Shown piece by piece: positions 1 to 64,000 of a stretch of DNA of 64,000 nt. The stretch is taken from positions 1,304,466 through 1,368,465 of the forward strand of contig BPGV01000001.1 in the NCBI GenBank assembly GCA_026003215.1, read 5' to 3'. The notes under the pieces are model-generated. The model was not told where the DNA came from and did not search any database. It was given only the letters and a program-made list of their open reading frames with translations. The position numbers and the translations under genes were made by a program. Within the stretch, counting starts at the first letter, position 1, and each line of letters begins with the position of its first letter. The stretch comes from Bacteroidia bacterium (GTDB lineage Bacteria; Bacteroidota; Bacteroidia; SpSt-205).

Positions 1-1
1 G

Positions 2-2092
2 TTTTTTGCCCAGCTGTATGCCCATACCGACTTGACTGCAGAGCCGGCGTCTGGCGGCCGCCAGATGAATAACCACTTTGCGACGCCTTTCTTGAATACT
101 CAAGGACAGTGGCTTCCCCAGGCTTCTCGGAAAAATGTCGTTTCAGATGTCTCCCCTACCGCCAGCCAAATGCCCCGTTTAGTGGGTTTAGCGTGGGCTT
201 CGGTACTGTACCGCAAGCTGCCCGAGCTGGCGACTCTGGTAGCGTTTTCGCAGAATGGCAACGAGATTGCTTGGGGCACGATTGGAGATGCCAGCACCAG
301 CGAAGGTCTCTTTTGGGAAGCCATAAATGCCCTGGTCGTCTTACAGGCCCCCGCTATCGTTTCCGTATGGGACGATGGGTATGGGATTTCCGTTCCCGTG
401 GAATACCAAACCGCCAAAGGCAGCATCTCCGAAGCTTTGGCCGGCATGCGCTCCGAAAAGGGCAAACCCGGACTCAGCCTCTATGTAGTAAAAGGCTGGG
501 ACTATCCCGCTTTGATAGAAACTTACCTTAAGGCAGCCGAGCGGGTTCGTCGACTGCATGAGCCGGCTCTTATCCATGTGGTAGAGCTCACACAGCCCCA
601 AGGCCACTCTACCTCCGGCAGCCATGAACGCTATAAGTCCCCCGAAAGGCTAACCTGGGAACGGGAATATGATGGACTGGTACACTTTCGCCGCTGGATC
701 CTTGAGCAAGGACTCGCCACCGAGCAAGAACTGGACACGATTGAAGAAGAAGCCCGAGAAGCCGCCCGTACCGCCCAAAAGCACGCATGGGAAGCCTACC
801 TCACCCCCATCCTCCAGTTCAAGGAAGAAGCACTCGCCCTCACCCCTCCTTCCCCGGAGAGAGAAGCTCTCGCCAAACTCAAGCCCGTCACCTACCGAGA
901 GGTCTTAGAAAGTGTGCATGTGGTGCTTAGACGCTATCGCAGCTTTCCCGAGCGAGCCAAACTCCTTCACTGGTACAAGGAGTACTATGCCGACTTGGAG
1001 AGCCGCTACGACACTTGGCTTTACCGAGGTACCGCCTTAGAAGTACCGCCTGAGCCCCCTCGCTACCCCGCCAATCCGGACCGGGTAGAGGGGTTTCGTA
1101 TCCTAAATGCCGCCTTTCGGGCAGCCCTCCAACGCGACCCACGCGTGGTGATTTTCGGCGAAGATGTCGGCAAGCTGGGCGACGTCAATCAAGGATGTGC
1201 TGGTCTGCAAGCGGAATTTGGAGAGCTGCGGGTAGCCGACACAGGCATTCGCGAAGCTACTATCATCGGCCAGGGGATTGGCTTAGCCTTGCGAGGCCTA
1301 CGCCCCATCGCCGAAATCCAATACTTGGACTATCTCCTGTATGCTGTCCAAATTCTCTCCGATGATGTAGCTCCCCTCTCCTGGCGCACGGTAGGTCAGC
1401 AAAAGGTGCCGCTTATCGTCCGCACGCGAGGGCACCGCTTGGAAGGTATATGGCATTCGGGTTCGCCTATGCAGCTCCTCTTAGGAGCCTTGCGCGGCAT
1501 GTACATCCTCGTGCCTCGCAATATGACCCAGGCCACAGGCATGTACAATACCCTCTTAGCCGCCGACGAACCCGCCCTCCTTATTGAGGTGCTGAATGGG
1601 TATCGCCTGCGCGAACCCCTCCCGGAAAATATCGCAGAACTTAAGGTGCCTTTAGGCGTGCCAGAGATACTCCGAGAGGGCACCGATATTACGGTAGTCA
1701 CTTATGGCGCTACCTGCCGGATCGTTTTAGAAGCAGCCGAGGCCTTGGCAGAGTTAGGAGTCTCTTGTGAAGTGATAGATGCACAGACCCTCCTACCCTT
1801 TGATGTGCCGGGGGTGATTGGGGACTCTTTACGAAAAACGGGCCGTATCGCCTTCATAGACGAAGACGTCTCCGGCGGTGCCACAGCCTACATGATGTGG
1901 CAGGTCTTGGAGCGACAAAAAGGCTACTACTGGTTAGACTCCCCGCCCTTGACTATTCCGGGGAAAGACCATCGGCCCGCCTACGGCTCCGATGGCGACT
2001 ACTTCTCTAAGCCTAACCGAGAAGAGATTATAGAAGCGCTTTATGCACTGATGCACGAAAGCGACCCCGACCGCTATCCCCCCCTATTTTAG
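2..2092 (+). CDS. 2-oxoacid dehydrogenase E1, fused alpha and beta subunits (5' end missing)
   Basis: Thiamine-diphosphate-dependent E1 of a branched-chain 2-oxoacid (or related) dehydrogenase complex, which decarboxylates the 2-oxoacid and passes the acyl group to E2. The frame is open to the left edge, so the true start lies outside the window and the TTG at 32 is not the start. About 697 codons are visible. The alpha part (visible residues ~1-290) has SGGRQM and the cofactor-binding GDASTSEG...WDDGYGIS stretch. The beta part (~355-690) has FGEDVG, the TGIREATIIGQGIGLA segment and a transketolase C-terminal domain (TYGATCRIVLEAAEAL). Alpha-beta fusion is common in Bacteroidota. The stop overlaps the convergent nadC stop by 4 bp. 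A single-lipoyl E2 lies at 18911-20272, but no E2 is adjacent. The substrate is inferred, not shown. Confidence 0.93.
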   Translation, partial: FFAQLYAHTDLTAEPASGGRQMNNHFATPFLNTQGQWLPQASRKNVVSDVSPTASQMPRLVGLAWASVLYRKLPELATLVAFSQNGNEIAWGTIGDASTSEGLFWEAINALVVLQAPAIVSVWDDGYGISVPVEYQTAKGSISEALAGMRSEKGKPGLSLYVVKGWDYPALIETYLKAAERVRRLHEPALIHVVELTQPQGHSTSGSHERYKSPERLTWEREYDGLVHFRRWILEQGLATEQELDTIEEEAREAARTAQKHAWEAYLTPILQFKEEALALTPPSPEREALAKLKPVTYREVLESVHVVLRRYRSFPERAKLLHWYKEYYADLESRYDTWLYRGTALEVPPEPPRYPANPDRVEGFRILNAAFRAALQRDPRVVIFGEDVGKLGDVNQGCAGLQAEFGELRVADTGIREATIIGQGIGLALRGLRPIAEIQYLDYLLYAVQILSDDVAPLSWRTVGQQKVPLIVRTRGHRLEGIWHSGSPMQLLLGALRGMYILVPRNMTQATGMYNTLLAADEPALLIEVLNGYRLREPLPENIAELKVPLGVPEILREGTDITVVTYGATCRIVLEAAEALAELGVSCEVIDAQTLLPFDVPGVIGDSLRKTGRIAFIDEDVSGGATAYMMWQVLERQKGYYWLDSPPLTIPGKDHRPAYGSDGDYFSKPNREEIIEALYALMHESDPDRYPPLF

Positions 2093-2934
2093 GCAGGGCG
2101 TATTTTGAGGCTGATATCTAATGCCCGGGCCGAGTGGGTGAGACTACCGGCCGAGATATACTGAGCACCAGCTTCAGCGTAAGCCCGAGCATTTTCGGGA
2201 GTAATGCCCCCCGATACTTCCACTGGCAAACGTCCGCCAATATATTCTACCGCTCGTGCTACCTGGTCCGGCCGAAAGTTGTCTAAGAGCAGGCGGTCTA
2301 TCCGGTCCGCATAGCCTAAAGCCGCATGGATCTCCGGCAGGTTTCGCACTTCTACCACGATAGGAGCGGAGAGACCCTGGGCTTCTTTATACCGGAGGAC
2401 CGCTTCAATCGCCGGGGCCACCCCGCCCGCCAAGTCTATGTGGTTGTCCTTAATGAGAAACTGGTCATACAAGCCCAAGCGATGATTGACCCCACCTCCT
2501 ATTTGTACAGCCCACTTCTCCAAGGCTCGCCATAAGGGGGTAGTCTTACGTGTATCTAATATATGACAGGGAGTACCCGCCACCGCCTCCACATACCGAC
2601 GAGTAAGGGTAGCAATCCCACTGAGCCGCTGTAACAGATTCAATACCAGGCGTTCCCCCACAAGGAGGGTGTAAGCTTTTCCGTACACCTCAAAGGCTAT
2701 TTGACCCGAAGAAAAGCGCTCCCCGTCAGACATGTGTTTCTCAAAAGTTACACCACTGTCAATAAGACGATACACCTTTTCAGCCCATTGTACGCCTGCC
2801 AGCACGCCAGTGTCTTTTAGGATACACCTACCGTGGGCATACTTTTGGGTGGCGGATACCGCTAAGCTGGTGATATCGCCTGAACCCACATCTTCTTGGA
2901 GGGCCGCCTCTATGAGGGCTTCTATGCTCAGCAT
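2089..2934 (-). CDS. nadC: Nicotinate-nucleotide pyrophosphorylase (quinolinate phosphoribosyltransferase)
   Basis: Converts quinolinate and PRPP to nicotinate mononucleotide in de novo NAD synthesis. The 281-residue protein has the family length. It shows the N-terminal EDVGSGDITS motif, RKTTPLWRALEKWAVQIGGG (PRPP and quinolinate contacts), the LIKDNHI loop, and the C-terminal VEVSGGI...YAEAGAQYISAGSLTHS barrel end. I start at MLSIEALI rather than 18 codons upstream. The ATG at 2934 lies three bases after a TATTTTTG promoter box, and the longer version would run through a terminator hairpin. Only a 4-bp tail overlap joins it to the convergent E1 gene. No nadA or nadB is visible. Confidence 0.95.
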   Translation of the reverse strand: MLSIEALIEAALQEDVGSGDITSLAVSATQKYAHGRCILKDTGVLAGVQWAEKVYRLIDSGVTFEKHMSDGERFSSGQIAFEVYGKAYTLLVGERLVLNLLQRLSGIATLTRRYVEAVAGTPCHILDTRKTTPLWRALEKWAVQIGGGVNHRLGLYDQFLIKDNHIDLAGGVAPAIEAVLRYKEAQGLSAPIVVEVRNLPEIHAALGYADRIDRLLLDNFRPDQVARAVEYIGGRLPVEVSGGITPENARAYAEAGAQYISAGSLTHSARALDISLKIRPA

Positions 2935-2937
2935 GCC

Positions 2938-2945
2938 CAAAAATA
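2938..2945 (-). promoter_or_regulatory. -7 box TATTTTTG for nadC
   Basis: An exact TAnnTTTG match three bases before the nadC ATG. It overlaps the T-rich tail of the terminator immediately upstream, so one T tract appears to serve both purposes. Confidence 0.6.
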
Positions 2946-2950
2946 GAAAA

Positions 2951-2979
2951 CGGCCTGTGGAGAAACCTCCACAAGGCCG
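2951..2979 (-). terminator. Intrinsic terminator after the DUF4783 gene
   Basis: The inverted repeat CGGCCTGTGGAG / CTCCACAAGGCCG has one bulged base and an AAA-type loop. On the minus strand it is followed by TTTTCTATTTTT. It lies 27 bp after the stop at 3006 and directly before the nadC promoter, separating the two transcription units. Confidence 0.75.
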
Positions 2980-3005
2980 CACACACACTATGCGAGCGCT
3001 GAGGC

Positions 3006-3398
3006 TCAGTTTTCTACCGGTTCAAAACGCAGCTGCTCTATCAAATATCGGCCATTCTCAAATCGGGTAAAAAAACTCACATCCCATCGCCCCCTTTCGC
3101 TCACATACGAGCCAATCGCATATACCATATCTTCTGAGCGCCCTTTATGGAGAAGGGTAAAGGTGCGAGGCGGGTTTTCTCGAAAAAATTCCTGTAATAC
3201 AAATCGTGCCTGAGTGCTGGAATAAATACGAGTCTTATCGCGCAGATAGATTTCTACTTGTGGAGCGAGAAAAGTCGCCAGCTGCGGTATATTGCCTGTC
3301 CGCAAAGCTTCCTCTATACGCAGGAGCGTTTGGTCGGCCCCCTGGGCAAAACCCCACGAAAGAGCTCCCCAAAGGGTGCCTACCCACAGCTGGCGCAT
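3006..3398 (-). CDS. Secreted DUF4783-like protein
   Basis: A 130-residue exported protein of unknown function. Residues 1-19 form a signal peptide (MRQLWVGTLWGALSWGFAQ). The remainder is a small alpha+beta domain with the pattern LRIEEALRTGNIPQLATFL...VEIYLRD and a C-terminal ENGRYLIEQLRFE strand, resembling the NTF2-like DUF4783 family of Bacteroidota. It is followed by a strong terminator. Only a weak TTGTTTTG box lies 25 bp upstream, so the promoter is uncertain. The divergent acyl-CoA carboxylase gene starts 51 bp away. The family assignment is from remembered pattern only. Confidence 0.75.
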   Translation of the reverse strand: MRQLWVGTLWGALSWGFAQGADQTLLRIEEALRTGNIPQLATFLAPQVEIYLRDKTRIYSSTQARFVLQEFFRENPPRTFTLLHKGRSEDMVYAIGSYVSERGRWDVSFFTRFENGRYLIEQLRFEPVEN

Positions 3399-3437
3399 GC
3401 CTTACTCCCTGCATACTTCATGCCAAAACAAAGGGCT

Positions 3438-3445
3438 TACTTTTG
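3438..3445 (+). promoter_or_regulatory. -7 box TACTTTTG for the acyl-CoA carboxylase gene
   Basis: An exact TAnnTTTG match followed by CTGC and then the ATG at 3450. The four-base spacing predicts a transcript that begins at or next to the start codon. Confidence 0.65.
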
Positions 3446-3449
3446 CTGC

Positions 3450-5021
3450 ATGGTTCAAGTAGAGGCGTTAGAAGCCTTACGAGCCACTGCTCGGAACGGT
3501 GGTGGTGAGAAAGCCCACGCTCGCCAAGCTGCACAAGGCAAGTGGTCCGCCCGCCAGCGTATAGACTACCTCCTGGATAACCCCGACGAAGCCATAGAAA
3601 TAGGCCTCTTAGCCGGCCACGAACTGTATGAGGAAGCGTGTCCTGCCGGAGGCGTGGTAGTAAAAGTCGGCAAAGTACAGGGGATTCCGTGTGTGATTGT
3701 CGCCAACGACGCTACCGTCAAAGCCGGCGCATGGTTCCCTATTACCGCTAAGAAAAACCTTCGGGCCCAAGAAATAGCCATGCAAAACCGGCTCCCTATC
3801 CTCTACCTTGTGGATAGCGCAGGCGTGTATCTCCCCATGCAAGATGAGGTTTTCCCGGATAAAGAGCACTTCGGGCGCATCTTCCGCAATAATGCTGTCA
3901 TGAGCGCCATGGGCATACCGCAATACGCCGCTATCATGGGGCCGTGTGTGGCAGGCGGAGCGTACCTCCCGATTATGAGCGATGAGGCTATCATTGTGGA
4001 GAAAACAGGTTCTGTGTTTCTGGCGGGCCCTTACTTAGTCAAAGCCGCTATTGGAGAAGAAACCGACACCGAGACGCTGGGAGGCGCACGCACTCACTCG
4101 CAAATCTCCGGCGTCACAGATTATCAAGCGCGTAATGACCAAGAAGCCCTGGACATCCTCAAAAGATTGGTAGCGCAGACCCAACGCCGAAGCTCTTTCC
4201 GCTGGGAACGCCAGCCGGCCCGCCCGCCACGCATTCCGCCCGAGAAAATCCCCGAGCTTTTACCCCCCGACCCTACACGCCCTTACGACATGTACGCCAT
4301 CATAGAGGCCCTCATAGATGAAGGCTCCTTCACCGAGTATAAGACCGGCTACGGCAAAACCATCATCACGGGCTACGCCCGGATTGAAGGTTGGCCCGTA
4401 GGTATCGTAGCCAACCAACGCACCGTCGTCAAATCCGCCCGAGGCGAAATGCAGTTTGGCGGCGTCATCTACTCCGACTCTGCCGATAAAGCCACCCGCT
4501 TCATCCTCAACTGCAACCAAAAGCAAATCCCTATCGTTTTCCTCCAAGATGTCACGGGCTTCATGGTAGGCACCCGCGCCGAACACGGCGGCATCATAAA
4601 AGATGGCGCCAAAATGGTCAATGCCGTCGCCAATAGCGTCGTGCCTAAATACACCGTGGTAGTGGGTAACTCTTACGGCGCGGGCAACTACGCCATGTGT
4701 GGAAGGGCCTACGACCCACGCCTAATGGTTGCTTGGCCGACTGCCCGTATCGCTGTCATGGGCGGCACCCAAGCCGCTCAAACCCTCCTCCAAACCTACA
4801 AACGTGGCCAAAAGCTTGCCCCTGAAGAAGAACAAGCCCTCCTCAAAGAGATCCAAAGCCGTTATGAACGCCAAATGAACCCCCTCTATGCCGCCGCTCG
4901 CCTCTGGATAGACGAACTCATCCTCCCCCACGAAACCCGCAAATACCTCTCCCTCATGATAGAAGCCGCCGAATGGGGCTACGAACCCCAACCCTTCCCC
5001 GTGGGCGTCATCCAAACTTGA
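3450..5021 (+). CDS. Acyl-CoA carboxylase, carboxyltransferase (beta) subunit
   Basis: Transfers carboxyl from carboxybiotin to an acyl-CoA. The 523-residue protein has both crotonase-fold halves. The N-terminal half has GAWFPITAKKNLRAQEIA, YLVDSAGVYLP and GPCVAGGAYLP. The C-terminal half has FTEYKTGYGKTIITGYARI, FLQDVTGFMVG and GNSYGAGNYAMCGRAYDP. The SGVTDYQARND segment resembles methylcrotonyl-CoA carboxylase beta subunits more than propionyl-CoA ones, so leucine breakdown is the likeliest role, though substrate cannot be fixed from sequence alone. The ATG at 3450 was chosen over upstream in-frame codons because a promoter box lies four bases before it and homology begins there. No biotin-carrying alpha subunit is adjacent. 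Confidence 0.93.
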   Translation: MVQVEALEALRATARNGGGEKAHARQAAQGKWSARQRIDYLLDNPDEAIEIGLLAGHELYEEACPAGGVVVKVGKVQGIPCVIVANDATVKAGAWFPITAKKNLRAQEIAMQNRLPILYLVDSAGVYLPMQDEVFPDKEHFGRIFRNNAVMSAMGIPQYAAIMGPCVAGGAYLPIMSDEAIIVEKTGSVFLAGPYLVKAAIGEETDTETLGGARTHSQISGVTDYQARNDQEALDILKRLVAQTQRRSSFRWERQPARPPRIPPEKIPELLPPDPTRPYDMYAIIEALIDEGSFTEYKTGYGKTIITGYARIEGWPVGIVANQRTVVKSARGEMQFGGVIYSDSADKATRFILNCNQKQIPIVFLQDVTGFMVGTRAEHGGIIKDGAKMVNAVANSVVPKYTVVVGNSYGAGNYAMCGRAYDPRLMVAWPTARIAVMGGTQAAQTLLQTYKRGQKLAPEEEQALLKEIQSRYERQMNPLYAAARLWIDELILPHETRKYLSLMIEAAEWGYEPQPFPVGVIQT

Positions 5022-5033
5022 GGATTAAACCCT

Positions 5034-5041
5034 TACCTTTG
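5034..5041 (+). promoter_or_regulatory. -7 box TACCTTTG for the ECF sigma gene
   Basis: An exact consensus 22 bp before the ATG at 5064. This is one of few boxes here that predict a real, though short, 5' leader of about 17 nt. Confidence 0.6.
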
Positions 5042-5063
5042 CCCAGGGTCTCATTCTTTACCC

Positions 5064-5612
5064 ATGGATGCCTCTTTGTGGGAACGGCTGCAAGCAGAGG
5101 AGACCCGCTTAGCCGCCTTTGAAGAGCTGGTACGCACCTTCTATCCCCAAGTCAAGCGGTGGGTTCGTCAGTGGGTCCAAGACCCAGCCCTGGCTGAGGA
5201 TATTACCCAAGAGACCTTCCTACGTGCCTGGGAAAAATGCCATACCTTCCGAGGGGAAGCCGCCTTCTCCACGTGGCTTTACACGATTGCCCGTCGAGAG
5301 ACTTTGCGCTTCCTCAAAAAACAGAACCGCTTCGCCTTTATCCCTTGGCCCTGGACAAATGAAGAAGGCCCCGAAGAACCCGCTGCCGAGCCCATTCCGC
5401 ACTACACCCGCTTTTACACAGAGCTCGAAAAAACCTTAGCGGAACTCCCCCCTATGCAACGCGCCGTCTTTGAAGCGGCCTGGGAAAACCATCTCCCCTA
5501 TAAAGAAGTCGCCCAGAAACTGGGCATCCGAGAAAACACCGTCAAAGCTCACCTCTACCACATCCGTCAAAAGCTCTGGAAACGCCTCCGCAGCTGGCTC
5601 GCCGACGAATAG
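5064..5612 (+). CDS. ECF-type RNA polymerase sigma factor
   Basis: A 182-residue sigma-70 family protein of the extracytoplasmic-function class. Region 2 is at ~22-90 (FYPQVKRWVRQWVQDPALAEDITQETFLRAWEK, then FRGEAAFSTWLYTIARRETLRFLKK). Region 4 is at ~125-180 (LPPMQRAVFEAAWENHLPYKEVAQKLGIRENTVKAHLYHIRQKLWKRL), with its helix-turn-helix. A short acidic linker (NEEGPEEPAAEP) joins them. No membrane anti-sigma factor follows; the next gene is sucC with its own promoter. Regulation by another means, or a distant anti-sigma, is inferred. Confidence 0.93.
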   Translation: MDASLWERLQAEETRLAAFEELVRTFYPQVKRWVRQWVQDPALAEDITQETFLRAWEKCHTFRGEAAFSTWLYTIARRETLRFLKKQNRFAFIPWPWTNEEGPEEPAAEPIPHYTRFYTELEKTLAELPPMQRAVFEAAWENHLPYKEVAQKLGIRENTVKAHLYHIRQKLWKRLRSWLADE

Positions 5613-5634
5613 CTAAAAGCTCGGCCCTTTTCCC

Positions 5635-5642
5635 TAATATTG
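5635..5642 (+). promoter_or_regulatory. -7 box TAATATTG for sucC
   Basis: One mismatch to TAnnTTTG, six bases before the ATG at 5649. The TTG at 5640 that could be mistaken for a start codon is part of this box. Confidence 0.5.
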
Positions 5643-5648
5643 CCACCC

Positions 5649-6851
5649 ATGAAGCTCCACGAATATCAGGCTAAGGATTTACTGGAACAGTTAGGGTTGC
5701 CTGTGGCAGGCGGCAAGGTAGCTACCACCCCCGAAGAAGCCGTAGCCGCTGCTAAGGCGATAGACCCAACAGGCAAAGGCCCCTGGGTACTCAAGGCTCA
5801 AGTGCATGCCGGCGGCCGAGGCAAAGCCGGCGGCGTCAAACTCGCTAAATCCTTAGATGAAGTGCGTACCCTCGCCTCCCAAATGATTGGCATGAAACTC
5901 GTCACCCCCCAAACTGGCCCCCAAGGCAAGGTCGTGCATAAAATCTTAGTCACAGGGGATGCTTTCTATCCGGGCCCTTCGCCGATACGGGAGTTTTATA
6001 TAAGCCTTACTTTGGACCGGGCGGTGGGCCGGGATGTGCTGATTGCCAGCGCTGAAGGCGGCGTAGAAATAGAAGAAGTAGCCGCTACCCGCCCCGAAGC
6101 CATCCATAAGCTGCACATAAACCCCCTCACTGGCCTGATGCCTTACCAAGCCCGCCAGATTGCCTATGCCTTAGGCCTGACGGGCGAAGCCTTCAAAAAT
6201 GCCGTGACCTTCCTCCTCCAACTCTATAAAGCTTACGATGCCTTAGACGCCAGCCTCCTGGAAATCAACCCCATGCTCAAAACTTCGGACGATAAGATTA
6301 TCGCCTTGGACGCCAAGCTGGAAATAGAAGACAACGCTCTCCCCATTCGGCATAAAGAGTTAGAAAGCTGGCGCGACATCCAAGAAGAAGACCCCTTGGA
6401 AACCGAAGCCCGCGAAGCCGGCCTCAGCTATGTAAAACTGGACGGCAATGTGGGCTGCATGGTAAATGGCGCCGGGCTCGCCATGGCGACCATGGATATC
6501 ATTAAACTGGCAGGCGGCTGGCCCGCAAACTTCTTGGATGTAGGCGGCGGCGCCAACGTAGAACGCATCGCAAAAGCCTTCCAAATCCTCCTCAAAGACC
6601 CAGGCGTAAAAGTGATACTCATCAACATCTTTGGGGGGATTGTGCAATGTGACCGCGTGGCAAACGGCATCCTTCAAGCGTACAAGCTGATTGGGCATAT
6701 ACCTGTGCCTATGGTCGTACGTCTCCAGGGCACCAACGCGGACATTGCAGCGCAGATTCTGCGGGAGTCGGGCCTCCCAATCATCCCAGCCGTAGAGCTC
6801 TGGGAAGCCGCCCAAAAGGTACAAGAGGCCCTTCGGCAGGTTACTGCCTAA
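5649..6851 (+). CDS. sucC: Succinyl-CoA synthetase, beta subunit
   Basis: Nucleotide-binding subunit of the TCA-cycle enzyme that makes ATP or GTP from succinyl-CoA. The 400-residue protein has the usual length. It begins MKLHEYQAKDLLEQ, typical of the family. The ATP-grasp domain includes VLKAQVHAGGRGKAGGVKLA and LEINPM, and the C-terminal CoA-ligase domain has CMVNGAGLAMATMDII, NFLDVGGGA and INIFGGIVQCDRVANGI. The partner sucD is not next to it but lies 1.4 kb away in opposite orientation. The stop TAATG overlaps the thiD start by one base, so thiD is co-transcribed. Confidence 0.97.
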   Translation: MKLHEYQAKDLLEQLGLPVAGGKVATTPEEAVAAAKAIDPTGKGPWVLKAQVHAGGRGKAGGVKLAKSLDEVRTLASQMIGMKLVTPQTGPQGKVVHKILVTGDAFYPGPSPIREFYISLTLDRAVGRDVLIASAEGGVEIEEVAATRPEAIHKLHINPLTGLMPYQARQIAYALGLTGEAFKNAVTFLLQLYKAYDALDASLLEINPMLKTSDDKIIALDAKLEIEDNALPIRHKELESWRDIQEEDPLETEAREAGLSYVKLDGNVGCMVNGAGLAMATMDIIKLAGGWPANFLDVGGGANVERIAKAFQILLKDPGVKVILINIFGGIVQCDRVANGILQAYKLIGHIPVPMVVRLQGTNADIAAQILRESGLPIIPAVELWEAAQKVQEALRQVTA

Positions 6852-7675
6852 TGAACCTTCTCCCCCCTGTCCTTACGATTGCGGGCTCCGACAGTAGTGG
6901 CGGCGCCGGCATACAGGCCGATCTCAAGGCCTTCACGGTGCTGGGTACGTATGGGATGAGTGTAATCACAGCGCTCACCGCCCAAAATACCACCGGCGTA
7001 CCCGCCGTGCATATCCCGCCCGCGACATTTGTAGAAGCCCAGCTCCAAGCGGTATGGACCGACATCTCCCCCCATGCAGTAAAAACAGGCATGCTGGCAG
7101 AAGCCGCCATCATCTCCGTAGTACATCGTTTCCGCCAGACCCAAGGACAAGCCATTCCCTGGGTAGTGGACCCCGTACTAATAGCCACCTCAGGCGCTCG
7201 CCTTTTATCGCCCGAAGCTGAAGACGCCTTGCGTGCCTTTGTCGCAGAGGCTACCATCGTTACGCCCAACCTCCCCGAAGCCGCCACATTAGCTCAAGCC
7301 CCCCTTCCCGACTCCGAAAAAAGTGCGCATACCCTGGGCATCCGCTTGTCCCACCACTATCCTACCCCCATTTGGGTACTGAAAGGGGGTCATGCCGCCT
7401 GGGAAAAGCATACGGTAACCACCTGGGTTTTTCACCGAGGGCACCTTCTCCAGCGGTTTGTGCAGCCGCGTCTCACTCTGCCGCGTCCACCCCATGGGAC
7501 CGGATGCACCTTAGCTGCGGCCATAGCCGCCCGCCTTGCGCACGGTGACGAGCCCCTCCCAGCTATCCTCACTGCCTTGGACTTCGTACATAAGGCCTTA
7601 GCCGCCGCCGACCTCTCGTTGGGACAAGGTGCCGTCGTGCTCAATCCCTATGCCGCAGCATGGCCTATCGCTTGA
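6851..7675 (+). CDS. thiD: Hydroxymethylpyrimidine / phosphomethylpyrimidine kinase
   Basis: Phosphorylates HMP and then HMP-phosphate for thiamine synthesis. The 274-residue ribokinase-fold protein has the N-terminal LTIAGSDSSGGAGIQADLKAF motif, the substrate-lid segment TALTAQNTTGV, VVDPVLIATSG, and the C-terminal anion-hole and base motif HGTGCTLAAAIAARLA. Its start overlaps the sucC stop (TAATG), and its last 16 bp overlap the next gene. Thiamine supply fits the neighbouring thiamine-diphosphate-dependent E1 enzymes, but no other thi gene is seen here. Confidence 0.95.
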   Translation: MNLLPPVLTIAGSDSSGGAGIQADLKAFTVLGTYGMSVITALTAQNTTGVPAVHIPPATFVEAQLQAVWTDISPHAVKTGMLAEAAIISVVHRFRQTQGQAIPWVVDPVLIATSGARLLSPEAEDALRAFVAEATIVTPNLPEAATLAQAPLPDSEKSAHTLGIRLSHHYPTPIWVLKGGHAAWEKHTVTTWVFHRGHLLQRFVQPRLTLPRPPHGTGCTLAAAIAARLAHGDEPLPAILTALDFVHKALAAADLSLGQGAVVLNPYAAAWPIA

Positions 7676-8235
7676 TACTTGCCTTCTCCCTTCTCTTTGC
7701 CCAAATCCAACTAAGTCAAAACCCCATCAATGGTGATTGCCGACTTTCTTCGGACTCCTTGCAGCCTATCACTCCGCCTTTCTTCCCCTACCTGTATCAA
7801 TACCAGTGGGACCCTGTCCGCAAGTTAGAAACCTTGTGGCTCTCACCCCGGATACGCTTACGGATTGAGCAGCGGGCCTGCATTCGTCACCATATCACCT
7901 ACGAGCTGCGAGTCCCCGCTGACTATCCTTTGCCCCAAGGGTTTACGCGCGGTCTCATGGCTTTATTAGACACCGTACTTACGCTGCTCCACCGAGAAGA
8001 TTTTACTTTCCTCGCTGTCAAACAAACCCTCTGGCCTAAGCTCCTTCAGCAAGCCGCCCTCCGTTCTGTCGGAGAAGTGATTATGCTACCCTACCAGGAA
8101 TGGAGCTTTCTACTCCGCATAGATCAAGACAAACAAGGCCCCGTTATCGTCTTAGAGACAATACGCTACCTTAGCAGTCAGGCCATTCAGCGGCCGGGGA
8201 TACCCGACTACATGGATGATGGATGGGGGCCTTAA
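7660..8235 (+). CDS. Exported protein of unknown function
   Basis: A 191-residue protein I do not recognise. Residues 1-19 ([19 protein letters not shown]) form a likely signal peptide. The mature part is rich in aromatics and prolines early ([15 protein letters not shown]), has a possible disulfide pair (NGDCRL and QRACIRHH), and a central [25 protein letters not shown] helix. No known motif is visible. It overlaps the end of thiD by 16 bp and lacks a promoter box, so it is probably translated from the sucC-thiD transcript. It meets sucD tail to tail with a 4-bp overlap. Confidence 0.7.
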
Positions 8236-9116
8236 GCGGCCTTGCCTAAGACCCGCGCTACGGTGCGACCAATCTCGGCGGGGCTTTCTACCACATGGAC
8301 CCCACACTTGGCCAAGAAGTCCATTTTCTCCTTAGCACCGCCCTTGCCTCCCGCGATAATGGCACCTGCATGGCCCATGCGACGCCCCGGCGGCGCTGTC
8401 TGCCCTGCAATAAAGGCTATTACGGGCTTAGTCCCATGGTCACGGATCCATTCACCCGCTATCTCCTCATCTGTACCCCCAATCTCCCCTATCATCACGA
8501 TCGCTTCCGTGCCAGGATCTTCCATAAGCAGCTTGATAATATCTAAATGCTTAGACCCCACGATCGGGTCCCCTCCAATGCCCACACAAGTAGATTGGCC
8601 CAAGCCGACCTGCGAAATTTGATGCACCGCCTCGTAGGTAAGGGTACCTGAACGGCTTACTACCCCTATCGTCCCCGGCCGATGAATAAAGCCGGGCATA
8701 ATCCCGATTTTACACTGCCCCGGCGTTATAACTCCCGGGCAGTTGGGCCCAATCAGGCGCACATGGGGATAGTCACTTTGCAATACATACTTGACTCGCA
8801 GCATATCCCGCACCGGCACCCCATCTGTGATTGCCACAATCAGCCTTATCCCAGCGGCAGCAGCCTCTAAGATAGCATCAGCCGCCCCAGGCGCCGGCAC
8901 AAAAATAATAGAGGCCTCAGCACCGGTCGTCTCTACGGCTTCTCGCATCGTATTAAAGACGGGCAGGCCCAAGTGCGTGGTACCGCCCTTGCCAGGCGTG
9001 ACCCCGCCTACCACCTTAGTGCCATACTCCAGCATTTGCTGCGCATGGAAAGTACCCTCTTTTCCAGTGAAACCTTGCACGAGTACTTTCGTATGGGCAT
9101 CAACGAGGATAGCCAT
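8232..9116 (-). CDS. sucD: Succinyl-CoA synthetase, alpha subunit
   Basis: CoA-binding and phosphohistidine subunit of succinyl-CoA synthetase. The 294-residue protein has the Rossmann CoA-binding domain ([33 protein letters not shown]), [10 protein letters not shown], the [15 protein letters not shown] loop, the MIGEIGG power-helix motif and the active-site histidine in [11 protein letters not shown] start at [11 protein letters not shown], five bases after the TAGGTTTG box, dropping six upstream codons that would run into the promoter. It faces the sucC-thiD-unknown unit and has its own promoter, so the two subunits depend on separate promoters. Confidence 0.97.
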
Positions 9117-9121
9117 CGCCG

Positions 9122-9129
9122 CAAACCTA
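9122..9129 (-). promoter_or_regulatory. -7 box TAGGTTTG for sucD
   Basis: An exact TAnnTTTG match, five bases before the sucD ATG, immediately after the T tract of the upstream terminator. Confidence 0.6.
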
Positions 9130-9131
9130 CA

Positions 9132-9171
9132 CAAAAAAAATGGAGGGGCAGTTCTTCCGAACTGCCCCTCC
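9132..9171 (-). terminator. Strong intrinsic terminator after the OmpA/TPR gene
   Basis: A perfect 13-bp stem GGAGGGGCAGTTC / GAACTGCCCCTCC with a four-base loop at 9142-9171. On the minus strand an eight-T run follows. It lies 22 bp after the stop at 9194 and insulates sucD from read-through. Confidence 0.9.
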
Positions 9172-9193
9172 GCTCGAAAGAAACCCCGAACGC

Positions 9194-10957
9194 TTACGGG
9201 TTGAGGGCGGCCTTAAACTCAGCCGACTCCCGCTGCTTGCGAAACTCAAGGTCGCCTTGGGCCTTCTTGGCCAGGTCTTTGTTGGCCTGGACAGCCCGAC
9301 GCAGATTCGTCACGAGGAGGTTATTGTCCGCCGAACGGGCCCCGACAATCGCCAGCACATAATAGGCCAAAGCATTATTGGGGTTCTGCTGTATGGCTTT
9401 TTCCAGCTCTACCTTGGCGCCGGCCAGGTCATTCATGAGGAGACGAGACAAGCCCGCGTTGTAATGAGCGCCGGGGAGGTCGCCGGCATTGCCAAAGGCC
9501 TCAGCAGCGGCGGCATACTGGGCAGTCTTCTCATAGATGACCCCTAAGTTGAAGGCTGCTTCCGGTGTAGGACGCGCCGCATACGAAGCTTGGAAAGCTT
9601 GGGCCGCTTGGGCATATTCCTTACGAGCCGCATATACTAAGCCCATATTGTTGAGTACCGCAGGATTATTCGGCGAATATTGATTGGCCGTATTCAAGTA
9701 GTCCATCGCTTCATCCAGTCGGCCTCCTAACACCGCCAACGCCCCCAGGTCATTGAGTGCCCGATGGTCTTGGCCATATCGGCTGGTATAGGCCTTGAGA
9801 AGCCGTTCCCGACGCGCATTATCTTGCTGGCGGGTAGTAGCAAAGTACAGCTCTTCTTGCGCAAGGGCATTCAACAAGGCTTCTTGGGTGATAGAACCGG
9901 CCAGGAAAGCATTGGCAATACTGTCTATCTGTTCATCCGAGAGACGGCCCGAGAACCCCTCCAGCCGTACCTGCGTACGACGCAGCGGCGCCAACATAAA
10001 CTCTACTTCTTTGGGGCCCCCGACCAATGCCATCACTTTTTGTTCCTTGGCGTCGGGATTCATGTTAGAGGCAATCACCTGGATAACTTGTTGTTTGACA
10101 TTCTCGGGGAGGGAAGTCTGGTTCAGGTTGGCCTTGAAGCCTTCCCAGTCTTGGGGCGTAGCAGATACTTTAAAGAAAGAGCTGTCTAAGTACTCCTTGT
10201 AGCCTTCTTTGCGCATCTGTTCAATCAACCACTTTTGTACTTCCTTATAGCGATTGAGGGAGAGGAACTGATTGCGCTTGAATCGCCCCTCCGGCGAAGC
10301 ATACCCCGCCAACGTCACCGATGTAGCCGGGTACTTCTTTTGGAGGAAAGCCGCAATATCTTTTACCGCTTGACGCTCGTATTCCCCCGGCTGGATGAGG
10401 TACACATTTTGTGGGAACTGGAAGAGCGCTTCCAGCGTAATAGGCCGCTTAGAAGTGTAGGTATGCTGTTCAAAAAGCGCATAGGGCCGAGAATCTACCA
10501 AGCGCGAAGTGGTGATGCAGCAGGGCGCTAAATCAAAGTCCGGCAAATCAAAACTCTTGCCTTTCCGTTCATAGCTATTCTCCGCCACAAACATACCTCC
10601 ATCCATCCCCTCCTGAAAAGCGAAGATACCTTGCTTGCCAATAGTGACCCCCTCATTTTTCAGTTGTTTCTTAGGATACTGGTCGGAGGAGATGGTTACC
10701 GTGCTTACTTCATACCGATTGTTCCCACTTTTTACCACCAGCTTACCGTTGTAAGTAGACTTACGACGGAAGCCAGATTTCGGGGGAACCGTCACTTTTA
10801 CACTGTACTTGACGGAATCGGCATGGACTTCTAAGGGATTAGGATTTACCGTTACAACGGTACCCTTAAACTTTGCGCACTGGGTAAGGACACCTATGCT
10901 CAGGAAGGCTAAGGAAGCCGCTCTACCCAGCTGGCTCAGAAATGGTTTGGCTCGCAT
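9194..10957 (-). CDS. OmpA-like and TPR-repeat envelope lipoprotein
   Basis: A 587-residue envelope protein. The N-terminal hydrophobic segment ends [11 protein letters not shown], a probable lipoprotein signal although Q before the cysteine is not canonical. Next comes a beta-rich domain beginning [13 protein letters not shown], then an OmpA-C-like peptidoglycan-binding domain at ~205-260 ([13 protein letters not shown]...[13 protein letters not shown]). The C-terminal third has TPR repeats at ~385-560 ([67 protein letters not shown]). This layout matches a lipoprotein family widespread in Bacteroidota. Its promoter box predicts a 20-nt leader. A direct role in type IX secretion is possible but unproven. 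Confidence 0.88.
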
Positions 10958-10982
10958 AAGCGTGTGTTTTTAGGTTCCGCTG

Positions 10983-10990
10983 CAAAGGTA
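10983..10990 (-). promoter_or_regulatory. -7 box TACCTTTG for the OmpA/TPR gene
   Basis: An exact consensus 25 bp before the ATG at 10957, the longest box-to-start distance in the window. It predicts a leader of about 20 nt. Confidence 0.6.
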
Positions 10991-10991
10991 G

Positions 10992-11011
10992 GCTTTTTTC
11001 ATAGAAAAAGC
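10992..11011. repeat. Short inverted repeat between divergent promoters
   Basis: GCTTTTTTC and GAAAAAGC are separated by three bases, between the OmpA/TPR and valS promoters. It could be an operator or simply an A/T-rich upstream segment. Too short to decide. Confidence 0.3.
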
Positions 11012-11046
11012 GTCATCCCCTTGTAAGGCGAGCAGGGGGTTTGCGG

Positions 11047-11054
11047 TACCTTTG
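11047..11054 (+). promoter_or_regulatory. -7 box TACCTTTG for valS
   Basis: An exact consensus, four bases (TTCC) before the ATG at 11059. A TTG at 11021-11023 lies 23 bp upstream, within the known -33 spacing range. Confidence 0.7.
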
Positions 11055-11058
11055 TTCC

Positions 11059-13674
11059 ATGGAGAGTCGGTACCAACCCCAAGAGATTGAGGCGCACTGG
11101 CGAGATACATGGGCAGCCCACCGGCTTTATCAAAGCACCCCTGATACGCGCCCCTCTTATACGATAGTCATGCCCCCCCCGAATGTCACCGGCGTCCTGC
11201 ACATGGGCCACGTGCTCAATAATACCCTTCAAGATGTGCTGGCCCGCTACCACCGCCTCAAAGGGTACAATGTGTGCTGGGTGCCGGGTACCGACCACGC
11301 CTCCATCGCCACCGAAGCCAAAGTCGTCCAGCGCCTCAAAGCCCAAGGCATAGACAAAAGAAGCATAGGCCGAGAAGCCTTCCTCCAAGAAGCCTGGAAA
11401 TGGACCGAAGAACACGGCGGGATCATCGTAGAACAGCTCAAAACCTTAGGGGTAAGCGCCGACTGGAGCCGATATCGTTTCACCTTGGACCCGCCCCTCT
11501 ATCAGGCTGTGCTCAAGGCCTTCGTCCGCCTCTACGAAGAGGGCCTCATCTACCGAGGCAAGCGCATGATTCACTGGGACCCTGTCGCCCTCACCGCCCT
11601 CTCCGATGAAGAGGTTATTTATAAGGAGCACGAATCCCAGCTGGTATATGTGCGGTACCCCGATGAAAATGGCGACTACTTGGTAATCGCCACGGTGCGT
11701 CCAGAGACGATTTTAGCGGATGTGGCGGTGGCCGTCCATCCCGAAGACGAACGCTATCGCGCTTGGATAGGGCGCCGCGTGCGCGTCCCGCTTACCGACC
11801 GGTGGGTCCCCGTGATTGCCGATGAAGCCGTAGACCCCACCTTTGGCACAGGCTGCCTCAAAGTTACCCCTGCCCATGACCCCAAAGACTACGAAATCAG
11901 CCTGCGCCACAACCTGCCCATTATAGATATATGCACGCCCACCGCCCACCTCAACGAAGCCGCCGGCCCCTTCACTGGGCTGAGCCGGGAAGAAGCCCGT
12001 ACCCGTATCACCCAAGCCTTATCCGAAGCCGGCCTCTTAGAAAAAACAGAACCCTATCGCCACAGCGTAGGCCATTCCGAACGCACAGACGCCGTGGTGG
12101 AGCCTCGCCTCTCAGAGCAGTGGTTTGTGCGCATGAAGCCCTTAGCTGAGCTGGCCTTAGCCGCTGTGGAAAAGGGCGAAATACGGCTGGTACCAGAGCG
12201 ATTCCTGGCTACGTACCGCCACTGGCTGGAAAATGTGAAAGATTGGTGCATCTCGCGCCAGCTGTGGTGGGGCCATCGCATTCCCGCATGGTATGCGCCT
12301 GATGGCGTCGTCTTCGTCGCCCTCACCGAAGAAGAAGCCCACCAAAAAGCCCAAGCCGCCGGCTACGACCCCACCACCCTCCGCCAAGACGACGATGTCT
12401 TAGATACCTGGTTCTCCTCTTGGCTGTGGCCCCTGAGCGTATTTGACTTCTTCGAAAATCCAACTAACCCAGACTTTCGCTACTACTACCCCACCCAAGT
12501 ACTTGTCACTGCGCCCGAAATCCTCTTTTTCTGGGTGGCTCGCATGATTATGGCGGGGTATTACTTTGCTGGGGAAAAACCCTTTTCGGTGGTCTATCTC
12601 CATGGCATCGTACGCGATAAGCTCCGCCGCAAAATGAGTAAATCCTTAGGCAACTCGCCTGACCCCTTAGATCTTATCGCTACCTACGGCGCAGATGCGG
12701 TACGTTTAGGTGTGCTTATGAGTGCCCCCGCTGGGAATGACCTCCTCTTTGATGAAGCCCTCTGCGAAAATGGAAAAAACTTCTGCAATAAGCTCTGGAA
12801 TAGCTTCCGACTCTTACACCTCTGGCGGGAAAAAGCGGAAGATACCGCCCCTACCCCCCTCCAAGAATCGGCTTACACTTGGTTTTCTCTGCGCCTGCGC
12901 TACCTCCAAGAAGAAATAGAAACCCTCCTCCAAGAGTATCGGTTCTATGAAGCGGTGCATACCTTATACCGCACTACTTGGGAGGACTTTTGCAGTTGGT
13001 ATTTAGAAGCGCTCAAACCTGCCCCTCCCCGCGCCCTGCTGCAAAAAGTAGAGACGCAAGCCCTTCACCTACTTACGCTCCTCCACCCCTTTGTGCCGTT
13101 TATCACAGAAGAGCTGTGGCACCAGCTTACAGGACGCCCTGAGCGAGAAAGCCTCAGCTGGGTCGCCCTTCCTCCAACCCAGCCGCTTTCTGCCGAAGAA
13201 AAAGCCCACTTAGAAGCAGTAGCATACATCCAAGAAGTGATTACACGCCTGCGCGGCTTGCGTCAAACCTTCGGACTCAAAGATGCCCTTCGCTTACATA
13301 TCCAGACTGCTCGTCCCGCTGACATTCAGCCGCTCCTCTCTTGGATAGCCCATTTCCTCCCCATAGCAGACCTACAACTGGCCGAAGAACCCTACGCAGG
13401 TCCAGCGCTGCGCATGGTCTTCCGCAGCGAAGTATTCTATATAGAAGCCCAAGGGGATGCCTCTACCTGGCGACAAATGCGCGAAAAACTCCAAAAAGAC
13501 CTTCTCCATGCCGAAAACTTCCTCCGCCAAATAGAATCTAAGCTCAACAATCGCAACTTCACCCAAAATGCCGCTCCTGAGGTAGTAGAACGCGAAAGGA
13601 AAAAATGGGCAGACACCCACGCCCGTAAAAAGCTCTTAGAAGAGCAAATTCAAGCCTTAGAAAGCTTCGTATGA
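11059..13674 (+). CDS. valS: Valyl-tRNA synthetase
   Basis: Class I aminoacyl-tRNA synthetase of 871 residues, the normal length for the family. The HMGH signature is at 48-51 within PPPNVTGVLHMGH, the KMSKS signature is at 525-529 followed by LGNSPDPLDLI, and an editing domain (~200-330) lies between them with FGTGCLKVTPAHDPKDY. The C-terminal anticodon domain and a coiled-coil tRNA arm (NRNFTQNAAPEVVERERKK) complete it. I start at ATG 11059, not at an in-frame TTG six codons earlier, because the promoter box lies between them. The stop overlaps the proline dehydrogenase start by four bases (ATGA), indicating translational coupling. Confidence 0.97.
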   Translation: MESRYQPQEIEAHWRDTWAAHRLYQSTPDTRPSYTIVMPPPNVTGVLHMGHVLNNTLQDVLARYHRLKGYNVCWVPGTDHASIATEAKVVQRLKAQGIDKRSIGREAFLQEAWKWTEEHGGIIVEQLKTLGVSADWSRYRFTLDPPLYQAVLKAFVRLYEEGLIYRGKRMIHWDPVALTALSDEEVIYKEHESQLVYVRYPDENGDYLVIATVRPETILADVAVAVHPEDERYRAWIGRRVRVPLTDRWVPVIADEAVDPTFGTGCLKVTPAHDPKDYEISLRHNLPIIDICTPTAHLNEAAGPFTGLSREEARTRITQALSEAGLLEKTEPYRHSVGHSERTDAVVEPRLSEQWFVRMKPLAELALAAVEKGEIRLVPERFLATYRHWLENVKDWCISRQLWWGHRIPAWYAPDGVVFVALTEEEAHQKAQAAGYDPTTLRQDDDVLDTWFSSWLWPLSVFDFFENPTNPDFRYYYPTQVLVTAPEILFFWVARMIMAGYYFAGEKPFSVVYLHGIVRDKLRRKMSKSLGNSPDPLDLIATYGADAVRLGVLMSAPAGNDLLFDEALCENGKNFCNKLWNSFRLLHLWREKAEDTAPTPLQESAYTWFSLRLRYLQEEIETLLQEYRFYEAVHTLYRTTWEDFCSWYLEALKPAPPRALLQKVETQALHLLTLLHPFVPFITEELWHQLTGRPERESLSWVALPPTQPLSAEEKAHLEAVAYIQEVITRLRGLRQTFGLKDALRLHIQTARPADIQPLLSWIAHFLPIADLQLAEEPYAGPALRMVFRSEVFYIEAQGDASTWRQMREKLQKDLLHAENFLRQIESKLNNRNFTQNAAPEVVERERKKWADTHARKKLLEEQIQALESFV

Positions 13675-14867
13675 GCATACTTCATGCCACCACGGGGATA
13701 GACCTGGACAATACCGCTGTGGGTTATGCTTACCGAGACACAGCAGAGCTGCGCCAGGCAGCCTGGCTCTTTCGCCTCCTGCGATATGGTCCCTTGGTGC
13801 GCTTAGCTAATACTCTCGGCGCTACGGCTCTACGCCTGGGACTCCCCATAGACCCCCTTCTGCGAAAAACCTTAGGTAAGCTCTTTTTAGGCGGCGAGAG
13901 CCTCCAAGAAACTATACCTCTCCTCAAAAAACTTTCCACCTATGGTGTCTCCACCATGTTAGATTATGCCGCTGAGGCTTCTGCGGACCCCACCGAGCAA
14001 GAAGCCACCTTGGCCGAGTACCTGCGCATGCTCACCTTCGCGCAGGAACATCCCCAGTGGGTGAGCTTCGTCGCTGTAAAGCTTACAGCCCTGGCTTCGC
14101 CCCTCCTGTGGGAGAAGCTTAGTGCCGGCGAACCTCTCTCTCCAGCTCTTCAAAAAGAAAAACAGGCTTTCACCCAGCGCTTCGAAACCCTCCTCCACAA
14201 AGCCATAGAAACCCAAATCCCCCTCATGGTAGATGCCGAAGAAAGCTGGGTACAACCCGCCATTGACGAAATCGTAGAAAAGTACATGCAGGAAATCAAC
14301 AAAGAGCGGGCCCTTCTCTACACTACTGTACAGATGTATCGGCGAGATAGGCTGGATTATCTAAAAAACCTGATGAGTTCGGCTAAGAGCTATATTGTGG
14401 GCATAAAGCTGGTGCGCGGGGCCTATGTGGAGAAGGAGCGGCGCCGGGCCCGAGAGCGGGGATATCCCGACCCGATACAGCCTTCTAAGGCGGCCACCGA
14501 CATAGCTTACGACGCCGCCCTGATGGAATGCTTAGAACACATAGACCACGTGGCCGTATGCATCGCTACCCATAACCGCAATAGTTGCATGAAAGCCGCC
14601 CAACACGCTATCCTCTACAAGTGGCCCTTAGACCATCCCCACCTCAGCTTTTCGCAGCTGTATGGAATGGCCGACCCGCTCTCCTTTGGCTTAGCTAAGG
14701 CCGGCTTTAGGGTAGCTAAATATGTACCGTATGGGCCGCTATATAAAGCTTTTCCTTACCTCTCGCGCCGGGCAGAAGAAAACTCCAGTCTCTCCGACCA
14801 AAGCGGTCGAGAACTGCGCTGGATAGAAGAAGAGCTCCTGCGACGACGCCGCCTACGCTCCCCTTGA
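13671..14867 (+). CDS. Proline dehydrogenase
   Basis: FAD-dependent enzyme that oxidises proline to pyrroline-5-carboxylate. The 398-residue monofunctional protein shows PRODH barrel motifs: STMLDYAAEA, MVDAEESWVQPAID, IVGIKLVRGAYVEKER, IATHNRNS, FSQLYGMADPLSF, KYVPYGP and the terminal YLSRRAEENSS. The glutamate dehydrogenase-like partner that finishes the pathway is not in the window. It is coupled to valS by an ATGA overlap and has no promoter box of its own. Confidence 0.94.
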   Translation: MSILHATTGIDLDNTAVGYAYRDTAELRQAAWLFRLLRYGPLVRLANTLGATALRLGLPIDPLLRKTLGKLFLGGESLQETIPLLKKLSTYGVSTMLDYAAEASADPTEQEATLAEYLRMLTFAQEHPQWVSFVAVKLTALASPLLWEKLSAGEPLSPALQKEKQAFTQRFETLLHKAIETQIPLMVDAEESWVQPAIDEIVEKYMQEINKERALLYTTVQMYRRDRLDYLKNLMSSAKSYIVGIKLVRGAYVEKERRRARERGYPDPIQPSKAATDIAYDAALMECLEHIDHVAVCIATHNRNSCMKAAQHAILYKWPLDHPHLSFSQLYGMADPLSFGLAKAGFRVAKYVPYGPLYKAFPYLSRRAEENSSLSDQSGRELRWIEEELLRRRRLRSP

Positions 14868-14885
14868 GGACACTTTTTGCACGAT

Positions 14886-14893
14886 TATTTTTG
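14886..14893 (+). promoter_or_regulatory. -7 box TATTTTTG for the DUF2892 gene
   Basis: An exact consensus, 11 bases before the ATG at 14905. A TTG at 14864-14866 sits 19 bp upstream, the best -33/-7 pair in the window. Confidence 0.65.
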
Positions 14894-14904
14894 TTTTCTC
14901 CATC

Positions 14905-15102
14905 ATGAAACTCGCACAAAATGTCGGTGGGATAGATAAAATCCTGCGTATCGTCCTGGGTGCAGCCGCCATAGGCGGCGGCCTATACACCCAAATCTGG
15001 TGGCTCGTAGGCGTAGGGGCGTTGGTCGCCCTGACAGGGCTATTGGGTCGGTGCGGCTTGTATTACCTTTTCGGGATAAATACCTGCCCCGTGAAAAAGT
15101 AG
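14905..15102 (+). CDS. Small inner-membrane protein, DUF2892 family
   Basis: A 65-residue protein beginning MKLAQNVGGIDKILRIVLG, the hallmark of the DUF2892/YgaP-like membrane domain. Two hydrophobic helices follow (AAAIGGGLYTQIWWLVGVGALVALTGLLG). It ends CGLYYLFGINTCPVKK, with the paired cysteines usual for the family. In other bacteria the domain is often near rhodanese or sulfide genes, but none is here. It has its own promoter and converges on the thiolase gene with a 5-bp gap. Confidence 0.9.
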   Translation: MKLAQNVGGIDKILRIVLGAAAIGGGLYTQIWWLVGVGALVALTGLLGRCGLYYLFGINTCPVKK

Positions 15103-15107
15103 GCGGC

Positions 15108-16319
15108 CTATATCCTTTCGATCACGGTGGCTATCCCCATGCCCCCACCTACACAGAGGGTGGCCACACCGTAGCGGCGGTTTTGCCGCTCCAGCTCATC
15201 TAAGAGGGTACCGAGGAGGATGGCGCCTGTGGCGCCGAGGGGATGGCCCATAGCAATAGCGCCGCCATTGACGTTGACTTTCTCCTCGGGGATGCCCATC
15301 TCCTCCATAAACCGAAGGGGCACCGCGGCGAAAGCTTCATTCACCTCGTACAAATCAATCTGCTCGGGAGAGAGGCCTGCGCGCTGGAGAGCCTTGCGGG
15401 TGGCCGGCGCCGGCCCCAAAAGCATAATCGTGGGTTCGGTGCCTGTGACAGCCCAGCTCACTATGCGGGCCCGAGGGCGCAATCCGTACTTTTTAGCTAC
15501 GGCTTCTGTGCCTAAAAGTACCAAAGCTGCCCCATCTACAATCGCAGAGGAGTTGCCCGCATGATGCACATGCTGGATCGCCTCCACTTCTGGGTATTTC
15601 TGGATAGCTACGGCATCATAGCCAAACTGCTGCCCTATCACCGCAAAGGAAGGCTCAAGCGTAGCCAACTTTTCCAAAGAAGTATCCGGGCGAATGTTTT
15701 CGTCTTTATCTAACACCACTTGCCCCAGCTCATCTCGGACGGGAATAAGGCTTTTTTGGAAGTAGCCCTTCTGCGTAGCGTGTGCCGCGCGCTGGTGCGA
15801 GCGCAGCGCAAATCTATCGAGTCGCTCGCGGTCGTATCCATACAGCGTAGCAATTAGGTCCGCCGAAATCCCCTGCGGGATAAAGTAGCCCGGGAAAGCC
15901 ACGGCAGGGTCCATGTACCAGGCCCCTCCATCCGAACCCATTGGCACGCGACTCATGGACTCTACGCCCCCTGCTAAGAAAGCCTCCCCCACACCCGCTC
16001 TGAGATAAGTCGAAGCCTGATTGATAGCCTCCAAGCCCGAAGCACAAAAGCGGTTGAGGGTTACGCCTGCGACGGTCTCGGGCAGGCCGGACACCTGAGC
16101 GGCTACCTTGGCGATATTGGACCCTTGCTCCATGATCTGGGTGACACACCCCAAAATGAGGTCTTCTATGCTTTCCGGCGGCAGCGCAGGGTTGCGTGCT
16201 AAAAGCGCTTGGATAAGCTGGCGAACCAGTTCTACGGGGCGGATGGGGTGAAGCTTGCCATCTTTTTTGCCGCGGCCGCGCGGGGTGCGCACCGCATCGT
16301 AAATATACACCTCAAACAT
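15108..16319 (-). CDS. Thiolase (acetyl-CoA C-acyltransferase)
   Basis: A 403-residue thiolase that makes or cleaves 3-ketoacyl-CoA. The acylation cysteine is C92 in NRFCASGLEAIN. The C-terminal catalytic residues are in NVNGGAIAMGHPLGATG and LCVGGGMG. The N-terminal YIYDAVRTPRGRGKKDGKLH and the sequence PMGSDGGAWYMDP suggest the long-chain degradative (FadA-type) branch, which is inferred. The start overlaps the end of the NtrC-type regulator by 8 bp, so it belongs to the leftward E2-queC-frr-regulator-thiolase run. It would fit fatty-acid or branched-chain amino-acid breakdown. Confidence 0.93.
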   Translation of the reverse strand: MFEVYIYDAVRTPRGRGKKDGKLHPIRPVELVRQLIQALLARNPALPPESIEDLILGCVTQIMEQGSNIAKVAAQVSGLPETVAGVTLNRFCASGLEAINQASTYLRAGVGEAFLAGGVESMSRVPMGSDGGAWYMDPAVAFPGYFIPQGISADLIATLYGYDRERLDRFALRSHQRAAHATQKGYFQKSLIPVRDELGQVVLDKDENIRPDTSLEKLATLEPSFAVIGQQFGYDAVAIQKYPEVEAIQHVHHAGNSSAIVDGAALVLLGTEAVAKKYGLRPRARIVSWAVTGTEPTIMLLGPAPATRKALQRAGLSPEQIDLYEVNEAFAAVPLRFMEEMGIPEEKVNVNGGAIAMGHPLGATGAILLGTLLDELERQNRRYGVATLCVGGGMGIATVIERI

Positions 16320-17682
16320 GTTCTGAACGCTGAATACCGAGTCGTTTCATGCGATTATGCAAAACGGGGCGCTGCAGACCTAAAGCCTCGGCTGTACGGG
16401 ACACATTAAACCCATGCTTACGTAGGTGATAGAGGAGGTATTCCCGCTCTACCTGCTCCAGAAAGCTGTCTAAATCACAACTCTCTATGAGCCGAGACAT
16501 TCTGTCTCCCTCCGAAGGCGTCCCTACCCCTATCACATACCGCTGTACGTCACTGGGAGTTATTTCCCGCTCGCAGAAGATAGCCAAACGTTCTATGGCG
16601 TTGCGCAGCTCGCGCACATTACCTGGCCACTCATAGGCAGAGAGCATTTGTAAAGCGCCTTTGGTAAGCTCTTTGGGGGGCATATTGTACTCCTGCACTA
16701 TCTCTTTGAGGAAAGCCTCGGCTAAAATCGGGATATCCTCTCTACGGTCGCGCAGGGGAGGGATTTCTATAACTACCACACTAAGCCGATGGTATAGGTC
16801 TTCGCGGAAGCGTCCTGCCCCTATCTCTTGCAGGAGGTTTTTGTTGGTAGCTGCGATAAGGCGTACGTTGACAGAGATGTCTTTTTCGCCTCCTACACGG
16901 CGGATTTTACCTTCTTCTATGACGCGCAGGACCTTAGCTTGGGCTGCCAAGGCCATATCCCCAATCTCATCCAAAAAGAGCGTGCCGCCATGCGCTTCTT
17001 CAAAGCGTCCGATATGTTGCTTGATGGCATGGGTAAAAGCGCCCTTTTCATGCCCAAAAAGCTCACTCTCAATGAGATCAGGGGGGATAGCGGCGCAGTT
17101 CACATCCACGAAGGGGGCTTTACTACGGGCACTTTTTTGATGAATAGAACGGGCCACCAGCTCTTTACCGCTGCCGCTGGGCCCCACAATAAGCACGCGC
17201 GTGTCCAGAGGAGCGATTTTCTCTATAAACTCCCGAATGCGTTGGATAGCGGGCGAGACGCCTAAGATTTCCCGGACACGAAAGACTTTTTGGGAGAGGG
17301 TTTTATTTTCTGCGACGAGCTTACGTTTTTCGGTGGCATTCCGAATAAGTATTTCCAAGCGGGGTAGGTCCAGGGGCTTTTCCATGAAGTCAAAGGCGCC
17401 GCGTTTTGTCGCAGCTACGGCCGTTTCAATGGTGGCATGGCCGGAGAGCATAATAAACTCTACTTCCGGCTTGTGCTGGCGGGCCCAGTCTAACAGTTCC
17501 AAGCCATCCCGCCCCGGCATGCGTACATCGCACAAGACAATATCAAAGTCGTTTCGCTCTAAGAAGCGTTGAGCTTCTATCCCATCCCGCGCTACTTCTA
17601 CGGTATGGTCGTCATAACTGAGTACTTCTGCTAAACTCTCGCGAATCTCTGGGTCATCATCCACTACCAAAATGCGGGCCAT
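16312..17682 (-). CDS. NtrC-type response regulator (sigma54 activator)
   Basis: A 456-residue regulator with three domains. The receiver (1-120) has D8-D10 acidic residues, the phosphoacceptor in DIVLCDVRMPG and K at FMEKPLD. The AAA+ domain (~140-370) has Walker A GPSGSGKE, the sigma54-contact loop HEKGAFTHA, Walker B GGTLFLDEIGD and a GNVREL sensor. The Fis-type helix-turn-helix is at the end (HGFNVSRTAEALGLQRPVLHNRMKRL). The loop is GAFTHA instead of the common GAFTGA. It starts one base inside the frr stop (TAATG). No histidine kinase is adjacent, so the signal is unknown. Confidence 0.95.
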   Translation of the reverse strand: MARILVVDDDPEIRESLAEVLSYDDHTVEVARDGIEAQRFLERNDFDIVLCDVRMPGRDGLELLDWARQHKPEVEFIMLSGHATIETAVAATKRGAFDFMEKPLDLPRLEILIRNATEKRKLVAENKTLSQKVFRVREILGVSPAIQRIREFIEKIAPLDTRVLIVGPSGSGKELVARSIHQKSARSKAPFVDVNCAAIPPDLIESELFGHEKGAFTHAIKQHIGRFEEAHGGTLFLDEIGDMALAAQAKVLRVIEEGKIRRVGGEKDISVNVRLIAATNKNLLQEIGAGRFREDLYHRLSVVVIEIPPLRDRREDIPILAEAFLKEIVQEYNMPPKELTKGALQMLSAYEWPGNVRELRNAIERLAIFCEREITPSDVQRYVIGVGTPSEGDRMSRLIESCDLDSFLEQVEREYLLYHLRKHGFNVSRTAEALGLQRPVLHNRMKRLGIQRSEHV

Positions 17683-18245
17683 TAGACAGAGAGGAGTTCG
17701 TGTTCTTTAGCGTCAGCCAATCGGTCTATTTCACCGATGTACTTATCGGTGAGCTTTTGGAGCTCGTCTTGGCCTTTGCGTACGAGGTCTTCGGGTGTGC
17801 CGTTTTTACTCAGCTTGCGCAGCTCCTCTAAGGCATCCCGGCGAATATTCCGAATAGCTACTCGGCCTTCCTCGGCCAAATCTTTTACTTGCTTAACAAA
17901 CTTTTTGCGCTGTTCTTCGGTAAGGGAAGGGAAGCTTACGCGTACCGCTTTCCCTTCTGTGGCGACAGAGAGACCTAAGCCCGCCTCGGCGATAGCTTTT
18001 TCTATGGCTTTGGCGAGATGGGGCTCGAAGGGTTGTACCAAGAGCGTACGGCTATCTTGGATGCTAAATGTAGCCACATGCTTGAGCGGGGTGGGCGAGC
18101 CATAATAATCCACTTTGAGGTGTTCTATGAGCGCTGGAGTAGCTTTGCCCGCCCGTATCTTCGCAAATAACTCATTATAGTGAGCCACTGATTTTTTCAT
18201 GTGCTCTTCTGCGCTCCCCAGGGCCGCTTGAATCTCGGGTGTCAT
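17682..18245 (-). CDS. frr: Ribosome recycling factor
   Basis: Splits post-termination ribosomes together with EF-G. The 187-residue protein has standard length and motifs: KIRAGKATPALIEHLKVDYYG, SIQDSRTLLVQPFEP, VRVSFPSLTEEQRK and VAIRNIRRDALEELRKL. The ATG at 18245 is four bases after a TAACTTTG box whose TAA is also the stop codon of queC. In many bacteria frr follows pyrH, which is not the case here. The downstream regulator overlaps by one base. Confidence 0.97.
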   Translation of the reverse strand: MTPEIQAALGSAEEHMKKSVAHYNELFAKIRAGKATPALIEHLKVDYYGSPTPLKHVATFSIQDSRTLLVQPFEPHLAKAIEKAIAEAGLGLSVATEGKAVRVSFPSLTEEQRKKFVKQVKDLAEEGRVAIRNIRRDALEELRKLSKNGTPEDLVRKGQDELQKLTDKYIGEIDRLADAKEHELLSV

Positions 18246-18249
18246 AGGG

Positions 18250-18257
18250 CAAAGTTA
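18250..18257 (-). promoter_or_regulatory. -7 box TAACTTTG for frr, overlapping the queC stop
   Basis: An exact TAnnTTTG match. Its first three bases are the queC stop codon TAA, and the frr ATG follows after four bases. Transcription of frr can therefore begin inside the queC operon. Confidence 0.65.
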
Positions 18258-18908
18258 GCCAAAAGCCTGTTCGTAGCCTGCCTTACGCAGAAGGCAAGCG
18301 GGACAGGTTCCACAGCCGTACCCCCAGGGATGCCGTTGAGTCCGGTCGCCCATGTAACATGTGTGCGTCTCCTCGGCGATAAACTCCCTGTAGCCCAAGC
18401 TGTCCGCATACTTCCAGATGCGGGCCTTGTCCCAAAAGAGCAAAGGCGCTTGTATAGAGATAGGCCTATCCAAGGCATGAGAAAGCGTTTGCTCGGCTGA
18501 CTTTATAAAGGGTTCTCGGCAGTCGGGGTAGCCACTGTAATCTACTTGGCTCACACCGAGGATGAGGGTATGTTCGTTTCGGGGATAGCCCCATATCGCT
18601 GCTGCTGCGAGGAATATCAGGTTCCGCCCCGGTACAAAAGTAGAGGGAAGGCCTGTGGGAAGGGTTTGTATAGGTTTTTCTTCGGTGAGGGCGGAGGACA
18701 CTTGTAGAGCCTCCCACAGGGAACCCAGTTCTATTACCACATGGGGTACGCGCAGCTGAGCGGCGATACGCTTGGCACAATCAAGCTCCACAGCGTGGCG
18801 CTGGCCATATACAAATGAGATAGCCCGTACCGGCTCTTTACCCTCCTGGAGGGCCCATAAAAGCGCTGTAGCCGAGTCCTGGCCTCCGCTCAGGAGTACC
18901 AGGGCCAT
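18255..18908 (-). CDS. queC: 7-cyano-7-deazaguanine synthase
   Basis: ATP-dependent enzyme converting CDG to preQ0 in queuosine synthesis. The 217-residue protein has the N-terminal PP-loop LVLLSGGQDSATAL and FVYGQRHAVELDCAKRIA. The C-terminal zinc-binding cysteines are in HTCYMGDRTQRHPWGYGCGTCPACLLR. The start is 2 bp from the E2 stop, so it is co-transcribed with E2 despite the unrelated role. No queD, queE or queF is visible. Confidence 0.95.
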   Translation of the reverse strand: MALVLLSGGQDSATALLWALQEGKEPVRAISFVYGQRHAVELDCAKRIAAQLRVPHVVIELGSLWEALQVSSALTEEKPIQTLPTGLPSTFVPGRNLIFLAAAAIWGYPRNEHTLILGVSQVDYSGYPDCREPFIKSAEQTLSHALDRPISIQAPLLFWDKARIWKYADSLGYREFIAEETHTCYMGDRTQRHPWGYGCGTCPACLLRKAGYEQAFG

Positions 18909-18910
18909 GT

Positions 18911-20272
18911 TTAGATGGGTCTATGCAGGTCCCACGCTTCTAAGAGGTCGGCCACCCGCCGCACAAAAGCCCCACCCAATGCCCCATCTATCACCCGATG
19001 GTCATATGAGTGCGAGAGAAACATCTTGTGCCGTATCGCGATCACATCTCCAGCCGGGGTCTCTACTATATCGGGCTTCTTACGGATAGCTCCAGTGGCT
19101 AAGATGGCCACCTGAGGCTGTAAAATCACCGGGGTTCCCATGACATTGCCGAAGGTGCCTACGTTAGAGAGGGTATAAGTGCCGCCACTAATCTCATCGG
19201 GCTTGAGCTGGTTTGCGCGGGCTCGGCGCGAGAGGTCATTTACGGCAGCGGCAATCCCCGCCAGATTGAGCCTGTCGGCATGACGCACCACCGGCACAAT
19301 AAGGTTATTGTTCGGAAGCGCTACCGCCACCCCGATGTGAATGTCCCGCTTGAGCAGGATTTTATCTCCCTCCACAGAGGCGTTGAGCTGGGGATATTCT
19401 CGTAGCACCTTAGCTAAAATCTCCACAAACACATGGGTGAATGTAAGCTTCTCACCATACTTACGCTCAAACTCTTCCTTGACTTTTTCTCGCCAAAGTA
19501 CGAGATGGGTTACATCTGCTTCTACGAAGCTGGTCACATGGGGCGAGACATGCTTAGAATAGACCATATTTTCTGCGATGAGCTTGCGCATGCGGTCCAT
19601 CTCCACGATATCGGCATTTTCGTGGGAAAACTTTTTCTTAGGCACGAGGATAAAGTGCTCTTGGAGGTAAGCGATAATCTCTTGGAGGGAGGTAGGCAGA
19701 GCTTCGGAGGTAAGTTGAGTGGAGGGCTGAGAAGAAACAGGGGCCTCAAGGGCAGGGGCTTTTGTCCTTTGGGCTAAGTAGGCCAGGAGATCTTGTTTCG
19801 TGACGCGTCCGCCTGCGCCAGAGCCGGGGATTTGGGCCAGTTCGGCCAGGGTGACGCCTTCTTGCTGAGCAATGGTACGCACCAGAGGAGAGTAGAAGCG
19901 GTCCCCATCGCGGGCAGGGATGCGCTGCGGCGTGGGAGAGCTACCGTTGGTAGGCACAGATGCCGACGGGGTCGGTACCGGCTGGGAAGGCGCTGGAGAG
20001 GCTTCGGCGGCTGACACCGCAGCAGGCGCAGCGACCCCCTCCGGCATAATAATCGCTAACACCGTCCCCACGGGAACCGTTTCGCCTTCCTTTACGCGAA
20101 TCTCGGTGAGGACGCCGGCGGTAGGTGCGGGTACTTCAGAATCTACCTTATCTGTGGCTATTTCCAGGACAGGCTCATCGGCTTCTACGTGGTCGCCCGG
20201 CTTTTTAAGCCAGCGAATAACACGGGCTTCGGTGACGCTCTCGCCCATCTTAGGGAGCACCAGCTCCGTCAT
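18911..20272 (-). CDS. Dihydrolipoamide acyltransferase (E2) of a 2-oxoacid dehydrogenase complex
   Basis: Core acyltransferase of a 2-oxoacid dehydrogenase complex, 453 residues. It has one N-terminal lipoyl domain (lipoylated lysine in EIATDKVDSEVPAP, ~43), an Ala/Pro/Ser linker, a peripheral-subunit binding domain at ~125-165 (SPLVRTIAQQEGVTLAELAQIPGSGAGGRVTKQDL), and the catalytic domain ending SHSYDHRVIDGALGGAF with the HxxxDG active site. A single lipoyl domain and the YTLSNVGTFG segment point to the branched-chain or 2-oxoglutarate type. It probably pairs with the fused E1 at the left edge, which is inferred. Own promoter, with queC downstream. Confidence 0.94.
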   Translation of the reverse strand: MTELVLPKMGESVTEARVIRWLKKPGDHVEADEPVLEIATDKVDSEVPAPTAGVLTEIRVKEGETVPVGTVLAIIMPEGVAAPAAVSAAEASPAPSQPVPTPSASVPTNGSSPTPQRIPARDGDRFYSPLVRTIAQQEGVTLAELAQIPGSGAGGRVTKQDLLAYLAQRTKAPALEAPVSSQPSTQLTSEALPTSLQEIIAYLQEHFILVPKKKFSHENADIVEMDRMRKLIAENMVYSKHVSPHVTSFVEADVTHLVLWREKVKEEFERKYGEKLTFTHVFVEILAKVLREYPQLNASVEGDKILLKRDIHIGVAVALPNNNLIVPVVRHADRLNLAGIAAAVNDLSRRARANQLKPDEISGGTYTLSNVGTFGNVMGTPVILQPQVAILATGAIRKKPDIVETPAGDVIAIRHKMFLSHSYDHRVIDGALGGAFVRRVADLLEAWDLHRPI

Positions 20273-20276
20273 AGCC

Positions 20277-20284
20277 CAAAGGTA
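20277..20284 (-). promoter_or_regulatory. -7 box TACCTTTG for E2
   Basis: An exact consensus, four bases before the E2 ATG at 20272, placed in the 20-bp gap after the upstream gene. Confidence 0.65.
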
Positions 20285-20292
20285 GGCAATCC

Positions 20293-22179
20293 TCAGGGCT
20301 TCTGAGCGCCCAGCCGCGCAGGCAGGGGGAGAAACACTTCCCCCTCCTTTTTGTCCGTGGGCACCAGCCTTACGCTATAAGTCCAGCGTAAGCACCGAGA
20401 GAAAACTTCTTTCCCTTCACATACATACACCTCCAAGTAAGCGGTCGTAGGCTCGCTTAGCGCTGGCAGACTATCACTGAGTAGGAACCTTTTCTCCCCT
20501 ATATAGAGGCGGGGAGGCATTTCCGTGTTGAGAAGGTAGCCTTCTGGCAGCTTGAGTTGGAGACGGAAAGGGCCCATGGGCACCTCTGTTGCCGGAAGTT
20601 CCACGGCCGAGTCGAAGAGGCTATGGGTGCGCACCCGCTGGATTTGCAGCGCCGAAGCCGGGGACAGCTCTACGGTCTGTACTTGGTCGGTACGCGGGTC
20701 ATATCGCCGCAAAAGGTGATTATTGGTATCTACGATATACAAGTAGCCCTCTACCCACAGAAGGTCATTAGGCTCGTTGAGTTGGGCTTCGCGGGCAGGT
20801 CCGTCTTTGTATCCCCGTTGCCCTGTGCCCACAAGGGTAGTTACAGTTCCCTTAGTTAGGTCCAGCACCCGTATGGCGTGGTTATAGGTATCGGCTACAT
20901 AGAGCTTGCCTTCGTGGTAGGTCAGGCCAATAGGGTGCTGAAGGAGCGCCTCGCCAAAGGTCCCATCCCGATACCCAAAATCAAATAGCCCCTTGCCTAC
21001 CAGCGTACGCACCTGGTCTTTCTCCACAAAGCGTAGGGAAGAGGTTTCGCTATCTGCAAAGTAGAGCCTACCGTCTGGGCCGAGGGCGAGGCCGGAGGGC
21101 TGAGCTAAGGCCGCTACGAGGCGCGACCCATCCATGAGGTTTTCATAGCCCGAACCCGCAAAGACCCGCAAGTGCAGCATTTCTATGTCCATTTCCCAGA
21201 GCTGGTGAAAGCCCGCCATGGCAATGTAAAGGGTACGTCCGTTGAGCGCTACATCCCAGGGAGAGTTGAGGGGCGTATGGGGGCCATGTCCCTCCCGCAG
21301 GAGGCGGCGCGCCTGCTGCCCTGTGCCTGCGAGGGTCTCTACCCGCTTTTCCCTCAGCCATACCCGCCGAATAAGGTGATTTTCAGTATCTGCCACATAT
21401 AGGGCATCTTGCTCCGGATGGTAAGCCAAACCCTGCGGACGGAAAAACTCTGCCTCGGTGAAGCTTCCATCCTTCCACCCTTCATTGCCGCTTCCTATCA
21501 CTTCTACGACCTGTCCCTCTAAGGTGATACCAATAATCCGGTTATGGTTGGAGTCGGTAAAGTACAGGTAGGGTTGCTTTTGACTAGGGCGGCGCACCAC
21601 GGTGATTTTACCCGGAAAAGCCAGAAGCCCTGTAGCGCGGCTGTGCTTTTCTAATCGCCAGGGGATAGGCGATAGGGAAATCTCGGTTTGATAGGCTTTT
21701 ATCCACTCCCGCAGGCGAGGCGCCAAAGCGTCGTAAATCCCCTCCCCCGAAGAGCGCCAGAGTACATCCCCCCTCGGACCAATCAACACGAAGGTGGGCC
21801 AAGCATGCGCATCGTACAGCTGCCACACCCGATATCCTTCATCTACCAGCACAGGATGTTCAATGTCATAACGGAGGATAGCCGAACGTATATTTTCTAT
21901 ATCGCTTTCGTTGTCAAACTTAGCCGAGTGCACGCCAATCACCAAGAGCTCTGGGAACTCCTTTTCGAGTTTTTTGAGCTCAGGGAGTACATGCATACAG
22001 TTTATGCAGCAGTAAGTCCAAAAGTCTAAAAGCACAAACCGCCCTTTCAGGTCTGTATGAAGCGAAAGGGGTCGGCTTACATTCAGCCAGCGCAAACCCG
22101 CTGGAAAGTCCGGTGCTCTGCGTCCTACCATAGGTTGGCACTTTGCCAGTAAGAAACAAAACAACGGCAAGTATCGCAT
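20293..22179 (-). CDS. Exported thioredoxin-domain plus NHL-repeat protein (NHLRC2-like)
   Basis: A 628-residue protein. A short hydrophobic N-terminus (MRYLPLFCFLLAKCQP) directs export and may be a lipoprotein signal. Residues ~35-160 form a thioredoxin-like domain with redox motif C-I-N-C preceded by DFWTYC. Residues ~165-500 carry NHL/beta-propeller repeats (GLAYHPEQDALYVADTENHLIRRV, GLALGPDGRLYFADSETSSLRFV, GLTYHEGKLYVADTYNHAIRVL, DLLWVEGYLYIVDTNNHLLRRY). This is the order of the NHLRC2 family. I start at the second methionine because it gives a compact signal peptide. It is divergent from the type IX cargo gene, with only 41 bp between starts. Confidence 0.88.
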   Translation of the reverse strand: MRYLPLFCFLLAKCQPMVGRRAPDFPAGLRWLNVSRPLSLHTDLKGRFVLLDFWTYCCINCMHVLPELKKLEKEFPELLVIGVHSAKFDNESDIENIRSAILRYDIEHPVLVDEGYRVWQLYDAHAWPTFVLIGPRGDVLWRSSGEGIYDALAPRLREWIKAYQTEISLSPIPWRLEKHSRATGLLAFPGKITVVRRPSQKQPYLYFTDSNHNRIIGITLEGQVVEVIGSGNEGWKDGSFTEAEFFRPQGLAYHPEQDALYVADTENHLIRRVWLREKRVETLAGTGQQARRLLREGHGPHTPLNSPWDVALNGRTLYIAMAGFHQLWEMDIEMLHLRVFAGSGYENLMDGSRLVAALAQPSGLALGPDGRLYFADSETSSLRFVEKDQVRTLVGKGLFDFGYRDGTFGEALLQHPIGLTYHEGKLYVADTYNHAIRVLDLTKGTVTTLVGTGQRGYKDGPAREAQLNEPNDLLWVEGYLYIVDTNNHLLRRYDPRTDQVQTVELSPASALQIQRVRTHSLFDSAVELPATEVPMGPFRLQLKLPEGYLLNTEMPPRLYIGEKRFLLSDSLPALSEPTTAYLEVYVCEGKEVFSRCLRWTYSVRLVPTDKKEGEVFLPLPARLGAQKP

Positions 22180-22186
22180 ATATGAG

Positions 22187-22194
22187 CAAAACAT
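22187..22194 (-). promoter_or_regulatory. Weak -7-like box ATGTTTTG before the thioredoxin/NHL gene
   Basis: Matches only the TTTG half of the consensus, seven bases before the chosen ATG at 22179. Placed where a promoter is expected, but weak. Confidence 0.35.
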
Positions 22195-22208
22195 TTTGTC
22201 TAAACGCT

Positions 22209-22216
22209 TACCTTTG
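22209..22216 (+). promoter_or_regulatory. -7 box TACCTTTG for the type IX cargo gene
   Basis: An exact consensus, four bases (GCTC) before the ATG at 22221. Confidence 0.65.
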
Positions 22217-22220
22217 GCTC

Positions 22221-24212
22221 ATGCGCTATCTACTTACTTGTCTGGCCATAGTAGTGGCCTGGAGCCAGCCCGCTAATGTGGGCGGAGATGGCTGCGGATA
22301 TCGGTGGTACACGCACTTAGCCGGGGTAGTGGATTCCACCCCTACTTATAGCTGGATAGACCCCACTTCGCTGACAAATCCTCAACAAGTAAGCGGCTTA
22401 GGCGACGACAACTTTGTAGGGCCGATTTCGCTACCTTTTGCCTTTGCCTACTACTGGAATACCTACACCAAAATCTATGTGGGCTCCAATGGGTATATAA
22501 CTTTTGGGCGAGGCTTCACTGTGGCTTCTGGAGCCGCCCCTTACTTTAACTCCTTCCCTAACAGCGCCTCCCCCAATGAGTGGATCGGCGTCTATGTAGC
22601 TGACCTTACTTTTACAGATGATGCCGGTAATCCCGTCCCTGGTGCTAAGCTTATCTACGGCACCGATGCTCAAGGACGGTTTGTTATCACCTGGGACAGT
22701 GTGCCCTATTGGACAGATGAAGTGCCCAGCCATTGGCGGGGACGCAATTCCTTCCAACTCATATTAGACCCATCCGACTCTTCTATCACCCTCCAATACA
22801 AATACATAGACACAGGCTATGACGGCACTTACGCCAGTGGCAACTTTAATGTAGTAGGCATGGAGAACATTACCGGTCAATCGGGTCTCAACATTGCTGC
22901 CGCATGGCCTGTGCCCTTCCAAGACTATGCTATCAAAATATGGCATCCCGGCACCTTCTCTTGTATAGCCACCGATGTACAGGCTGACTGGTCCCTCACC
23001 GAACGGGGGGAGGGTATCTTAGTCCTAAAAAATGGTGTACCTCCTGCCCTGCAAGCAGGCGTGCTCAACGCCGGCAATCAAGACATTACTACGCAGCAAG
23101 TACGCTCCATACTCCGCATCCAAGGGCCTGGTGGCAGTGCCACCACCATATACAGCGATACTGTCTTTATCCAACCGCCATTTAGCGCTGGTGCTGCTTT
23201 TATTGCCACCTATACTAAGCCCTTCAGTACAAACCAGAGTACCCCCACCAATCTTACCACAGGAAGCTACAGGGCCAATCACATAGTGACCCTTATGGGA
23301 GGCGGCGATGGATTTGCAGGCAATAACCAATACCAAGCCGAACTGGTCGTATGTGACAGCGCTACCAGTGGAACCAACCGGGGACGCTACCTCCTCCGGT
23401 ACGATGACGGGAGTTGGGACCCCAATACAGATGACCTTGGGGGTGCAAGCTTTGCCAACGGCATGACCTTTGTAGCGCCCCAAGATCTTGTAGTAGAAGC
23501 CCTCTCAGTGGATATGATTTATGAAGAGAGTGGCGCAAATAACTATCCCCTCTCGCTCTGGGTATATGCCTATGATCCGGCCAGTGGGAGCGTTGGGACC
23601 CTGCTGGACTCGGTGGGGATTGATGTGCTGGACTTCGCTAATGGGGATTCGCTCAATGCCTTCGTTGGCCAAAACAATGCTATTTTCAAGCTTCGCCGCT
23701 ATACGGTCCCCTTGACTCAGCCTATCTCCCTCAGTGCTGGACAAGGACTCGCTGTGGGCTTTTTGACCCAAGCCCCCCCATCAGCTACGAGCATAGGAAA
23801 CACTGTCGTAGGCGATGCATCGCTCCCTATCTCTCGGCGAGCCTTAGAAGGAATAGCCGGTATATGGGCCCCTTATCGGGATGCCGAAAGCGTGGATTAT
23901 GCGGTAGGATTAGTCGCTCGGCTGCCCCAAACTACTACCACCCCCACAGCCACCACACAACCGACATGGGACTTTACGCTCTTTCCTAACCCCGCCTACG
24001 AGCCCCCTATCCTACGCTTCACCTTGCCCAAGGCAGGGCCTGTGGCCCTCCGTATTGTAGATATAACAGGCCGTACCGTGTGGAAATCTATCCTCACTGT
24101 GCCCACCGGCGGCTATAAAATGTCCCTGCCGATTACGCTGCCCAGTGGCACCTACTTTGTCGGCGCCACCTACGAAAGCTTCACCAAGGGCGTGCGCTTA
24201 GTCATCCCTTGA
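22221..24212 (+). CDS. Secreted protein with type IX secretion sorting domain
   Basis: A 663-residue extracellular or surface protein. A signal peptide occupies residues ~1-16 (MRYLLTCLAIVVAWSQ). The body is beta-rich, with repeated YVGSNGYITFG, SFQLILDPSDSSITLQYKYIDTG and GDGFAGNNQYQAE segments, and no catalytic motif I can name. The C-terminal ~80 residues (FTLFPNPAYEPPILRFTLP...LRIVDITGRTVWK...LPSGTYFVGA) are a type A Por-secretion sorting domain, used to cross the outer membrane through the type IX system. A four-base-spaced promoter precedes the ATG, and a strong terminator follows, so it is a single-gene unit. The start was chosen over upstream codons on the signal peptide and promoter. 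Confidence 0.9.
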   Translation: MRYLLTCLAIVVAWSQPANVGGDGCGYRWYTHLAGVVDSTPTYSWIDPTSLTNPQQVSGLGDDNFVGPISLPFAFAYYWNTYTKIYVGSNGYITFGRGFTVASGAAPYFNSFPNSASPNEWIGVYVADLTFTDDAGNPVPGAKLIYGTDAQGRFVITWDSVPYWTDEVPSHWRGRNSFQLILDPSDSSITLQYKYIDTGYDGTYASGNFNVVGMENITGQSGLNIAAAWPVPFQDYAIKIWHPGTFSCIATDVQADWSLTERGEGILVLKNGVPPALQAGVLNAGNQDITTQQVRSILRIQGPGGSATTIYSDTVFIQPPFSAGAAFIATYTKPFSTNQSTPTNLTTGSYRANHIVTLMGGGDGFAGNNQYQAELVVCDSATSGTNRGRYLLRYDDGSWDPNTDDLGGASFANGMTFVAPQDLVVEALSVDMIYEESGANNYPLSLWVYAYDPASGSVGTLLDSVGIDVLDFANGDSLNAFVGQNNAIFKLRRYTVPLTQPISLSAGQGLAVGFLTQAPPSATSIGNTVVGDASLPISRRALEGIAGIWAPYRDAESVDYAVGLVARLPQTTTTPTATTQPTWDFTLFPNPAYEPPILRFTLPKAGPVALRIVDITGRTVWKSILTVPTGGYKMSLPITLPSGTYFVGATYESFTKGVRLVIP

Positions 24213-24235
24213 CCCTAAACCCAGCTCTCCTACTC

Positions 24236-24272
24236 GGGGGTAAGCTTTGAAGCTTACCCCCTTTTCTTTTTT
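24236..24272 (+). terminator. Intrinsic terminator after the type IX cargo gene
   Basis: The stem GGGGGTAAGCTT / AAGCTTACCCCC with a very short loop (24236-24261) is followed by TTTTCTTTTTT. It lies 24 bp after the stop at 24212. Confidence 0.88.
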
Positions 24273-24299
24273 ACCCTCTCATTATTGCAACACAAGTTG

Positions 24300-24307
24300 C
24301 ACCTTTG
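24300..24307 (+). promoter_or_regulatory. -7 box CACCTTTG for the TSUP permease
   Basis: One mismatch to TAnnTTTG, four bases before the ATG at 24312. Confidence 0.5.
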
Positions 24308-24311
24308 CGGC

Positions 24312-25067
24312 ATGGAACTGTTCACAGGTCTGTTGGTAGGCATAGTCGGTGGGCTGCTCAGTGGTCTTACCGGCGTAGGAGGGGCCATAGTGATGATTCC
24401 CCTCCTTACCTTAGGGCTGGGATTAGATCACCATACAGCGCAGGGTACCACCCTAATGGCGTTTTCTTTTCCCGTTTTAGGGCTGGCTGCCTGGCGCTAC
24501 TGGAAGGCCGGCCGGGTACTTCCTCGTCTTTCGCTTGCGTTGGCCATAGGCATGGCCATAGCCAGCTTCCTGAGTGGCCGCCTGGTCCAAAACCTCCCCA
24601 CACCTATCCTCCAAAAAGTTTTTGCCGCCTTTTTGCTAATAGCCACCTTATACCTTTTATGGCGAAACTTCTTTGCCCAGACCCGTGAGGTTGCACGCCT
24701 CCCGCGTCAACCCCTCTTTTGGTGGGGGGTTTTAGGCGGGCTTATCACAGGCGCCCTGAGTGGTCTCACCGGCTTGGGGGGCGGCATTATCATGGTGCCG
24801 TATATGGTGTATATCCTGCGCTTGGACCAACATACGGCGCAGGGAACCAGCCTCATGACTCTTTCCTTCCCAGTGCTCATCTTTGCTGCGTGGCCTTACT
24901 TCACGGCGGGGCGTGTGGCCCTCCAAATAGGAGCCGGATTAGCCATAGGCATGATAGCCGCCAGCTTTCTGACAGCAACCTTTGCGCAAAAAATTCAGTC
25001 GCGCCGCCTCGCCCAGGGCTTCTCGCTCCTGCTTTTAGCTGTGAGCCTCCTGTACTTTTTCCGCTAA
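24312..25067 (+). CDS. TSUP (TauE/SafE) family sulfite or sulfonate exporter
   Basis: A 251-residue inner-membrane permease with about eight membrane segments. The two halves are clear internal duplicates: GLLSGLTGVGGAIVMIPLLTLGLGLDHHTAQGTTLM...SFPVL in the first and GALSGLTGLGGGIIMVPYMVYILRLDQHTAQGTSLM...SFPVL in the second. This is the signature of the TauE/SafE/TSUP family, which moves sulfur-containing anions or organic acids. The actual substrate is unknown. I begin at MELFTGLLVG, four bases after the promoter box. The TonB receptor follows 41 bp later and may be co-transcribed. Confidence 0.92.
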   Translation: MELFTGLLVGIVGGLLSGLTGVGGAIVMIPLLTLGLGLDHHTAQGTTLMAFSFPVLGLAAWRYWKAGRVLPRLSLALAIGMAIASFLSGRLVQNLPTPILQKVFAAFLLIATLYLLWRNFFAQTREVARLPRQPLFWWGVLGGLITGALSGLTGLGGGIIMVPYMVYILRLDQHTAQGTSLMTLSFPVLIFAAWPYFTAGRVALQIGAGLAIGMIAASFLTATFAQKIQSRRLAQGFSLLLLAVSLLYFFR

Positions 25068-25108
25068 GCCTCTGGCGGGGGTTCAGCGCCTTTCGCCGAG
25101 AGCATCCG

Positions 25109-27469
25109 ATTTGGCGCGCGCTCTGGTGGGTTTTCAGCGCCTCCCCCTTTATAGCCCCTGGGCAAAATGCCGTCCTCCGATTGCGTATAGTTAGTGCTGA
25201 AAATGCCCCTCTCCCCCATGCCCAGGTGTTTTTACCCGCCCAGAATGCCTCCTATACCGCTGACTCCATAGGACGCCTCACCCTTACGCTGCCAGCTGGA
25301 CGCTACCGCTTGCGCATCTCCCATGTGAATGCTTATCCCGTAGAGACAGAAGTTACCCTCCAAGCGTACGCGACCACGCCCTTGACCATCTCACTGCCCC
25401 TGCGCGAACTCTCCACTGACTCGATAGCTATTCGGGACCAGCGGCCGCCGCCTACTGCGCTGCCCAATGCCCCTTTCTTGCAGCCTATCCCAATTCGTAC
25501 AGAGGCGCTACGCTTTATGCCGTCCGTCAAGCCCGACATTGAAAGTCGGCTGGCCCTCATGGGCGCCCTCACCTCCAGCGAACTCTCCTCCCAATACCGC
25601 GTACGCGGCGGAAACTTTGATGAAAACCTGGTCTATGCCGGCGAAATAGAGATATACCGCCCTTTCTCTGCCCGCAGCGGTCAGCAAGAAGGGCTCGGCT
25701 TCACCAATCCCCTCCTCTTAGAAGAAGTCCATTTCAGCACAGGGGGCTTTGAAGCGCGCTATGGCGATAAGCTCTCCTCCGTCCTCCAAGTGACTTACAA
25801 GCGCCGAGAAAAAACCGAAAGCACCATGGAGGCGGGGCTTCTCACCCAAAGCTTTGCCATCAGTGGGAAGGCCGGCACCATATATTATACGCTGGGAGCT
25901 CGGCGTTTTGCCATAGGCTATCTTTTGCGGACGCTTCCTGTCCAAGGCCAATACCGTCCTATATTTTACGATGGGCAGGCGTACCTCTGCTGGATCCGGC
26001 GGGATAGCACGGGCAGGGAAGTATGGCGGGCCGAACTCTTAGGCATAGGCCTTTTGAATCGCTATCGCCTCTTTCCCCAAACTGGAGAAGCGACCTTCGG
26101 CCTCATCAATGCGGCTTTACGCGTGCAGTTGTACTTCCAAGGGGCCGAGGAACTGCGCTACCGCACAGGGCAGACCGCTTTTTCGCTCACTTGGCGCCCT
26201 ACCCCTTATCTGCGCCTTAGCCACCAGATTAGCTATTTTGTCAGCTTAGAAGACGAAGTAGTAGAGGTAGAGGGCGCCTACCTCCTGGGCGAAGTTCAAA
26301 CAGGCTTGGGGAGCCAGCTGTATAACGAAATTGTGGTGCTACGCGGAGCCGGCAGCCAAATCCGCCACATCCGCAACTACCTGGATATCTACACCCTATA
26401 CGCTGAACAGCGTGGGGAATGGTTCTGGGACAAGCTCCTACGTCATCGGCTCCTGTGGGGTCTGCGACTCCAAGTAGAACGTTTCACCGATAGAGTCTAT
26501 GAGTGGAGCGCCTTAGACTCGGCCGACTATGTGCGCATGGATGAGCGCTACTTCTGGAATCAAGGCTTACAAAACTACCGCCTCATGGGTTTTGTGCAGC
26601 AGGGCCTGCGGTGGGGGCCCTGGCGCATAGAAGCCGGCTTGCGTACCCACTTCGCCTATAATAATCGTCAGTGGCTTTTTAGCCCACGGCTCCAGGTGCT
26701 CTACCAACCCTCCGAAAAGCTCCAATATCGGTTAGGGGTAGGGCATTATGCGCAGCCGCCCTTTTACCGAGAGCTACGGGATATTTCTTACAAGCTCATT
26801 CCTACGCTGCGTGCCCAGCAAAGCCTCCAGCTGGTGGTAGGCGCCGACTATCGCTTCCAGCTGTGGAGCCGGCCTTTTAGGTACTTCGTAGAGTTGTACT
26901 ACAAGCACCTCTGGGACCTCATACCATACGAGATTGAGAATGTGCGCATTCGGTATTACGGGACAAATGCCGCCCGCGGCTATGCCTACGGCTTAGACAT
27001 GCGCTTGAATGGGGAGTTTCTCGCGGGGGTAGACTCGTGGTTTGCCGTGGGCTTACTCTCTACCAAAGAGTACCTGCCAGGGATAGGCTGGATGCGGCGC
27101 CCCAGTGACCAGCGGGTTAGTTTTGCCTTTTACCTTCAAGATGAGCTGCCCACAAACCCCTTGTACAAGGTTACGCTACAGTTTGTCTTTGCCTCAGGAC
27201 CGCCATTTGGGGTGCCCCGGCGCATAGCCGCTCGTACGGTTTTCCAGATGCCTTTTTACAATCGGGTGGACTTGGGGCTGAGCCGGTTTTTCCCGATAGA
27301 CCGCAAATATCTCAAGTCGTTATGGATCGGGATAGATGTTTTCAATCTTTTTCAGCGCTACAATGTCGTGAGCTACCAGTGGATAGCGGATGTATATGGG
27401 ATTCGGTGGGCGGTACCCAACTACCTTTCGGCTCGGCTGGTGAATCTGCGGGTGATTGGGGAGTTTTGA
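25109..27469 (+). CDS. TonB-dependent outer-membrane receptor, start codon probably ATT
   Basis: A ~786-residue TonB-dependent receptor. An N-terminal carboxypeptidase-regulatory-like domain (~20-110: LRIVSAENAPLPHAQVFL...YTADSIGRLTLTLPAGRYRLRISH) is followed by a plug (~130-230: SSQYRVRGGNFDENLVYAGEIEIYRP, GGFEARYGDKLSSVLQV) and a beta-barrel ending NYLSARLVNLRVIGEF. The frame is open far upstream through the permease gene, but the export signal (WRALWWVFSASPFIAPGQ) begins at an ATT at 25109. There is no in-frame ATG, GTG or TTG near it. The start is therefore uncertain. The substrate is unknown. The last 49 bp overlap the convergent ruvC. Confidence 0.85.
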   Translation: MWRALWWVFSASPFIAPGQNAVLRLRIVSAENAPLPHAQVFLPAQNASYTADSIGRLTLTLPAGRYRLRISHVNAYPVETEVTLQAYATTPLTISLPLRELSTDSIAIRDQRPPPTALPNAPFLQPIPIRTEALRFMPSVKPDIESRLALMGALTSSELSSQYRVRGGNFDENLVYAGEIEIYRPFSARSGQQEGLGFTNPLLLEEVHFSTGGFEARYGDKLSSVLQVTYKRREKTESTMEAGLLTQSFAISGKAGTIYYTLGARRFAIGYLLRTLPVQGQYRPIFYDGQAYLCWIRRDSTGREVWRAELLGIGLLNRYRLFPQTGEATFGLINAALRVQLYFQGAEELRYRTGQTAFSLTWRPTPYLRLSHQISYFVSLEDEVVEVEGAYLLGEVQTGLGSQLYNEIVVLRGAGSQIRHIRNYLDIYTLYAEQRGEWFWDKLLRHRLLWGLRLQVERFTDRVYEWSALDSADYVRMDERYFWNQGLQNYRLMGFVQQGLRWGPWRIEAGLRTHFAYNNRQWLFSPRLQVLYQPSEKLQYRLGVGHYAQPPFYRELRDISYKLIPTLRAQQSLQLVVGADYRFQLWSRPFRYFVELYYKHLWDLIPYEIENVRIRYYGTNAARGYAYGLDMRLNGEFLAGVDSWFAVGLLSTKEYLPGIGWMRRPSDQRVSFAFYLQDELPTNPLYKVTLQFVFASGPPFGVPRRIAARTVFQMPFYNRVDLGLSRFFPIDRKYLKSLWIGIDVFNLFQRYNVVSYQWIADVYGIRWAVPNYLSARLVNLRVIGEF

Positions 27470-27939
27470 AGGGAAGCGCCGGCAATAGCGATGGCGATAG
27501 CATCGGTGATATGGAGATTGTCTGGCAGCTGATACGGTGGCAAGAGGTAATGCTGGAGCATAGCGGCCAGCTGTTCTTTGGAGGCATGGGCTCGACCTGT
27601 CACGGCTTTTTTTACCTGTACGGCGGCGAGGGCGACGGGGGCAGGTCGTCCCAGGCTAAGCAAAAGCCCCCAGAGGAGGCCCTTTGCGGTGCCCAGCATC
27701 AGCGCACTGCGCACACTTTTTCCTACGAAAGGCTCTTCCATCCAAACGACACTCTCCTGGGGGGTGGCCATGAGCTGGTCCGCAAGCCAACGATGAAGGT
27801 CTGTTAGCCGCTCTTCCAAAGGTCGGCTGCCCAGCGCTAAGCCCACGGCCTTTTCTAAGTAAAAGGTGGTGCTTCCTTCTACTTTGAGCAGCGCAAAGCC
27901 TACCTCCTGCGCCCCCAAGTCAATCCCTATATGCCACAT
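27421..27939 (-). CDS. ruvC: Holliday junction endonuclease RuvC
   Basis: A 172-residue crossover-junction nuclease. Catalytic positions fit the RuvC fold: D7 in IGIDLG, E68/E69 in WMEEPFVGK, and H143 and D146 in NLHITDAIAIA. VQVKKAVTGRAHASKEQ is the conserved middle motif. The fourth acidic position of E. coli RuvC (D138) is histidine here, as in Thermus RuvC. The ATG at 27939 is 2 bp after the stop of the large sensor gene, so ruvC is probably expressed from that unit. The C-terminal ~16 residues are encoded in the overlap with the TonB receptor gene. Confidence 0.93.
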   Translation of the reverse strand: MWHIGIDLGAQEVGFALLKVEGSTTFYLEKAVGLALGSRPLEERLTDLHRWLADQLMATPQESVVWMEEPFVGKSVRSALMLGTAKGLLWGLLLSLGRPAPVALAAVQVKKAVTGRAHASKEQLAAMLQHYLLPPYQLPDNLHITDAIAIAIAGASLQNSPITRRFTSRAER

Positions 27940-27941
27940 GA

Positions 27942-30900
27942 TTACCACACGCGTATGCCCCACATAGTCACGTCATCCAGCTGTTCTCGGTCTTTGCCGA
28001 AATCCTTCCATTCTTTCCACCGCATATTGAAAAGAGCCCGGCGACGAGACATAGAGGGTTCATGGATTGTCTCTAAGATGAACTCTTTGAGCTTTTTCGT
28101 ACCAAAGCGCTTTTCTTCAGGACCGCCCAGTTGGTCTACCACCCCGTCGGTAAAAAGAAAGAACGTATCGCCGGCCTCCAGAAAAACCTCATGTTCCGTG
28201 AAGAAGCGCTCTTCTTCCAGTTGCTCCCCGCCAATAGCTTTTTTGTCGGGCTTGATTTCCTTGAGCTCTACCCCTCGCGTGTAGTACAAAGGCAAGTTGG
28301 CCCCGGCATACAAGAGGCGATAATTTTGGGGAAAGTAGCGCACTAAGGCAATATCCATGCCATCGCGCGAGAGGGTCTCTTCACCTTCTATGTCCTGACG
28401 AAGCACTTGGCGCACACCGATGTGTAGGTCATGGAGGATTTGCGCAGGGGAGTAGATTCGGTCTTTATTGATGATTTGGTCCAGGAGAATACTCCCGATG
28501 AGAGTCATAAAGGCGCCGGGCACGCCATGCCCGGTACCATCGGCTACTACGATGAAATAACTATCTTCGGTAGGACTAAACCAATAAAAATCACCACCTA
28601 CACCATTCCTGTGCTGAGGCCGCCAAATAATAAAGTAGTTATCTTTTCCAAAGTATTTATCCAGCAAAGCATCCGAAGGAAGGATGTTTTTCTGCATGCG
28701 TTTCGCGTAGCGGATGCTTTCCTGGATATTTTGCATGGCCTCTTCCAGCTCGCGTTTTTGGAGTTCGAGCTGTTCGTAGGCTTCTTGGAGGCGGCGGGCG
28801 TAAGCTTGTTGGGCTTCTTCGATCACCGAAGCCGCCGAAGCCGCCAGGGCCCGGAGAAAGTTCACTTCATCCAGCTGCCACTGGCGCTGCGTGTATCTAT
28901 GTTCTACGCTGATAAGACCGACGGTTTTAGCGCCCACGCGTATAACGCCATCAAGCACGCTGGCCACATTGTTTGGCTTAAAGAGCGGCAAAGCCAGCTC
29001 TCGCGTGCGCAGGTCAGATAACGCATCTACCACGGCTATCACCTGATCCCGCTCTAAACTTTGAAAGTACAACGGATACAAAGACCGATTAGTCACAGTA
29101 CCTACAGTATGGGAATGGGGTTCTTTTTCAGCGACAGCTACACACCGGGCAAGGTCAGGCTCTTCGTATAACCATATACTTACACGATACGCTTTGAAAG
29201 TTTCCAAGGCTATCTCCGCGATTACTTGAAAAGCCTTTTCAATATCCCCTTCACGCAGGGCCGGATGGGCCGCCAAGACAGAAAGCGCGTTCTGCTGCTC
29301 TTTGAGGCGGAACTCCTGCTCTTTTTGCTCGGTTATGTCAAATAGGATATTGATGGTTTTGAGGATAGAGGAGCGTTTATCGGGACGATTGTGATCTATC
29401 AGCGGAGTACTCGACATGATGGCCCAATACCGCTGTCCTAAGTTACCTTTAAGCTCTACTTCGGCTTTCCAAAACTGGCCCGCTTGCATGCTGCGCCAGT
29501 GCCCTTGAAGGACAGCCATAGGTTGCCTTTCAGAAAAAAGCACCCCATAATGGGGCCCTTGGAGTTCGGACAGCTCATAACCGAGGGCCTCCGCCAAACC
29601 TTGGGAAAGGTAGGTGAGGTGCCCTTCGCCATCTGTCTCAAAGAGCCAAGCGGCATTATTCAATGCCTCTAACTGCGCCGAAAGCTGCAGCTGGGAAACC
29701 CTGTAGTTTTCGTTACTACGACGGAGCTCCTCGGTATTTTCCCGCAGAAGCTGCTCCTGCTCCCGCGCTAAAAGCAGCGCATTTTGAATCTCGGATTCTT
29801 GCTGCTTTTGGAGTGTGATATCAAATCCTACCAAAATATATTTGTATATTTGACCATCTACTTGTCTTACCGGCGTAATAGTTTGCTGAAACCAGACCTC
29901 CTCGCCGTATTTATTTGTATAGGAGACAACTTCTTGCCAGGCTTCTCCTTTACGGAGGTGGGAAAAAAGCTTCTCTACGAGGGGCTGCTCTTCGGGGCGG
30001 CGCAGCTGGCTGTAAGGTGCTCCCAGTACCTCTTCGGCGGTGTAGCCAAAAAGTCGGAGGAAGGCTTCATTGACGTAAATCAGGCGGCCTTCGGGGTTCA
30101 TTTCGGCCACCAGGGCGGCCGCGTTGAGGGCCGTAATCTGGCCGCGCAACTCCGCCTGGGTGCGGCGCATTTCTTCGGCTGATGCTTCCAGCTCTTCTAT
30201 GTTTTGCCGAAGCTCCTCTTCCAACGCTTGAGCTTGTTCTAAATAGGAAAGGAGTTCTTCTTCCACCAGCTTGCGGTGTCCTTGTTGGAGCAGAAGCGAA
30301 GCCACTCGGGCCAGGAGCGCAGGATACTCTAAATCCTTTGGCGGTGCCTCCGTAAGTCTTTCTACAAAAAACACCCCGGCTATTTCTTCATCCAGATACA
30401 CCGGGAAAAGCCATAACTGTTTGACTCTCTTCTCCTCCAGGTAGGCCACTAAGCCCGGCGCAGTGGGTTGATAAGGACCCGGCGCAGGCGGTTCTACAAG
30501 ATGGGCACGTACCCACTGGGTAGCCTCTGGGGGCAGATCTACGCTATTGGAATGGGTCAAAAGGGTAGGATCATAAGCCTCCAGACAGTGTAGTTTCTCT
30601 TCTTCCTGGCCAAAAACCCAGAAACTATACCGCGCATCCGGGTCCAGGGTAGCTGCTACTTCACAGATCGCAGATAGTCCCTCTAATACTTCTCCTTTTT
30701 GGAGGGCCGGCATTTTGAGGAGCGTCTGGAGGCTCTGCCTTTGCCGCAAAAGCCGCTCTACCTCTTGGTTATATTCTGCCTGGAGGACGGCATACTGCTG
30801 ACGCAGCCGCTCATACTCCGCTTCTACTTCCTGCAAGCGGAACTGGGCCTTATGCAGCGCCTCTTCCAGGGCTTTGAGTTTCCGAGTGGCTTGTGCTATC

Positions 30901-32138
30901 TCTACGACGGACAGGAGAGCCTTTTGTTCTTTGCCCCGCCGATACGGTAAAAAGAAGTACAAGTACTCCGCATCTCCTGCCTCTATTTGACCTTGGCGAG
31001 GCATCCCTTGCCGAAAGGCTTCCTCTAAATCAGCCGAAATATCGAAAAGCTTTTTCCATGAGCTGGCCTCAGACAGCCGAAGGAACAGGTCATTTTGAGA
31101 GACAAGTTGTCCCTCCGGAGACACTTCCGCGAGAGGTACAAGGTTTTGAAAAGCCCCTATTTCCAGGCGGAGGGTTTCTATTTGCTCGGAGAGACGCTTT
31201 TCCGTAGCTTGGAGTTCGGTCAAAAGGGCCTGCTTTTCTTCCTCGGCCTGCTTAAGGGCTTGCTCGGCAGCTTCCTGGGCTTGGGCTATTTGCTGGAGGG
31301 GGGAGAGTGCGGGGCCCAAAAGAGGCTTAAGCTCATTCCACGTAATGGCATTCCGCTTTTCGGCCAAAGCCTCCACTACCGCTAAGAGAGAATGCCACCG
31401 CTGCAAAAGATGGTTATAACTCTGCACTAAGGGCGCCCACGCTGCCTCAGGAACTGGCAGTTTCTCTCCTCGGGCTGAGAGCGCTACGATCTCTCTGAAA
31501 AGTTTTTCTTCCTTTCGTCCTATGAACAGTACGACCCCCACCCCGAGTATTAATAAAAGGCCTACCCCGACTAAGGCCCCTATCTGGACTTGCCGAAGCC
31601 CCCTTGCCTGCTCTTGAGTTTCTTGCTGGACCTTCTCCTCCAAGAGGTTTTGAAACCGTTTAATTTCGGTTTCTATGCCATTTAGCAAGGCAGGCTCCTC
31701 TGCATAATATTGCTCTAACACCAGTTGCCATTCTTCTTTTTGCTTAGCTGTCTCTAAGGCGCGACGCCAGCCCGTGTGCCGCTTTTCCAAAAGGAGGATA
31801 CGCTCTGCAAGCTCCCGCAAAGCCGGCGCAAATGACGGGTCAAAGAGGTTTCTTTCTATAGCTTTTAAGGCTTCGCGTAAGCTACTCTGGCGAAGCAGGG
31901 TAGGGGGCAAGGAGCGCCCCGTCACTTGCTCTAAAAAAATAGAACGCAGGCGCAGCTCTTGTATCCATACAGCCCGTTCTATATCCAAAAGCGCTTGCTG
32001 AAGCGCGACCCACCGCTGCTGCCTTTGTTCACGCGCTCGGTGCAGCTGCCATAGCCCTACCCCTCCTGCAATGCCCAAAACCCCCACGACTAAAAGAAAA
32101 AATACGCTCCACTGGCGCACACGCTGGCCCGGTAACAT
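27942..32138 (-). CDS. Membrane sensor with GAF, PAS and SpoIIE-type phosphatase domains
   Basis: A 1,398-residue signalling protein. Two membrane helices (~12-30 and ~183-205) flank a helical extracytoplasmic region. Then come long coiled coils (~230-345 and ~430-500), a GAF-like domain (~505-655), two PAS domains (~690-790: LIYVNEAFLRLFGYTAEEVLGA; ~840-950: LTYLSQGLAEALGYELSELQG), a second GAF (~985-1115), a coiled coil, and a C-terminal PP2C/SpoIIE phosphatase (~1160-1395) with GVGGDFYWF, VADGTGHGVPGAFM, GMDIALV, FTDGVVDQ and DDVTMWGI. It probably dephosphorylates an anti-sigma-antagonist type partner, but none is adjacent. The start ATG is five bases after a TACCTTAG box. ruvC follows by 2 bp. 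Confidence 0.92.
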   Translation of the reverse strand: MLPGQRVRQWSVFFLLVVGVLGIAGGVGLWQLHRAREQRQQRWVALQQALLDIERAVWIQELRLRSIFLEQVTGRSLPPTLLRQSSLREALKAIERNLFDPSFAPALRELAERILLLEKRHTGWRRALETAKQKEEWQLVLEQYYAEEPALLNGIETEIKRFQNLLEEKVQQETQEQARGLRQVQIGALVGVGLLLILGVGVVLFIGRKEEKLFREIVALSARGEKLPVPEAAWAPLVQSYNHLLQRWHSLLAVVEALAEKRNAITWNELKPLLGPALSPLQQIAQAQEAAEQALKQAEEEKQALLTELQATEKRLSEQIETLRLEIGAFQNLVPLAEVSPEGQLVSQNDLFLRLSEASSWKKLFDISADLEEAFRQGMPRQGQIEAGDAEYLYFFLPYRRGKEQKALLSVVEIAQATRKLKALEEALHKAQFRLQEVEAEYERLRQQYAVLQAEYNQEVERLLRQRQSLQTLLKMPALQKGEVLEGLSAICEVAATLDPDARYSFWVFGQEEEKLHCLEAYDPTLLTHSNSVDLPPEATQWVRAHLVEPPAPGPYQPTAPGLVAYLEEKRVKQLWLFPVYLDEEIAGVFFVERLTEAPPKDLEYPALLARVASLLLQQGHRKLVEEELLSYLEQAQALEEELRQNIEELEASAEEMRRTQAELRGQITALNAAALVAEMNPEGRLIYVNEAFLRLFGYTAEEVLGAPYSQLRRPEEQPLVEKLFSHLRKGEAWQEVVSYTNKYGEEVWFQQTITPVRQVDGQIYKYILVGFDITLQKQQESEIQNALLLAREQEQLLRENTEELRRSNENYRVSQLQLSAQLEALNNAAWLFETDGEGHLTYLSQGLAEALGYELSELQGPHYGVLFSERQPMAVLQGHWRSMQAGQFWKAEVELKGNLGQRYWAIMSSTPLIDHNRPDKRSSILKTINILFDITEQKEQEFRLKEQQNALSVLAAHPALREGDIEKAFQVIAEIALETFKAYRVSIWLYEEPDLARCVAVAEKEPHSHTVGTVTNRSLYPLYFQSLERDQVIAVVDALSDLRTRELALPLFKPNNVASVLDGVIRVGAKTVGLISVEHRYTQRQWQLDEVNFLRALAASAASVIEEAQQAYARRLQEAYEQLELQKRELEEAMQNIQESIRYAKRMQKNILPSDALLDKYFGKDNYFIIWRPQHRNGVGGDFYWFSPTEDSYFIVVADGTGHGVPGAFMTLIGSILLDQIINKDRIYSPAQILHDLHIGVRQVLRQDIEGEETLSRDGMDIALVRYFPQNYRLLYAGANLPLYYTRGVELKEIKPDKKAIGGEQLEEERFFTEHEVFLEAGDTFFLFTDGVVDQLGGPEEKRFGTKKLKEFILETIHEPSMSRRRALFNMRWKEWKDFGKDREQLDDVTMWGIRVW

Positions 32139-32143
32139 CTCCA

Positions 32144-32151
32144 CTAAGGTA
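32144..32151 (-). promoter_or_regulatory. -7 box TACCTTAG for the sensor-ruvC unit
   Basis: One mismatch to TAnnTTTG, five bases before the ATG at 32138. An in-frame GTG at 32144 overlaps it and is rejected as start. Confidence 0.5.
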
Positions 32152-32175
32152 CAAAAAGCACACGGGATACACTTA

Positions 32176-35100
32176 TCAGAGCCCCTGCTTAAACCCTACC
32201 AGAAACCGCGCCGCAGAAACCCGCCCCTCTTCTATGGGCCAATACACCTCCACGCCGATAGGTAATCGCATCACTTGAAACCGTAGTCCCGTCCCGATGC
32301 TCATAAGAAAAGGACTCTTGAGCGTCTGCACACTGATGATAAGGGGCGGACGATAAATGTATTCAGCATCTATGGGATTTTTTTGGGAAAAGGGATTTCC
32401 TGTAGTCCACGTTGTAGCCACATAATAGCCTATCTGCCATTCAAAAGTGTAAGTATTTTTGACAGGAAGGGAGGGTTCTCGTCGCCAAGCCAAAATTGGG
32501 AAGCGCGCCACCACAGAAGCCGATAAAAGGTTACGTCCCCGGCGAGCTTGATACGGAAAGCCCGGCAAGTAGTGGTATTCGCTCATGTAGTAAGCCCCTA
32601 TGGGCCCCAGGGTCGGTACCTGACTACGGTTTTGGAAGTCGTAGTTAATCCAATCTGGAACGCCCCCGAGGAAGAAATAGCGCCCTGGCGTGCCGCCCAA
32701 GGCCGCCGACCCCGCAGCTTCAACCACAAAGGCGCGGGCCACGGGTTGAAAGCGCCTAATATGCAGCGCTATCAAGGGGAAAGTCCATCCGCCTTCCCCT
32801 TGGTAGGCTTCTCCGCGCAGGGTACCTTGCCATCCCTGCCAAGGAAAAGTCTCGCGGTAAGCGATTCGCTCATATTGTAGCTGCGCGCGCCCGCCCCACC
32901 ACCGGGCATGCCCCGAGAGGTCTTGGGCATCGGTAGTTTGGAGGTCGTAGCGAGTAGCATCTATCCCCAACAAAGCCCCCTCTACAGCTATGCCTGGCCG
33001 TATAACATACCGCAGCCCCAACTCGCCTTGCCAAGTAGTATTACGTAGGGTACGCCCATATCGGGTAGCAGGGAAGTAATGGCTTTGCTTCCGTAGCTGG
33101 GTAAATGGCTGAAATGCACTGCGATACCGAGTGTAGCTTAGCGCAAATTCTGAACTTCGCAAGTCAATATACGGCGTCCATGCAAAAGACCACGCATGGT
33201 CGCCGTGGGGATCGCGCGCCGAGGCCGAAACCTGCCATCCTAAGCGCATGAGCGGATGCAATACAGGTCCCATACGCACATCCCATAAAAGCCAGTGATA
33301 CGGAACAGCGCCCTGGGGCTTGCTCTCCGGGAGAAAGTAAGATTTTTGCGTAGGCTCCACCGCCTTTTGGCGGCGGCGGCGCACGGGCCGACTGACATCC
33401 TCGTCAAAGAGATAGAAGGCAGAGGGTTTCTGAGAGAGCGTATCTCCCCGTAGTGTATCCGTACGAGGAAGGGGCTTTTCACTGTGTCCTTTTGCGGCCG
33501 CAAGGTACATAGCGCGCCGTTGCAGCCGAAACTGAATAATCTCTGCTGCCAGCAGCGAAGGAAAGGCAGCCCCCTTTTGCCATAGCTGGGATAAAGGCAC
33601 CGCTCCTATCCGAAGCCTGCCCCCTCGGTACCGAAGGAAGTAAGCCTTTTCCGTAGCCTGGCCTATCCACCGGGCAAGGCCGACTGTACGCCATGCAGAA
33701 GCCGCCGAACTATCCCGCCACAGAAGCCAAGCACACCCTTGCCCCGTCACATCTGTTAGGGTAGCCATAAGCGTATCCCCGACCACCCATCCGCCTTTTA
33801 CTTCGTAATACGGAGGAAACGGCAACGGCTCCCAGGAACCTGCATGATAGCGCACCGGCCGCGCAGGCTCCCACAGCACAGATAGGCTGGCTGGTCCGAC
33901 CGTATCGGGTTGCCACGCAGCCCAGTAGTCTCCTTGCGCTTCTGCGGGGGCATAGAAGTCTCCTTGAAGCTGCCCCAGTTTCCTAAGGGCGCCGGACGGC
34001 AAAGTGAGGGTATATACGGCTACCTCTCCCCTATCATCCATGCCCGCAATCAGAAGCGTACCTCCCTGAGTCCAGCGCAAGCTCTCTACCGCGCGTAAAG
34101 AGATGGGCAAGCGCTGATACTGCTTGTCTCCAACGGCCCAGTGCCATAGCACAGGCCCTTCCATCTCATAGCTCAGCCACGCCAGCCGCCCTTCTGAAGA
34201 GAACGCCATGGGTAGGTTCAGCTCGTAATATCCCCCCGGCCACGGCCAGCTGCCCCCTAAGGAATACTCTTCTTCTTCAAGTCGGAGATAATACCGTACC
34301 TGCCCTTGTTGCAAGACAGCATACGCCACCTTCTGCCCATCAGGAGACACCGCAGCTGATAGCACAGCTTTGCGGAATATCTCTTCACTCTCAGGTGACA
34401 AAGTAGGTTTTTCCTGCAGAATATCCAGAAAGCTGCGCCACTTTTCGGCAAGTTCTTCTTCAGAAATGTTGAGGGTAAAAGCGAGGGCCTCGGGAATATT
34501 TCGGGTAAGGCGGGCCATGTACAAGAGGTCTATGAGTTTACGTTGCCCGTAGGTGCGGTAGATATAAAACCACAGCGACTTATAGAGGCTTTTATAAAAA
34601 GGGGAGGGCCGAGCGGTGCGGTCAGCCAAGAGGATCAAGGCGTTCTCAGGCATGAGTTGCAGGCGGGCATAATCTTCGCCTGTCCACCCTTCTCCCCAAA
34701 AAAACGCAAAGCCCCACAAAAACCAGTCGGGCATATATAAGAGCGCCCGATTTTGGAGGCGAACCCCCTCAGAGAAATACAGGTGCTCTAAGATAGCGCC
34801 GATAACCTGACTGCGCACGATAGCGGCGGTAGTGGCTCGGGTTCCCCCCGGAAATACTTCTATAAGCGGTGGAGGAGCTACGAGGGCTCCTCGGGGGTTC
34901 CAAGGAGGCTGCTGCCCCCACGCGACCGGCGAAGGGTGAAGCCGTACAATGAGCGGCCGTTCCAAGGAAAACTCTAAAAGCCCCGTTAGCTCCCGGTATG
35001 CATCTGCCGCCCATGTCCCCACTTGCCGAGCTAATCCCTCTTGGCCTCGCACATACCATACGCCCACCGGCCCTACCTCCAAGGCCTCCCACCCCTTCGG

Positions 35101-35178
35101 CGCTCGCTTATACGCCACAAAGGGATTCTCCTGGGCCCACACCCAAGCAAAGCCTATTATGCCCCAGAGACGCCACAC
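32176..35178 (-). CDS. Outer-membrane protein with peptidase-like, TolB-like propeller and beta-barrel regions
   Basis: A 1,000-residue exported protein. The signal peptide is MWRLWGIIGFAWVWAQ. Residues ~20-260 resemble the gluzincin-like domain found in Bacteroidota TolB-type proteins (MPDWFLWGFAFFWGEGW, YIYRTYGQRKLIDLLYMARLTRNIPEAL), without an HExxH zinc site, so it is probably inactive. Residues ~270-600 look like a beta-propeller (VLSAAVSPDGQKVAYAVLQQG, LRWTQGGTLLIAGMDDRGEVAVYTL). The last ~350 residues form a BamA-like or surface-antigen barrel ending in an aromatic-rich segment and FLVGFKQGL. Translation starts at GTG 35178, four bases after a TTTATTTG box. Function unknown. A transport or assembly role is only inferred. 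Confidence 0.78.
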   Translation of the reverse strand: MWRLWGIIGFAWVWAQENPFVAYKRAPKGWEALEVGPVGVWYVRGQEGLARQVGTWAADAYRELTGLLEFSLERPLIVRLHPSPVAWGQQPPWNPRGALVAPPPLIEVFPGGTRATTAAIVRSQVIGAILEHLYFSEGVRLQNRALLYMPDWFLWGFAFFWGEGWTGEDYARLQLMPENALILLADRTARPSPFYKSLYKSLWFYIYRTYGQRKLIDLLYMARLTRNIPEALAFTLNISEEELAEKWRSFLDILQEKPTLSPESEEIFRKAVLSAAVSPDGQKVAYAVLQQGQVRYYLRLEEEEYSLGGSWPWPGGYYELNLPMAFSSEGRLAWLSYEMEGPVLWHWAVGDKQYQRLPISLRAVESLRWTQGGTLLIAGMDDRGEVAVYTLTLPSGALRKLGQLQGDFYAPAEAQGDYWAAWQPDTVGPASLSVLWEPARPVRYHAGSWEPLPFPPYYEVKGGWVVGDTLMATLTDVTGQGCAWLLWRDSSAASAWRTVGLARWIGQATEKAYFLRYRGGRLRIGAVPLSQLWQKGAAFPSLLAAEIIQFRLQRRAMYLAAAKGHSEKPLPRTDTLRGDTLSQKPSAFYLFDEDVSRPVRRRRQKAVEPTQKSYFLPESKPQGAVPYHWLLWDVRMGPVLHPLMRLGWQVSASARDPHGDHAWSFAWTPYIDLRSSEFALSYTRYRSAFQPFTQLRKQSHYFPATRYGRTLRNTTWQGELGLRYVIRPGIAVEGALLGIDATRYDLQTTDAQDLSGHARWWGGRAQLQYERIAYRETFPWQGWQGTLRGEAYQGEGGWTFPLIALHIRRFQPVARAFVVEAAGSAALGGTPGRYFFLGGVPDWINYDFQNRSQVPTLGPIGAYYMSEYHYLPGFPYQARRGRNLLSASVVARFPILAWRREPSLPVKNTYTFEWQIGYYVATTWTTGNPFSQKNPIDAEYIYRPPLIISVQTLKSPFLMSIGTGLRFQVMRLPIGVEVYWPIEEGRVSAARFLVGFKQGL

Positions 35179-35182
35179 CTCC

Positions 35183-35190
35183 CAAATAAA
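35183..35190 (-). promoter_or_regulatory. -7-like box TTTATTTG for the propeller/barrel gene
   Basis: One mismatch to TAnnTTTG, four bases (GGAG) before the GTG at 35178. It is separated by a single base from the divergent box at 35192-35199. Confidence 0.5.
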
Positions 35191-35191
35191 C

Positions 35192-35199
35192 TAAATTTG
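35192..35199 (+). promoter_or_regulatory. -7 box TAAATTTG for the TPR gene
   Basis: An exact consensus, four bases (CGCC) before the ATG at 35204, back to back with the box for the opposite gene. Confidence 0.6.
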
Positions 35200-35203
35200 C
35201 GCC

Positions 35204-35923
35204 ATGCGTTACCTATATGGGATAGCTCTCATAGCTACTTCTCTCTTGGCCCAGAAAAAGAAAGACCCAGCACCCGCTCCAGCTTCTGCCCCTTCCCCAG
35301 CCCAAAAAGTCTATGCCCAAGCCGTGGCTTATGGAGACCTCCTTACGCAGATATACGCGCTACACTGGCGCTTAGCCACAGAAGGGCCTTCTTTCGGCCT
35401 AAGGGATACCCTCGCTCAAACCTACTTCCAGGCTGGCCTTTATCGCCAAGCCATAGCCGTAGCCGACGAACTCCTCAAAGAACAGCCCCGCAACGCCGAC
35501 CTGGCCGAACTCAAAGCCCTTGCCTACTTCTACCTCCAAGATACCAAAAATGCCCTGGAAGCCTACGAAAAGCTCTACGAGATTACCCAATCGCCGCTAC
35601 ACCTGTACCAAGTAATCACCCTGCAGTTCAACCTCCAACGATACGGTGAGTGCCAAGCCAATATAGACAAACTCTTAGCCAATCCGGAGGCCGACCGCCT
35701 CACCGTGCGTATTTCCACACCTGACGGTCAGACCCAGGAAGTACCCCTCCGAGCCGCAGCCTGGAATGTACGCGGCGTACTCTATCGCCTCCAAAAAGAA
35801 CCCGAAAAAGCCCGCACCAGCTTTGAAGAAGCCCTCAAAATCGCGCCTACCTTCCTCCTCGCCAAGGGAAACCTGGAGGACCTCAATAAAGAAGTCCAGC
35901 CTTCTACCCCCTCTAAAAAGTAA
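35204..35923 (+). CDS. Exported TPR-repeat protein
   Basis: A 239-residue protein with signal peptide MRYLYGIALIATSLLA, a basic and Pro/Ala-rich linker (QKKKDPAPAPASAPSPA), then TPR-type helices (~65-235): TLAQTYFQAGLYRQAIAVADELLKEQP, AELKALAYFYLQDTKNALEAYEKLYE and AWNVRGVLYRLQKEPEKARTSFEEALKIAP. TPRs indicate a protein-binding scaffold, probably periplasmic. The partner is unknown. It starts 25 bp from the divergent propeller/barrel gene, which suggests but does not show a shared function. Confidence 0.85.
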   Translation: MRYLYGIALIATSLLAQKKKDPAPAPASAPSPAQKVYAQAVAYGDLLTQIYALHWRLATEGPSFGLRDTLAQTYFQAGLYRQAIAVADELLKEQPRNADLAELKALAYFYLQDTKNALEAYEKLYEITQSPLHLYQVITLQFNLQRYGECQANIDKLLANPEADRLTVRISTPDGQTQEVPLRAAAWNVRGVLYRLQKEPEKARTSFEEALKIAPTFLLAKGNLEDLNKEVQPSTPSKK

Positions 35924-36005
35924 GATATCCCCCCTATCTACTAATCCCCATCCCGATAGCCAGCCAGAAGGGCAGCCTCCCATTATTTATATTCAGTATA
36001 GATTG

Positions 36006-36013
36006 TACCTTTG
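36006..36013 (+). promoter_or_regulatory. -7 box TACCTTTG for the FTR1 permease
   Basis: An exact consensus, five bases (GAGGG) before the ATG at 36019. The purine run touches the ATG and is too close to act as a ribosome binding site. Confidence 0.65.
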
Positions 36014-36018
36014 GAGGG

Positions 36019-36861
36019 ATGAGTGAAGCTTTCGTCACCTTCCGAGAGACCTTAGAGGCCGCGCTCGTAGTGGGAATTTTAGCTCGGTTTGCGCCTCGCA
36101 GCCAGCGTTTTTATCTCTGGAGTGGGATACTTGCGGCTATCCTTGTAAGTATAAGTGGGGCCCTGCTTCTCCATCGGATTGCCGTAGCTAATGCCTACTG
36201 GGAAGTAGCCCTCTCTCTCTTAGCCGCAGGCATGCTCCTGTATATGGTGGTGTGGATGCGCAAACGTAGCGCTACCCTCTCCCAAGAACTCCAAGCCATG
36301 GCTCAAGAAAAAGTGGGATGGATGCTTTTTAGCCTTAGCTTCTTGGCTGTGGTCCGCGAAGGGTTAGAAACAGCGCTCTTTTTGCGGGCCTTATGGCATA
36401 TTCAGGCCGGACTCTCATGGGCCGGAGGCCTTCTGGGTATCTTCACGGCAGCCCTGATAGGCTTGCTACTTTTTGTCTTTAGCCAGCGGGTTCCTTTACG
36501 GCCTTTCTTTAACATCACTTCGGTAATCCTCCTCTTGATTGCGGCAGGCATGGCCGCTTATGCCGTGCATGAGCTATTGGAACTGTGGGAAGGCCGCTTT
36601 GCCTGGGCGGAGGCGCTCGCTGAAGCCAAAGCCTGGTCGCTCTTCCCTCCTCGCACAGAAGCGCCCACCTCTTTCGCCTGGGCTTATACTCACGATGAGG
36701 GGCAGTTTTATCCCCCCCTGCACCATAAGGGCTGGATAGGGGCCTTCCTCCAAGCGCTCACCGGCTGGCGAGCCAGCATGACCTGGACAGAAGTAGCCGT
36801 GTGGCTGGGCACCTTCGCCGTAGGCTTCTGGCTGTGGCGCCGCGCCCGCCCGCTCCAATAA
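36019..36861 (+). CDS. FTR1-family iron permease
   Basis: A 280-residue inner-membrane permease of the FTR1/EfeU iron uptake family, with about seven membrane segments. Two RExxE iron-coordinating motifs are visible: RETLE near residue 9 and REGLE near residue 114. The segment ALFLRALWHIQAG is also typical of the family. No EfeO- or EfeB-like partner is adjacent. It has its own promoter, and the next gene also has its own, so it is probably transcribed alone. Iron as substrate follows from family knowledge. Confidence 0.93.
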   Translation: MSEAFVTFRETLEAALVVGILARFAPRSQRFYLWSGILAAILVSISGALLLHRIAVANAYWEVALSLLAAGMLLYMVVWMRKRSATLSQELQAMAQEKVGWMLFSLSFLAVVREGLETALFLRALWHIQAGLSWAGGLLGIFTAALIGLLLFVFSQRVPLRPFFNITSVILLLIAAGMAAYAVHELLELWEGRFAWAEALAEAKAWSLFPPRTEAPTSFAWAYTHDEGQFYPPLHHKGWIGAFLQALTGWRASMTWTEVAVWLGTFAVGFWLWRRARPLQ

Positions 36862-36877
36862 AAAATAGCGCTTTTTG

Positions 36878-36885
36878 TATCTTTG
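36878..36885 (+). promoter_or_regulatory. -7 box TATCTTTG for the GWxTD gene
   Basis: An exact consensus, four bases before the ATG at 36890, right after the FTR1 stop. Confidence 0.62.
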
Positions 36886-36889
36886 GTGG

Positions 36890-38341
36890 ATGCCCTGGCT
36901 AAGGTATATCCCAGGTCTCTCCCTCCTCTGGGCACAGGTAGCCTTCTACATAGAACCTGTACGCTACTACACTTTGGAAGGCGAACCCTACATAGAACTC
37001 TTCTTAGGCGTAGATGCTACCAGTGTACAGCTTATCTCCACCAACGGTGGGTATGGGGGTACCGTAGATTTCGCTCTCATTCTCAAAAATGATAAAGACG
37101 AAGTTATCTACGCCGATAAGTTTCGCTTTATCCTGCCTACCCTACCGGATACTCAGCTCACCACACGCCAAAAACTTTATACGGATATTCGTCGCTTACG
37201 CTTACCGTTGGGGCTCTATACCTTAGAAGTAGAAGCCACCGACCCGAACCAAAAGCCACGTCCCCAACAAGTCAAGGCTATTACGCAGTTTGAGGTGCTG
37301 CCACCCGTACGGGGTTTTGCATATAGCGACCTCTTGTATGCCCGTCGGATTAGCCCCAGCACCGAAGAAAAAGCCTATGTCCGCCACGGCCTGACCATAG
37401 AGCCGTGGATCTCTAACGGCCTAATTGTAGATCCGGACACGCTTTTTGTCTATGGCGAGCTGTATCATGTAGATAGCTTGACCAATGACCCGTATTTTCT
37501 GCGGCTGCGGGTCTTGAATGCCCAGACCGCTCAAGAAGTGCCTGAGCTGCACTTCACCCGACGGCCCCGCCGCCCCGCTCCCTTTGAAGCTTTTTATTTT
37601 ACCCTACCCCTCACTAAGCTCCCCTCCGGCATCTACCTCACCCAACTGGAACTCTGCCGAAATGACGGTGAAGTGCTCATAAGCTGGTATCGCCGATTCG
37701 TCCTCTTTAGTACCAAAGAACCCCTCGTAGAAGGCACCGAAACCGAATACGACGCTAAATACGGCTTCCCCGAAAACCAGCTCAATGAGCTGCTCAGCGC
37801 CATGACCTACTTAGCTACCCCCACCGAAAAAAGCTTTATCCAAGCGCTCTCTACCTTTTCTGAAAAGAAACGCTTTTTCGTAGCCTTCTGGAAAAAAAGA
37901 GAGCAGCAACTCGGCGCTGTACCCTTTAAAGAGTTTCTCCAACGCTTCGAATACGCCAAACAGCACTTCAAATCCTCCATGCGTCCCGGCTGGCGCACAG
38001 ACCGGGGGCGGGTCTTTATTCAGTACGGCCCTCCAAACGACATGCAGTTCTTTTACAACGAACCCGACAAATACCCTTACCAAATCTGGACCTACAACCA
38101 AATTGGTTCCCAAGGCCAAGTTATTTTTGTATTCTACGACCCCGACCTCATTACGAATGAATATCCTCTGCTCCACTCTAATAAGCTGGGCGAGATCCAA
38201 AATCGGAATTGGCGGGCGTTTCTTTTACGCGCACGCGCGGCCTCCACGGGTGAGACAGAAAAATATCAGCGCTTCGGCAGTGGGAGTGCTTTTCTCTTTC
38301 GGGATGACCAGACGATTGGCTTTACGCGGGATGACCGCTAA
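36890..38341 (+). CDS. Exported GWxTD-domain protein
   Basis: A 483-residue protein with a signal peptide (MPWLRYIPGLSLLWAQ) and a GWxTD domain, named for the motif at residues 367-371 (GWRTDRGR) followed by FIQYGPPNDMQFFYN and FVFYDPD. The domain is common in Bacteroidota and related phyla, but its role is not established. The N-terminal two-thirds are beta-rich (VDFALILKNDKDEVIYADKF) and resemble carbohydrate-binding or Ig-like folds only loosely. The start at ATG 36890 gives a signal peptide and lies four bases after the promoter box. cutA follows 17 bp later with its own box. Confidence 0.88.
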   Translation: MPWLRYIPGLSLLWAQVAFYIEPVRYYTLEGEPYIELFLGVDATSVQLISTNGGYGGTVDFALILKNDKDEVIYADKFRFILPTLPDTQLTTRQKLYTDIRRLRLPLGLYTLEVEATDPNQKPRPQQVKAITQFEVLPPVRGFAYSDLLYARRISPSTEEKAYVRHGLTIEPWISNGLIVDPDTLFVYGELYHVDSLTNDPYFLRLRVLNAQTAQEVPELHFTRRPRRPAPFEAFYFTLPLTKLPSGIYLTQLELCRNDGEVLISWYRRFVLFSTKEPLVEGTETEYDAKYGFPENQLNELLSAMTYLATPTEKSFIQALSTFSEKKRFFVAFWKKREQQLGAVPFKEFLQRFEYAKQHFKSSMRPGWRTDRGRVFIQYGPPNDMQFFYNEPDKYPYQIWTYNQIGSQGQVIFVFYDPDLITNEYPLLHSNKLGEIQNRNWRAFLLRARAASTGETEKYQRFGSGSAFLFRDDQTIGFTRDDR

Positions 38342-38346
38342 ACCGT

Positions 38347-38354
38347 TACCTTAG
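38347..38354 (+). promoter_or_regulatory. -7 box TACCTTAG for cutA
   Basis: One mismatch to TAnnTTTG, four bases (GCCT) before the ATG at 38359. Confidence 0.5.
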
Positions 38355-38358
38355 GCCT

Positions 38359-38691
38359 ATGGAGACCCCCGAGTTTGGGCTGGTGTATGTGGTATGTGCC
38401 TCACCCGAGGAAGCGCGCCACCTGGCCCGCCTCGCGTTAGAAAGGCGCCTGGCGGCCTGCGCTAATATCTTTTCTCCGCTCCACTCGCTCTACTGGTGGG
38501 AAGACCAAATAGAAGAAGCCCAAGAAACCCTCCTCCTGCTCAAAGCCCCCTACACCTACTACGAGGAGATTGAAAAACTCATCAAGCAACACCACAGCTA
38601 CAAAGTGCCCGCTATCCTGCGATTGCCTATCACGCAGGGATTACCCGAGTATTTCCGCTGGCTGGCCCAAGAAACGGGATTTGATTACTAA
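38359..38691 (+). CDS. cutA: CutA divalent-cation tolerance protein
   Basis: A 110-residue trimeric ferredoxin-like protein. Family motifs: YVVCASPEEARHLARLALERRLAACANIF, LYWWEDQIEEAQETLLLLKA and the H-S-Y-K-V-P segment followed by AILRLPITQG. The family was named for copper tolerance in E. coli, but its biochemical role is unsettled. It overlaps the next gene by 11 bp and heads a unit containing the DUF2279 protein, serine hydrolase and mutL. Confidence 0.96.
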   Translation: METPEFGLVYVVCASPEEARHLARLALERRLAACANIFSPLHSLYWWEDQIEEAQETLLLLKAPYTYYEEIEKLIKQHHSYKVPAILRLPITQGLPEYFRWLAQETGFDY

Positions 38692-39499
38692 GGGGATAAG
38701 CCTTTTCCTCCTTATCCTACCCGCCGACACCGGGCGAAAAAGTATGCGTTTTTGGGGCGGTGTAACCCTCAGCTATGCCGTTTTATACGCTGCCCCGATG
38801 GCGAGCTGGTATGAGTGGCCCACAGCGCAGGGATGGCGATTCTTCAACGACGGGACCGAATGGAAACAAATGGACAAGCTCGGACACGCCTGGACCACCT
38901 ACCACCTCAGCGCTATCTATCGGGATTGGGCGCTTGCGTGTGGCTATTCCCACCGCAGCGCACGATTCATAGGGAGTCTCGTGGCTTGGAGCTTCCAAGC
39001 CTCCATAGAGATAGCCGACGGTTTTTTTCCGAAATGGGGGGCTTCGCCCTGGGATATGGTAGCCAACACCGCCGGCACTGGACTTTTCTGGCTTGCAGAA
39101 GGGCTTAGGTCCACCCCATGGCGGGTAGATTTACGGTTTTCGTTTCATCCTACGGCTTATGCTCGACAACAGCCTGACCTTTTAGGGCGAGGAGCAGCCC
39201 AAATGCTAAAAGATTACAACGGACAAACCTACTGGCTTTGTTTTTTTCATGAGCGCTTTCCGGTGGGGATAGCGATTGGCCATGGGGCTACCGGTCTTTT
39301 GGGCGGATATGGCCAGCTTCCTCAAGCGCTTATCGCTCAACGGGAAAAACGCCAGTGGCTCCTCAGTTTGGACCCGCACTGGGAGAAGCTCCTTCGGCGC
39401 CCCCGTTGGGCTTTGCGTATTTTTGTCGGTATAAAGACGCCTTTTCCTGCGCTTGTGTATGCTGCCCCGAAGGTTCGTCTGGCTTGGGTGTATTTTTAG
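38681..39499 (+). CDS. Exported DUF2279 protein
   Basis: A 272-residue protein of the DUF2279 family. Key segments: FFNDGTEWKQMDKLGHAWTTYHLS, SFQASIEIADGFFPKWGAS and the DMVANTAGTGLFW membrane-like stretch. A TTG at 38681 gives MITKGISLFLLILPA, a convincing signal peptide, and matches the usual family layout in which the signal is followed by a short charged linker. The first in-frame ATG (38744) would remove that signal, so I prefer TTG. It overlaps the cutA tail by 11 bp and the following hydrolase by 41 bp. The function of the family is unknown. Confidence 0.8.
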   Translation: MITKGISLFLLILPADTGRKSMRFWGGVTLSYAVLYAAPMASWYEWPTAQGWRFFNDGTEWKQMDKLGHAWTTYHLSAIYRDWALACGYSHRSARFIGSLVAWSFQASIEIADGFFPKWGASPWDMVANTAGTGLFWLAEGLRSTPWRVDLRFSFHPTAYARQQPDLLGRGAAQMLKDYNGQTYWLCFFHERFPVGIAIGHGATGLLGGYGQLPQALIAQREKRQWLLSLDPHWEKLLRRPRWALRIFVGIKTPFPALVYAAPKVRLAWVYF

Positions 39500-40694
39500 T
39501 CTATTGGCTTTGGCACCGCCCCCACAATCCTATCGTCCGCAAGTAAATAGCCTCTCTGCCCCTGACACCGTCTGGCTGGCCCGCTTCTTCACCCAGAAGG
39601 CTCCCCACCTGCTCCCCTACCTCCAAGAGGCCAAAAGGTATCACCTCCAAATCCTCTACACGCAAGTCAATCGCGACGCCAAAAACCGGCCGATACTCAA
39701 ACACTATGCTTTTCGTTTAGATACCACCGAATACTTTTATCCTGCCAGCCTCATGAAGCTCCCCCTTTGTGCGCTGGCCTTAGAAAGGATAGCTTTGCTG
39801 AAAGGGCAAGGTATCTCCCCTCACACCCCCTTTCATTTAGAACCCTCGCCCAAAGGGTGTCTATCGCAAGTACCGGAAACTCCTTACAGCGTAATAGACT
39901 GCATCCGCCGTCAGCTGGTATACAGCGACAACCCAACCTTTGATTACCTCTATGCCCTCGTGGGTCCAGCGCATGCCACACAGTTACTGAGGCAGCGGGG
40001 CTATGCTTCAGTGTACTTTGGGCATCGGCTGGCCCGCAGTTGCACCCCAGAGGAAAACCGCTGCGCCGAAGCGGTGACCTTCCTCCCAGAAGGGAAGCCG
40101 GCCTACCGGCTGCCTCCCCATTGTGCGGAGCAGTTCCCTCCGCATCCGTACGACCATCATCCCTACCTTACTACCGCCCAAGCCAATGCCCTCAGCCTAA
40201 AAGATGCACATGCCTTTCTGATAAGTCTTATCTTTCCCCAGGCAGTGGCTCCGCGCCAACGCTTCCAGCTTTCCGCCAACGACTATAGGCTCCTGCGCAA
40301 ATATCTATCCATGTATCCTTCGGAAGCTGGGGATCCCGACTATCAGCGGCCAGACTTTCACGATGGGGTACGCAAGTATTTCCTGGTGGGGGGGGATACG
40401 GCGCTCCCACCCAGTCGCATCCGCATCTTCAACAAAGTAGGCATGGCCTATGGGTACCTCAGCGATGTAGCCTACATTGTAGATTTTGACTTAGGCGTGG
40501 AGTTTTTCATCTCAGCGGTGATATATATAGGCGAAAATACCCCCGGCTATCCTCCAGCCCAAGGCTATCCCTGGGCCAAAGGGCTATACTTTTTCAAAGA
40601 GCTGGGCTGGGCCTTGTACCGCTACGAGACCACCCGCAAACGTCCTCACTTTCCCGACCTGTCGGCCTTCCAGTATGACTACCGACGCCCTTGA
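39459..40694 (+). CDS. Beta-lactamase-like serine hydrolase
   Basis: A 411-residue exported protein with a hydrophobic signal (RRFVWLGCIFSLLALAPP). It has the class A beta-lactamase / serine hydrolase fold. The nucleophile motif S-L-M-K is in YFYPASLMKLPLCALALE, and YSDNPTFDYLYALVG supplies the second (SDN-like) motif. A C-terminal KVGMAYGYLSDVAYI may supply the third, K[ST]G-like, motif. It could act on peptidoglycan or be a non-lactamase hydrolase; antibiotic resistance cannot be inferred. It overlaps both neighbours (41 bp before, 20 bp with mutL), so all are translated from one message. Confidence 0.82.
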   Translation: MLPRRFVWLGCIFSLLALAPPPQSYRPQVNSLSAPDTVWLARFFTQKAPHLLPYLQEAKRYHLQILYTQVNRDAKNRPILKHYAFRLDTTEYFYPASLMKLPLCALALERIALLKGQGISPHTPFHLEPSPKGCLSQVPETPYSVIDCIRRQLVYSDNPTFDYLYALVGPAHATQLLRQRGYASVYFGHRLARSCTPEENRCAEAVTFLPEGKPAYRLPPHCAEQFPPHPYDHHPYLTTAQANALSLKDAHAFLISLIFPQAVAPRQRFQLSANDYRLLRKYLSMYPSEAGDPDYQRPDFHDGVRKYFLVGGDTALPPSRIRIFNKVGMAYGYLSDVAYIVDFDLGVEFFISAVIYIGENTPGYPPAQGYPWAKGLYFFKELGWALYRYETTRKRPHFPDLSAFQYDYRRP

Positions 40695-42372
40695 GCAGCG
40701 TATACGGGTCCTACCCGAGTCCATCATCAACCAAATAGCCGCCGGCGAGGTCGTCCTACGCCCTGCTTCCGTCCTCAAAGAACTCGGCGAAAATGCCATA
40801 GACGCCGAAGCCTCCACGATTTCCTTATGGACAGAGCAGGGCGGCAAAATCCTTATACAAGTCTCCGATGATGGGATAGGCATGTCGCCTATTGATGCGG
40901 AACTATGCTTTGAACGGCACGCCACCTCCAAGATCCAATCCGCCCAAGACCTTTACCGCATCCTCACCAAAGGATTCCGGGGGGAGGCGCTGGCCAGCAT
41001 CGCCGCCGTCGCCGAAGTAGAACTTTTTACCCGCCGCCCCCAAGACGCCTTAGGTACGCATGTGCTCATGGCCTTTGGCCAAAAGCGCCTTACCGAACCC
41101 GTACGCTGCACCCCAGGTACCACGGTGATTGTACGAAGGCTCTTCCATCGCTTGCCGGTGCGTCGCAAATCCCTCCGTTCTGACCTTACGGAACATCGCC
41201 ATAACCTCCAAGAGTTTCTCCGCCTGGCGTATCCGCATCCCGAGCGCCACTTCCGTTTTTACCACAACCAAACCCTCCTCTATGACCTCTCCCCCGCGCC
41301 TCTCTTAGAGCGCATCCTCACCCTCCACCCCGACCTGCCCCCTAAGGCCCTCCTCCCCTTGGAAGAAGAAAGCCCCCTTTTCCGGGTCTATGGAGCGCTC
41401 GTGCCGCCTGAGTATACCCCCTCCACTAATCGTGAGGGCTTCCTTTTCGTGAATCGTCGCTACATACGCCACCCGGGCCTTCAGCAGGCTATCTATCAAC
41501 TCTATAAGCCCTTCTTACCTGCCGAGACACGTCCTCTGTACTGGCTCTTTTTAGACATTCCTCCTGACCAAGCCGACATCAATGTAACCCCCTCTAAAAC
41601 AGAAGTGCGCCTCCTCCACGAGTTAGAAATCCGCGCTATGCTAAGCAGCATCGTCCGGCGAACCTTAGCTCGGAGTACGTGGACCTTGCCGACAGAGTGG
41701 CTCCAACCCTCCCCAGCGACGCTGCCTTCTGCGCCTTCGGCTCCGCCGCCGGCCGCAGCGCCACCCCCTCCACGACCGCTCCCGCTAAACCCAACGCCGC
41801 CCCTTGCCTCCGAAAAACCGGCCACCCGCTTGTCTTTTTTGGTGATGCACGACCGGTACCTCCTTCTACACCTGCCGCCTGAAGCGTGGCTGATAGACCT
41901 GGTGGGCGCCCACGAACGCATCCTCTATGAAAAACATCGACAGGGCACGCCGGCCTCGCCCCAGGGACTCCTTTTTCCTGTCAGTGCCCCAGCCACACCC
42001 CTACAACTGGCCCGCTTAGCGGAGCTCCTCCCCGAACTAAACGCCCAAGGAATACACATAGAGCTGCGCGAAGGCCGAGAAGCGGTATTACATGCTATCC
42101 CCGCTGGGCTGCCTCCTTCTGCAGGGACACCTCTTTTAGATTTTCTCTTGGAGATAGCGCAGACAGAAGCCCTTCCCCCTGATTGGCGGGAAGGTTTGGC
42201 TCGCCATATCGCCCGGCATGGCGTACCCCGGCCGCCCTACACCCTCACCCCCGAAGCCGTAGAAACGCTCTGGAACGCCCTCTGCGCTTGCGAAGAACCT
42301 AACTACACCCCCGCCGGCCACCGCATCCGCTTCTACCTCTCCCCCGAAGCCCTGGAAAAACTTTTTACCTAA
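40675..42372 (+). CDS. mutL: DNA mismatch repair protein MutL
   Basis: A 565-residue MutL. The N-terminal GHKL ATPase is intact: IINQIAAGEVVLRPASVLKELGENAIDA, DDGIGM, TSKI and GFRGEALASIA. A proline-rich linker (~345-380) leads to the dimerisation domain. The endonuclease metal motif DQHAxxE(x)4E is altered to D408-L-V-G-A-H-E-R-I-L-Y-E, with the Q-H-A positions replaced. The C-terminal CPHGRP-like motif reads TPAGHR, so nuclease activity may be lost. The start overlaps the upstream hydrolase by 20 bp. No mutS is seen. Confidence 0.94.
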   Translation: MTTDALEQRIRVLPESIINQIAAGEVVLRPASVLKELGENAIDAEASTISLWTEQGGKILIQVSDDGIGMSPIDAELCFERHATSKIQSAQDLYRILTKGFRGEALASIAAVAEVELFTRRPQDALGTHVLMAFGQKRLTEPVRCTPGTTVIVRRLFHRLPVRRKSLRSDLTEHRHNLQEFLRLAYPHPERHFRFYHNQTLLYDLSPAPLLERILTLHPDLPPKALLPLEEESPLFRVYGALVPPEYTPSTNREGFLFVNRRYIRHPGLQQAIYQLYKPFLPAETRPLYWLFLDIPPDQADINVTPSKTEVRLLHELEIRAMLSSIVRRTLARSTWTLPTEWLQPSPATLPSAPSAPPPAAAPPPPRPLPLNPTPPLASEKPATRLSFLVMHDRYLLLHLPPEAWLIDLVGAHERILYEKHRQGTPASPQGLLFPVSAPATPLQLARLAELLPELNAQGIHIELREGREAVLHAIPAGLPPSAGTPLLDFLLEIAQTEALPPDWREGLARHIARHGVPRPPYTLTPEAVETLWNALCACEEPNYTPAGHRIRFYLSPEALEKLFT

Positions 42373-42468
42373 GCTCCCCACTCTGATAGTTCTGCAACTC
42401 CGCCCAATCTCCAGCAACTCCCTCTTAACTCACCCAAAAAGAGAAAAAACTTTTGTCAGAGCTACTAT
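42373..42468. other. Intergenic stretch between convergent mutL and glycosyltransferase genes
   Basis: A 96-bp gap that reads rightward through pyrimidine-rich sequence, with a purine run at 42431-42447 (T-rich on the minus strand). No convincing hairpin, promoter box or small gene is seen. Termination for both genes presumably occurs here by an unseen signal or by Rho. Confidence 0.5.
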
Positions 42469-43692
42469 TTACCCCAACGGCGGCTGGGCGGGGATACCCC
42501 ATAGGCGTTCCAGCCAGGAGAGCGCTTCTTCTACCGCTTTCTGAGGACTAAGGTTTTCAATGCAGGGGACAGCTTTCCGGGTAGAGAAGGCATACCCACA
42601 GTGCCACCCACACCCAAAGCAAGGCAAGCTGTGAGTCAAAACTTTGAGCGCAAACGGCGCCTCTGCGGGATAAGGCACAAACTGCCCCCAGTGCCCTCCT
42701 CCCGCTATCATCAGCGTAGGTATCCCTAAGGTTGCGGCTATGTGCACCAACCCTGTCTCCGGCCCCACCACCACAAAAGCATTCCCTACCTTCCGCGCCG
42801 CCTCTAAAAGCGAGAGCTGCCCACACAGATTTACAGAGGAACCCATAGCTAAATGCGCGCTAAGCTCCTCTGCCATAGCCCGGTCCCGCGCCGTGCCCAA
42901 AAAATACACAGGCAAACCCGATCTTCGTTGAACCGCCTGTATAATAGATTGGAGAATAGAGCGGGGGGGAACCCTATACACCTGGCCCGAGGAAAGCACG
43001 ATAGCCAGGTAAGGGCTCCCATTAGCAAAGGCTTGCCATTTATTCCGGAGCGTAGCATATATAGAAAAATCCAGGCGGGGCCACCCGCCGGTACGCAGCC
43101 AATGCTGATACCGAATCCATTCATGTATAAGCGGGGGCAGCTGCGACGGCCGGACTTCATGATAGACTTGTCGGTCTATCCATCGGCCGAGCCACCGGGG
43201 CTCAGCCGCCAAAGGGGTGCGTTCCCAGGCGATTTTTTGTTCGGCAGGCAGGGCCCAAGCCAGCAGATCATCTAATAAGCTACGACGCGCATACGTAGTC
43301 TGCCAAAGATAGCGAGCGGGACTAAGGCGTGTACGTAATGCGTGTAGCACTTCTCGGCGATAGGCAGGCTTGCGCCGAAAGTGCTCAGGACGGATAGTCA
43401 GGGTTTCGGCAAAAAGCCCGGTTTCTGGCACCAGCTCTTCCCAAAGCGGATTAGCTAACAAAATGAAAGGCTCGTGGGGAAAAGCCTTCCGCAGGGCTGC
43501 CACAAATGGAAGCCACAACCAAAAATCCCCAATCCCATCCAGCCGTATAAAAAGGTGGTAGGGTTTCTCTACAACAGAAATGGGAGAGGAGCGCTGGTAG
43601 GCGACCCCCTCTCCCATCGTAATAAGCCCTCGCAGGGTGCCTTTACTTTTCCAGAGGAGGCGCTGCCCCCCCTGGCGCAGCGCAAAAAGCAT
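42469..43692 (-). CDS. Family 9 glycosyltransferase (heptosyltransferase-like)
   Basis: A 407-residue GT-B glycosyltransferase of CAZy family 9. Typical segments: the N-terminal LFIRLDGIGDFWLWLPFVAALRKAFP (ADP-heptose transferases begin similarly), LAIVLSSGQVYR, and the C-terminal nucleotide-sugar site FVVVGPETGLVHIAATLGIPTLMIAGGGHWGQFVPYP. It likely adds a sugar to lipopolysaccharide core at the inner membrane. The acceptor is unknown. A late cluster of cysteines (SLPCFGCGWHCGY) is also seen in some family members. Its start overlaps the hppD stop, so it is the last gene of the tyrosine-catabolic operon. Confidence 0.9.
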   Translation of the reverse strand: MLFALRQGGQRLLWKSKGTLRGLITMGEGVAYQRSSPISVVEKPYHLFIRLDGIGDFWLWLPFVAALRKAFPHEPFILLANPLWEELVPETGLFAETLTIRPEHFRRKPAYRREVLHALRTRLSPARYLWQTTYARRSLLDDLLAWALPAEQKIAWERTPLAAEPRWLGRWIDRQVYHEVRPSQLPPLIHEWIRYQHWLRTGGWPRLDFSIYATLRNKWQAFANGSPYLAIVLSSGQVYRVPPRSILQSIIQAVQRRSGLPVYFLGTARDRAMAEELSAHLAMGSSVNLCGQLSLLEAARKVGNAFVVVGPETGLVHIAATLGIPTLMIAGGGHWGQFVPYPAEAPFALKVLTHSLPCFGCGWHCGYAFSTRKAVPCIENLSPQKAVEEALSWLERLWGIPAQPPLG

Positions 43693-44822
43693 TAAAGATT
43701 ACCTCTTCGTGCCTGCTCTCGCTCTATCGCCTCAAATAACGCCTTGAAGTTTCCTTTGCCGAAAGATTTAGCCCCCTTGCGCTGAATAATCTCATAAAAG
43801 ACCGTGGGCCGATCCTGCACAGGCCTGGTAAATATTTGCAAGAGGTATCCCTCCTCATCTCTATCTATCAAAATGCCGAGCTCGGCAAGTACTTCCAGCG
43901 GCTCATCTATGGAGCCCACCCGTTCTAAGACCGTCTCATAGTAGGCCTTAGGGGTCTCCAAAAATTCCACGCCCCGCCGCCGCAGCTCACGTACGGTATG
44001 TATGATATCATCTGTGGCCAGGGCGATATGTTGCACACCTTGGCCGTGGTAAAATTCCAAGTACTCTTCTATTTGGGACTTACGGCGGCCCTGAGCCGGT
44101 TCATTTATGGGAAACTTGATATAGCCATTGCCGTTAGCCATGACTTTACTCATGAGGGCGGAATATTCCGTGGAAATATCCTTATCATCAAAGGAAATGA
44201 GCTGTTGGAAGCCCATTACATCTCGGTAAAAGGCCACAAATTGGTTCATCTCGCCTAAATACACATTGCCCACGCAGTGATCCACGTATTTGAAGCCCAC
44301 CGGCTCACTTTTTCCGAAGCCTTCCCACGGCATAAATCCAGGTAAGAAAGGACCCTTGTAGTTCGTGCGCTCTACGAAAACATGCACGGTGTCCCCATAC
44401 GTGTGGATGCCGGAGAGGACCACCTCGCCGTGTTCGTCTTGGAGGCGGGTAGGGGGCATATACGATTTACCCCCGCGACGGGTGGTTTCTTCGTAGGCTT
44501 TGGTGGCGTTCTCTACCCACAAGGCCAGCACCCGCACGCCATCGCCATGGCGGTAGATATGGTCGGCGATAAAGTTACCCGGATGATACGGGGTGGTGAG
44601 GACGAGGGTGACCTTCCCTTGTCGTAGCACATAACTTGCTGCCTCCCGATAGCCGGTCTCTAACCCTCTATAGGCCACCGGCTGAAAGCCAAACGCATGC
44701 TGGTAAAAGTACGCCGATTGCTTGGCGTTTCCTACATAAAACTCAATATGGTCCGTACCTAAAATCGGTAAAAAGTCTGCCGTTTGCGTAGGCGTAGAAA
44801 GGATTTCGGCTGTCGTACTCAT
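43692..44822 (-). CDS. hppD: 4-Hydroxyphenylpyruvate dioxygenase
   Basis: Fe(II) enzyme that converts 4-hydroxyphenylpyruvate and O2 to homogentisate in tyrosine breakdown. The 376-residue protein has two vicinal-oxygen-chelate halves. The iron ligands are visible as His in YVDHCVGNV, His in GVQHIALATDDI and Glu in VFYEIIQRKG. Length and order match bacterial HPPD. The start is 2 bp after the hmgA stop, and the glycosyltransferase overlaps its end by one base. No transaminase, maleylacetoacetate isomerase or fumarylacetoacetase is present here. Confidence 0.96.
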   Translation of the reverse strand: MSTTAEILSTPTQTADFLPILGTDHIEFYVGNAKQSAYFYQHAFGFQPVAYRGLETGYREAASYVLRQGKVTLVLTTPYHPGNFIADHIYRHGDGVRVLALWVENATKAYEETTRRGGKSYMPPTRLQDEHGEVVLSGIHTYGDTVHVFVERTNYKGPFLPGFMPWEGFGKSEPVGFKYVDHCVGNVYLGEMNQFVAFYRDVMGFQQLISFDDKDISTEYSALMSKVMANGNGYIKFPINEPAQGRRKSQIEEYLEFYHGQGVQHIALATDDIIHTVRELRRRGVEFLETPKAYYETVLERVGSIDEPLEVLAELGILIDRDEEGYLLQIFTRPVQDRPTVFYEIIQRKGAKSFGKGNFKALFEAIEREQARRGNL

Positions 44823-44824
44823 AG

Positions 44825-46009
44825 TTATACGGTTTTTTGGTTTTGTGTTTCAGGGAGCCAACTCAGGTAATAATCCGGGGTCTCTATGTGCAAGGCTTCT
44901 GGGGTAAGCAGGAGAGGGCGGAAGGTATCCACCATCACGGCCAGTTCTTTGGTTTCTTTGGCGCCGATACTTTTTTCTACGGCGCCGGGGTGAGGTCCAT
45001 GCGGTATCCCCATCGGGTGTAGCGTAATCATGCCTCGCTCCACATGCTTGCGGCTCATAAACTCCCCTTCCACATAATAGAGCACTTCGTCGGAGTCCAC
45101 ATTACTGTGGTTATAGGGGGCAGGTATGGCTAAAGGGTGATAATCATACAGCCGAGGTACAAAAGAGCACACGACAAACTGTCGGGCTTCATAGGTTTGA
45201 TGCACTGGCGGCGGCTGATGCACCCGGCCCGTGATAGGCTCAAAGTCATGAATAGAAAACGCATACGGATAGAGACACCCATCCCACCCTACAAAATCAA
45301 ATGGGTGCGTCGCATAGACGTAAGTAAAAAGCTCCCCGCGCTTTTTGATTTTCACCACAAACTCGCCAACCTCATCATGGGTCTCTAACGCTACGGGCGG
45401 GCGAATATCTCGCTCATAAAAAGGGGCATGCTCCATGAGTTGGCCGTACTCATTCATATAGCGCTTCGGGAAGCGAATAGCCCCACAGTACGACTCAATA
45501 ATAAAGAGGCGATTCTGCGGGGTATCAAAATGAAACTGGTAGATGGTTCCCCGAGGGATGTGTAAATAATCTCCGGGCTGGAAACGTACTTTTCCATAGC
45601 CGGTACGCAGCTCGCCTGTGCCTTCATGTACGAAAATCAGCTCATCTGCCGACGCATTTTTATAAAAGTAATCGGAAAAGCCCTTTGTAGGCGCAGCTAA
45701 GGAAATATGCACATCGTCGTTGAAAAGTACCACCACACGGCTCTCTAAGTAATCGTCCTTAGGCCCTATTTGGAAACCTCGGAAAGCCCGGTGTTTCATA
45801 TTGTTAGGCACGGCTGCCTTGGGTCGCAGGTCTATGGTGCGTTCCTCCACAGCTCGCACCATCGTGGGAGGATACACATGATACACCAGGCTATACAAGT
45901 CGGAGAAGCCTTCTGTACTGATGAGCTCTTCGGCGTATAACTTGCCGTTGTTTCGGAACTGGGTATGCCGCTTATGGGGCACCTGCCCCAGACGCACATA
46001 GTAAGGCAT
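44825..46009 (-). CDS. hmgA: Homogentisate 1,2-dioxygenase
   Basis: Fe(II) ring-cleaving enzyme, the step after HPPD. The 394-residue cupin protein is somewhat shorter than the ~440-residue eukaryotic and proteobacterial form. Segments include YVRLGQVPHKRHTQFR, FVHEGTGELRTGYGKVRFQPGDYLHIPRGT, VGWDGCLYPYAFSIHDFEPITGRVHQPPPVHQTY and FVPRLYDYHPLAIPAPYNHSNVDSDEVLYYV, where the iron-binding His/Glu residues lie. A TATTTTTG box lies four bases before the ATG. It is the first gene of an operon with hppD and a glycosyltransferase. Confidence 0.95.
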   Translation of the reverse strand: MPYYVRLGQVPHKRHTQFRNNGKLYAEELISTEGFSDLYSLVYHVYPPTMVRAVEERTIDLRPKAAVPNNMKHRAFRGFQIGPKDDYLESRVVVLFNDDVHISLAAPTKGFSDYFYKNASADELIFVHEGTGELRTGYGKVRFQPGDYLHIPRGTIYQFHFDTPQNRLFIIESYCGAIRFPKRYMNEYGQLMEHAPFYERDIRPPVALETHDEVGEFVVKIKKRGELFTYVYATHPFDFVGWDGCLYPYAFSIHDFEPITGRVHQPPPVHQTYEARQFVVCSFVPRLYDYHPLAIPAPYNHSNVDSDEVLYYVEGEFMSRKHVERGMITLHPMGIPHGPHPGAVEKSIGAKETKELAVMVDTFRPLLLTPEALHIETPDYYLSWLPETQNQKTV

Positions 46010-46013
46010 ACCA

Positions 46014-46021
46014 CAAAAATA
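46014..46021 (-). promoter_or_regulatory. -7 box TATTTTTG for the hmgA operon
   Basis: An exact consensus, four bases (TGGT) before the hmgA ATG at 46009. Confidence 0.65.
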
Positions 46022-46059
46022 AGAAAAACTTTCCTTTTAGCGCGACCCCTTTGCCAGAG

Positions 46060-46067
46060 TACCTTTG
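46060..46067 (+). promoter_or_regulatory. -7 box TACCTTTG for the FkbM methyltransferase
   Basis: An exact consensus, three bases before the ATG at 46071 (nine before the alternative ATG at 46077). Confidence 0.62.
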
Positions 46068-46070
46068 TCT

Positions 46071-47087
46071 ATGTCCATGGCTCCCCTCTCGCTCCCTATG
46101 CGTGTATTTTACTTCCTCAGTCGGATCGGCCTTATCCAAGATACCGGCCAAAAAAGCCTTGCGCAAAGAATACTCGTAGCCTGGTCCCTCCTCACTAAGA
46201 AGCGCCTATACACAAAAGCCATCGTACCCAGCGTCTTTCTCACTGCTTTACGAGTACTATTAGGTAAAACACGCCACAAGTTTCTTCTACCGCAACCAAT
46301 AGATTTAGATATTTTACCCAGCAATCTTGCCAGTTTAGGAGAAGTCTATGCATATTTTCGCCTTGTCAGCGTAAGCCCTGAACATAATAAGCTTGTTTGG
46401 GAAGTGGGGCCTAATTGGCATCTCATTACCCATACCGATTATGGCCAGGATATCGCCGTTATGCGGGAAGTTTTCCTACAAAAAGTGTATGGAGCGCACT
46501 ATAACGGCCTTCAAGTAATAGACATAGGCGCCTATCACGGGGAAACTATGCTTTTTTTCTTGTGGCAGGGATGTCAATCCATAGTCGTAGTAGAACCGTA
46601 CCCACCGGCCGTGAAGCGGATTGAAGAGCTTGTTAGGATAAATAATCTTGACAAAAAAGTGCGCTTATTTCCCGTGGCTGTTGGTAAAGAAAACGGCGAA
46701 AGCTGGCTTCTTGTCTCGCCTAATGACCTCCTATCTAACGCTCTACAAAATGAACATCCTAACCAGGCACCCACCACCTTTTCCGAAAAAATAGTTGTTC
46801 CCGTCTGGACCTTTTCCCGACTAATCGAAGAAATAGGCTGGGATGCCGTAGATGTGGCAAAGGTAGACTGCGAAGGGGGCGAATACGCTATCCTCCTCCA
46901 TACCCCCCCAGAAATCCTTAAGCGAGTCAAGGTTTGGGTTGTGGAGTTTCATAAGGGGGCTGGGCTACTGGTAGAAAAATTTAGGGAAATGGGCTATGAA
47001 GTAGCGTGGGAAGAGCGCCCCGACAAGGTGGGCATGCTCCGCGCCTGGCAGCCCGGGGCTAAGCTGCCTTGGGACCATGCTCGGTAA
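46071..47087 (+). CDS. FkbM-family methyltransferase
   Basis: A 338-residue class I SAM-dependent methyltransferase. The FkbM motif I is VIDIGAYHGETMLFFLWQG, followed by VVVEPYPPAVKRIEELVRINNL and VDVAKVDCEGGEYAILLHTP. FkbM enzymes usually O-methylate sugars or other small molecules; the acceptor here is unknown. The two in-frame ATGs at 46071 and 46077 are both possible. The region looks slightly richer in A+T than its neighbours, which may mean recent acquisition. It ends inside the trmB start by 11 bp. Confidence 0.88.
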   Translation: MSMAPLSLPMRVFYFLSRIGLIQDTGQKSLAQRILVAWSLLTKKRLYTKAIVPSVFLTALRVLLGKTRHKFLLPQPIDLDILPSNLASLGEVYAYFRLVSVSPEHNKLVWEVGPNWHLITHTDYGQDIAVMREVFLQKVYGAHYNGLQVIDIGAYHGETMLFFLWQGCQSIVVVEPYPPAVKRIEELVRINNLDKKVRLFPVAVGKENGESWLLVSPNDLLSNALQNEHPNQAPTTFSEKIVVPVWTFSRLIEEIGWDAVDVAKVDCEGGEYAILLHTPPEILKRVKVWVVEFHKGAGLLVEKFREMGYEVAWEERPDKVGMLRAWQPGAKLPWDHAR

Positions 47088-47724
47088 GCAAGAAAAAAAG
47101 CGCCGTTACCTCAGTAGCCCTTACGCCCTCTATGGCGAGCGGGTGCCCTCCGCAGGCCAGTGGCGCAGCCAGTTGGGCTTTCAACCGGGAGTGCCTCTCC
47201 TTCTGGAGATAGGCTGCGGGAAAGGCGATTTTGCCGTGTATGTAGCCGAACGCTACCCCCACTTCCTGGTAGTGGGCTTAGACCGGCGCGCAGATCGGCT
47301 GGCCGCCGGCTGCCACTGGGCCAGCGAAAAAAACCTCAAAAATGTATTTTTCTGGCATGGCGACGCCCTTACGTTGGAAGCGCATTTCTCCCCAGGCGAA
47401 GTCTACGAGCTCTGGCTCAACTATCCCGACCCCTACCCGAAACGCCGCCACGAAAAGCACCGCCTCACCCATCCGCGCTTCCTCCGGCTGTACTATCACG
47501 TGCTTGCCCCCACCGGTAGGCTCCACCTGCGCACCGATGACGAAGCCCTCTACCAATATAGCTTAGAACAGCTCCAAACGGCCGGCTGGAAGGTGGTTTT
47601 AGCTACCCCAGACCTCCTCCCCCAAGAGGGGCCCGAAGAAGCCCACTTTGAAACCGAGTTTCGCCGCAGAAAAGGAGGCACCATTCACTATATCCAAGCC
47701 CATCATCCCTTGACCACAGAGTAG
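47077..47724 (+). CDS. trmB: tRNA (guanine-N7)-methyltransferase
   Basis: Methylates G46 of tRNA. The 215-residue protein has LLEIGCGKGDFAVYVAERYPHFLVVGLDRR, the family hallmark LWLNYPDPYPKRRHEKHRL and the C-terminal FETEFRRRKGGTIHYIQA. It overlaps the FkbM gene by 11 bp, so it depends on the FkbM promoter. It ends 1 bp from the tyrS stop in convergent orientation. Confidence 0.96.
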   Translation: MLGKQEKKRRYLSSPYALYGERVPSAGQWRSQLGFQPGVPLLLEIGCGKGDFAVYVAERYPHFLVVGLDRRADRLAAGCHWASEKNLKNVFFWHGDALTLEAHFSPGEVYELWLNYPDPYPKRRHEKHRLTHPRFLRLYYHVLAPTGRLHLRTDDEALYQYSLEQLQTAGWKVVLATPDLLPQEGPEEAHFETEFRRRKGGTIHYIQAHHPLTTE

Positions 47725-47725
47725 C

Positions 47726-48979
47726 TTAGCCTTCCGGCGCTTCTACCCAAGCCAAGTGTTTTTTGCCCCGCTGTACTAACCAAAAGCGCCCCCGCACCGG
47801 GGAAAAGGTTGAGAGAGGGACCTCGCCGCCTGGCACCCGCTGACGATTGATAGCGAGCCCCCCTTGTTGGATAAGCTGCCGCCCCTCCGACTTCGAGCGA
47901 AAAAAACCACTCTGCACCAAGCCCTCCAATAGGGGGACTTCGCGGGAAGGCACCTTATATAGGGGCATCTCTCGCAGGATTTGCTGAAAAAGGGCTTCGG
48001 GGAGCGCCTCCAGCTGGGCAAAGTCCCCTGTGCCAAAAACGACTTCTGACACCACTTGCACGCTGCGAGCGGTCTCCTCCCCGTGAATGCGGGCAGTCAT
48101 CTCGTAGGCCAGCACCCGCTGCGCTAACCGTTTTTCCGGAGCCTCCTCATGCTTTTGGAGCAGCTCTTCTATTTCTACCTCCGATTTCCAACTAAAAACA
48201 TAGAGCAGTTTAGGTATATCTGCATCCGATTGGTTGAGCCAAAACTGATAAAATCTATAGGGAGAAGTGCGTTCTGACGAAAGCCAGATATTTTCTCCGC
48301 CTTCTGTTTTGCCAAACTTGGTTCCATCGGCTTTTGTAAGGAGGGGGCAAGTCATACCATAAACTTCCTCCCCGGTGAGCTTGCGGATAAGCGCTATTCC
48401 CGTAGTGATGTTGCCCCACTGGTCTGCGCCTCCTATTTGGAGCCGGCACCCATATCGGCGAAAAAGCGCATAAAAGTCATACGCTTGCAGGAGCGGATAG
48501 CTAAACTCCGTAAAAGAAATTCCGCTTTCTAACCGACTTTGGATAGTTTCTTTGGCCAGCAGGTAGCTTACGGTCACATGCTTCCCCACATCCCGCAAAA
48601 AATCCAAAAGAGCAAAGGAGCCCAGCCAAGAGAAGTTATCCACAAGCGTAAAGGGGAAAGGGAGAAGTTTTTGGAGTTGGGCAGCTAAGGCTTGGGCGTT
48701 GGCTTCCACGACTTCGGCGGGGAGGAGGGGGCGTTCGGATTTTTTACCCGAGGGGTCACCGATGCGAGCGGTGGCGCCTCCCACCAACACTATGGGCTGG
48801 ATGCCCAGCTGCGCCAGGTGATAAAGCAGCTGGAGGGGCACCAGGTGGCCGATATGCAGCGAGTCGGCTGTGGGGTCTATGCCTACATAAGCCGCACCTA
48901 TGGCTTGAGGAGTCTCGGGTAAAGGAGTGGCGTCTTGGATAAGGTGACGCTTACGCAAAGGCTGGAGCCAGTCCGCCAC
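47726..48979 (-). CDS. tyrS: Tyrosyl-tRNA synthetase (GTG start)
   Basis: Class I synthetase of 417 residues. The HIGH signature is at 42-45 in DPTADSLHIGHLVPL, the KMSKS counterpart is K-F-G-K-T near 233, and an S4 RNA-binding domain ends the protein (GRQLIQQGGLAINRQRVPGGEVPLS). The frame stays open 113 codons further upstream, but that part has no homology character and lies antisense to the next gene. The GTG at 48979 is four bases after a TACCTTTG box, which decides the start. Divergent from the DinB-like gene. Confidence 0.95.
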   Translation of the reverse strand: MADWLQPLRKRHLIQDATPLPETPQAIGAAYVGIDPTADSLHIGHLVPLQLLYHLAQLGIQPIVLVGGATARIGDPSGKKSERPLLPAEVVEANAQALAAQLQKLLPFPFTLVDNFSWLGSFALLDFLRDVGKHVTVSYLLAKETIQSRLESGISFTEFSYPLLQAYDFYALFRRYGCRLQIGGADQWGNITTGIALIRKLTGEEVYGMTCPLLTKADGTKFGKTEGGENIWLSSERTSPYRFYQFWLNQSDADIPKLLYVFSWKSEVEIEELLQKHEEAPEKRLAQRVLAYEMTARIHGEETARSVQVVSEVVFGTGDFAQLEALPEALFQQILREMPLYKVPSREVPLLEGLVQSGFFRSKSEGRQLIQQGGLAINRQRVPGGEVPLSTFSPVRGRFWLVQRGKKHLAWVEAPEG

Positions 48980-48983
48980 GAGG

Positions 48984-48991
48984 CAAAGGTA
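48984..48991 (-). promoter_or_regulatory. -7 box TACCTTTG for tyrS
   Basis: An exact consensus, four bases (CCTC) before a GTG start codon. Shows that the spacing rule also holds for a non-ATG start. Confidence 0.65.
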
Positions 48992-49013
48992 CTCGTTGCA
49001 TAGACTAAAAATC

Positions 49014-49021
49014 GTACTTTG
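49014..49021 (+). promoter_or_regulatory. -7-like box GTACTTTG for the DinB-like gene
   Basis: Has TACTTTG with one base fewer between TA and TTTG than the consensus, and four bases before the ATG at 49026. It lies 22 bp from the divergent tyrS box. Confidence 0.4.
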
Positions 49022-49025
49022 GCGA

Positions 49026-49547
49026 ATGCACGCTCTCCCCAACCTCTCCGCAGAAGAGATGCTTGCGGCGCTTGAAGAGAGCCGTTCTGTGCTGCTCGCC
49101 GCTATAGCGGATGAGCCGTGGTTTTGGGTGCGCCCTGCCCCAGAGAAGTGGGCACCGGCTGAGATTGTGGAGCACATCGCTCGGGTAGAGGAATCGGCGG
49201 CTCGGGTCTTGCGGCGGCTGCGTCGGGAAGCGGCCGGCGAAACGCTCCCCCCACCCCAAGTGGCCCCTGGCACCTTCAAAGACGGAAAGCCGCAGGCTCC
49301 GCCCATCGTCCAGCCCAAAGGCGGCCTCTCCTTTGACGAGCTATTGCAGCTTCTCCACCAGAGCCGCCAACACCTTTTAGAGGAAGTGCGAGCTTTTGAT
49401 TTTTCCTATGGGGGACGTTTCCCTCACCCTTTTTACGGCCCCATCACGGGGAAAGAATGGCTGGCCTCCCTCGTCCCGCACGAACCCCATCACCTCCAGC
49501 AGCTACTGGCTTGTAAGCCCAGCGCTGCTCCTGGTACCTTTGCGTAA
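49026..49547 (+). CDS. DinB/YfiT-like four-helix protein
   Basis: A 173-residue protein of the DinB superfamily. The helical pattern LEESRSVLLAAIADEPWFWVRPAPEKWAPAEIVEHIARVEESAARVL contains the family's W-S/A-P-A-E-I-V-E-H-I segment, and the C-terminal LVPHEPHHLQQLLA supplies the metal-ligand H-E-x-H-H motif. Members can bind metal and act as thiol-dependent enzymes. The specific reaction here is unknown. Its last codons (Gly-Thr-Phe-Ala) also encode the promoter box of the next gene, and the stop overlaps that gene's ATG. Confidence 0.87.
   Translation: MHALPNLSAEEMLAALEESRSVLLAAIADEPWFWVRPAPEKWAPAEIVEHIARVEESAARVLRRLRREAAGETLPPPQVAPGTFKDGKPQAPPIVQPKGGLSFDELLQLLHQSRQHLLEEVRAFDFSYGGRFPHPFYGPITGKEWLASLVPHEPHHLQQLLACKPSAAPGTFA
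49535..49542 (+). promoter_or_regulatory. -7 box TACCTTTG embedded in the DinB-like gene's last codons
   Basis: An exact consensus within GGT-ACC-TTT-GCG, four bases before the ATG at 49547. Confidence 0.6.
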
Positions 49548-50383
49548 TGCAGCCGTATGAGACCTTCCCGCCAGGCAGCGCCGAAACCTGGCTTGCGCTG
49601 ATAGAAAAAGAGCTGGGGGGGCCGCCGCCGGCCGGCCTACCCCAGCCCTTCTATACGCGGTCAGATGTGCCTGCGTGGGGAAACCTCGCTCCCCTGCCTA
49701 TCCCCAGCGGATGGACCCTCGTAGCAGAACGCTTCCTCCCCAACGAAGTAGGGGTATGGTTGTACGATGCCCGCTTCATAGAAGAAGGGCAGGCTGCCCC
49801 CGAGTGGATAATCGCTGAGGTGCCCCCCACCCTGCCGAGCTGGGGGCGGGGCTATCAGCTTTTACTCCCGGGCGCTTCACCCATAGATGGGCTTATTCCC
49901 GTGTGGGAAGTACCCTTCCGGCTTTCCCCCGACTTAGAAGTAGAAGGGAAGCCGCTTTCTTTGCCCCAAGACGAAGCGCTCCATATAGCGGTGCGCTTGG
50001 ACCAGCGCGTCTTGCATAGTGTCCTTTTACTGCGGGCCCTCCGGCTGGCGCTTCTACCCCGTTCAGTTACGATATGGGCTTGGCCGAAACCCACTTTGTA
50101 CGAACCTTCCGGCCTCCTCGCTACGGAAGGTCCCGAAGAGAACCTCATACGCGCCACCTTGTATGCGTTAGGCAGCCTCTTGGGAGGCACGCAGCGCCTC
50201 TACATCCCGCCTATTTTCTCTCCAGAAGATAGCCATGCTGCCCGATGGAGCCGTGCCATAAGCCTTATCCTCCAGCACGAAGTAGCCTACTTGTACGAGA
50301 CCAGCGACCCTTTAGCCGGCAGCTTCTACATAGAAGCCGAAAGTCGTCGTATAGCCGAGCATATCCGTACTTTGCTTCTGTGA
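49547..50383 (+). CDS. Miniature methylmalonyl-CoA mutase small-subunit-like protein
   Basis: A 278-residue protein resembling the N- and C-terminal ends of methylmalonyl-CoA mutase small subunits. The N-terminus FPPGSAETWLALIEKELGG and the PFYTRSDVP segment fit the family start. The C-terminal ISLILQHEVAYLYETSDPLAGSFYIEAESRRIAEHI matches the family's QLILxEE...DPxAGSYYIE motif. Normal small subunits are roughly 450-640 residues, so most of the barrel and the whole B12 domain are missing. It could be a structural partner of a large subunit elsewhere or a decayed paralogue. It has its own promoter and leads a four-gene overlapping unit. Confidence 0.7.
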   Translation: MQPYETFPPGSAETWLALIEKELGGPPPAGLPQPFYTRSDVPAWGNLAPLPIPSGWTLVAERFLPNEVGVWLYDARFIEEGQAAPEWIIAEVPPTLPSWGRGYQLLLPGASPIDGLIPVWEVPFRLSPDLEVEGKPLSLPQDEALHIAVRLDQRVLHSVLLLRALRLALLPRSVTIWAWPKPTLYEPSGLLATEGPEENLIRATLYALGSLLGGTQRLYIPPIFSPEDSHAARWSRAISLILQHEVAYLYETSDPLAGSFYIEAESRRIAEHIRTLLL

Positions 50384-50931
50384 TAGATACGCTGCGCGAG
50401 TGGGATACCGCTTTGCTTTTGTGGGCCAATCACCTGGGCAAGGAGCCTTGGGACACATGGGTATGGTATGCTACAAAGACATGGGTATGGATACCGCTTT
50501 TTGTGGTAGGCGCGATAGCATATCTCATTCGGTGGGGAAAGCAGGCTTGGCGGCCCGCACTGGTCACGGCGTTAGCGCCGGCGTGTGCTGACCTGCTTAC
50601 CAGCGGGGTAATCAAGCCCTTAGTGGGGCGGTTACGCCCTACGCATGATCCCGCTTTGAGTCCTCATATTCGCGTGGTGCACGGGTATCGGGGGGGTACC
50701 TATGGCTTCCCCTCAGGGCATGCAGCCAATAGTTCAGCAGCTGCTTGGGCCTTTGCCCGCTATATGAAGCATCCCCTGGCATGGAGTATAGCGCTGAGCT
50801 GGGCCCTGTTCCACAGCCTCACGCGGGTATATTTAGGGGTGCATTATCCCTCCGACCTGATAGGCGGGTGGATTATAGGATTTGGGATGGCCACTGTACT
50901 TTTACGCATCTTCGCTCCGAAAAATGCTTGA
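50380..50931 (+). CDS. PAP2-family membrane phosphatase (GTG start)
   Basis: A 183-residue type 2 phosphatidic acid phosphatase. All three motifs are seen: KPLVGRLRPTHDP, GFPSGHAANSSAAA and SLTRVYLGVHYPSD. About five membrane segments. It could hydrolyse undecaprenyl or lipid diphosphates; substrate unknown. The GTG at 50380 overlaps the previous stop (GTGA), giving M-I-D-T-L-R-E-W, a common N-terminus for the family. An upstream extension of 45 codons is rejected because it only overlaps the preceding gene. It overlaps terC-like gene by 8 bp. Confidence 0.93.
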   Translation: MIDTLREWDTALLLWANHLGKEPWDTWVWYATKTWVWIPLFVVGAIAYLIRWGKQAWRPALVTALAPACADLLTSGVIKPLVGRLRPTHDPALSPHIRVVHGYRGGTYGFPSGHAANSSAAAWAFARYMKHPLAWSIALSWALFHSLTRVYLGVHYPSDLIGGWIIGFGMATVLLRIFAPKNA

Positions 50932-51841
50932 GCATCCTGTCTTCTGGACTTTTTGCGGCGTAGTGGGCGCATACCTTCTTTTAGACTTGGGGGTGTTTCA
51001 TAAGCAAGCACATTCCCTTACTCTTCGTCAAGCCGCAGGGCAATCCCTCCTTATCGTACTTATAGCCCTGGGGTTTGGTGTGCTGGTATATACCCAAAAA
51101 GGCATCAATGCCACCTTGGAATACTACTCCGCTTATATCATGGAATACGCCCTTTCCATGGATAATATCTTCGTCATCCTCCTGATTATGCGCTACTTCT
51201 CTATAGAACCGCAATACTACCACAAAGTACTCTTTTGGGGTGTCATAGGCGCGATGGTTATGCGCGGTATTTTTATTTTTGCGGGGGTTTTATTAGTTCG
51301 TCAGTTTCATTGGGTTCTATATATTTTTGGGGGCTTCTTGGTATGGGCGGGGATACGGAATCTTTTCAAGAAAGAGGAAGGTCCCCCTGACCTTTCTAAA
51401 AACCCGATTTTGCGCCTGCTCACGCGCTATTTACGGATTACTACGGCACCGCACCAAGGCCGATTTGTTATCCGGCGAGGAGACAAGCGTTTTTTCACGC
51501 TCTTAGCCCTGGCTCTACTTATGGTGGAACTCACCGATTTGGTCTTTGCGGTAGACTCTATCCCCGCGGCTTTTGCTATCACCCAAGACGACGAGGTACT
51601 ATTTAGCTCCAACATTTTGGCGGTAATGGGCCTGCGCTCTATGTTCTTTCTATTGGCTGCGGTGATTCAACGCTTCTGGGCCTTGGAATATGGGATCTCG
51701 CTCGTACTAATAGGTATAGGGCTGAAAATGTTTCAAGACTTGGTCGGCCTGCATATAGGCCCAGAAGTATCCTTGATATTCATCTTGAGCACCCTTAGCT
51801 TCAGCGTACTACTTTCACTAATCATTCGTAGGGAACGATGA
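50924..51841 (+). CDS. TerC-family integral membrane protein
   Basis: A 305-residue TerC/Alx-like protein with about seven to nine membrane segments. Signature stretches: YSAYIMEYALSMDNIFVILLIMRYF (acidic membrane motif), TLLALALLMVELTDLVFAVDSIPAAFAI and SSNILAVMGLRSMFFLLAAV. The family is linked to Mn(II) export and metal loading of secreted proteins in other bacteria. Start ATG 50924 overlaps the PAP2 stop by 8 bp. It overlaps the alpha/beta hydrolase by four bases (ATGA). Confidence 0.94.
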   Translation: MLEHPVFWTFCGVVGAYLLLDLGVFHKQAHSLTLRQAAGQSLLIVLIALGFGVLVYTQKGINATLEYYSAYIMEYALSMDNIFVILLIMRYFSIEPQYYHKVLFWGVIGAMVMRGIFIFAGVLLVRQFHWVLYIFGGFLVWAGIRNLFKKEEGPPDLSKNPILRLLTRYLRITTAPHQGRFVIRRGDKRFFTLLALALLMVELTDLVFAVDSIPAAFAITQDDEVLFSSNILAVMGLRSMFFLLAAVIQRFWALEYGISLVLIGIGLKMFQDLVGLHIGPEVSLIFILSTLSFSVLLSLIIRRER

Positions 51842-52662
51842 GCACTTTACCCCACAAGCGTTTAGGGAGTCGGGGCCCCTGGCTGGTACTTATCCATGGG
51901 TACATGGTAGATGGCGGCATGTTTCTCCCCGTAGAAGACAGCTTGGCCCAGCACTATCGGCTGCTTATTCCCGATCTGCGCGGGTATGGAAGCGCCTGGA
52001 ACTGGCCTGGACCCTATACCTTACGCCAGCGCGCCGAAGATGTCCTTCCCCTTATCCAGCAGTACGCTTCGGAGGAGAAAGTGTGGGTGTTAGGCTATTC
52101 CATGGGGGGGGTAATAGCTCAGCTTTTAGCTACGCTCGCTCCTGGGCAGATTGAAGGGCTTATTCTGGGCTGTACATTTGCTTACAAGCCGCTAACGACG
52201 ATAGAGCAGTGGCAAGGACGCCTTTTGCCGCGTATTTTGCGCTTGCTTCCCCCCGCTTCGCTGGCAAACCTTCTTTACCCCCAAGTCTTTGGCCATGACA
52301 CCTTTCCTGCAGAGGTGATAGAATGGTACAAAAAAGTCCTCCAACGTACCCGCCTGGAGGTCTTACTGGCAGATGCCGCAGAGATTTTCAAAGTAGATAT
52401 GCGTCCTCTTCTCCCCAAGATACCCCATCCGGCCTTAGTGCTTGGCGGAGGGGCTGATTTGATTGTACCCCCGCATCACAGTCGTCTATTAGCAGAGAAA
52501 CTACCTCATAGCCAGCTCATTTTGTATCCTGGGGCAGGACATGCCCTTATATTTACGCATCGGCGGCCTTTTGTACGGGATATCCATCGGTTTATTCTGG
52601 CGGTATCTCGTACATCTGGAGTACCCAATCGGCACTCCGCCCTGTCTCAATCTCCTCAATAA
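51838..52662 (+). CDS. Alpha/beta hydrolase
   Basis: A 274-residue alpha/beta-fold hydrolase. The oxyanion region LVLIHGYMVDGG, nucleophile elbow GYSMGG, acid in GGGADLIVPP and the C-terminal histidine in GAGHAL form the catalytic set. The substrate is unknown. It is the last of a coupled run (mini-mutase, PAP2, TerC, hydrolase). Its final 71 bp overlap tail to tail with the DUF4294 gene, so its last ~24 residues, after RDIHRFILAV, may be a non-essential extension. Confidence 0.9.
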   Translation: MSTLPHKRLGSRGPWLVLIHGYMVDGGMFLPVEDSLAQHYRLLIPDLRGYGSAWNWPGPYTLRQRAEDVLPLIQQYASEEKVWVLGYSMGGVIAQLLATLAPGQIEGLILGCTFAYKPLTTIEQWQGRLLPRILRLLPPASLANLLYPQVFGHDTFPAEVIEWYKKVLQRTRLEVLLADAAEIFKVDMRPLLPKIPHPALVLGGGADLIVPPHHSRLLAEKLPHSQLILYPGAGHALIFTHRRPFVRDIHRFILAVSRTSGVPNRHSALSQSPQ

Positions 52663-53224
52663 TCGCTTCTACCAGGGGCTCGCGGGCGGGGTCATAGGTG
52701 AGTTTTAGGTCGGAGCCGTACAGTTTAGCGACGCCCTGCCAAAAGGTAGCTTGTAGCCCCCCCAGGTAATCCCGAATAAGGGCATACGCATCTACCCCTG
52801 TCTCCCGATGGATGAGCTTTATAAGGAGGATGCCTTGCGTGACAGTCATTTCCCGCACGATAGGCTCATATTTCTCAAAAAGCTCTTTTTTGAGGCGGCG
52901 GCTGTAAGCTTTATAGTCGCGGTTTTTCTTACCCAGGCGGGCGCGTTCATTATCTACTTCCCGAACGATACGGGCAGCTTCCTTAGCTAAGGGATAGACC
53001 AAATGTACATTATACCGCAGACGCTGGAAGGCGGCCCACTGCTTCCGAGTCTCAGCTATCTTTTCTGGGGAAGGTGCTTGGGCGATAATCTCTACTGGGG
53101 GTAATACATAAATGGGAATGCTATCCGGCCCTACGAGTAGCTTTCGCGGTTCCTGCGCATACAGCCAGGCCCCAAGGAGTATGAAACATTTTCCTACCTT
53201 TGTGAAAATATGGCACTCGCCCAC
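52592..53224 (-). CDS. DUF4294-family exported protein (start uncertain)
   Basis: A ~210-residue protein containing the DUF4294 domain of Bacteroidota: W-AAFQRLRYNVHLVYPLAKEAARIV, YSRRLKKELFEKYEPIVREMTVTQGILLIKLIHRETG and FWQGVAKLYGSDLKLTYDP. A hydrophobic signal segment (KCFILLGAWLYAQ) precedes it. No ATG is available nearby; the GTG at 53224 gives a plausible exported protein but overlaps the divergent miaB start by 15 bp, and no TAnnTTTG box is seen. The 3' end overlaps the hydrolase by 71 bp. Function unknown. Confidence 0.78.
   Translation of the reverse strand: MGECHIFTKVGKCFILLGAWLYAQEPRKLLVGPDSIPIYVLPPVEIIAQAPSPEKIAETRKQWAAFQRLRYNVHLVYPLAKEAARIVREVDNERARLGKKNRDYKAYSRRLKKELFEKYEPIVREMTVTQGILLIKLIHRETGVDAYALIRDYLGGLQATFWQGVAKLYGSDLKLTYDPAREPLVEAIIEEIETGRSADWVLQMYEIPPE
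53195..53202 (+). promoter_or_regulatory. -7 box TACCTTTG for miaB
   Basis: An exact consensus, seven bases before the ATG at 53210, lying inside the antisense 5' coding region of the DUF4294 gene. Confidence 0.6.
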
Positions 53225-54607
53225 TCGCGCGTATTTGGTAAAACCGTAGAGGCCCCTCTGCTTCCTTCTCCGACCTATAAGGCGTATATAGAGACCTATG
53301 GCTGCCAGATGAACTTTGCCGACAGCGAACTGGTGGCGGGCATCCTCCATAGTGAAGGCTATGGTTTTACCAGCGAGCCAGAAGAGGCAGACCTGGTATT
53401 TATCAATACGTGTGCCATTCGGGAGCACGCAGAGGAAAAAATATGGCAGCGGCTAAAATACTTCCAATCGCTCAAACGTCGGCGACCCCACCTGATTATA
53501 GGGGTGCTCGGCTGCATGGCCGAACGCCTCCGTAAAAAACTCATAGAAGAGGCCCCCGTCGTAGATATGGTCGTAGGACCTGACTCCTATCGCCACCTTC
53601 CCCAGCTCATTCGCCAGGTGGAGGGCGGCACTAAAGCTATTCATACCCTGCTCTCTCGTGAAGAAACCTACGCCGACATCGCGCCCCTGCGCCTCTCTCC
53701 GCATCGCGTCAGCGCTTATATCTCCATTATGCGCGGCTGTAATAACATGTGTTCTTTTTGCATCGTGCCTTTTACCCGTGGACGAGAACGCAGCCGCAGC
53801 TGGCAAACCATTGTAGAAGAAGCCCGACACCTGGCCGACGCCGGCTACAAAGAAATCACCCTCTTAGGCCAAAACGTAGACTCCTATAACGACAACGGGG
53901 TACGCTTTGCCCAGCTCTTAGCCACCGTAGCCGAAGCCGTTCCCGAAGCCTGGATTCGGTTTGCCACTTCGCATCCCAAAGACATGCTGGACGAGGTACT
54001 GGAAGTAATGGCTTCTTATCCCAATCTCACGCCCTACATCCACCTGCCGGTTCAATCAGGAAGCAATACGGTCCTCCAGCGCATGAACCGCGGCTACACC
54101 GCAGAATGGTACCTCCAACGCATAGAAACTATCCGCAGATACCTTCCTGAAGCCGTAATCTCTACCGATATCATCGTCGGTTTTTGCGGCGAGACCGAGG
54201 CAGAGTTTCAAGACACTTTGGCGCTTATGCGAGCGGCTCGGTTTGACTCCGTGTATCAGTTTATGTACTCGGAGCGGCCGGGCACCTTAGCGGCCCGACG
54301 GTATGCAGACGATATCCCTCCCACTGTCAAACAAGCTCGTTTAGAGGCGGTAATCGCGCTGGCGCAAACGCTGGCGCTGGAAAGTAACACTCGGCAGGTA
54401 GGTACTATGCAAACCGTGCTCTTAGAGAAGCCCGCTCGGCGTAATCCCCAAGATATGGCCGGTCGTACCTTTTCTGGCCGAGCCGTGATTGTACGAGAAG
54501 CCGCCAGCCAATACGCCCCCGGCGATAAAATCCCTGTAAAAATCACCGAAGCCACCTCAGCTACCCTTATCGGCTATGCTGCGCACGAGCACCCCCTCTG
54601 CGCGTGA
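53210..54607 (+). CDS. miaB: tRNA-2-methylthio-N6-dimethylallyladenosine synthase
   Basis: Radical-SAM methylthiotransferase that adds the 2-methylthio group to i6A37 of tRNA. The 465-residue protein has the N-terminal cluster domain (YGCQMNFADSEL, INTCAIREHAE, LGCMAER), the radical-SAM motif GCNNMCSFCIVPFTRGRE, ITLLGQNVDSY and a C-terminal TRAM domain (TFSGRAVIV...YAPGDKIPVKIT). It leads the miaB / sigma54 activator / lptE unit known from other Bacteroidota. The next gene overlaps its end by 32 bp. Confidence 0.97.
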   Translation: MALAHSRVFGKTVEAPLLPSPTYKAYIETYGCQMNFADSELVAGILHSEGYGFTSEPEEADLVFINTCAIREHAEEKIWQRLKYFQSLKRRRPHLIIGVLGCMAERLRKKLIEEAPVVDMVVGPDSYRHLPQLIRQVEGGTKAIHTLLSREETYADIAPLRLSPHRVSAYISIMRGCNNMCSFCIVPFTRGRERSRSWQTIVEEARHLADAGYKEITLLGQNVDSYNDNGVRFAQLLATVAEAVPEAWIRFATSHPKDMLDEVLEVMASYPNLTPYIHLPVQSGSNTVLQRMNRGYTAEWYLQRIETIRRYLPEAVISTDIIVGFCGETEAEFQDTLALMRAARFDSVYQFMYSERPGTLAARRYADDIPPTVKQARLEAVIALAQTLALESNTRQVGTMQTVLLEKPARRNPQDMAGRTFSGRAVIVREAASQYAPGDKIPVKITEATSATLIGYAAHEHPLCA

Positions 54608-55760
54608 GGTCGCCCGCCGCTTCCGCCTGATTGGCGAGGACCCTCACCTCTTAGCGGCCGTGGAACTCGCTATACGCGTGGCCCCCACCGATGTGCCTGT
54701 CCTCATCTTAGGCGAAAACGGCACCGGCAAAGAAGCCTTCGCCCATATCCTCCATAACCTTAGCCGTCGCAAAGACAAACCTTTCTTGGCCATAAACTGC
54801 GGCGCTATCCCCGAGGGGACGATGGACTCGGAGCTCTTCGGCCACGAGAAGGGCGCCTTTACCTCCGCTTACGAAAGCCGCAAAGGGTACTTTGAAGTGG
54901 CTAATGGCGGCACGCTTTTCTTAGATGAGATTGGCGAAATGCCGCTCGGCACCCAAGCCCGCCTACTGCGCGTGCTGGAGACAGGGGAGTTTCTCCGGGT
55001 AGGAAGCAGCAAAGTACAACACACCGACGTCCGGCTGGTCGCCGCCACAAATCGTGACCTTATCCAACTCATCCAACAAGGAAAGTTTCGCGAAGACCTA
55101 TACCATCGCCTAAATGCTATTACTATTCATGTGCCCCCTTTGCGTGAGCGGGGAAGGGATATAGAGCTACTCTTTGATTTTTTTGCCGATGAGTTTGCCC
55201 ATACTTATGGAGTGCCGCCTGTGCAGCTTACGCCTGCCGGCGCAGAGGCCTTGCTGGAATATCCCTGGCCAGGGAACGTACGCGAACTGAAGCACTTTGT
55301 GGAAAAGCTTACCATTCTCCATGCAGGCGAAGAGATAGACGACCTCTTGGTGCAACGCTATCTCCCCCCCCGTGAAACCCGACTGCCCGTACCTTACCTC
55401 CCTACGGCTACCCATACTCCCCCTCCGCCCCCTTCAACTAACGGAGAAGGCTGGACCTATCCCCAACTCCTACAAGCACTACAGCAGCTTCAGGCAGGGC
55501 AACAAGCCCTCCAAGAGATGCTTCGTCAAATATGGAACCACCTCGCCCAACAAGATAAACCGCGCCTACCCGCTTCTACCCTATCTACGCCTACTTCCCC
55601 CGAGGAAGAGGATTTTTCATTGGAAAACCAAGAACGCCGCCTCATAGAAAAGGCCCTCCGCCACTTTGCTGGCAACCGGAAAAAAGCCGCCCAAGCCCTC
55701 GGCATCTCCGAAAGAACCCTCTACCGCAAAATAGAAGAATATGGCCTCCATCACCTCTAA
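54576..55760 (+). CDS. Sigma54-dependent activator without receiver domain
   Basis: A 394-residue AAA+ transcriptional activator. Walker A is GENGTGKE, the sigma54 loop HEKGAFTSA, Walker B GGTLFLDEIGEM, the arginine finger segment FREDLYHRLN and sensor WPGNVRELKHF. A Pro/Gln-rich linker (~270-330) leads to a Fis-type helix-turn-helix (NRKKAAQALGISERTLYRKIEEYGL). It lacks a receiver domain, so regulation must come through its short N-terminus or expression level. The loop differs from the common GAFTGA in the last residues. It overlaps miaB by 32 bp. Confidence 0.94.
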   Translation: MLRTSTPSAREVARRFRLIGEDPHLLAAVELAIRVAPTDVPVLILGENGTGKEAFAHILHNLSRRKDKPFLAINCGAIPEGTMDSELFGHEKGAFTSAYESRKGYFEVANGGTLFLDEIGEMPLGTQARLLRVLETGEFLRVGSSKVQHTDVRLVAATNRDLIQLIQQGKFREDLYHRLNAITIHVPPLRERGRDIELLFDFFADEFAHTYGVPPVQLTPAGAEALLEYPWPGNVRELKHFVEKLTILHAGEEIDDLLVQRYLPPRETRLPVPYLPTATHTPPPPPSTNGEGWTYPQLLQALQQLQAGQQALQEMLRQIWNHLAQQDKPRLPASTLSTPTSPEEEDFSLENQERRLIEKALRHFAGNRKKAAQALGISERTLYRKIEEYGLHHL

Positions 55761-55779
55761 ATCACCTTATCCCCAGTCT

Positions 55780-56268
55780 ATGCGGCTTTTAGGAGGGGGC
55801 TTACTGCTACTCCTGCATGCCTGCGCCTACTCTTTCCGAAGCGGGGCTTTGCCCACAGATGTACAAACCCTCACCGTGGCCCCCTTGACAAACGAAGCGC
55901 CCCTTATCATCCCCACCCTTACCCAGACCATGGCTGAAGCCCTCCGCCAAAAGTTTATCGCTCAATCCTCGCTCTCGCTGGTCACAGAAAAAGGCGACTT
56001 GGTTTTATATGGGCGTATTACGGACTTTAAGCTGGCCCCAGTGGCTATCCAAGGTTCTCAACAAGCAGCTCAAAATCGCCTAAGCATTACCCTAGTGGTA
56101 AAATGCACCAGCCCCAAGCACCCCGAGCTCAACTGGGAACAAAGCTTTATGAACTTTGCCGACTTTCCCGCCAGCCAACCCCTTTCCGCCATCCAAGAAA
56201 CCTTGATTGCAGATATTTGTGACCGGATAGCCCAAGACGTCGTGAATAAAACTTTATCCACTTGGTAA
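55780..56268 (+). CDS. lptE: LPS-assembly lipoprotein LptE
   Basis: A 162-residue outer-membrane lipoprotein that plugs the LptD barrel in LPS export. The signal MRLLGGGLLLLLHAC ends in lipobox L-H-A-C. The mature part shows the LptE pattern AYSFRSGALPTDVQTLTVAPLTNEAPLIIPTLTQTMAEALRQKF and GDLVLYGRITDF. I start at the ATG at 55780, 19 bp after the activator stop, since the upstream ATG at 55741 would add 13 residues that overlap that gene and weaken the lipoprotein signal. Cluster position matches other Bacteroidota. Confidence 0.88.
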   Translation: MRLLGGGLLLLLHACAYSFRSGALPTDVQTLTVAPLTNEAPLIIPTLTQTMAEALRQKFIAQSSLSLVTEKGDLVLYGRITDFKLAPVAIQGSQQAAQNRLSITLVVKCTSPKHPELNWEQSFMNFADFPASQPLSAIQETLIADICDRIAQDVVNKTLSTW

Positions 56269-56269
56269 T

Positions 56270-58156
56270 ATGAACTGGCCTGAGGTATTCCTGCACATGA
56301 AAGCGGGCACAGCGCTGGACGAAGCGCACCGCCAACAAGTAGAAGCCGCCCTACACAAGTATCCCTTCTTTGCATTGGGACGAATGATGGCAGCTAAGTT
56401 AGCCACGAAGTTAGGGGACCCCCGGGCACCTCAACTCCGATTTCTGGCCTCTCTGTATGCCCCCGCGCGGCAACACTACGCTTTCTTTTTAGAGGAACGG
56501 TTGCGACCTCGTGTGCCGCCACCTCCTCGCATAGGTCAAGCCTCTGGGCGAGAGGGCACTACCCCTCCCACTTCCTCCAGTAAGCCCCAAGAAGAGAGCG
56601 CCTCCAATGACGACTCTGGCCCGGAACCCATGCCTATATCTAATGCTTTTTGGCCTCCCCTCCACGGGTGGATAGCTGCACGCATAGCCCTATACCACAA
56701 GCTCTCTACACGTCTGTGGCACCAGTTATGCCTCCCCCCCTTAGAGGTCTCTACTTCTCTAAGTCAAGCTGAGGTAGGAGACCTGTCCCCACACGCCGAA
56801 GAAAAAGCTTCTGCCTCCCCTGAACCTATCCCTATTTCTGAACCCCATCCCGCAGAAGCCCCCCCTCTTACCCCTTCCGCCCAGCTTCCACAGGAAGCGC
56901 ACCTCACGCCTGAAAACAACCCTACATCTATCTCTGCGCCACAAAGCCCTCTCCCCGAGCTTACCCTTCCTTCGTCTTTCTCATTCTCTACTACGGGGGA
57001 TTTTCAAGAAGAGCTCATCGCTACCTTAGAAAAATCTCATACTACACAAGGCAATACAGGCGTTCTCCCTTCTCTACCGCTATCTTCTTCTTTGTTCATA
57101 CAATTTGAGCTTTCTTCAGCCCTACCTCAAAAAACTCCTTCAAGCTCAGCAGAGGAAGGTGCGAAAGAAAAAGAGTTACCCCTCTCCTCAGTCCTCGGAG
57201 AAAAGGCGCGCGCTCCTCGGGAGGAAGCGCCAGCCCAGCCGGAAGCGCCTTCTGCCGAGGCTCTTGGGGAAGCTGACCAGATCGGCTTTTCTCACCTACA
57301 TCGCCCTTTTATCCCGCTGGAAGGAGAAGGAAAACCCATCCACTTACCCTCCGAAAGCGAAGCCCCTCTCCCTCCGGATGAGCCTTCCTCTGCCAGTCCG
57401 CTATCTCTTGCAGAGGGTATGTCTCATTTTCATCGGCCATTTATCCCGTTAGAAGAAACCGAAAGTTCCATACACCTATCTGCGGAAGCTCCATCCCTCA
57501 CCGCCCCCCCTCCTCAGACAGGCCCTAAGGTGCTCAGTGACTCACCCTTACGCCCCTTTGTGCCCTTAGAGATTGATATAGCCGCTTCTATTCATTTACC
57601 TGTGCCAGAGCCCGAGGAAGAACCCGCTCACATATCCCCTCCTCCCCTACTTCCTTCTGCCGGCGAGTCTGTCTCTGAAGTTCCCCCAGAAGGCCCCCCT
57701 TCTCCTTCGCTTTTATCTTCGCCCACGTGGCAGTCTTTTCTGAAGGAATTGGAGGGGCAAACGCTTACACCGCTCACCTCCGGTGCTTCTCCTGTCCATG
57801 AGCTGGAGCAGCTGCGAAAAGAGTTTATTCGGCGGCTACTGGCCCAGCGTCCCCAAGCAGCCCTCACCCCGGATAAACCCACCCAGCCCAATGTGATAGA
57901 CTTATTGATAGAGAAGCTCCATTCTTTCCCCAAAGCCTCGGCCGAAAGCGGTCCCCCGGAGCTAAGTGCGCCTGTGTGGGAGCCTCCGCCAACACAGCCA
58001 CTTATTTACACCGAAACGATGGCCCGGGTATATTGGCGCCAAGGCGATATAGCTCGGGCTATCCAAGTATATGAAGCCCTGTGTAGCAAACACCCCGAAA
58101 AAGCCGCCTATTACCAAGAGCAGATAGCCCGTATCCGCGCTGGCGAAGCCCCCTGA
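56270..58156 (+). CDS. Pro/Glu/Ser-rich repeat protein with C-terminal TPR
   Basis: A 628-residue protein. The N-terminal ~80 residues (VEAALHKYPFFALGRMMAAKLATKLGDP, LASLYAPARQHYAFFLEERL) and the C-terminal TPR (TETMARVYWRQGDIARAIQVYEALCSKHPEKAAYY) match a Bacteroidota family found beside lptE. The ~370-residue middle is low complexity and contains three diverged copies of a ~20-residue unit: HRPFIPLEGEGKPIHLP, HRPFIPLEETESSIHLS and RPFVPLEIDIAASIHLP. There is no signal peptide, so it is probably cytoplasmic. The function is unknown. It starts 1 bp after lptE and ends 1 bp before the comF-like gene. Confidence 0.82.
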   Translation: MNWPEVFLHMKAGTALDEAHRQQVEAALHKYPFFALGRMMAAKLATKLGDPRAPQLRFLASLYAPARQHYAFFLEERLRPRVPPPPRIGQASGREGTTPPTSSSKPQEESASNDDSGPEPMPISNAFWPPLHGWIAARIALYHKLSTRLWHQLCLPPLEVSTSLSQAEVGDLSPHAEEKASASPEPIPISEPHPAEAPPLTPSAQLPQEAHLTPENNPTSISAPQSPLPELTLPSSFSFSTTGDFQEELIATLEKSHTTQGNTGVLPSLPLSSSLFIQFELSSALPQKTPSSSAEEGAKEKELPLSSVLGEKARAPREEAPAQPEAPSAEALGEADQIGFSHLHRPFIPLEGEGKPIHLPSESEAPLPPDEPSSASPLSLAEGMSHFHRPFIPLEETESSIHLSAEAPSLTAPPPQTGPKVLSDSPLRPFVPLEIDIAASIHLPVPEPEEEPAHISPPPLLPSAGESVSEVPPEGPPSPSLLSSPTWQSFLKELEGQTLTPLTSGASPVHELEQLRKEFIRRLLAQRPQAALTPDKPTQPNVIDLLIEKLHSFPKASAESGPPELSAPVWEPPPTQPLIYTETMARVYWRQGDIARAIQVYEALCSKHPEKAAYYQEQIARIRAGEAP

Positions 58157-58157
58157 C

Positions 58158-58832
58158 ATGTGGGATTGGGTTTTCCCGCCCCTATGTGCCTCTTGCGCAG
58201 CACCGCTTCTCCCTGAAGAAAAAGAAGTATGCTTACGGTGCCTCCTGCGCCTACCGCAAACCCTCTTTTGGCGTAACCCCACCCACAATGAAGCTTACTA
58301 TCGCTTAGCGCCGCATGCCCCTACCCTGCATGGGGCCATAAGCGGATTTTGGTATGTAGAGGGAAGTCCGCTAAGACGATGGGTTCAACTGGCTAAATAC
58401 CACAACCAACCCGAAGCCTTGTATGGAGCAGCTTATTTTTTAGGGAGTCTCCTTCGGCAGGAAGGGATTGTTCCATTTCCCTCGTGGAAGGCGCTACTGG
58501 CTGTGCCGATTTCGGAAGCGCGGTTACGACGGCGGGGGTACAATCAAGCGGAATGGGCGGCCCGAGGCTTAGCCCAAGCGCTGGAAGTGCCCCTCCTTAC
58601 AGGCCGGTGGCGTCGCCAGCATGCTACCACTTCTCAGGTAGCCAAAGGGCGGATCCAACGCTGGACCTCTATGGAAGGGGAGTTTATATGCGTAGGGCCT
58701 ATTCCTTCTCCGGTAGCGGTGGTAGATGATGTCCTTACCACGGGCGCCACGCTCTCCGCCGCCCTACAAAGCTTACCCCCTGAAACCCACGTATGGGTAG
58801 TGACGGTAGGGATTACTCAGCGTCGCCGCTAA
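58158..58832 (+). CDS. ComF-like phosphoribosyltransferase family protein
   Basis: A 224-residue protein of the ComF/GntX type. An N-terminal CxxC zinc site (PPLCASCAAPLL, VCLRC) is followed by YHNQPEALYGAAYFLGSLL, VPISEARLRRRGYNQAEWAARGLA and the PRPP loop VAVVDDVLTTGATLSAALQSL. The family is linked to DNA uptake in competent bacteria, though many members have no proven role. It is the last gene of the miaB-lptE unit. Its stop codon TAA begins the promoter box of the following gene. Confidence 0.93.
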   Translation: MWDWVFPPLCASCAAPLLPEEKEVCLRCLLRLPQTLFWRNPTHNEAYYRLAPHAPTLHGAISGFWYVEGSPLRRWVQLAKYHNQPEALYGAAYFLGSLLRQEGIVPFPSWKALLAVPISEARLRRRGYNQAEWAARGLAQALEVPLLTGRWRRQHATTSQVAKGRIQRWTSMEGEFICVGPIPSPVAVVDDVLTTGATLSAALQSLPPETHVWVVTVGITQRRR

Positions 58833-58837
58833 CTTTG
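58830..58837 (+). promoter_or_regulatory. -7 box TAACTTTG for pdhB, overlapping the comF-like stop
   Basis: An exact consensus whose TAA is the upstream stop codon. CCCC and the ATG at 58842 follow. Confidence 0.65.
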
Positions 58838-58841
58838 CCCC

Positions 58842-59825
58842 ATGGCTACTATGCAGTTTCGGGAGGCCCTCCGCCAAGCCCTCCGGGAAGAGATGCACCG
58901 AGACCCTCGCGTGTTCCTCATGGGGGAAGAAGTCGGCGAATACAACGGCGCCTACAAAGTGAGTGAAGGCCTCTTAGCCGAGTTTGGCCCTAAGCGGGTG
59001 ATAGATACGCCTATTTCGGAGTTAGGGTTTGCGGGGATAGGGGTAGGGGCCGCCATGGTTGGGCTCAGACCCGTGATTGAGTTTATGACCTTCAACTTTG
59101 CGCTCTTAGCCATAGACCAAGTAGTCAATCATGCCGCCAAGATGCTGCACATGAGCGGGGGCCAGTTTTCGGTGCCTATTGTGTTTCGGGGCCCCAGCGG
59201 TTCGGCCGGGCAGCTGGCGCAGCAACATTCCCAATCTTTTGAAAACTGGTACGCCAACGTCCCGGGCCTCAAAGTAGTCTCCCCCAGCACCCCCCGAGAC
59301 GCCAAAGGCCTCCTCAAAAGCGCTATTCGGGACGATGACCCCGTGCTCGTCATGGAGTCAGAACTGATGTATGGCATGAAAGGGGAAGTGCCTGAATCAG
59401 AAGATTTTCTCATTCCTATTGGGCAAGCGGATATAAAGCGGGAAGGGTCGGATGTGACGATTGTATGTTTCGGCAAAATGGTGCATGTGGCGTTGGAAGC
59501 GGCAGCCCTGTTGGAAAAAGAAGGGCTTTCCGCCGAAGTGATAGACCTACGGAGCTTGCGCCCCATAGACTATGCTACTATAATCGCTTCGGTACGCCGT
59601 ACCAACCGCATGGTGGTAGTAGAAGAGTCCTGGCCACTTGGGGGCATGGCTGCCGAAGTAGCGTTTATGGTCCAAAGACATGCTTTTGATTACTTAGATG
59701 CGCCGATAGTACGGATTACGGGGGCAGATACGCCGATGGCTTATGCACCCACGCTGGTAGAAGCGTATTTACCCAATCCCCGCCAGGTGATTGAAGCGGC
59801 TAAGTATGTAGCCTACCAGCTATAA
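58842..59825 (+). CDS. pdhB: Pyruvate dehydrogenase E1, beta subunit
   Basis: A 327-residue E1 beta subunit. It begins MQFREALRQALREEMHRDPRVFLMGEEVGEYNGAYKVSEGL, typical of PdhB, with DTPISELGFAGIGVGAAMVGLRPVIEFMTFNFA, FRGPSGSAGQLAQQHSQSFE and the C-terminal VVVEESWPLGGMAAEVAF. Pyruvate is the likely substrate from similarity. The alpha subunit and E2/E3 are not adjacent, which is unusual for an operon-encoded complex but not rare in Bacteroidota. It has its own promoter and overlaps the SpoU-type gene by 26 bp, tail to tail. Confidence 0.95.
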   Translation: MATMQFREALRQALREEMHRDPRVFLMGEEVGEYNGAYKVSEGLLAEFGPKRVIDTPISELGFAGIGVGAAMVGLRPVIEFMTFNFALLAIDQVVNHAAKMLHMSGGQFSVPIVFRGPSGSAGQLAQQHSQSFENWYANVPGLKVVSPSTPRDAKGLLKSAIRDDDPVLVMESELMYGMKGEVPESEDFLIPIGQADIKREGSDVTIVCFGKMVHVALEAAALLEKEGLSAEVIDLRSLRPIDYATIIASVRRTNRMVVVEESWPLGGMAAEVAFMVQRHAFDYLDAPIVRITGADTPMAYAPTLVEAYLPNPRQVIEAAKYVAYQL

Positions 59826-60561
59826 TCTCCCGTCGGGTATATAGGAGAAGGGCTGCAGCGATGGTGACATTGAGGGAGTCGGCCTGCGCCGTAGGAGCTG
59901 GTGGAATACACACGCGTGGCCAAGTGGCAGGAGCGAGGCGGGGGCCATGAGCCTCGCTTCCTATGTATAGGCTATCATAAGCCTGCCAAGCTATCTCCTC
60001 AGGAGGCATCCCGGAGAGATCCGCCACTACACAGCGGTGTTCGTACGCTCTAAGGAGTGCTGCCCAATTCTCCACCCTAAAAGCTTGGACTCGGAAAATG
60101 CTTCCCATGCTGGCACGCACTACCTTAGGGTGATAGGGATCAACACTTCTTTCGCTAAGCCAGAGGGTATGCCATCCCAGCCATTCCATCGTGCGTAAAA
60201 GGGTACCTACATTGCCTGGGTCTTGGAGGCCTTCGCCGAGCACCGCTGGCGGCATGGCCTCCGGAAGGGGAGGCGCGCACTGGTGCAATACCGCTACTAC
60301 CCCCTCTGGGTTTTCTTGCTTACTAATCCGAGCGATCTGCCAAGCAGGGAGAATAAACACTTTGTTCGCCAAAGGGGGGGGAAGAGCACACGCTTGCGAT
60401 TCTTGCGCAAGCAAGACCGCATGAAAGGCTGCCGGCGGAAGGCTTCGTAGTGCCTCCTCCAGCAGCTTCCGCCCTATAGCCAGGTACAGGCGTGTAGCCC
60501 GCCGATGCGCCGCCTCGTGTAAAGCTTCGTAAAATTTAGGCGGATGAGGCAGAAGAGGCAT
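59800..60561 (-). CDS. SpoU-family tRNA/rRNA 2'-O-methyltransferase
   Basis: A 253-residue SPOUT methyltransferase. Motif 1 is GEGLQDPGNVGTLLRTMEWLG, motif 2 LYIGSEAHGP and motif 3 ADSLNVTIAAALLLY, which together make the knotted SAM-binding site. An N-terminal substrate-binding domain (EEALRSLPPAAFHAVLLAQES) precedes it. The target nucleotide is unknown. It starts 26 bp inside the end of the DUF349 gene, so it is translated from that unit, and its 3' end overlaps pdhB by 26 bp. Confidence 0.93.
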   Translation of the reverse strand: MPLLPHPPKFYEALHEAAHRRATRLYLAIGRKLLEEALRSLPPAAFHAVLLAQESQACALPPPLANKVFILPAWQIARISKQENPEGVVAVLHQCAPPLPEAMPPAVLGEGLQDPGNVGTLLRTMEWLGWHTLWLSERSVDPYHPKVVRASMGSIFRVQAFRVENWAALLRAYEHRCVVADLSGMPPEEIAWQAYDSLYIGSEAHGPRLAPATWPRVCIPPAPTAQADSLNVTIAAALLLYTRREIIAGRLHT

Positions 60562-62419
60562 TAGCCGAATGCAGGCGCGTCTGAAGGCGTTTTATCATCG
60601 CCTGCGTGCGCTCCATTTGGGTCTGGGCCTCAGCAATCTTCTGCTCAAGCTCCTTGCGAAGCGAGTCGCTGGCTTTCCCCTTGGCCAAAAGAGCCAAGGT
60701 ATTTTGGTACCCCTGGATATCTTGTTTGTAGCGCGCCACCTGACTCTTAAGTGACTCTATGCTACGCTTGATTTGCTGAGGCGACTGATACGCAACCTGC
60801 GCTGAAAACCACGCTTCTTGAAACACTTCTTCGGAGATGCCACTATTGGCCAAGAATCGCTGGATAGCTTGGCGCTGGCGATTTTGCAAGCGTTCGCGAT
60901 GACTAGGGGAAACCTCACCCACTTGTTCATAGGCTACCAAGCGCTGAACAAACTCCTCTAACTTCTCGGGCGTAGCATGGGCGCTCAGCTCATCCATCTC
61001 ATTCAAGAGGTGTATCCGTTTCTCTAAGTTTTCGGTCAGCTTTTGGGCGTAAGCTTTCTGGGCTTCTCGGACGGCCTCTCCCAGCTCTTTTATATGCTGC
61101 GTTATCTCTGTAAGGGCTTCTTCTTTTTGGAAACGATACGCCCGGCGCTTCCACAGGGCTACCTTGGCGCGGTACTGGCGCACAGCTTCCGCCAGTTCTT
61201 TCTGGAGAAGCTTCTGGACCTCCTGCACCAAACGCTTGCCGGCCTCAGCCAAGCGCTGTATTTGCTGACGCCGATATTCCTGATTGAAGGCTTCGGATTT
61301 CTCATTAAACGCGTCCAGAAGCTCACTAAACTGCTGATTGAGGGGGGCATAAAAGCGGCGCACCTCCTTAGAGTCATCTTGGGCAAGCGAGCGTTGGGTG
61401 AGAGAGCGCCATTCCCGAATGTATTCTCGCACCCGCTGGTTGGCCTGCTTCCATTCCTCCAAGGAAGCGTAGTTTTTTTCTACCAAGGGCCGCAATAGCT
61501 CTACAAGCTGCTTTTTACGAGCATACGTTTCGCGCAAGACCGGATCCTTCTGGACACGCTGATACGCTTGGGAACGAAAGAGTGCGTACTGCTCTCGGAA
61601 ACGGCGGACAAGCTGCTTGTATTGCTGAAAGAGCTCTCTTTCCACTCTATCGCCTAAGTGGGGGAGCGATTGCCATTCGCTCTGGAGCAAAGCCAATCTA
61701 TCCCTTTGTTGCTGCCAAAACTCAAAGCTGGTCTGTGCCCCTTCCGGCGGGAAAAGACGCTCTATTTCGGAGCGCAGCTGCTTTCGCCGCTCTAAAATAG
61801 AGTTGCGCTCTGCTTCAAAAATATCTTTGTACCTTTTATACAAGTCATCAAACTGTCGCAGAAAGTCAGCAAAAGCTGGAACAAGTTCCTTCCTATCCTG
61901 AGGCAGAAGGTTCTTACGGAGTTGGCTCCACTCTCGGGTAATCCGGCGCACACGAGGGAAAGCGTCTAACTGCTCGCTAAGTACTATTTCTTTGAGCTCA
62001 GTTAGCAAAGCACGGGCTTTTTCTGCATTTTCTTTACACTGGCGTTCGTAAGCCTGGCGGTTTTCTTCAAACCGGATGACCGCATCTTCAAACCGCTTCT
62101 GGAAAGTCTCCAGGCGCGTAATCTCCGTCTTGCGACTTTCCGGGGGAAGCTTCTCGGCATGCTGTTTCCATTCTGGCAGCGCCTGATTGACATACCGCTT
62201 AAAAGCTTGCACGAGGGAGTTGTACGCACGCTGGTAGGGCAGCTGAGCCAAATACTCGGCAAGCAATGCAATTTCTGAAAGATGCGGTTTTTTTTCCGCC
62301 AATACGCGCTTCAGCCCTTCAGAGGTTTCGGCTAAGAGCTCCTCTAAGGTTTTTCGCAGGTGCTCTATCGGCACAAGCGCCTCCGGGCTGGGATTCTCGG
62401 AGGGGTGAAACTCCACCAT
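60536..62419 (-). CDS. DUF349 repeat protein, coiled-coil rich
   Basis: A 627-residue, highly charged helical protein. It contains several DUF349-type repeats, each with the pattern W-...-L-...-R...R (e.g. RITREWSQLRKNLLPQDRKELVPAFADFLRQFDDLYKRYKDIF, REYIREWRSLTQRSLAQDDSKEVRRFYAPLNQQFSELLDAF). A C-terminal coiled coil ends NASSASSA. No signal peptide, so it is cytoplasmic. DUF349 proteins of Bacteroidota have this length; their role is not known. I use ATG 62419, nine bases after the promoter box, and reject an upstream TTG that is part of it. Confidence 0.88.
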   Translation of the reverse strand: MVEFHPSENPSPEALVPIEHLRKTLEELLAETSEGLKRVLAEKKPHLSEIALLAEYLAQLPYQRAYNSLVQAFKRYVNQALPEWKQHAEKLPPESRKTEITRLETFQKRFEDAVIRFEENRQAYERQCKENAEKARALLTELKEIVLSEQLDAFPRVRRITREWSQLRKNLLPQDRKELVPAFADFLRQFDDLYKRYKDIFEAERNSILERRKQLRSEIERLFPPEGAQTSFEFWQQQRDRLALLQSEWQSLPHLGDRVERELFQQYKQLVRRFREQYALFRSQAYQRVQKDPVLRETYARKKQLVELLRPLVEKNYASLEEWKQANQRVREYIREWRSLTQRSLAQDDSKEVRRFYAPLNQQFSELLDAFNEKSEAFNQEYRRQQIQRLAEAGKRLVQEVQKLLQKELAEAVRQYRAKVALWKRRAYRFQKEEALTEITQHIKELGEAVREAQKAYAQKLTENLEKRIHLLNEMDELSAHATPEKLEEFVQRLVAYEQVGEVSPSHRERLQNRQRQAIQRFLANSGISEEVFQEAWFSAQVAYQSPQQIKRSIESLKSQVARYKQDIQGYQNTLALLAKGKASDSLRKELEQKIAEAQTQMERTQAMIKRLQTRLHSANASSASSA

Positions 62420-62428
62420 ATAGCCCGG

Positions 62429-62436
62429 CAAAGGTA
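62429..62436 (-). promoter_or_regulatory. -7 box TACCTTTG for the DUF349 gene
   Basis: An exact consensus, nine bases before the ATG at 62419, and 14 bp from the divergent box for the stress protein. Confidence 0.6.
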
Positions 62437-62450
62437 CAATAGAAATCGCA

Positions 62451-62458
62451 TACTTTTG
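62451..62458 (+). promoter_or_regulatory. -7 box TACTTTTG for the universal stress protein
   Basis: An exact consensus, five bases (TCTAT) before the ATG at 62464. Confidence 0.62.
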
Positions 62459-62463
62459 TCTAT

Positions 62464-63300
62464 ATGGCTAAGCTCTTAGCCGCGATAGACTATAGTGAAG
62501 CTGCCGCCTCGGCTGTCCGAGCGCTTTTGCCGCTACGCCGCAGCCTCCAAGACACCCTTATACTCTACCATGCTTACCAAATCCCGCGAGGGTTGCCCTT
62601 TCTTTCAGCCCATGTGATAGAACAGATAGAAAAAGAGGCAGAGACCACCGCCCGCGAAAAGCTCCGGGAGTTTCTTTCCAGCATCGTACCCCCCTCGGAA
62701 AGGCGTGGTATTCGCCTTTTAGCCCAGCGCGAATTCCCCACGGATGGCTTACGCCGTCACCTTGCCACCGATAAATACGGGCTCTTAGCCTTAGGCGCGC
62801 AAAGCTCTGACGACTCAGAGGGTGGATTAGGCTTCCACGCCAGACACTTTATTTATTATTCCCCCATCCCTACCCTTGTGACTTTCCCAGAGACCCATAT
62901 CTTTTGGAAAAAGCTCCTCATAGCCTATGACAAAAACTACACCTCTCCTAAGGGCAAACCCTTTTTGCGTCGCCTCATAAGTAAAATGGCCTGTGAGGTA
63001 ATAGGCCTACCTATTTTGCGGCAAGACAGCCGTATAGAACAAATGCACACGCGCTTACAGCGGCTTACAGGCGCCACCCACTATACCCGAATCTTATGGC
63101 GGGGCACAGATCTTGTACGGTTACTACGGCAGGCCGCATTATCTTATGGCGCGGAAGTAGTGGTCCTCTACACAGCCCCCGATGAGATTGTGGAAGGGCT
63201 CAAAAGCCTGCCGGCTGACCAGCTGCATGGCACACCGGCCTGGCTCTTTTTGCCGCAGCCCTCCTCTGCACCACAAGAAGCCGTCGAACTGGAAACCTAA
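62464..63300 (+). CDS. Universal stress protein with two USP domains
   Basis: A 278-residue protein with two tandem universal-stress domains (~1-135 and ~148-278). The first begins AKLLAAIDYSEAAASAVRALLPL with LILYHAYQIP; the second begins KKLLIAYDKNYTSPKGKPFLRRL. The ATP-binding G-x2-G-x9-G(S/T) loop is not clear in either copy, so these may be non-ATP-binding members. Divergent from the DUF349 gene. It meets the protease gene tail to tail with a 3-bp gap. Confidence 0.87.
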   Translation: MAKLLAAIDYSEAAASAVRALLPLRRSLQDTLILYHAYQIPRGLPFLSAHVIEQIEKEAETTAREKLREFLSSIVPPSERRGIRLLAQREFPTDGLRRHLATDKYGLLALGAQSSDDSEGGLGFHARHFIYYSPIPTLVTFPETHIFWKKLLIAYDKNYTSPKGKPFLRRLISKMACEVIGLPILRQDSRIEQMHTRLQRLTGATHYTRILWRGTDLVRLLRQAALSYGAEVVVLYTAPDEIVEGLKSLPADQLHGTPAWLFLPQPSSAPQEAVELET

Positions 63301-63303
63301 CCT

Positions 63304-64000
63304 TTATTCCCCCTGAGCGATAATCCCCTTATACTTATTCTTGTCCAGACGACCGGTCTTTTCTAACTCTTCTGCAGCTGAAAAGAGCTTAAGGGCCCTT
63401 CTAAGGTCCTTATCCCGCTCCATCTCTATGCGCGTACGCGCCTCCTCTCCATAAGCGAGCTTGCCCACAAACTGGCGCAAAAACCACTCTGCATCCCGAC
63501 GCGCCGAGTCGCCCCGAAAATCACACCCTAAACCCCGCTCCTGTGCCTTTTGCTCAAATAATGCCCAGAGATCGGCATCTACCTTAAACTTCTGGGCAAA
63601 CGCCTCAGCCGAAGTATATTTATTTTTTAGGGCGCCATGGGAGCTCAGATAGGCCTGCGCAGTCAAGAGGTAAAGATTCTTTCGCTGGGCTGTCAGCGCA
63701 CAGGAATGGATACGTTGCGTCGTATCTATGGGGAAAAATATATCTGGCACGATGCCCCCTCCCCCATATACAATCCGTCCCGAAGCCGTACGAAACTTAA
63801 GGGATTCGGGCATAGCTATCTTCTCCTCATCGTAAAACTCCCCTCGGCGGGCCCGTTCCTCTAACTCTCGTTCATAAGCTTCCGCCGAAAGCCCTTCAAA
63901 AGGCTTCTGAATACACCGCCCACTCGGAGTAAAATACCGAGAAAAAGTTATCCGTACGGCGGAGCTATCCGGCAAATACCGCTGGGTCTGCACTACCCCT
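63304..64000 (-). CDS. Carboxy-terminal processing protease (S41), 3' part only
   Basis: The C-terminal ~232 codons of a tail-specific S41 protease; the 5' part lies beyond the right edge and the frame is open to the end. The segment ITFSRYFTPSGRCIQKPFEG is the typical stretch after the S41 catalytic lysine, and YGGGGIVPDIFFPID follows, as in CtpA/Prc proteins of Bacteroidota. The serine and lysine themselves are not in the window. The remaining helical region (TSAEAFAQKFKVDADLWALFEQKAQERG) is the family's C-terminal domain. An apparent GTG at 63993 should not be read as the start. Confidence 0.88.
   Translation of the reverse strand, partial: GVVQTQRYLPDSSAVRITFSRYFTPSGRCIQKPFEGLSAEAYERELEERARRGEFYDEEKIAMPESLKFRTASGRIVYGGGGIVPDIFFPIDTTQRIHSCALTAQRKNLYLLTAQAYLSSHGALKNKYTSAEAFAQKFKVDADLWALFEQKAQERGLGCDFRGDSARRDAEWFLRQFVGKLAYGEEARTRIEMERDKDLRRALKLFSAAEELEKTGRLDKNKYKGIIAQGE

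Follow-up and report, generated by a model that had tools for sequence, protein, structure and literature searches.

A probable compact divergent promoter with back-to-back −7 boxes as an instance of start-proximal promoter packing in a Bacteroidia family

Can two genes that diverge from a stretch of DNA barely wide enough for one RNA polymerase both be expressed, or does such an arrangement commit the cell to one of them at a time? The question is raised by a locus in a 64,000-nt stretch of a Bacteroidia genome (the window, meaning the whole of the DNA analysed), where a preliminary description had placed two −7 boxes back to back between a gene for a TPR-repeat protein and a long leftward gene, and had proposed that their transcription is mutually exclusive. 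Direct reading confirmed both boxes at the positions described (Table 1), as well as the start codons, GTG at 35178 on the minus strand and ATG at 35204 on the plus strand, with 25 bases in between. The spacer between the boxes is a single base, C at 35191. On either side the gap from box to start codon is 4 nt, which agrees with the 4-5 nt spacing of leaderless genes, although the left box is off consensus, and the predicted starts of the two divergent transcripts are 26 bp apart. The −33 region of each promoter falls in the coding sequence of the opposite gene, also as described; we found no −33 TTTG on either side, and none near 35171 for the rightward promoter. This does not disqualify the rightward promoter, since in F. 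johnsoniae promoters the −33 motif is far less evident according to one report (PMC6847099), and another published mapping could not identify it. Scans of the 64-kb window for tRNAs and, at gathering score, for Rfam families gave no match.

Table 1 Features of the divergent region and the genes on either side (positions in the window).
Feature	Position	Strand	Basis or remark
Whole divergent region, plus-strand sequence CACCTCCCAAATAAACTAAATTTGCGCCATG	35176-35206		Read directly
Rightward −7 box TAAATTTG of the TPR gene	35192-35199	+	N4 before ATG; match to TAnnTTTG
Leftward −7-like box TTTATTTG (plus strand: CAAATAAA)	35183-35190	−	N4 before GTG of the left gene
17-bp core CAAATAAACTAAATTTG, both boxes and the 1-bp spacer	35183-35199	unstranded	Read directly and by genome search
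TPR-repeat protein gene, 239 aa	35204-35923	+	Predicted leaderless, ATG at predicted +1
Left gene, 1000-aa protein	32176-35178	−	GTG start, predicted leaderless

Judged by eye, both proteins carry signal-like N-termini (signal-peptide-like in the left protein), and the C-terminal part of the left protein is strand-rich. The left gene's GTG has a stop codon in frame 15 nt before it, making this GTG the sole standard upstream start. The left protein had been labelled a propeller/barrel protein; it has no Pfam match at 0.001, and the label is plausible given a faint similarity to a TolB propeller over residues 326-404 and strands in the AlphaFold model where a propeller and a barrel would lie, but the similarity scores 20 bits where the cutoff is 343, and the model (mean pLDDT 38) is too poor for use. 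Beyond the left gene, positions 27942-32144 encode a 1400-aa PAS/GAF/SpoIIE protein; because a protein of like length and look, compared by eye, also comes after the left gene at two other loci (L031 and L032), the two genes may form an operon. On the other side, a GWxTD-domain protein (36875-38341) and CutA1 (38359-38691) are encoded downstream of the TPR gene and a gene for an FTR1-type permease, and the region upstream of the latter (35976-36005) is well conserved with G007, one of the related genomes considered below, matching it at 16 of 20 bases adjoining the box.

We explored how far each box stands above chance. Across the whole 2.27-Mb genome, TANNTTTG-N4-ATG (TAnnTTTG) occurs 223 times (117 + 106), compared with 16 (8 + 8) for the reversed control. 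Within a 464-kb sample consisting of 20 genome stretches and the window, TAnnTTTG before ATG peaks at N4 (46 occurrences, followed by 23 at N5, 13 at N6 and 19 at N7) over a background of ~5 per spacing. Gene calls, defined as ORFs of at least 120 aa taken longest first, give a similar picture, although this rule is crude, leaves start positions ambiguous and determines the counts that follow: 118 of 391 calls have TAnnTTTG 3-8 nt ahead of an in-frame start near the 5′ end (first 240 nt), compared with 1 for the reversed motif (504 kb), and under a shifted-spacing background we counted 113 matches in 110 of the 391 genes (first 150 nt) where ~19 were expected. The reversed motif is a lenient control and the shifted-spacing background a stricter, less flattering one, so we take roughly a quarter of gene calls with a start-proximal box as a fair estimate. 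With the class so far above its control in both the genome-wide and the gene-call counts, we ruled out a chance match, and the rightward box is very likely a genuine Bacteroidota −7 promoter, as judged from sequence. Published −7 boxes span −12 to −5 (PMC9723704) and lie 4 or 5 nt from the start site (PMC6847099); combined with the N4 gap, these positions place the predicted +1 on the start codon, so that N4 genes are predicted to be leaderless and N5-N8 genes nearly so.

The leftward box is a different matter. It departs from TAnnTTTG by one mismatch, T for A at consensus position 2, and equal strength of the two boxes therefore cannot be assumed. In the 464-kb sample, TTnnTTTG precedes any ATG or GTG 11 times at N4, where the background per spacing is 9.4; at called gene starts (N3-8) it occurs 11 times against 5.4 expected, and after genes with a consensus box are excluded, 8 times against 3.4, with four at N4, the focal box being one of these four. 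Enrichment of this variant at starts is weak at best and, on counts alone, would make it a minor class at most. Two other minus-strand sites were considered. As a promoter of the left gene we rejected TAGGTTTG at 35424, 246 nt upstream, which is the only TAnnTTTG of the same orientation within ~520 nt upstream of the gene and has G at both middle positions, where the −7 form given in PMC6847099, TAHHTTTG, excludes it. A weak σ70-consensus site on the minus strand (35185 to 35156, 9/12) was given no weight; it straddles the GTG, and its start would fall inside the left gene. Elsewhere in the own-genome sample, TAnnTTCG (11 vs 0.8) and TAnnTTTC (6 vs 0.8) are enriched at leaderless distance, a clearer excess than that of TTnnTTTG; these are possible sites of an alternative sigma or tolerated variants.

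Having compared the boxes by number, we turned to their conservation in the family to which the organism belongs, f1 of the class Bacteroidia, represented by 12 genomes including its own. Its named public relatives are 'Bacteroidia bacterium' MAGs SKW103, SKYB87 and KatS3mg026, a kind that we presume to come from hot springs. Locus counts refer to 11 assessable genomes, with G008 omitted as its sole match is cut by a contig end, and adjacency of the two genes was assessed within f1. The left gene and the TPR gene are divergent neighbors in all 11, and a strict TAnnTTTG box lies N4-N7 ahead of the TPR gene's ATG in 10 (own genome included in both counts); the exception, G011 from another genus, carries the off-consensus GAATTTTG-N4-ATG. 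The left gene is preceded by TTTATTTG-N4-GTG in four species (G000, G001, G007 and G009), and by TTATTTTG-N4-GTG in G011, so that the N4 distance to GTG recurs in five genomes, one of them from another genus. In four more genomes a T[A/T]nnTTTG box lies at a different distance (N6 in G002, N3 or N6 in G003, N7 in G005 and N13 in G010), and these four group together in the protein trees; only in G005, 1 of 11, is the left-gene box strict. No T[A/T]nnTTTG left box was found in G004 or G006, G004 having a one-mismatch TAATTTTA-N4-GTG. The two boxes are separated by 1 bp in four genomes, 2 bp in G011, 8 in G010, 25 in G002 and G005, and 26 in G003. Thus the arrangement, which the preliminary description suggested checking in relatives, is conserved as a pair of gene neighbors, whereas the abutting geometry (1-2 bp) is restricted to 5 of 11 genomes and absent in 6.

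The 17-mer core is exact in 4 of the 12 f1 genomes and, in a search allowing up to 1 mismatch, occurs at this locus only; in G007 it is present twice, near the ends of two contigs. The four compact-core genomes also share one C on each side of the 17-mer, beyond which the N4 linkers are alike in G000 and G009 but diverge in G001 and G007. Identity to the window's proteins is 56-65% for the left proteins (first 380 residues) and 76-82% for the TPR proteins (aligned stretches). As a control, we scored the ten bases upstream of the box between G000 and either G007 or G009 at promoters with a box in both species, keeping 31 of 33 ortholog pairs and omitting two whose relative lacks the box. Upstream of the TPR box all 10 bases are identical in both focal pairs, while the other 29 promoter pairs score 0-9, a table that pools promoters whose upstream bases lie inside a coding gene, some high scorers among them, with those whose upstream bases do not. 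Conservation, rather than counts, is the main evidence in favor of the left box, and these upstream bases are the best sign that it matters; they fit a left-gene promoter and an upstream element of the right promoter alike. Of the two divergent promoters originally proposed, the right one is therefore well supported and the left one is carried by a box that is off consensus and of a class weakly enriched at best, yet invariant in four species.

The ambiguity of the upstream bases opens the way to a reading in which only the TPR promoter is active, the left-box bases being kept as its AT-rich upstream spacer element near −18 and the left gene being transcribed from elsewhere or weakly. AT-rich motifs near −18 are indeed reported in F. 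johnsoniae promoters (PMC6847099), and a left box that lacks the consensus A and belongs to such a class speaks for this reading. However, the four-species conservation ends one base (the C) past the outer edge of the left box, the N4 distance to GTG persists in another genus, and the sole same-direction TAnnTTTG in the ~520 nt upstream is the excluded form at 35424. On balance we regard a TPR-only promoter as unlikely, though by no means far-fetched.

The symmetry of the core invites another interpretation, that CAAAT-N7-ATTTG serves as the dyad operator of a regulator overlapping one or both promoters. Its arms are CAAAT/ATTTG in G000, G001, G007 and G009, and in G011 both lengthen together to CAAAAT/ATTTTG. 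Yet back-to-back boxes that end in TTTG are symmetric by construction, the dyad was not seen in the other six assessed genomes, and a Pfam scan found no DNA-binding family in either the TPR protein or the left protein. The site is also single: a 19-mer around the core has one match in the own genome with up to 3 mismatches allowed, by which we rejected the 17-mer as a repeated regulon site. An operator at this position thus appears quite improbable.

We then considered whether the packing of the two boxes is peculiar to this locus. Strict divergent pairs, CAAANNTA-N(0-30)-TANNTTTG, number 72 in the own genome versus 2 for the control, and 31-72 versus 0-4 over the 12 f1 genomes. Its off-consensus left box keeps the focal pair out of these 72. 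No spacer length is preferred among them (p = 0.68), 22, 25 and 25 pairs falling at 0-10, 11-20 and 21-30 bp, and three pairs have a 1-bp spacer. At the eight with a spacer of at most 4 bp, a frame of at least 54 aa is opened on both sides in 6 (in one of them only 64 and 58 aa), on one side in 1 and on neither in 1. One of these six, with 2 bp between the boxes, has a gene resembling that for ribosomal protein L34 (rpmH) facing a nucleotide-sugar epimerase-like gene (both named by eye, from the N-terminal sequences), and another strict pair lies in the window itself at 62429-62458, with 14 bp between boxes. Seen from the genes, 46 of 62 divergent neighbors in the sample carry a strict box for at least one partner, and 15 for both. 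Because similar packing and predicted starts at or near the start codon recur genome-wide, the focal site looks like a habit of the genome and not like a special on/off switch.

Starts 26 bp apart should leave no room for two polymerases, and we consider that two probably cannot be bound together at the site, a sound part of the original proposal that has a parallel in E. coli, where steric exclusion of simultaneous binding is stated for bidirectional promoters (PMC12825309). Exclusive binding is nonetheless not exclusive expression. At basal activity, the five E. coli bidirectional promoters tested in that report showed little competition, whereas strong activation of one side could repress the other, from which strength-dependent competition, and no strict switch, would be expected here. 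A switch between the TPR gene and the left gene, whether bistable or mutually exclusive, which the 1-bp spacing and the steric implausibility of simultaneous occupancy might suggest, is therefore most improbable, given that close spacing is common genome-wide, that 6 of 11 f1 genomes lack the abutment on which such a switch would depend, that the two boxes are unequal and that basal competition in E. coli is slight.

To place the habit phylogenetically, we compared 60 genomes. The ratio of target to control for TANNTTTG-N4-ATG ranges from ~8 (G009) to 95 (G007) in the 12 f1 genomes, all strongly enriched. Among the other 48, most lie at ~1-3, with exceptions that include G051 (356 vs 75), G028 and G031 (~4), and G020 (32 vs 3, small counts). 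For divergent pairs, most of the 48 are near or below a ratio of 2, the exceptions being G051 (143 vs 23), G059 (105 vs 43), G012 (59 vs 19), G044 (60 vs 17), G030 (30 vs 5), G055 (35 vs 8), G031 (51 vs 17) and G029 (8 vs 2). The start-proximal box trait is strongest in f1 and not confined to it; G051, of the same class and another family, is a second lineage strong in both measures.

Taken together, the sequence evidence leads us to favor, with a probability of roughly 0.62, a compact divergent promoter at this locus. A consensus primary-sigma −7 box, TAAATTTG, would start the TPR transcript at or beside its ATG, and the off-consensus, probably weaker TTTATTTG would start the left-gene transcript at or beside its GTG, both messages being leaderless. 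A single polymerase would occupy the site at a time, with competition relevant only if one side were highly active and both genes expressed otherwise, and the layout would be one instance of a family-wide habit of setting −7 boxes near start codons and divergent promoters close together.

How does this compare with known systems? In its rightward box, and in the distance from that box to the predicted start site, the locus resembles the Bacteroidota primary-sigma promoter (TAnnTTTG, −33 TTTG), from which the leftward box differs in being off consensus. With the bidirectional promoters that Warman, Grainger and colleagues described in E. coli (PMC12825309), the site shares two opposed starts in a polymerase-sized stretch, and the steric exclusion of simultaneous binding stated for them would likewise apply here. 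Those promoters, however, have one common symmetric −10 element, and the distance between their starts is most often 18, 10 or 23 bp, whereas the focal site has two distinct asymmetric boxes split by C35191 and more widely separated predicted starts. Leaderless genes of Actinobacteria and Deinococcus-Thermus also have a core promoter box at a fixed short distance from the start codon; the box (TAnnTTTG) and the phylum differ here.

In the mapped Bacteroidota species most genes are leadered. Published figures are 5.5% leaderless in F. psychrophilum (PMC9723704) and leaders of more than 10 nt on 87% of predicted transcripts in F. johnsoniae (PMC6847099), and in B. thetaiotaomicron ~3.7% of 5′ UTRs are shorter than 10 nt. 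Of 37 Bacteroidetes/Chlorobi genomes in a 2011 survey (PMC3160421), one had leaderless genes, at 2.4%, in an approach that could identify only genes with a Pribnow-like box, and according to a 2021 paper (PMC9581028) the wider FCB group uses AT-rich non-canonical sites. Our literature search, of partial coverage and thus weak evidence of absence, did not turn up a Bacteroidota family in which boxes sit at starts genome-wide. The start-proximal −7 boxes and packed divergent promoters predicted throughout f1 genomes would thus set the family apart from the Bacteroidota mapped in the literature examined. The 3′ end of the organism's own 16S rRNA retains the anti-SD CCTCC, as reported for the phylum (PMC6847099).

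As a broader and more tentative proposal, to which we give somewhat less than even odds, f1 may have moved its primary-sigma boxes against the start codons, leaving a large share of its genes leaderless and dozens of divergent pairs sharing a polymerase-sized site; two independent, abutting or nearly abutting boxes would then be a second, non-symmetric way of building a bidirectional promoter, with competition arising genome-wide. The prevailing view of Bacteroidota is that their messages have leaders but no SD. With about a quarter of its gene calls carrying a −7 box at a leaderless or near-leaderless distance, f1 would lend itself to testing how the ribosomes of this phylum, which keep the anti-SD, choose their starts, and its divergent pairs, at spacings graded from 1 to 30 bp within one genome, would serve as a series for the onset of promoter competition.
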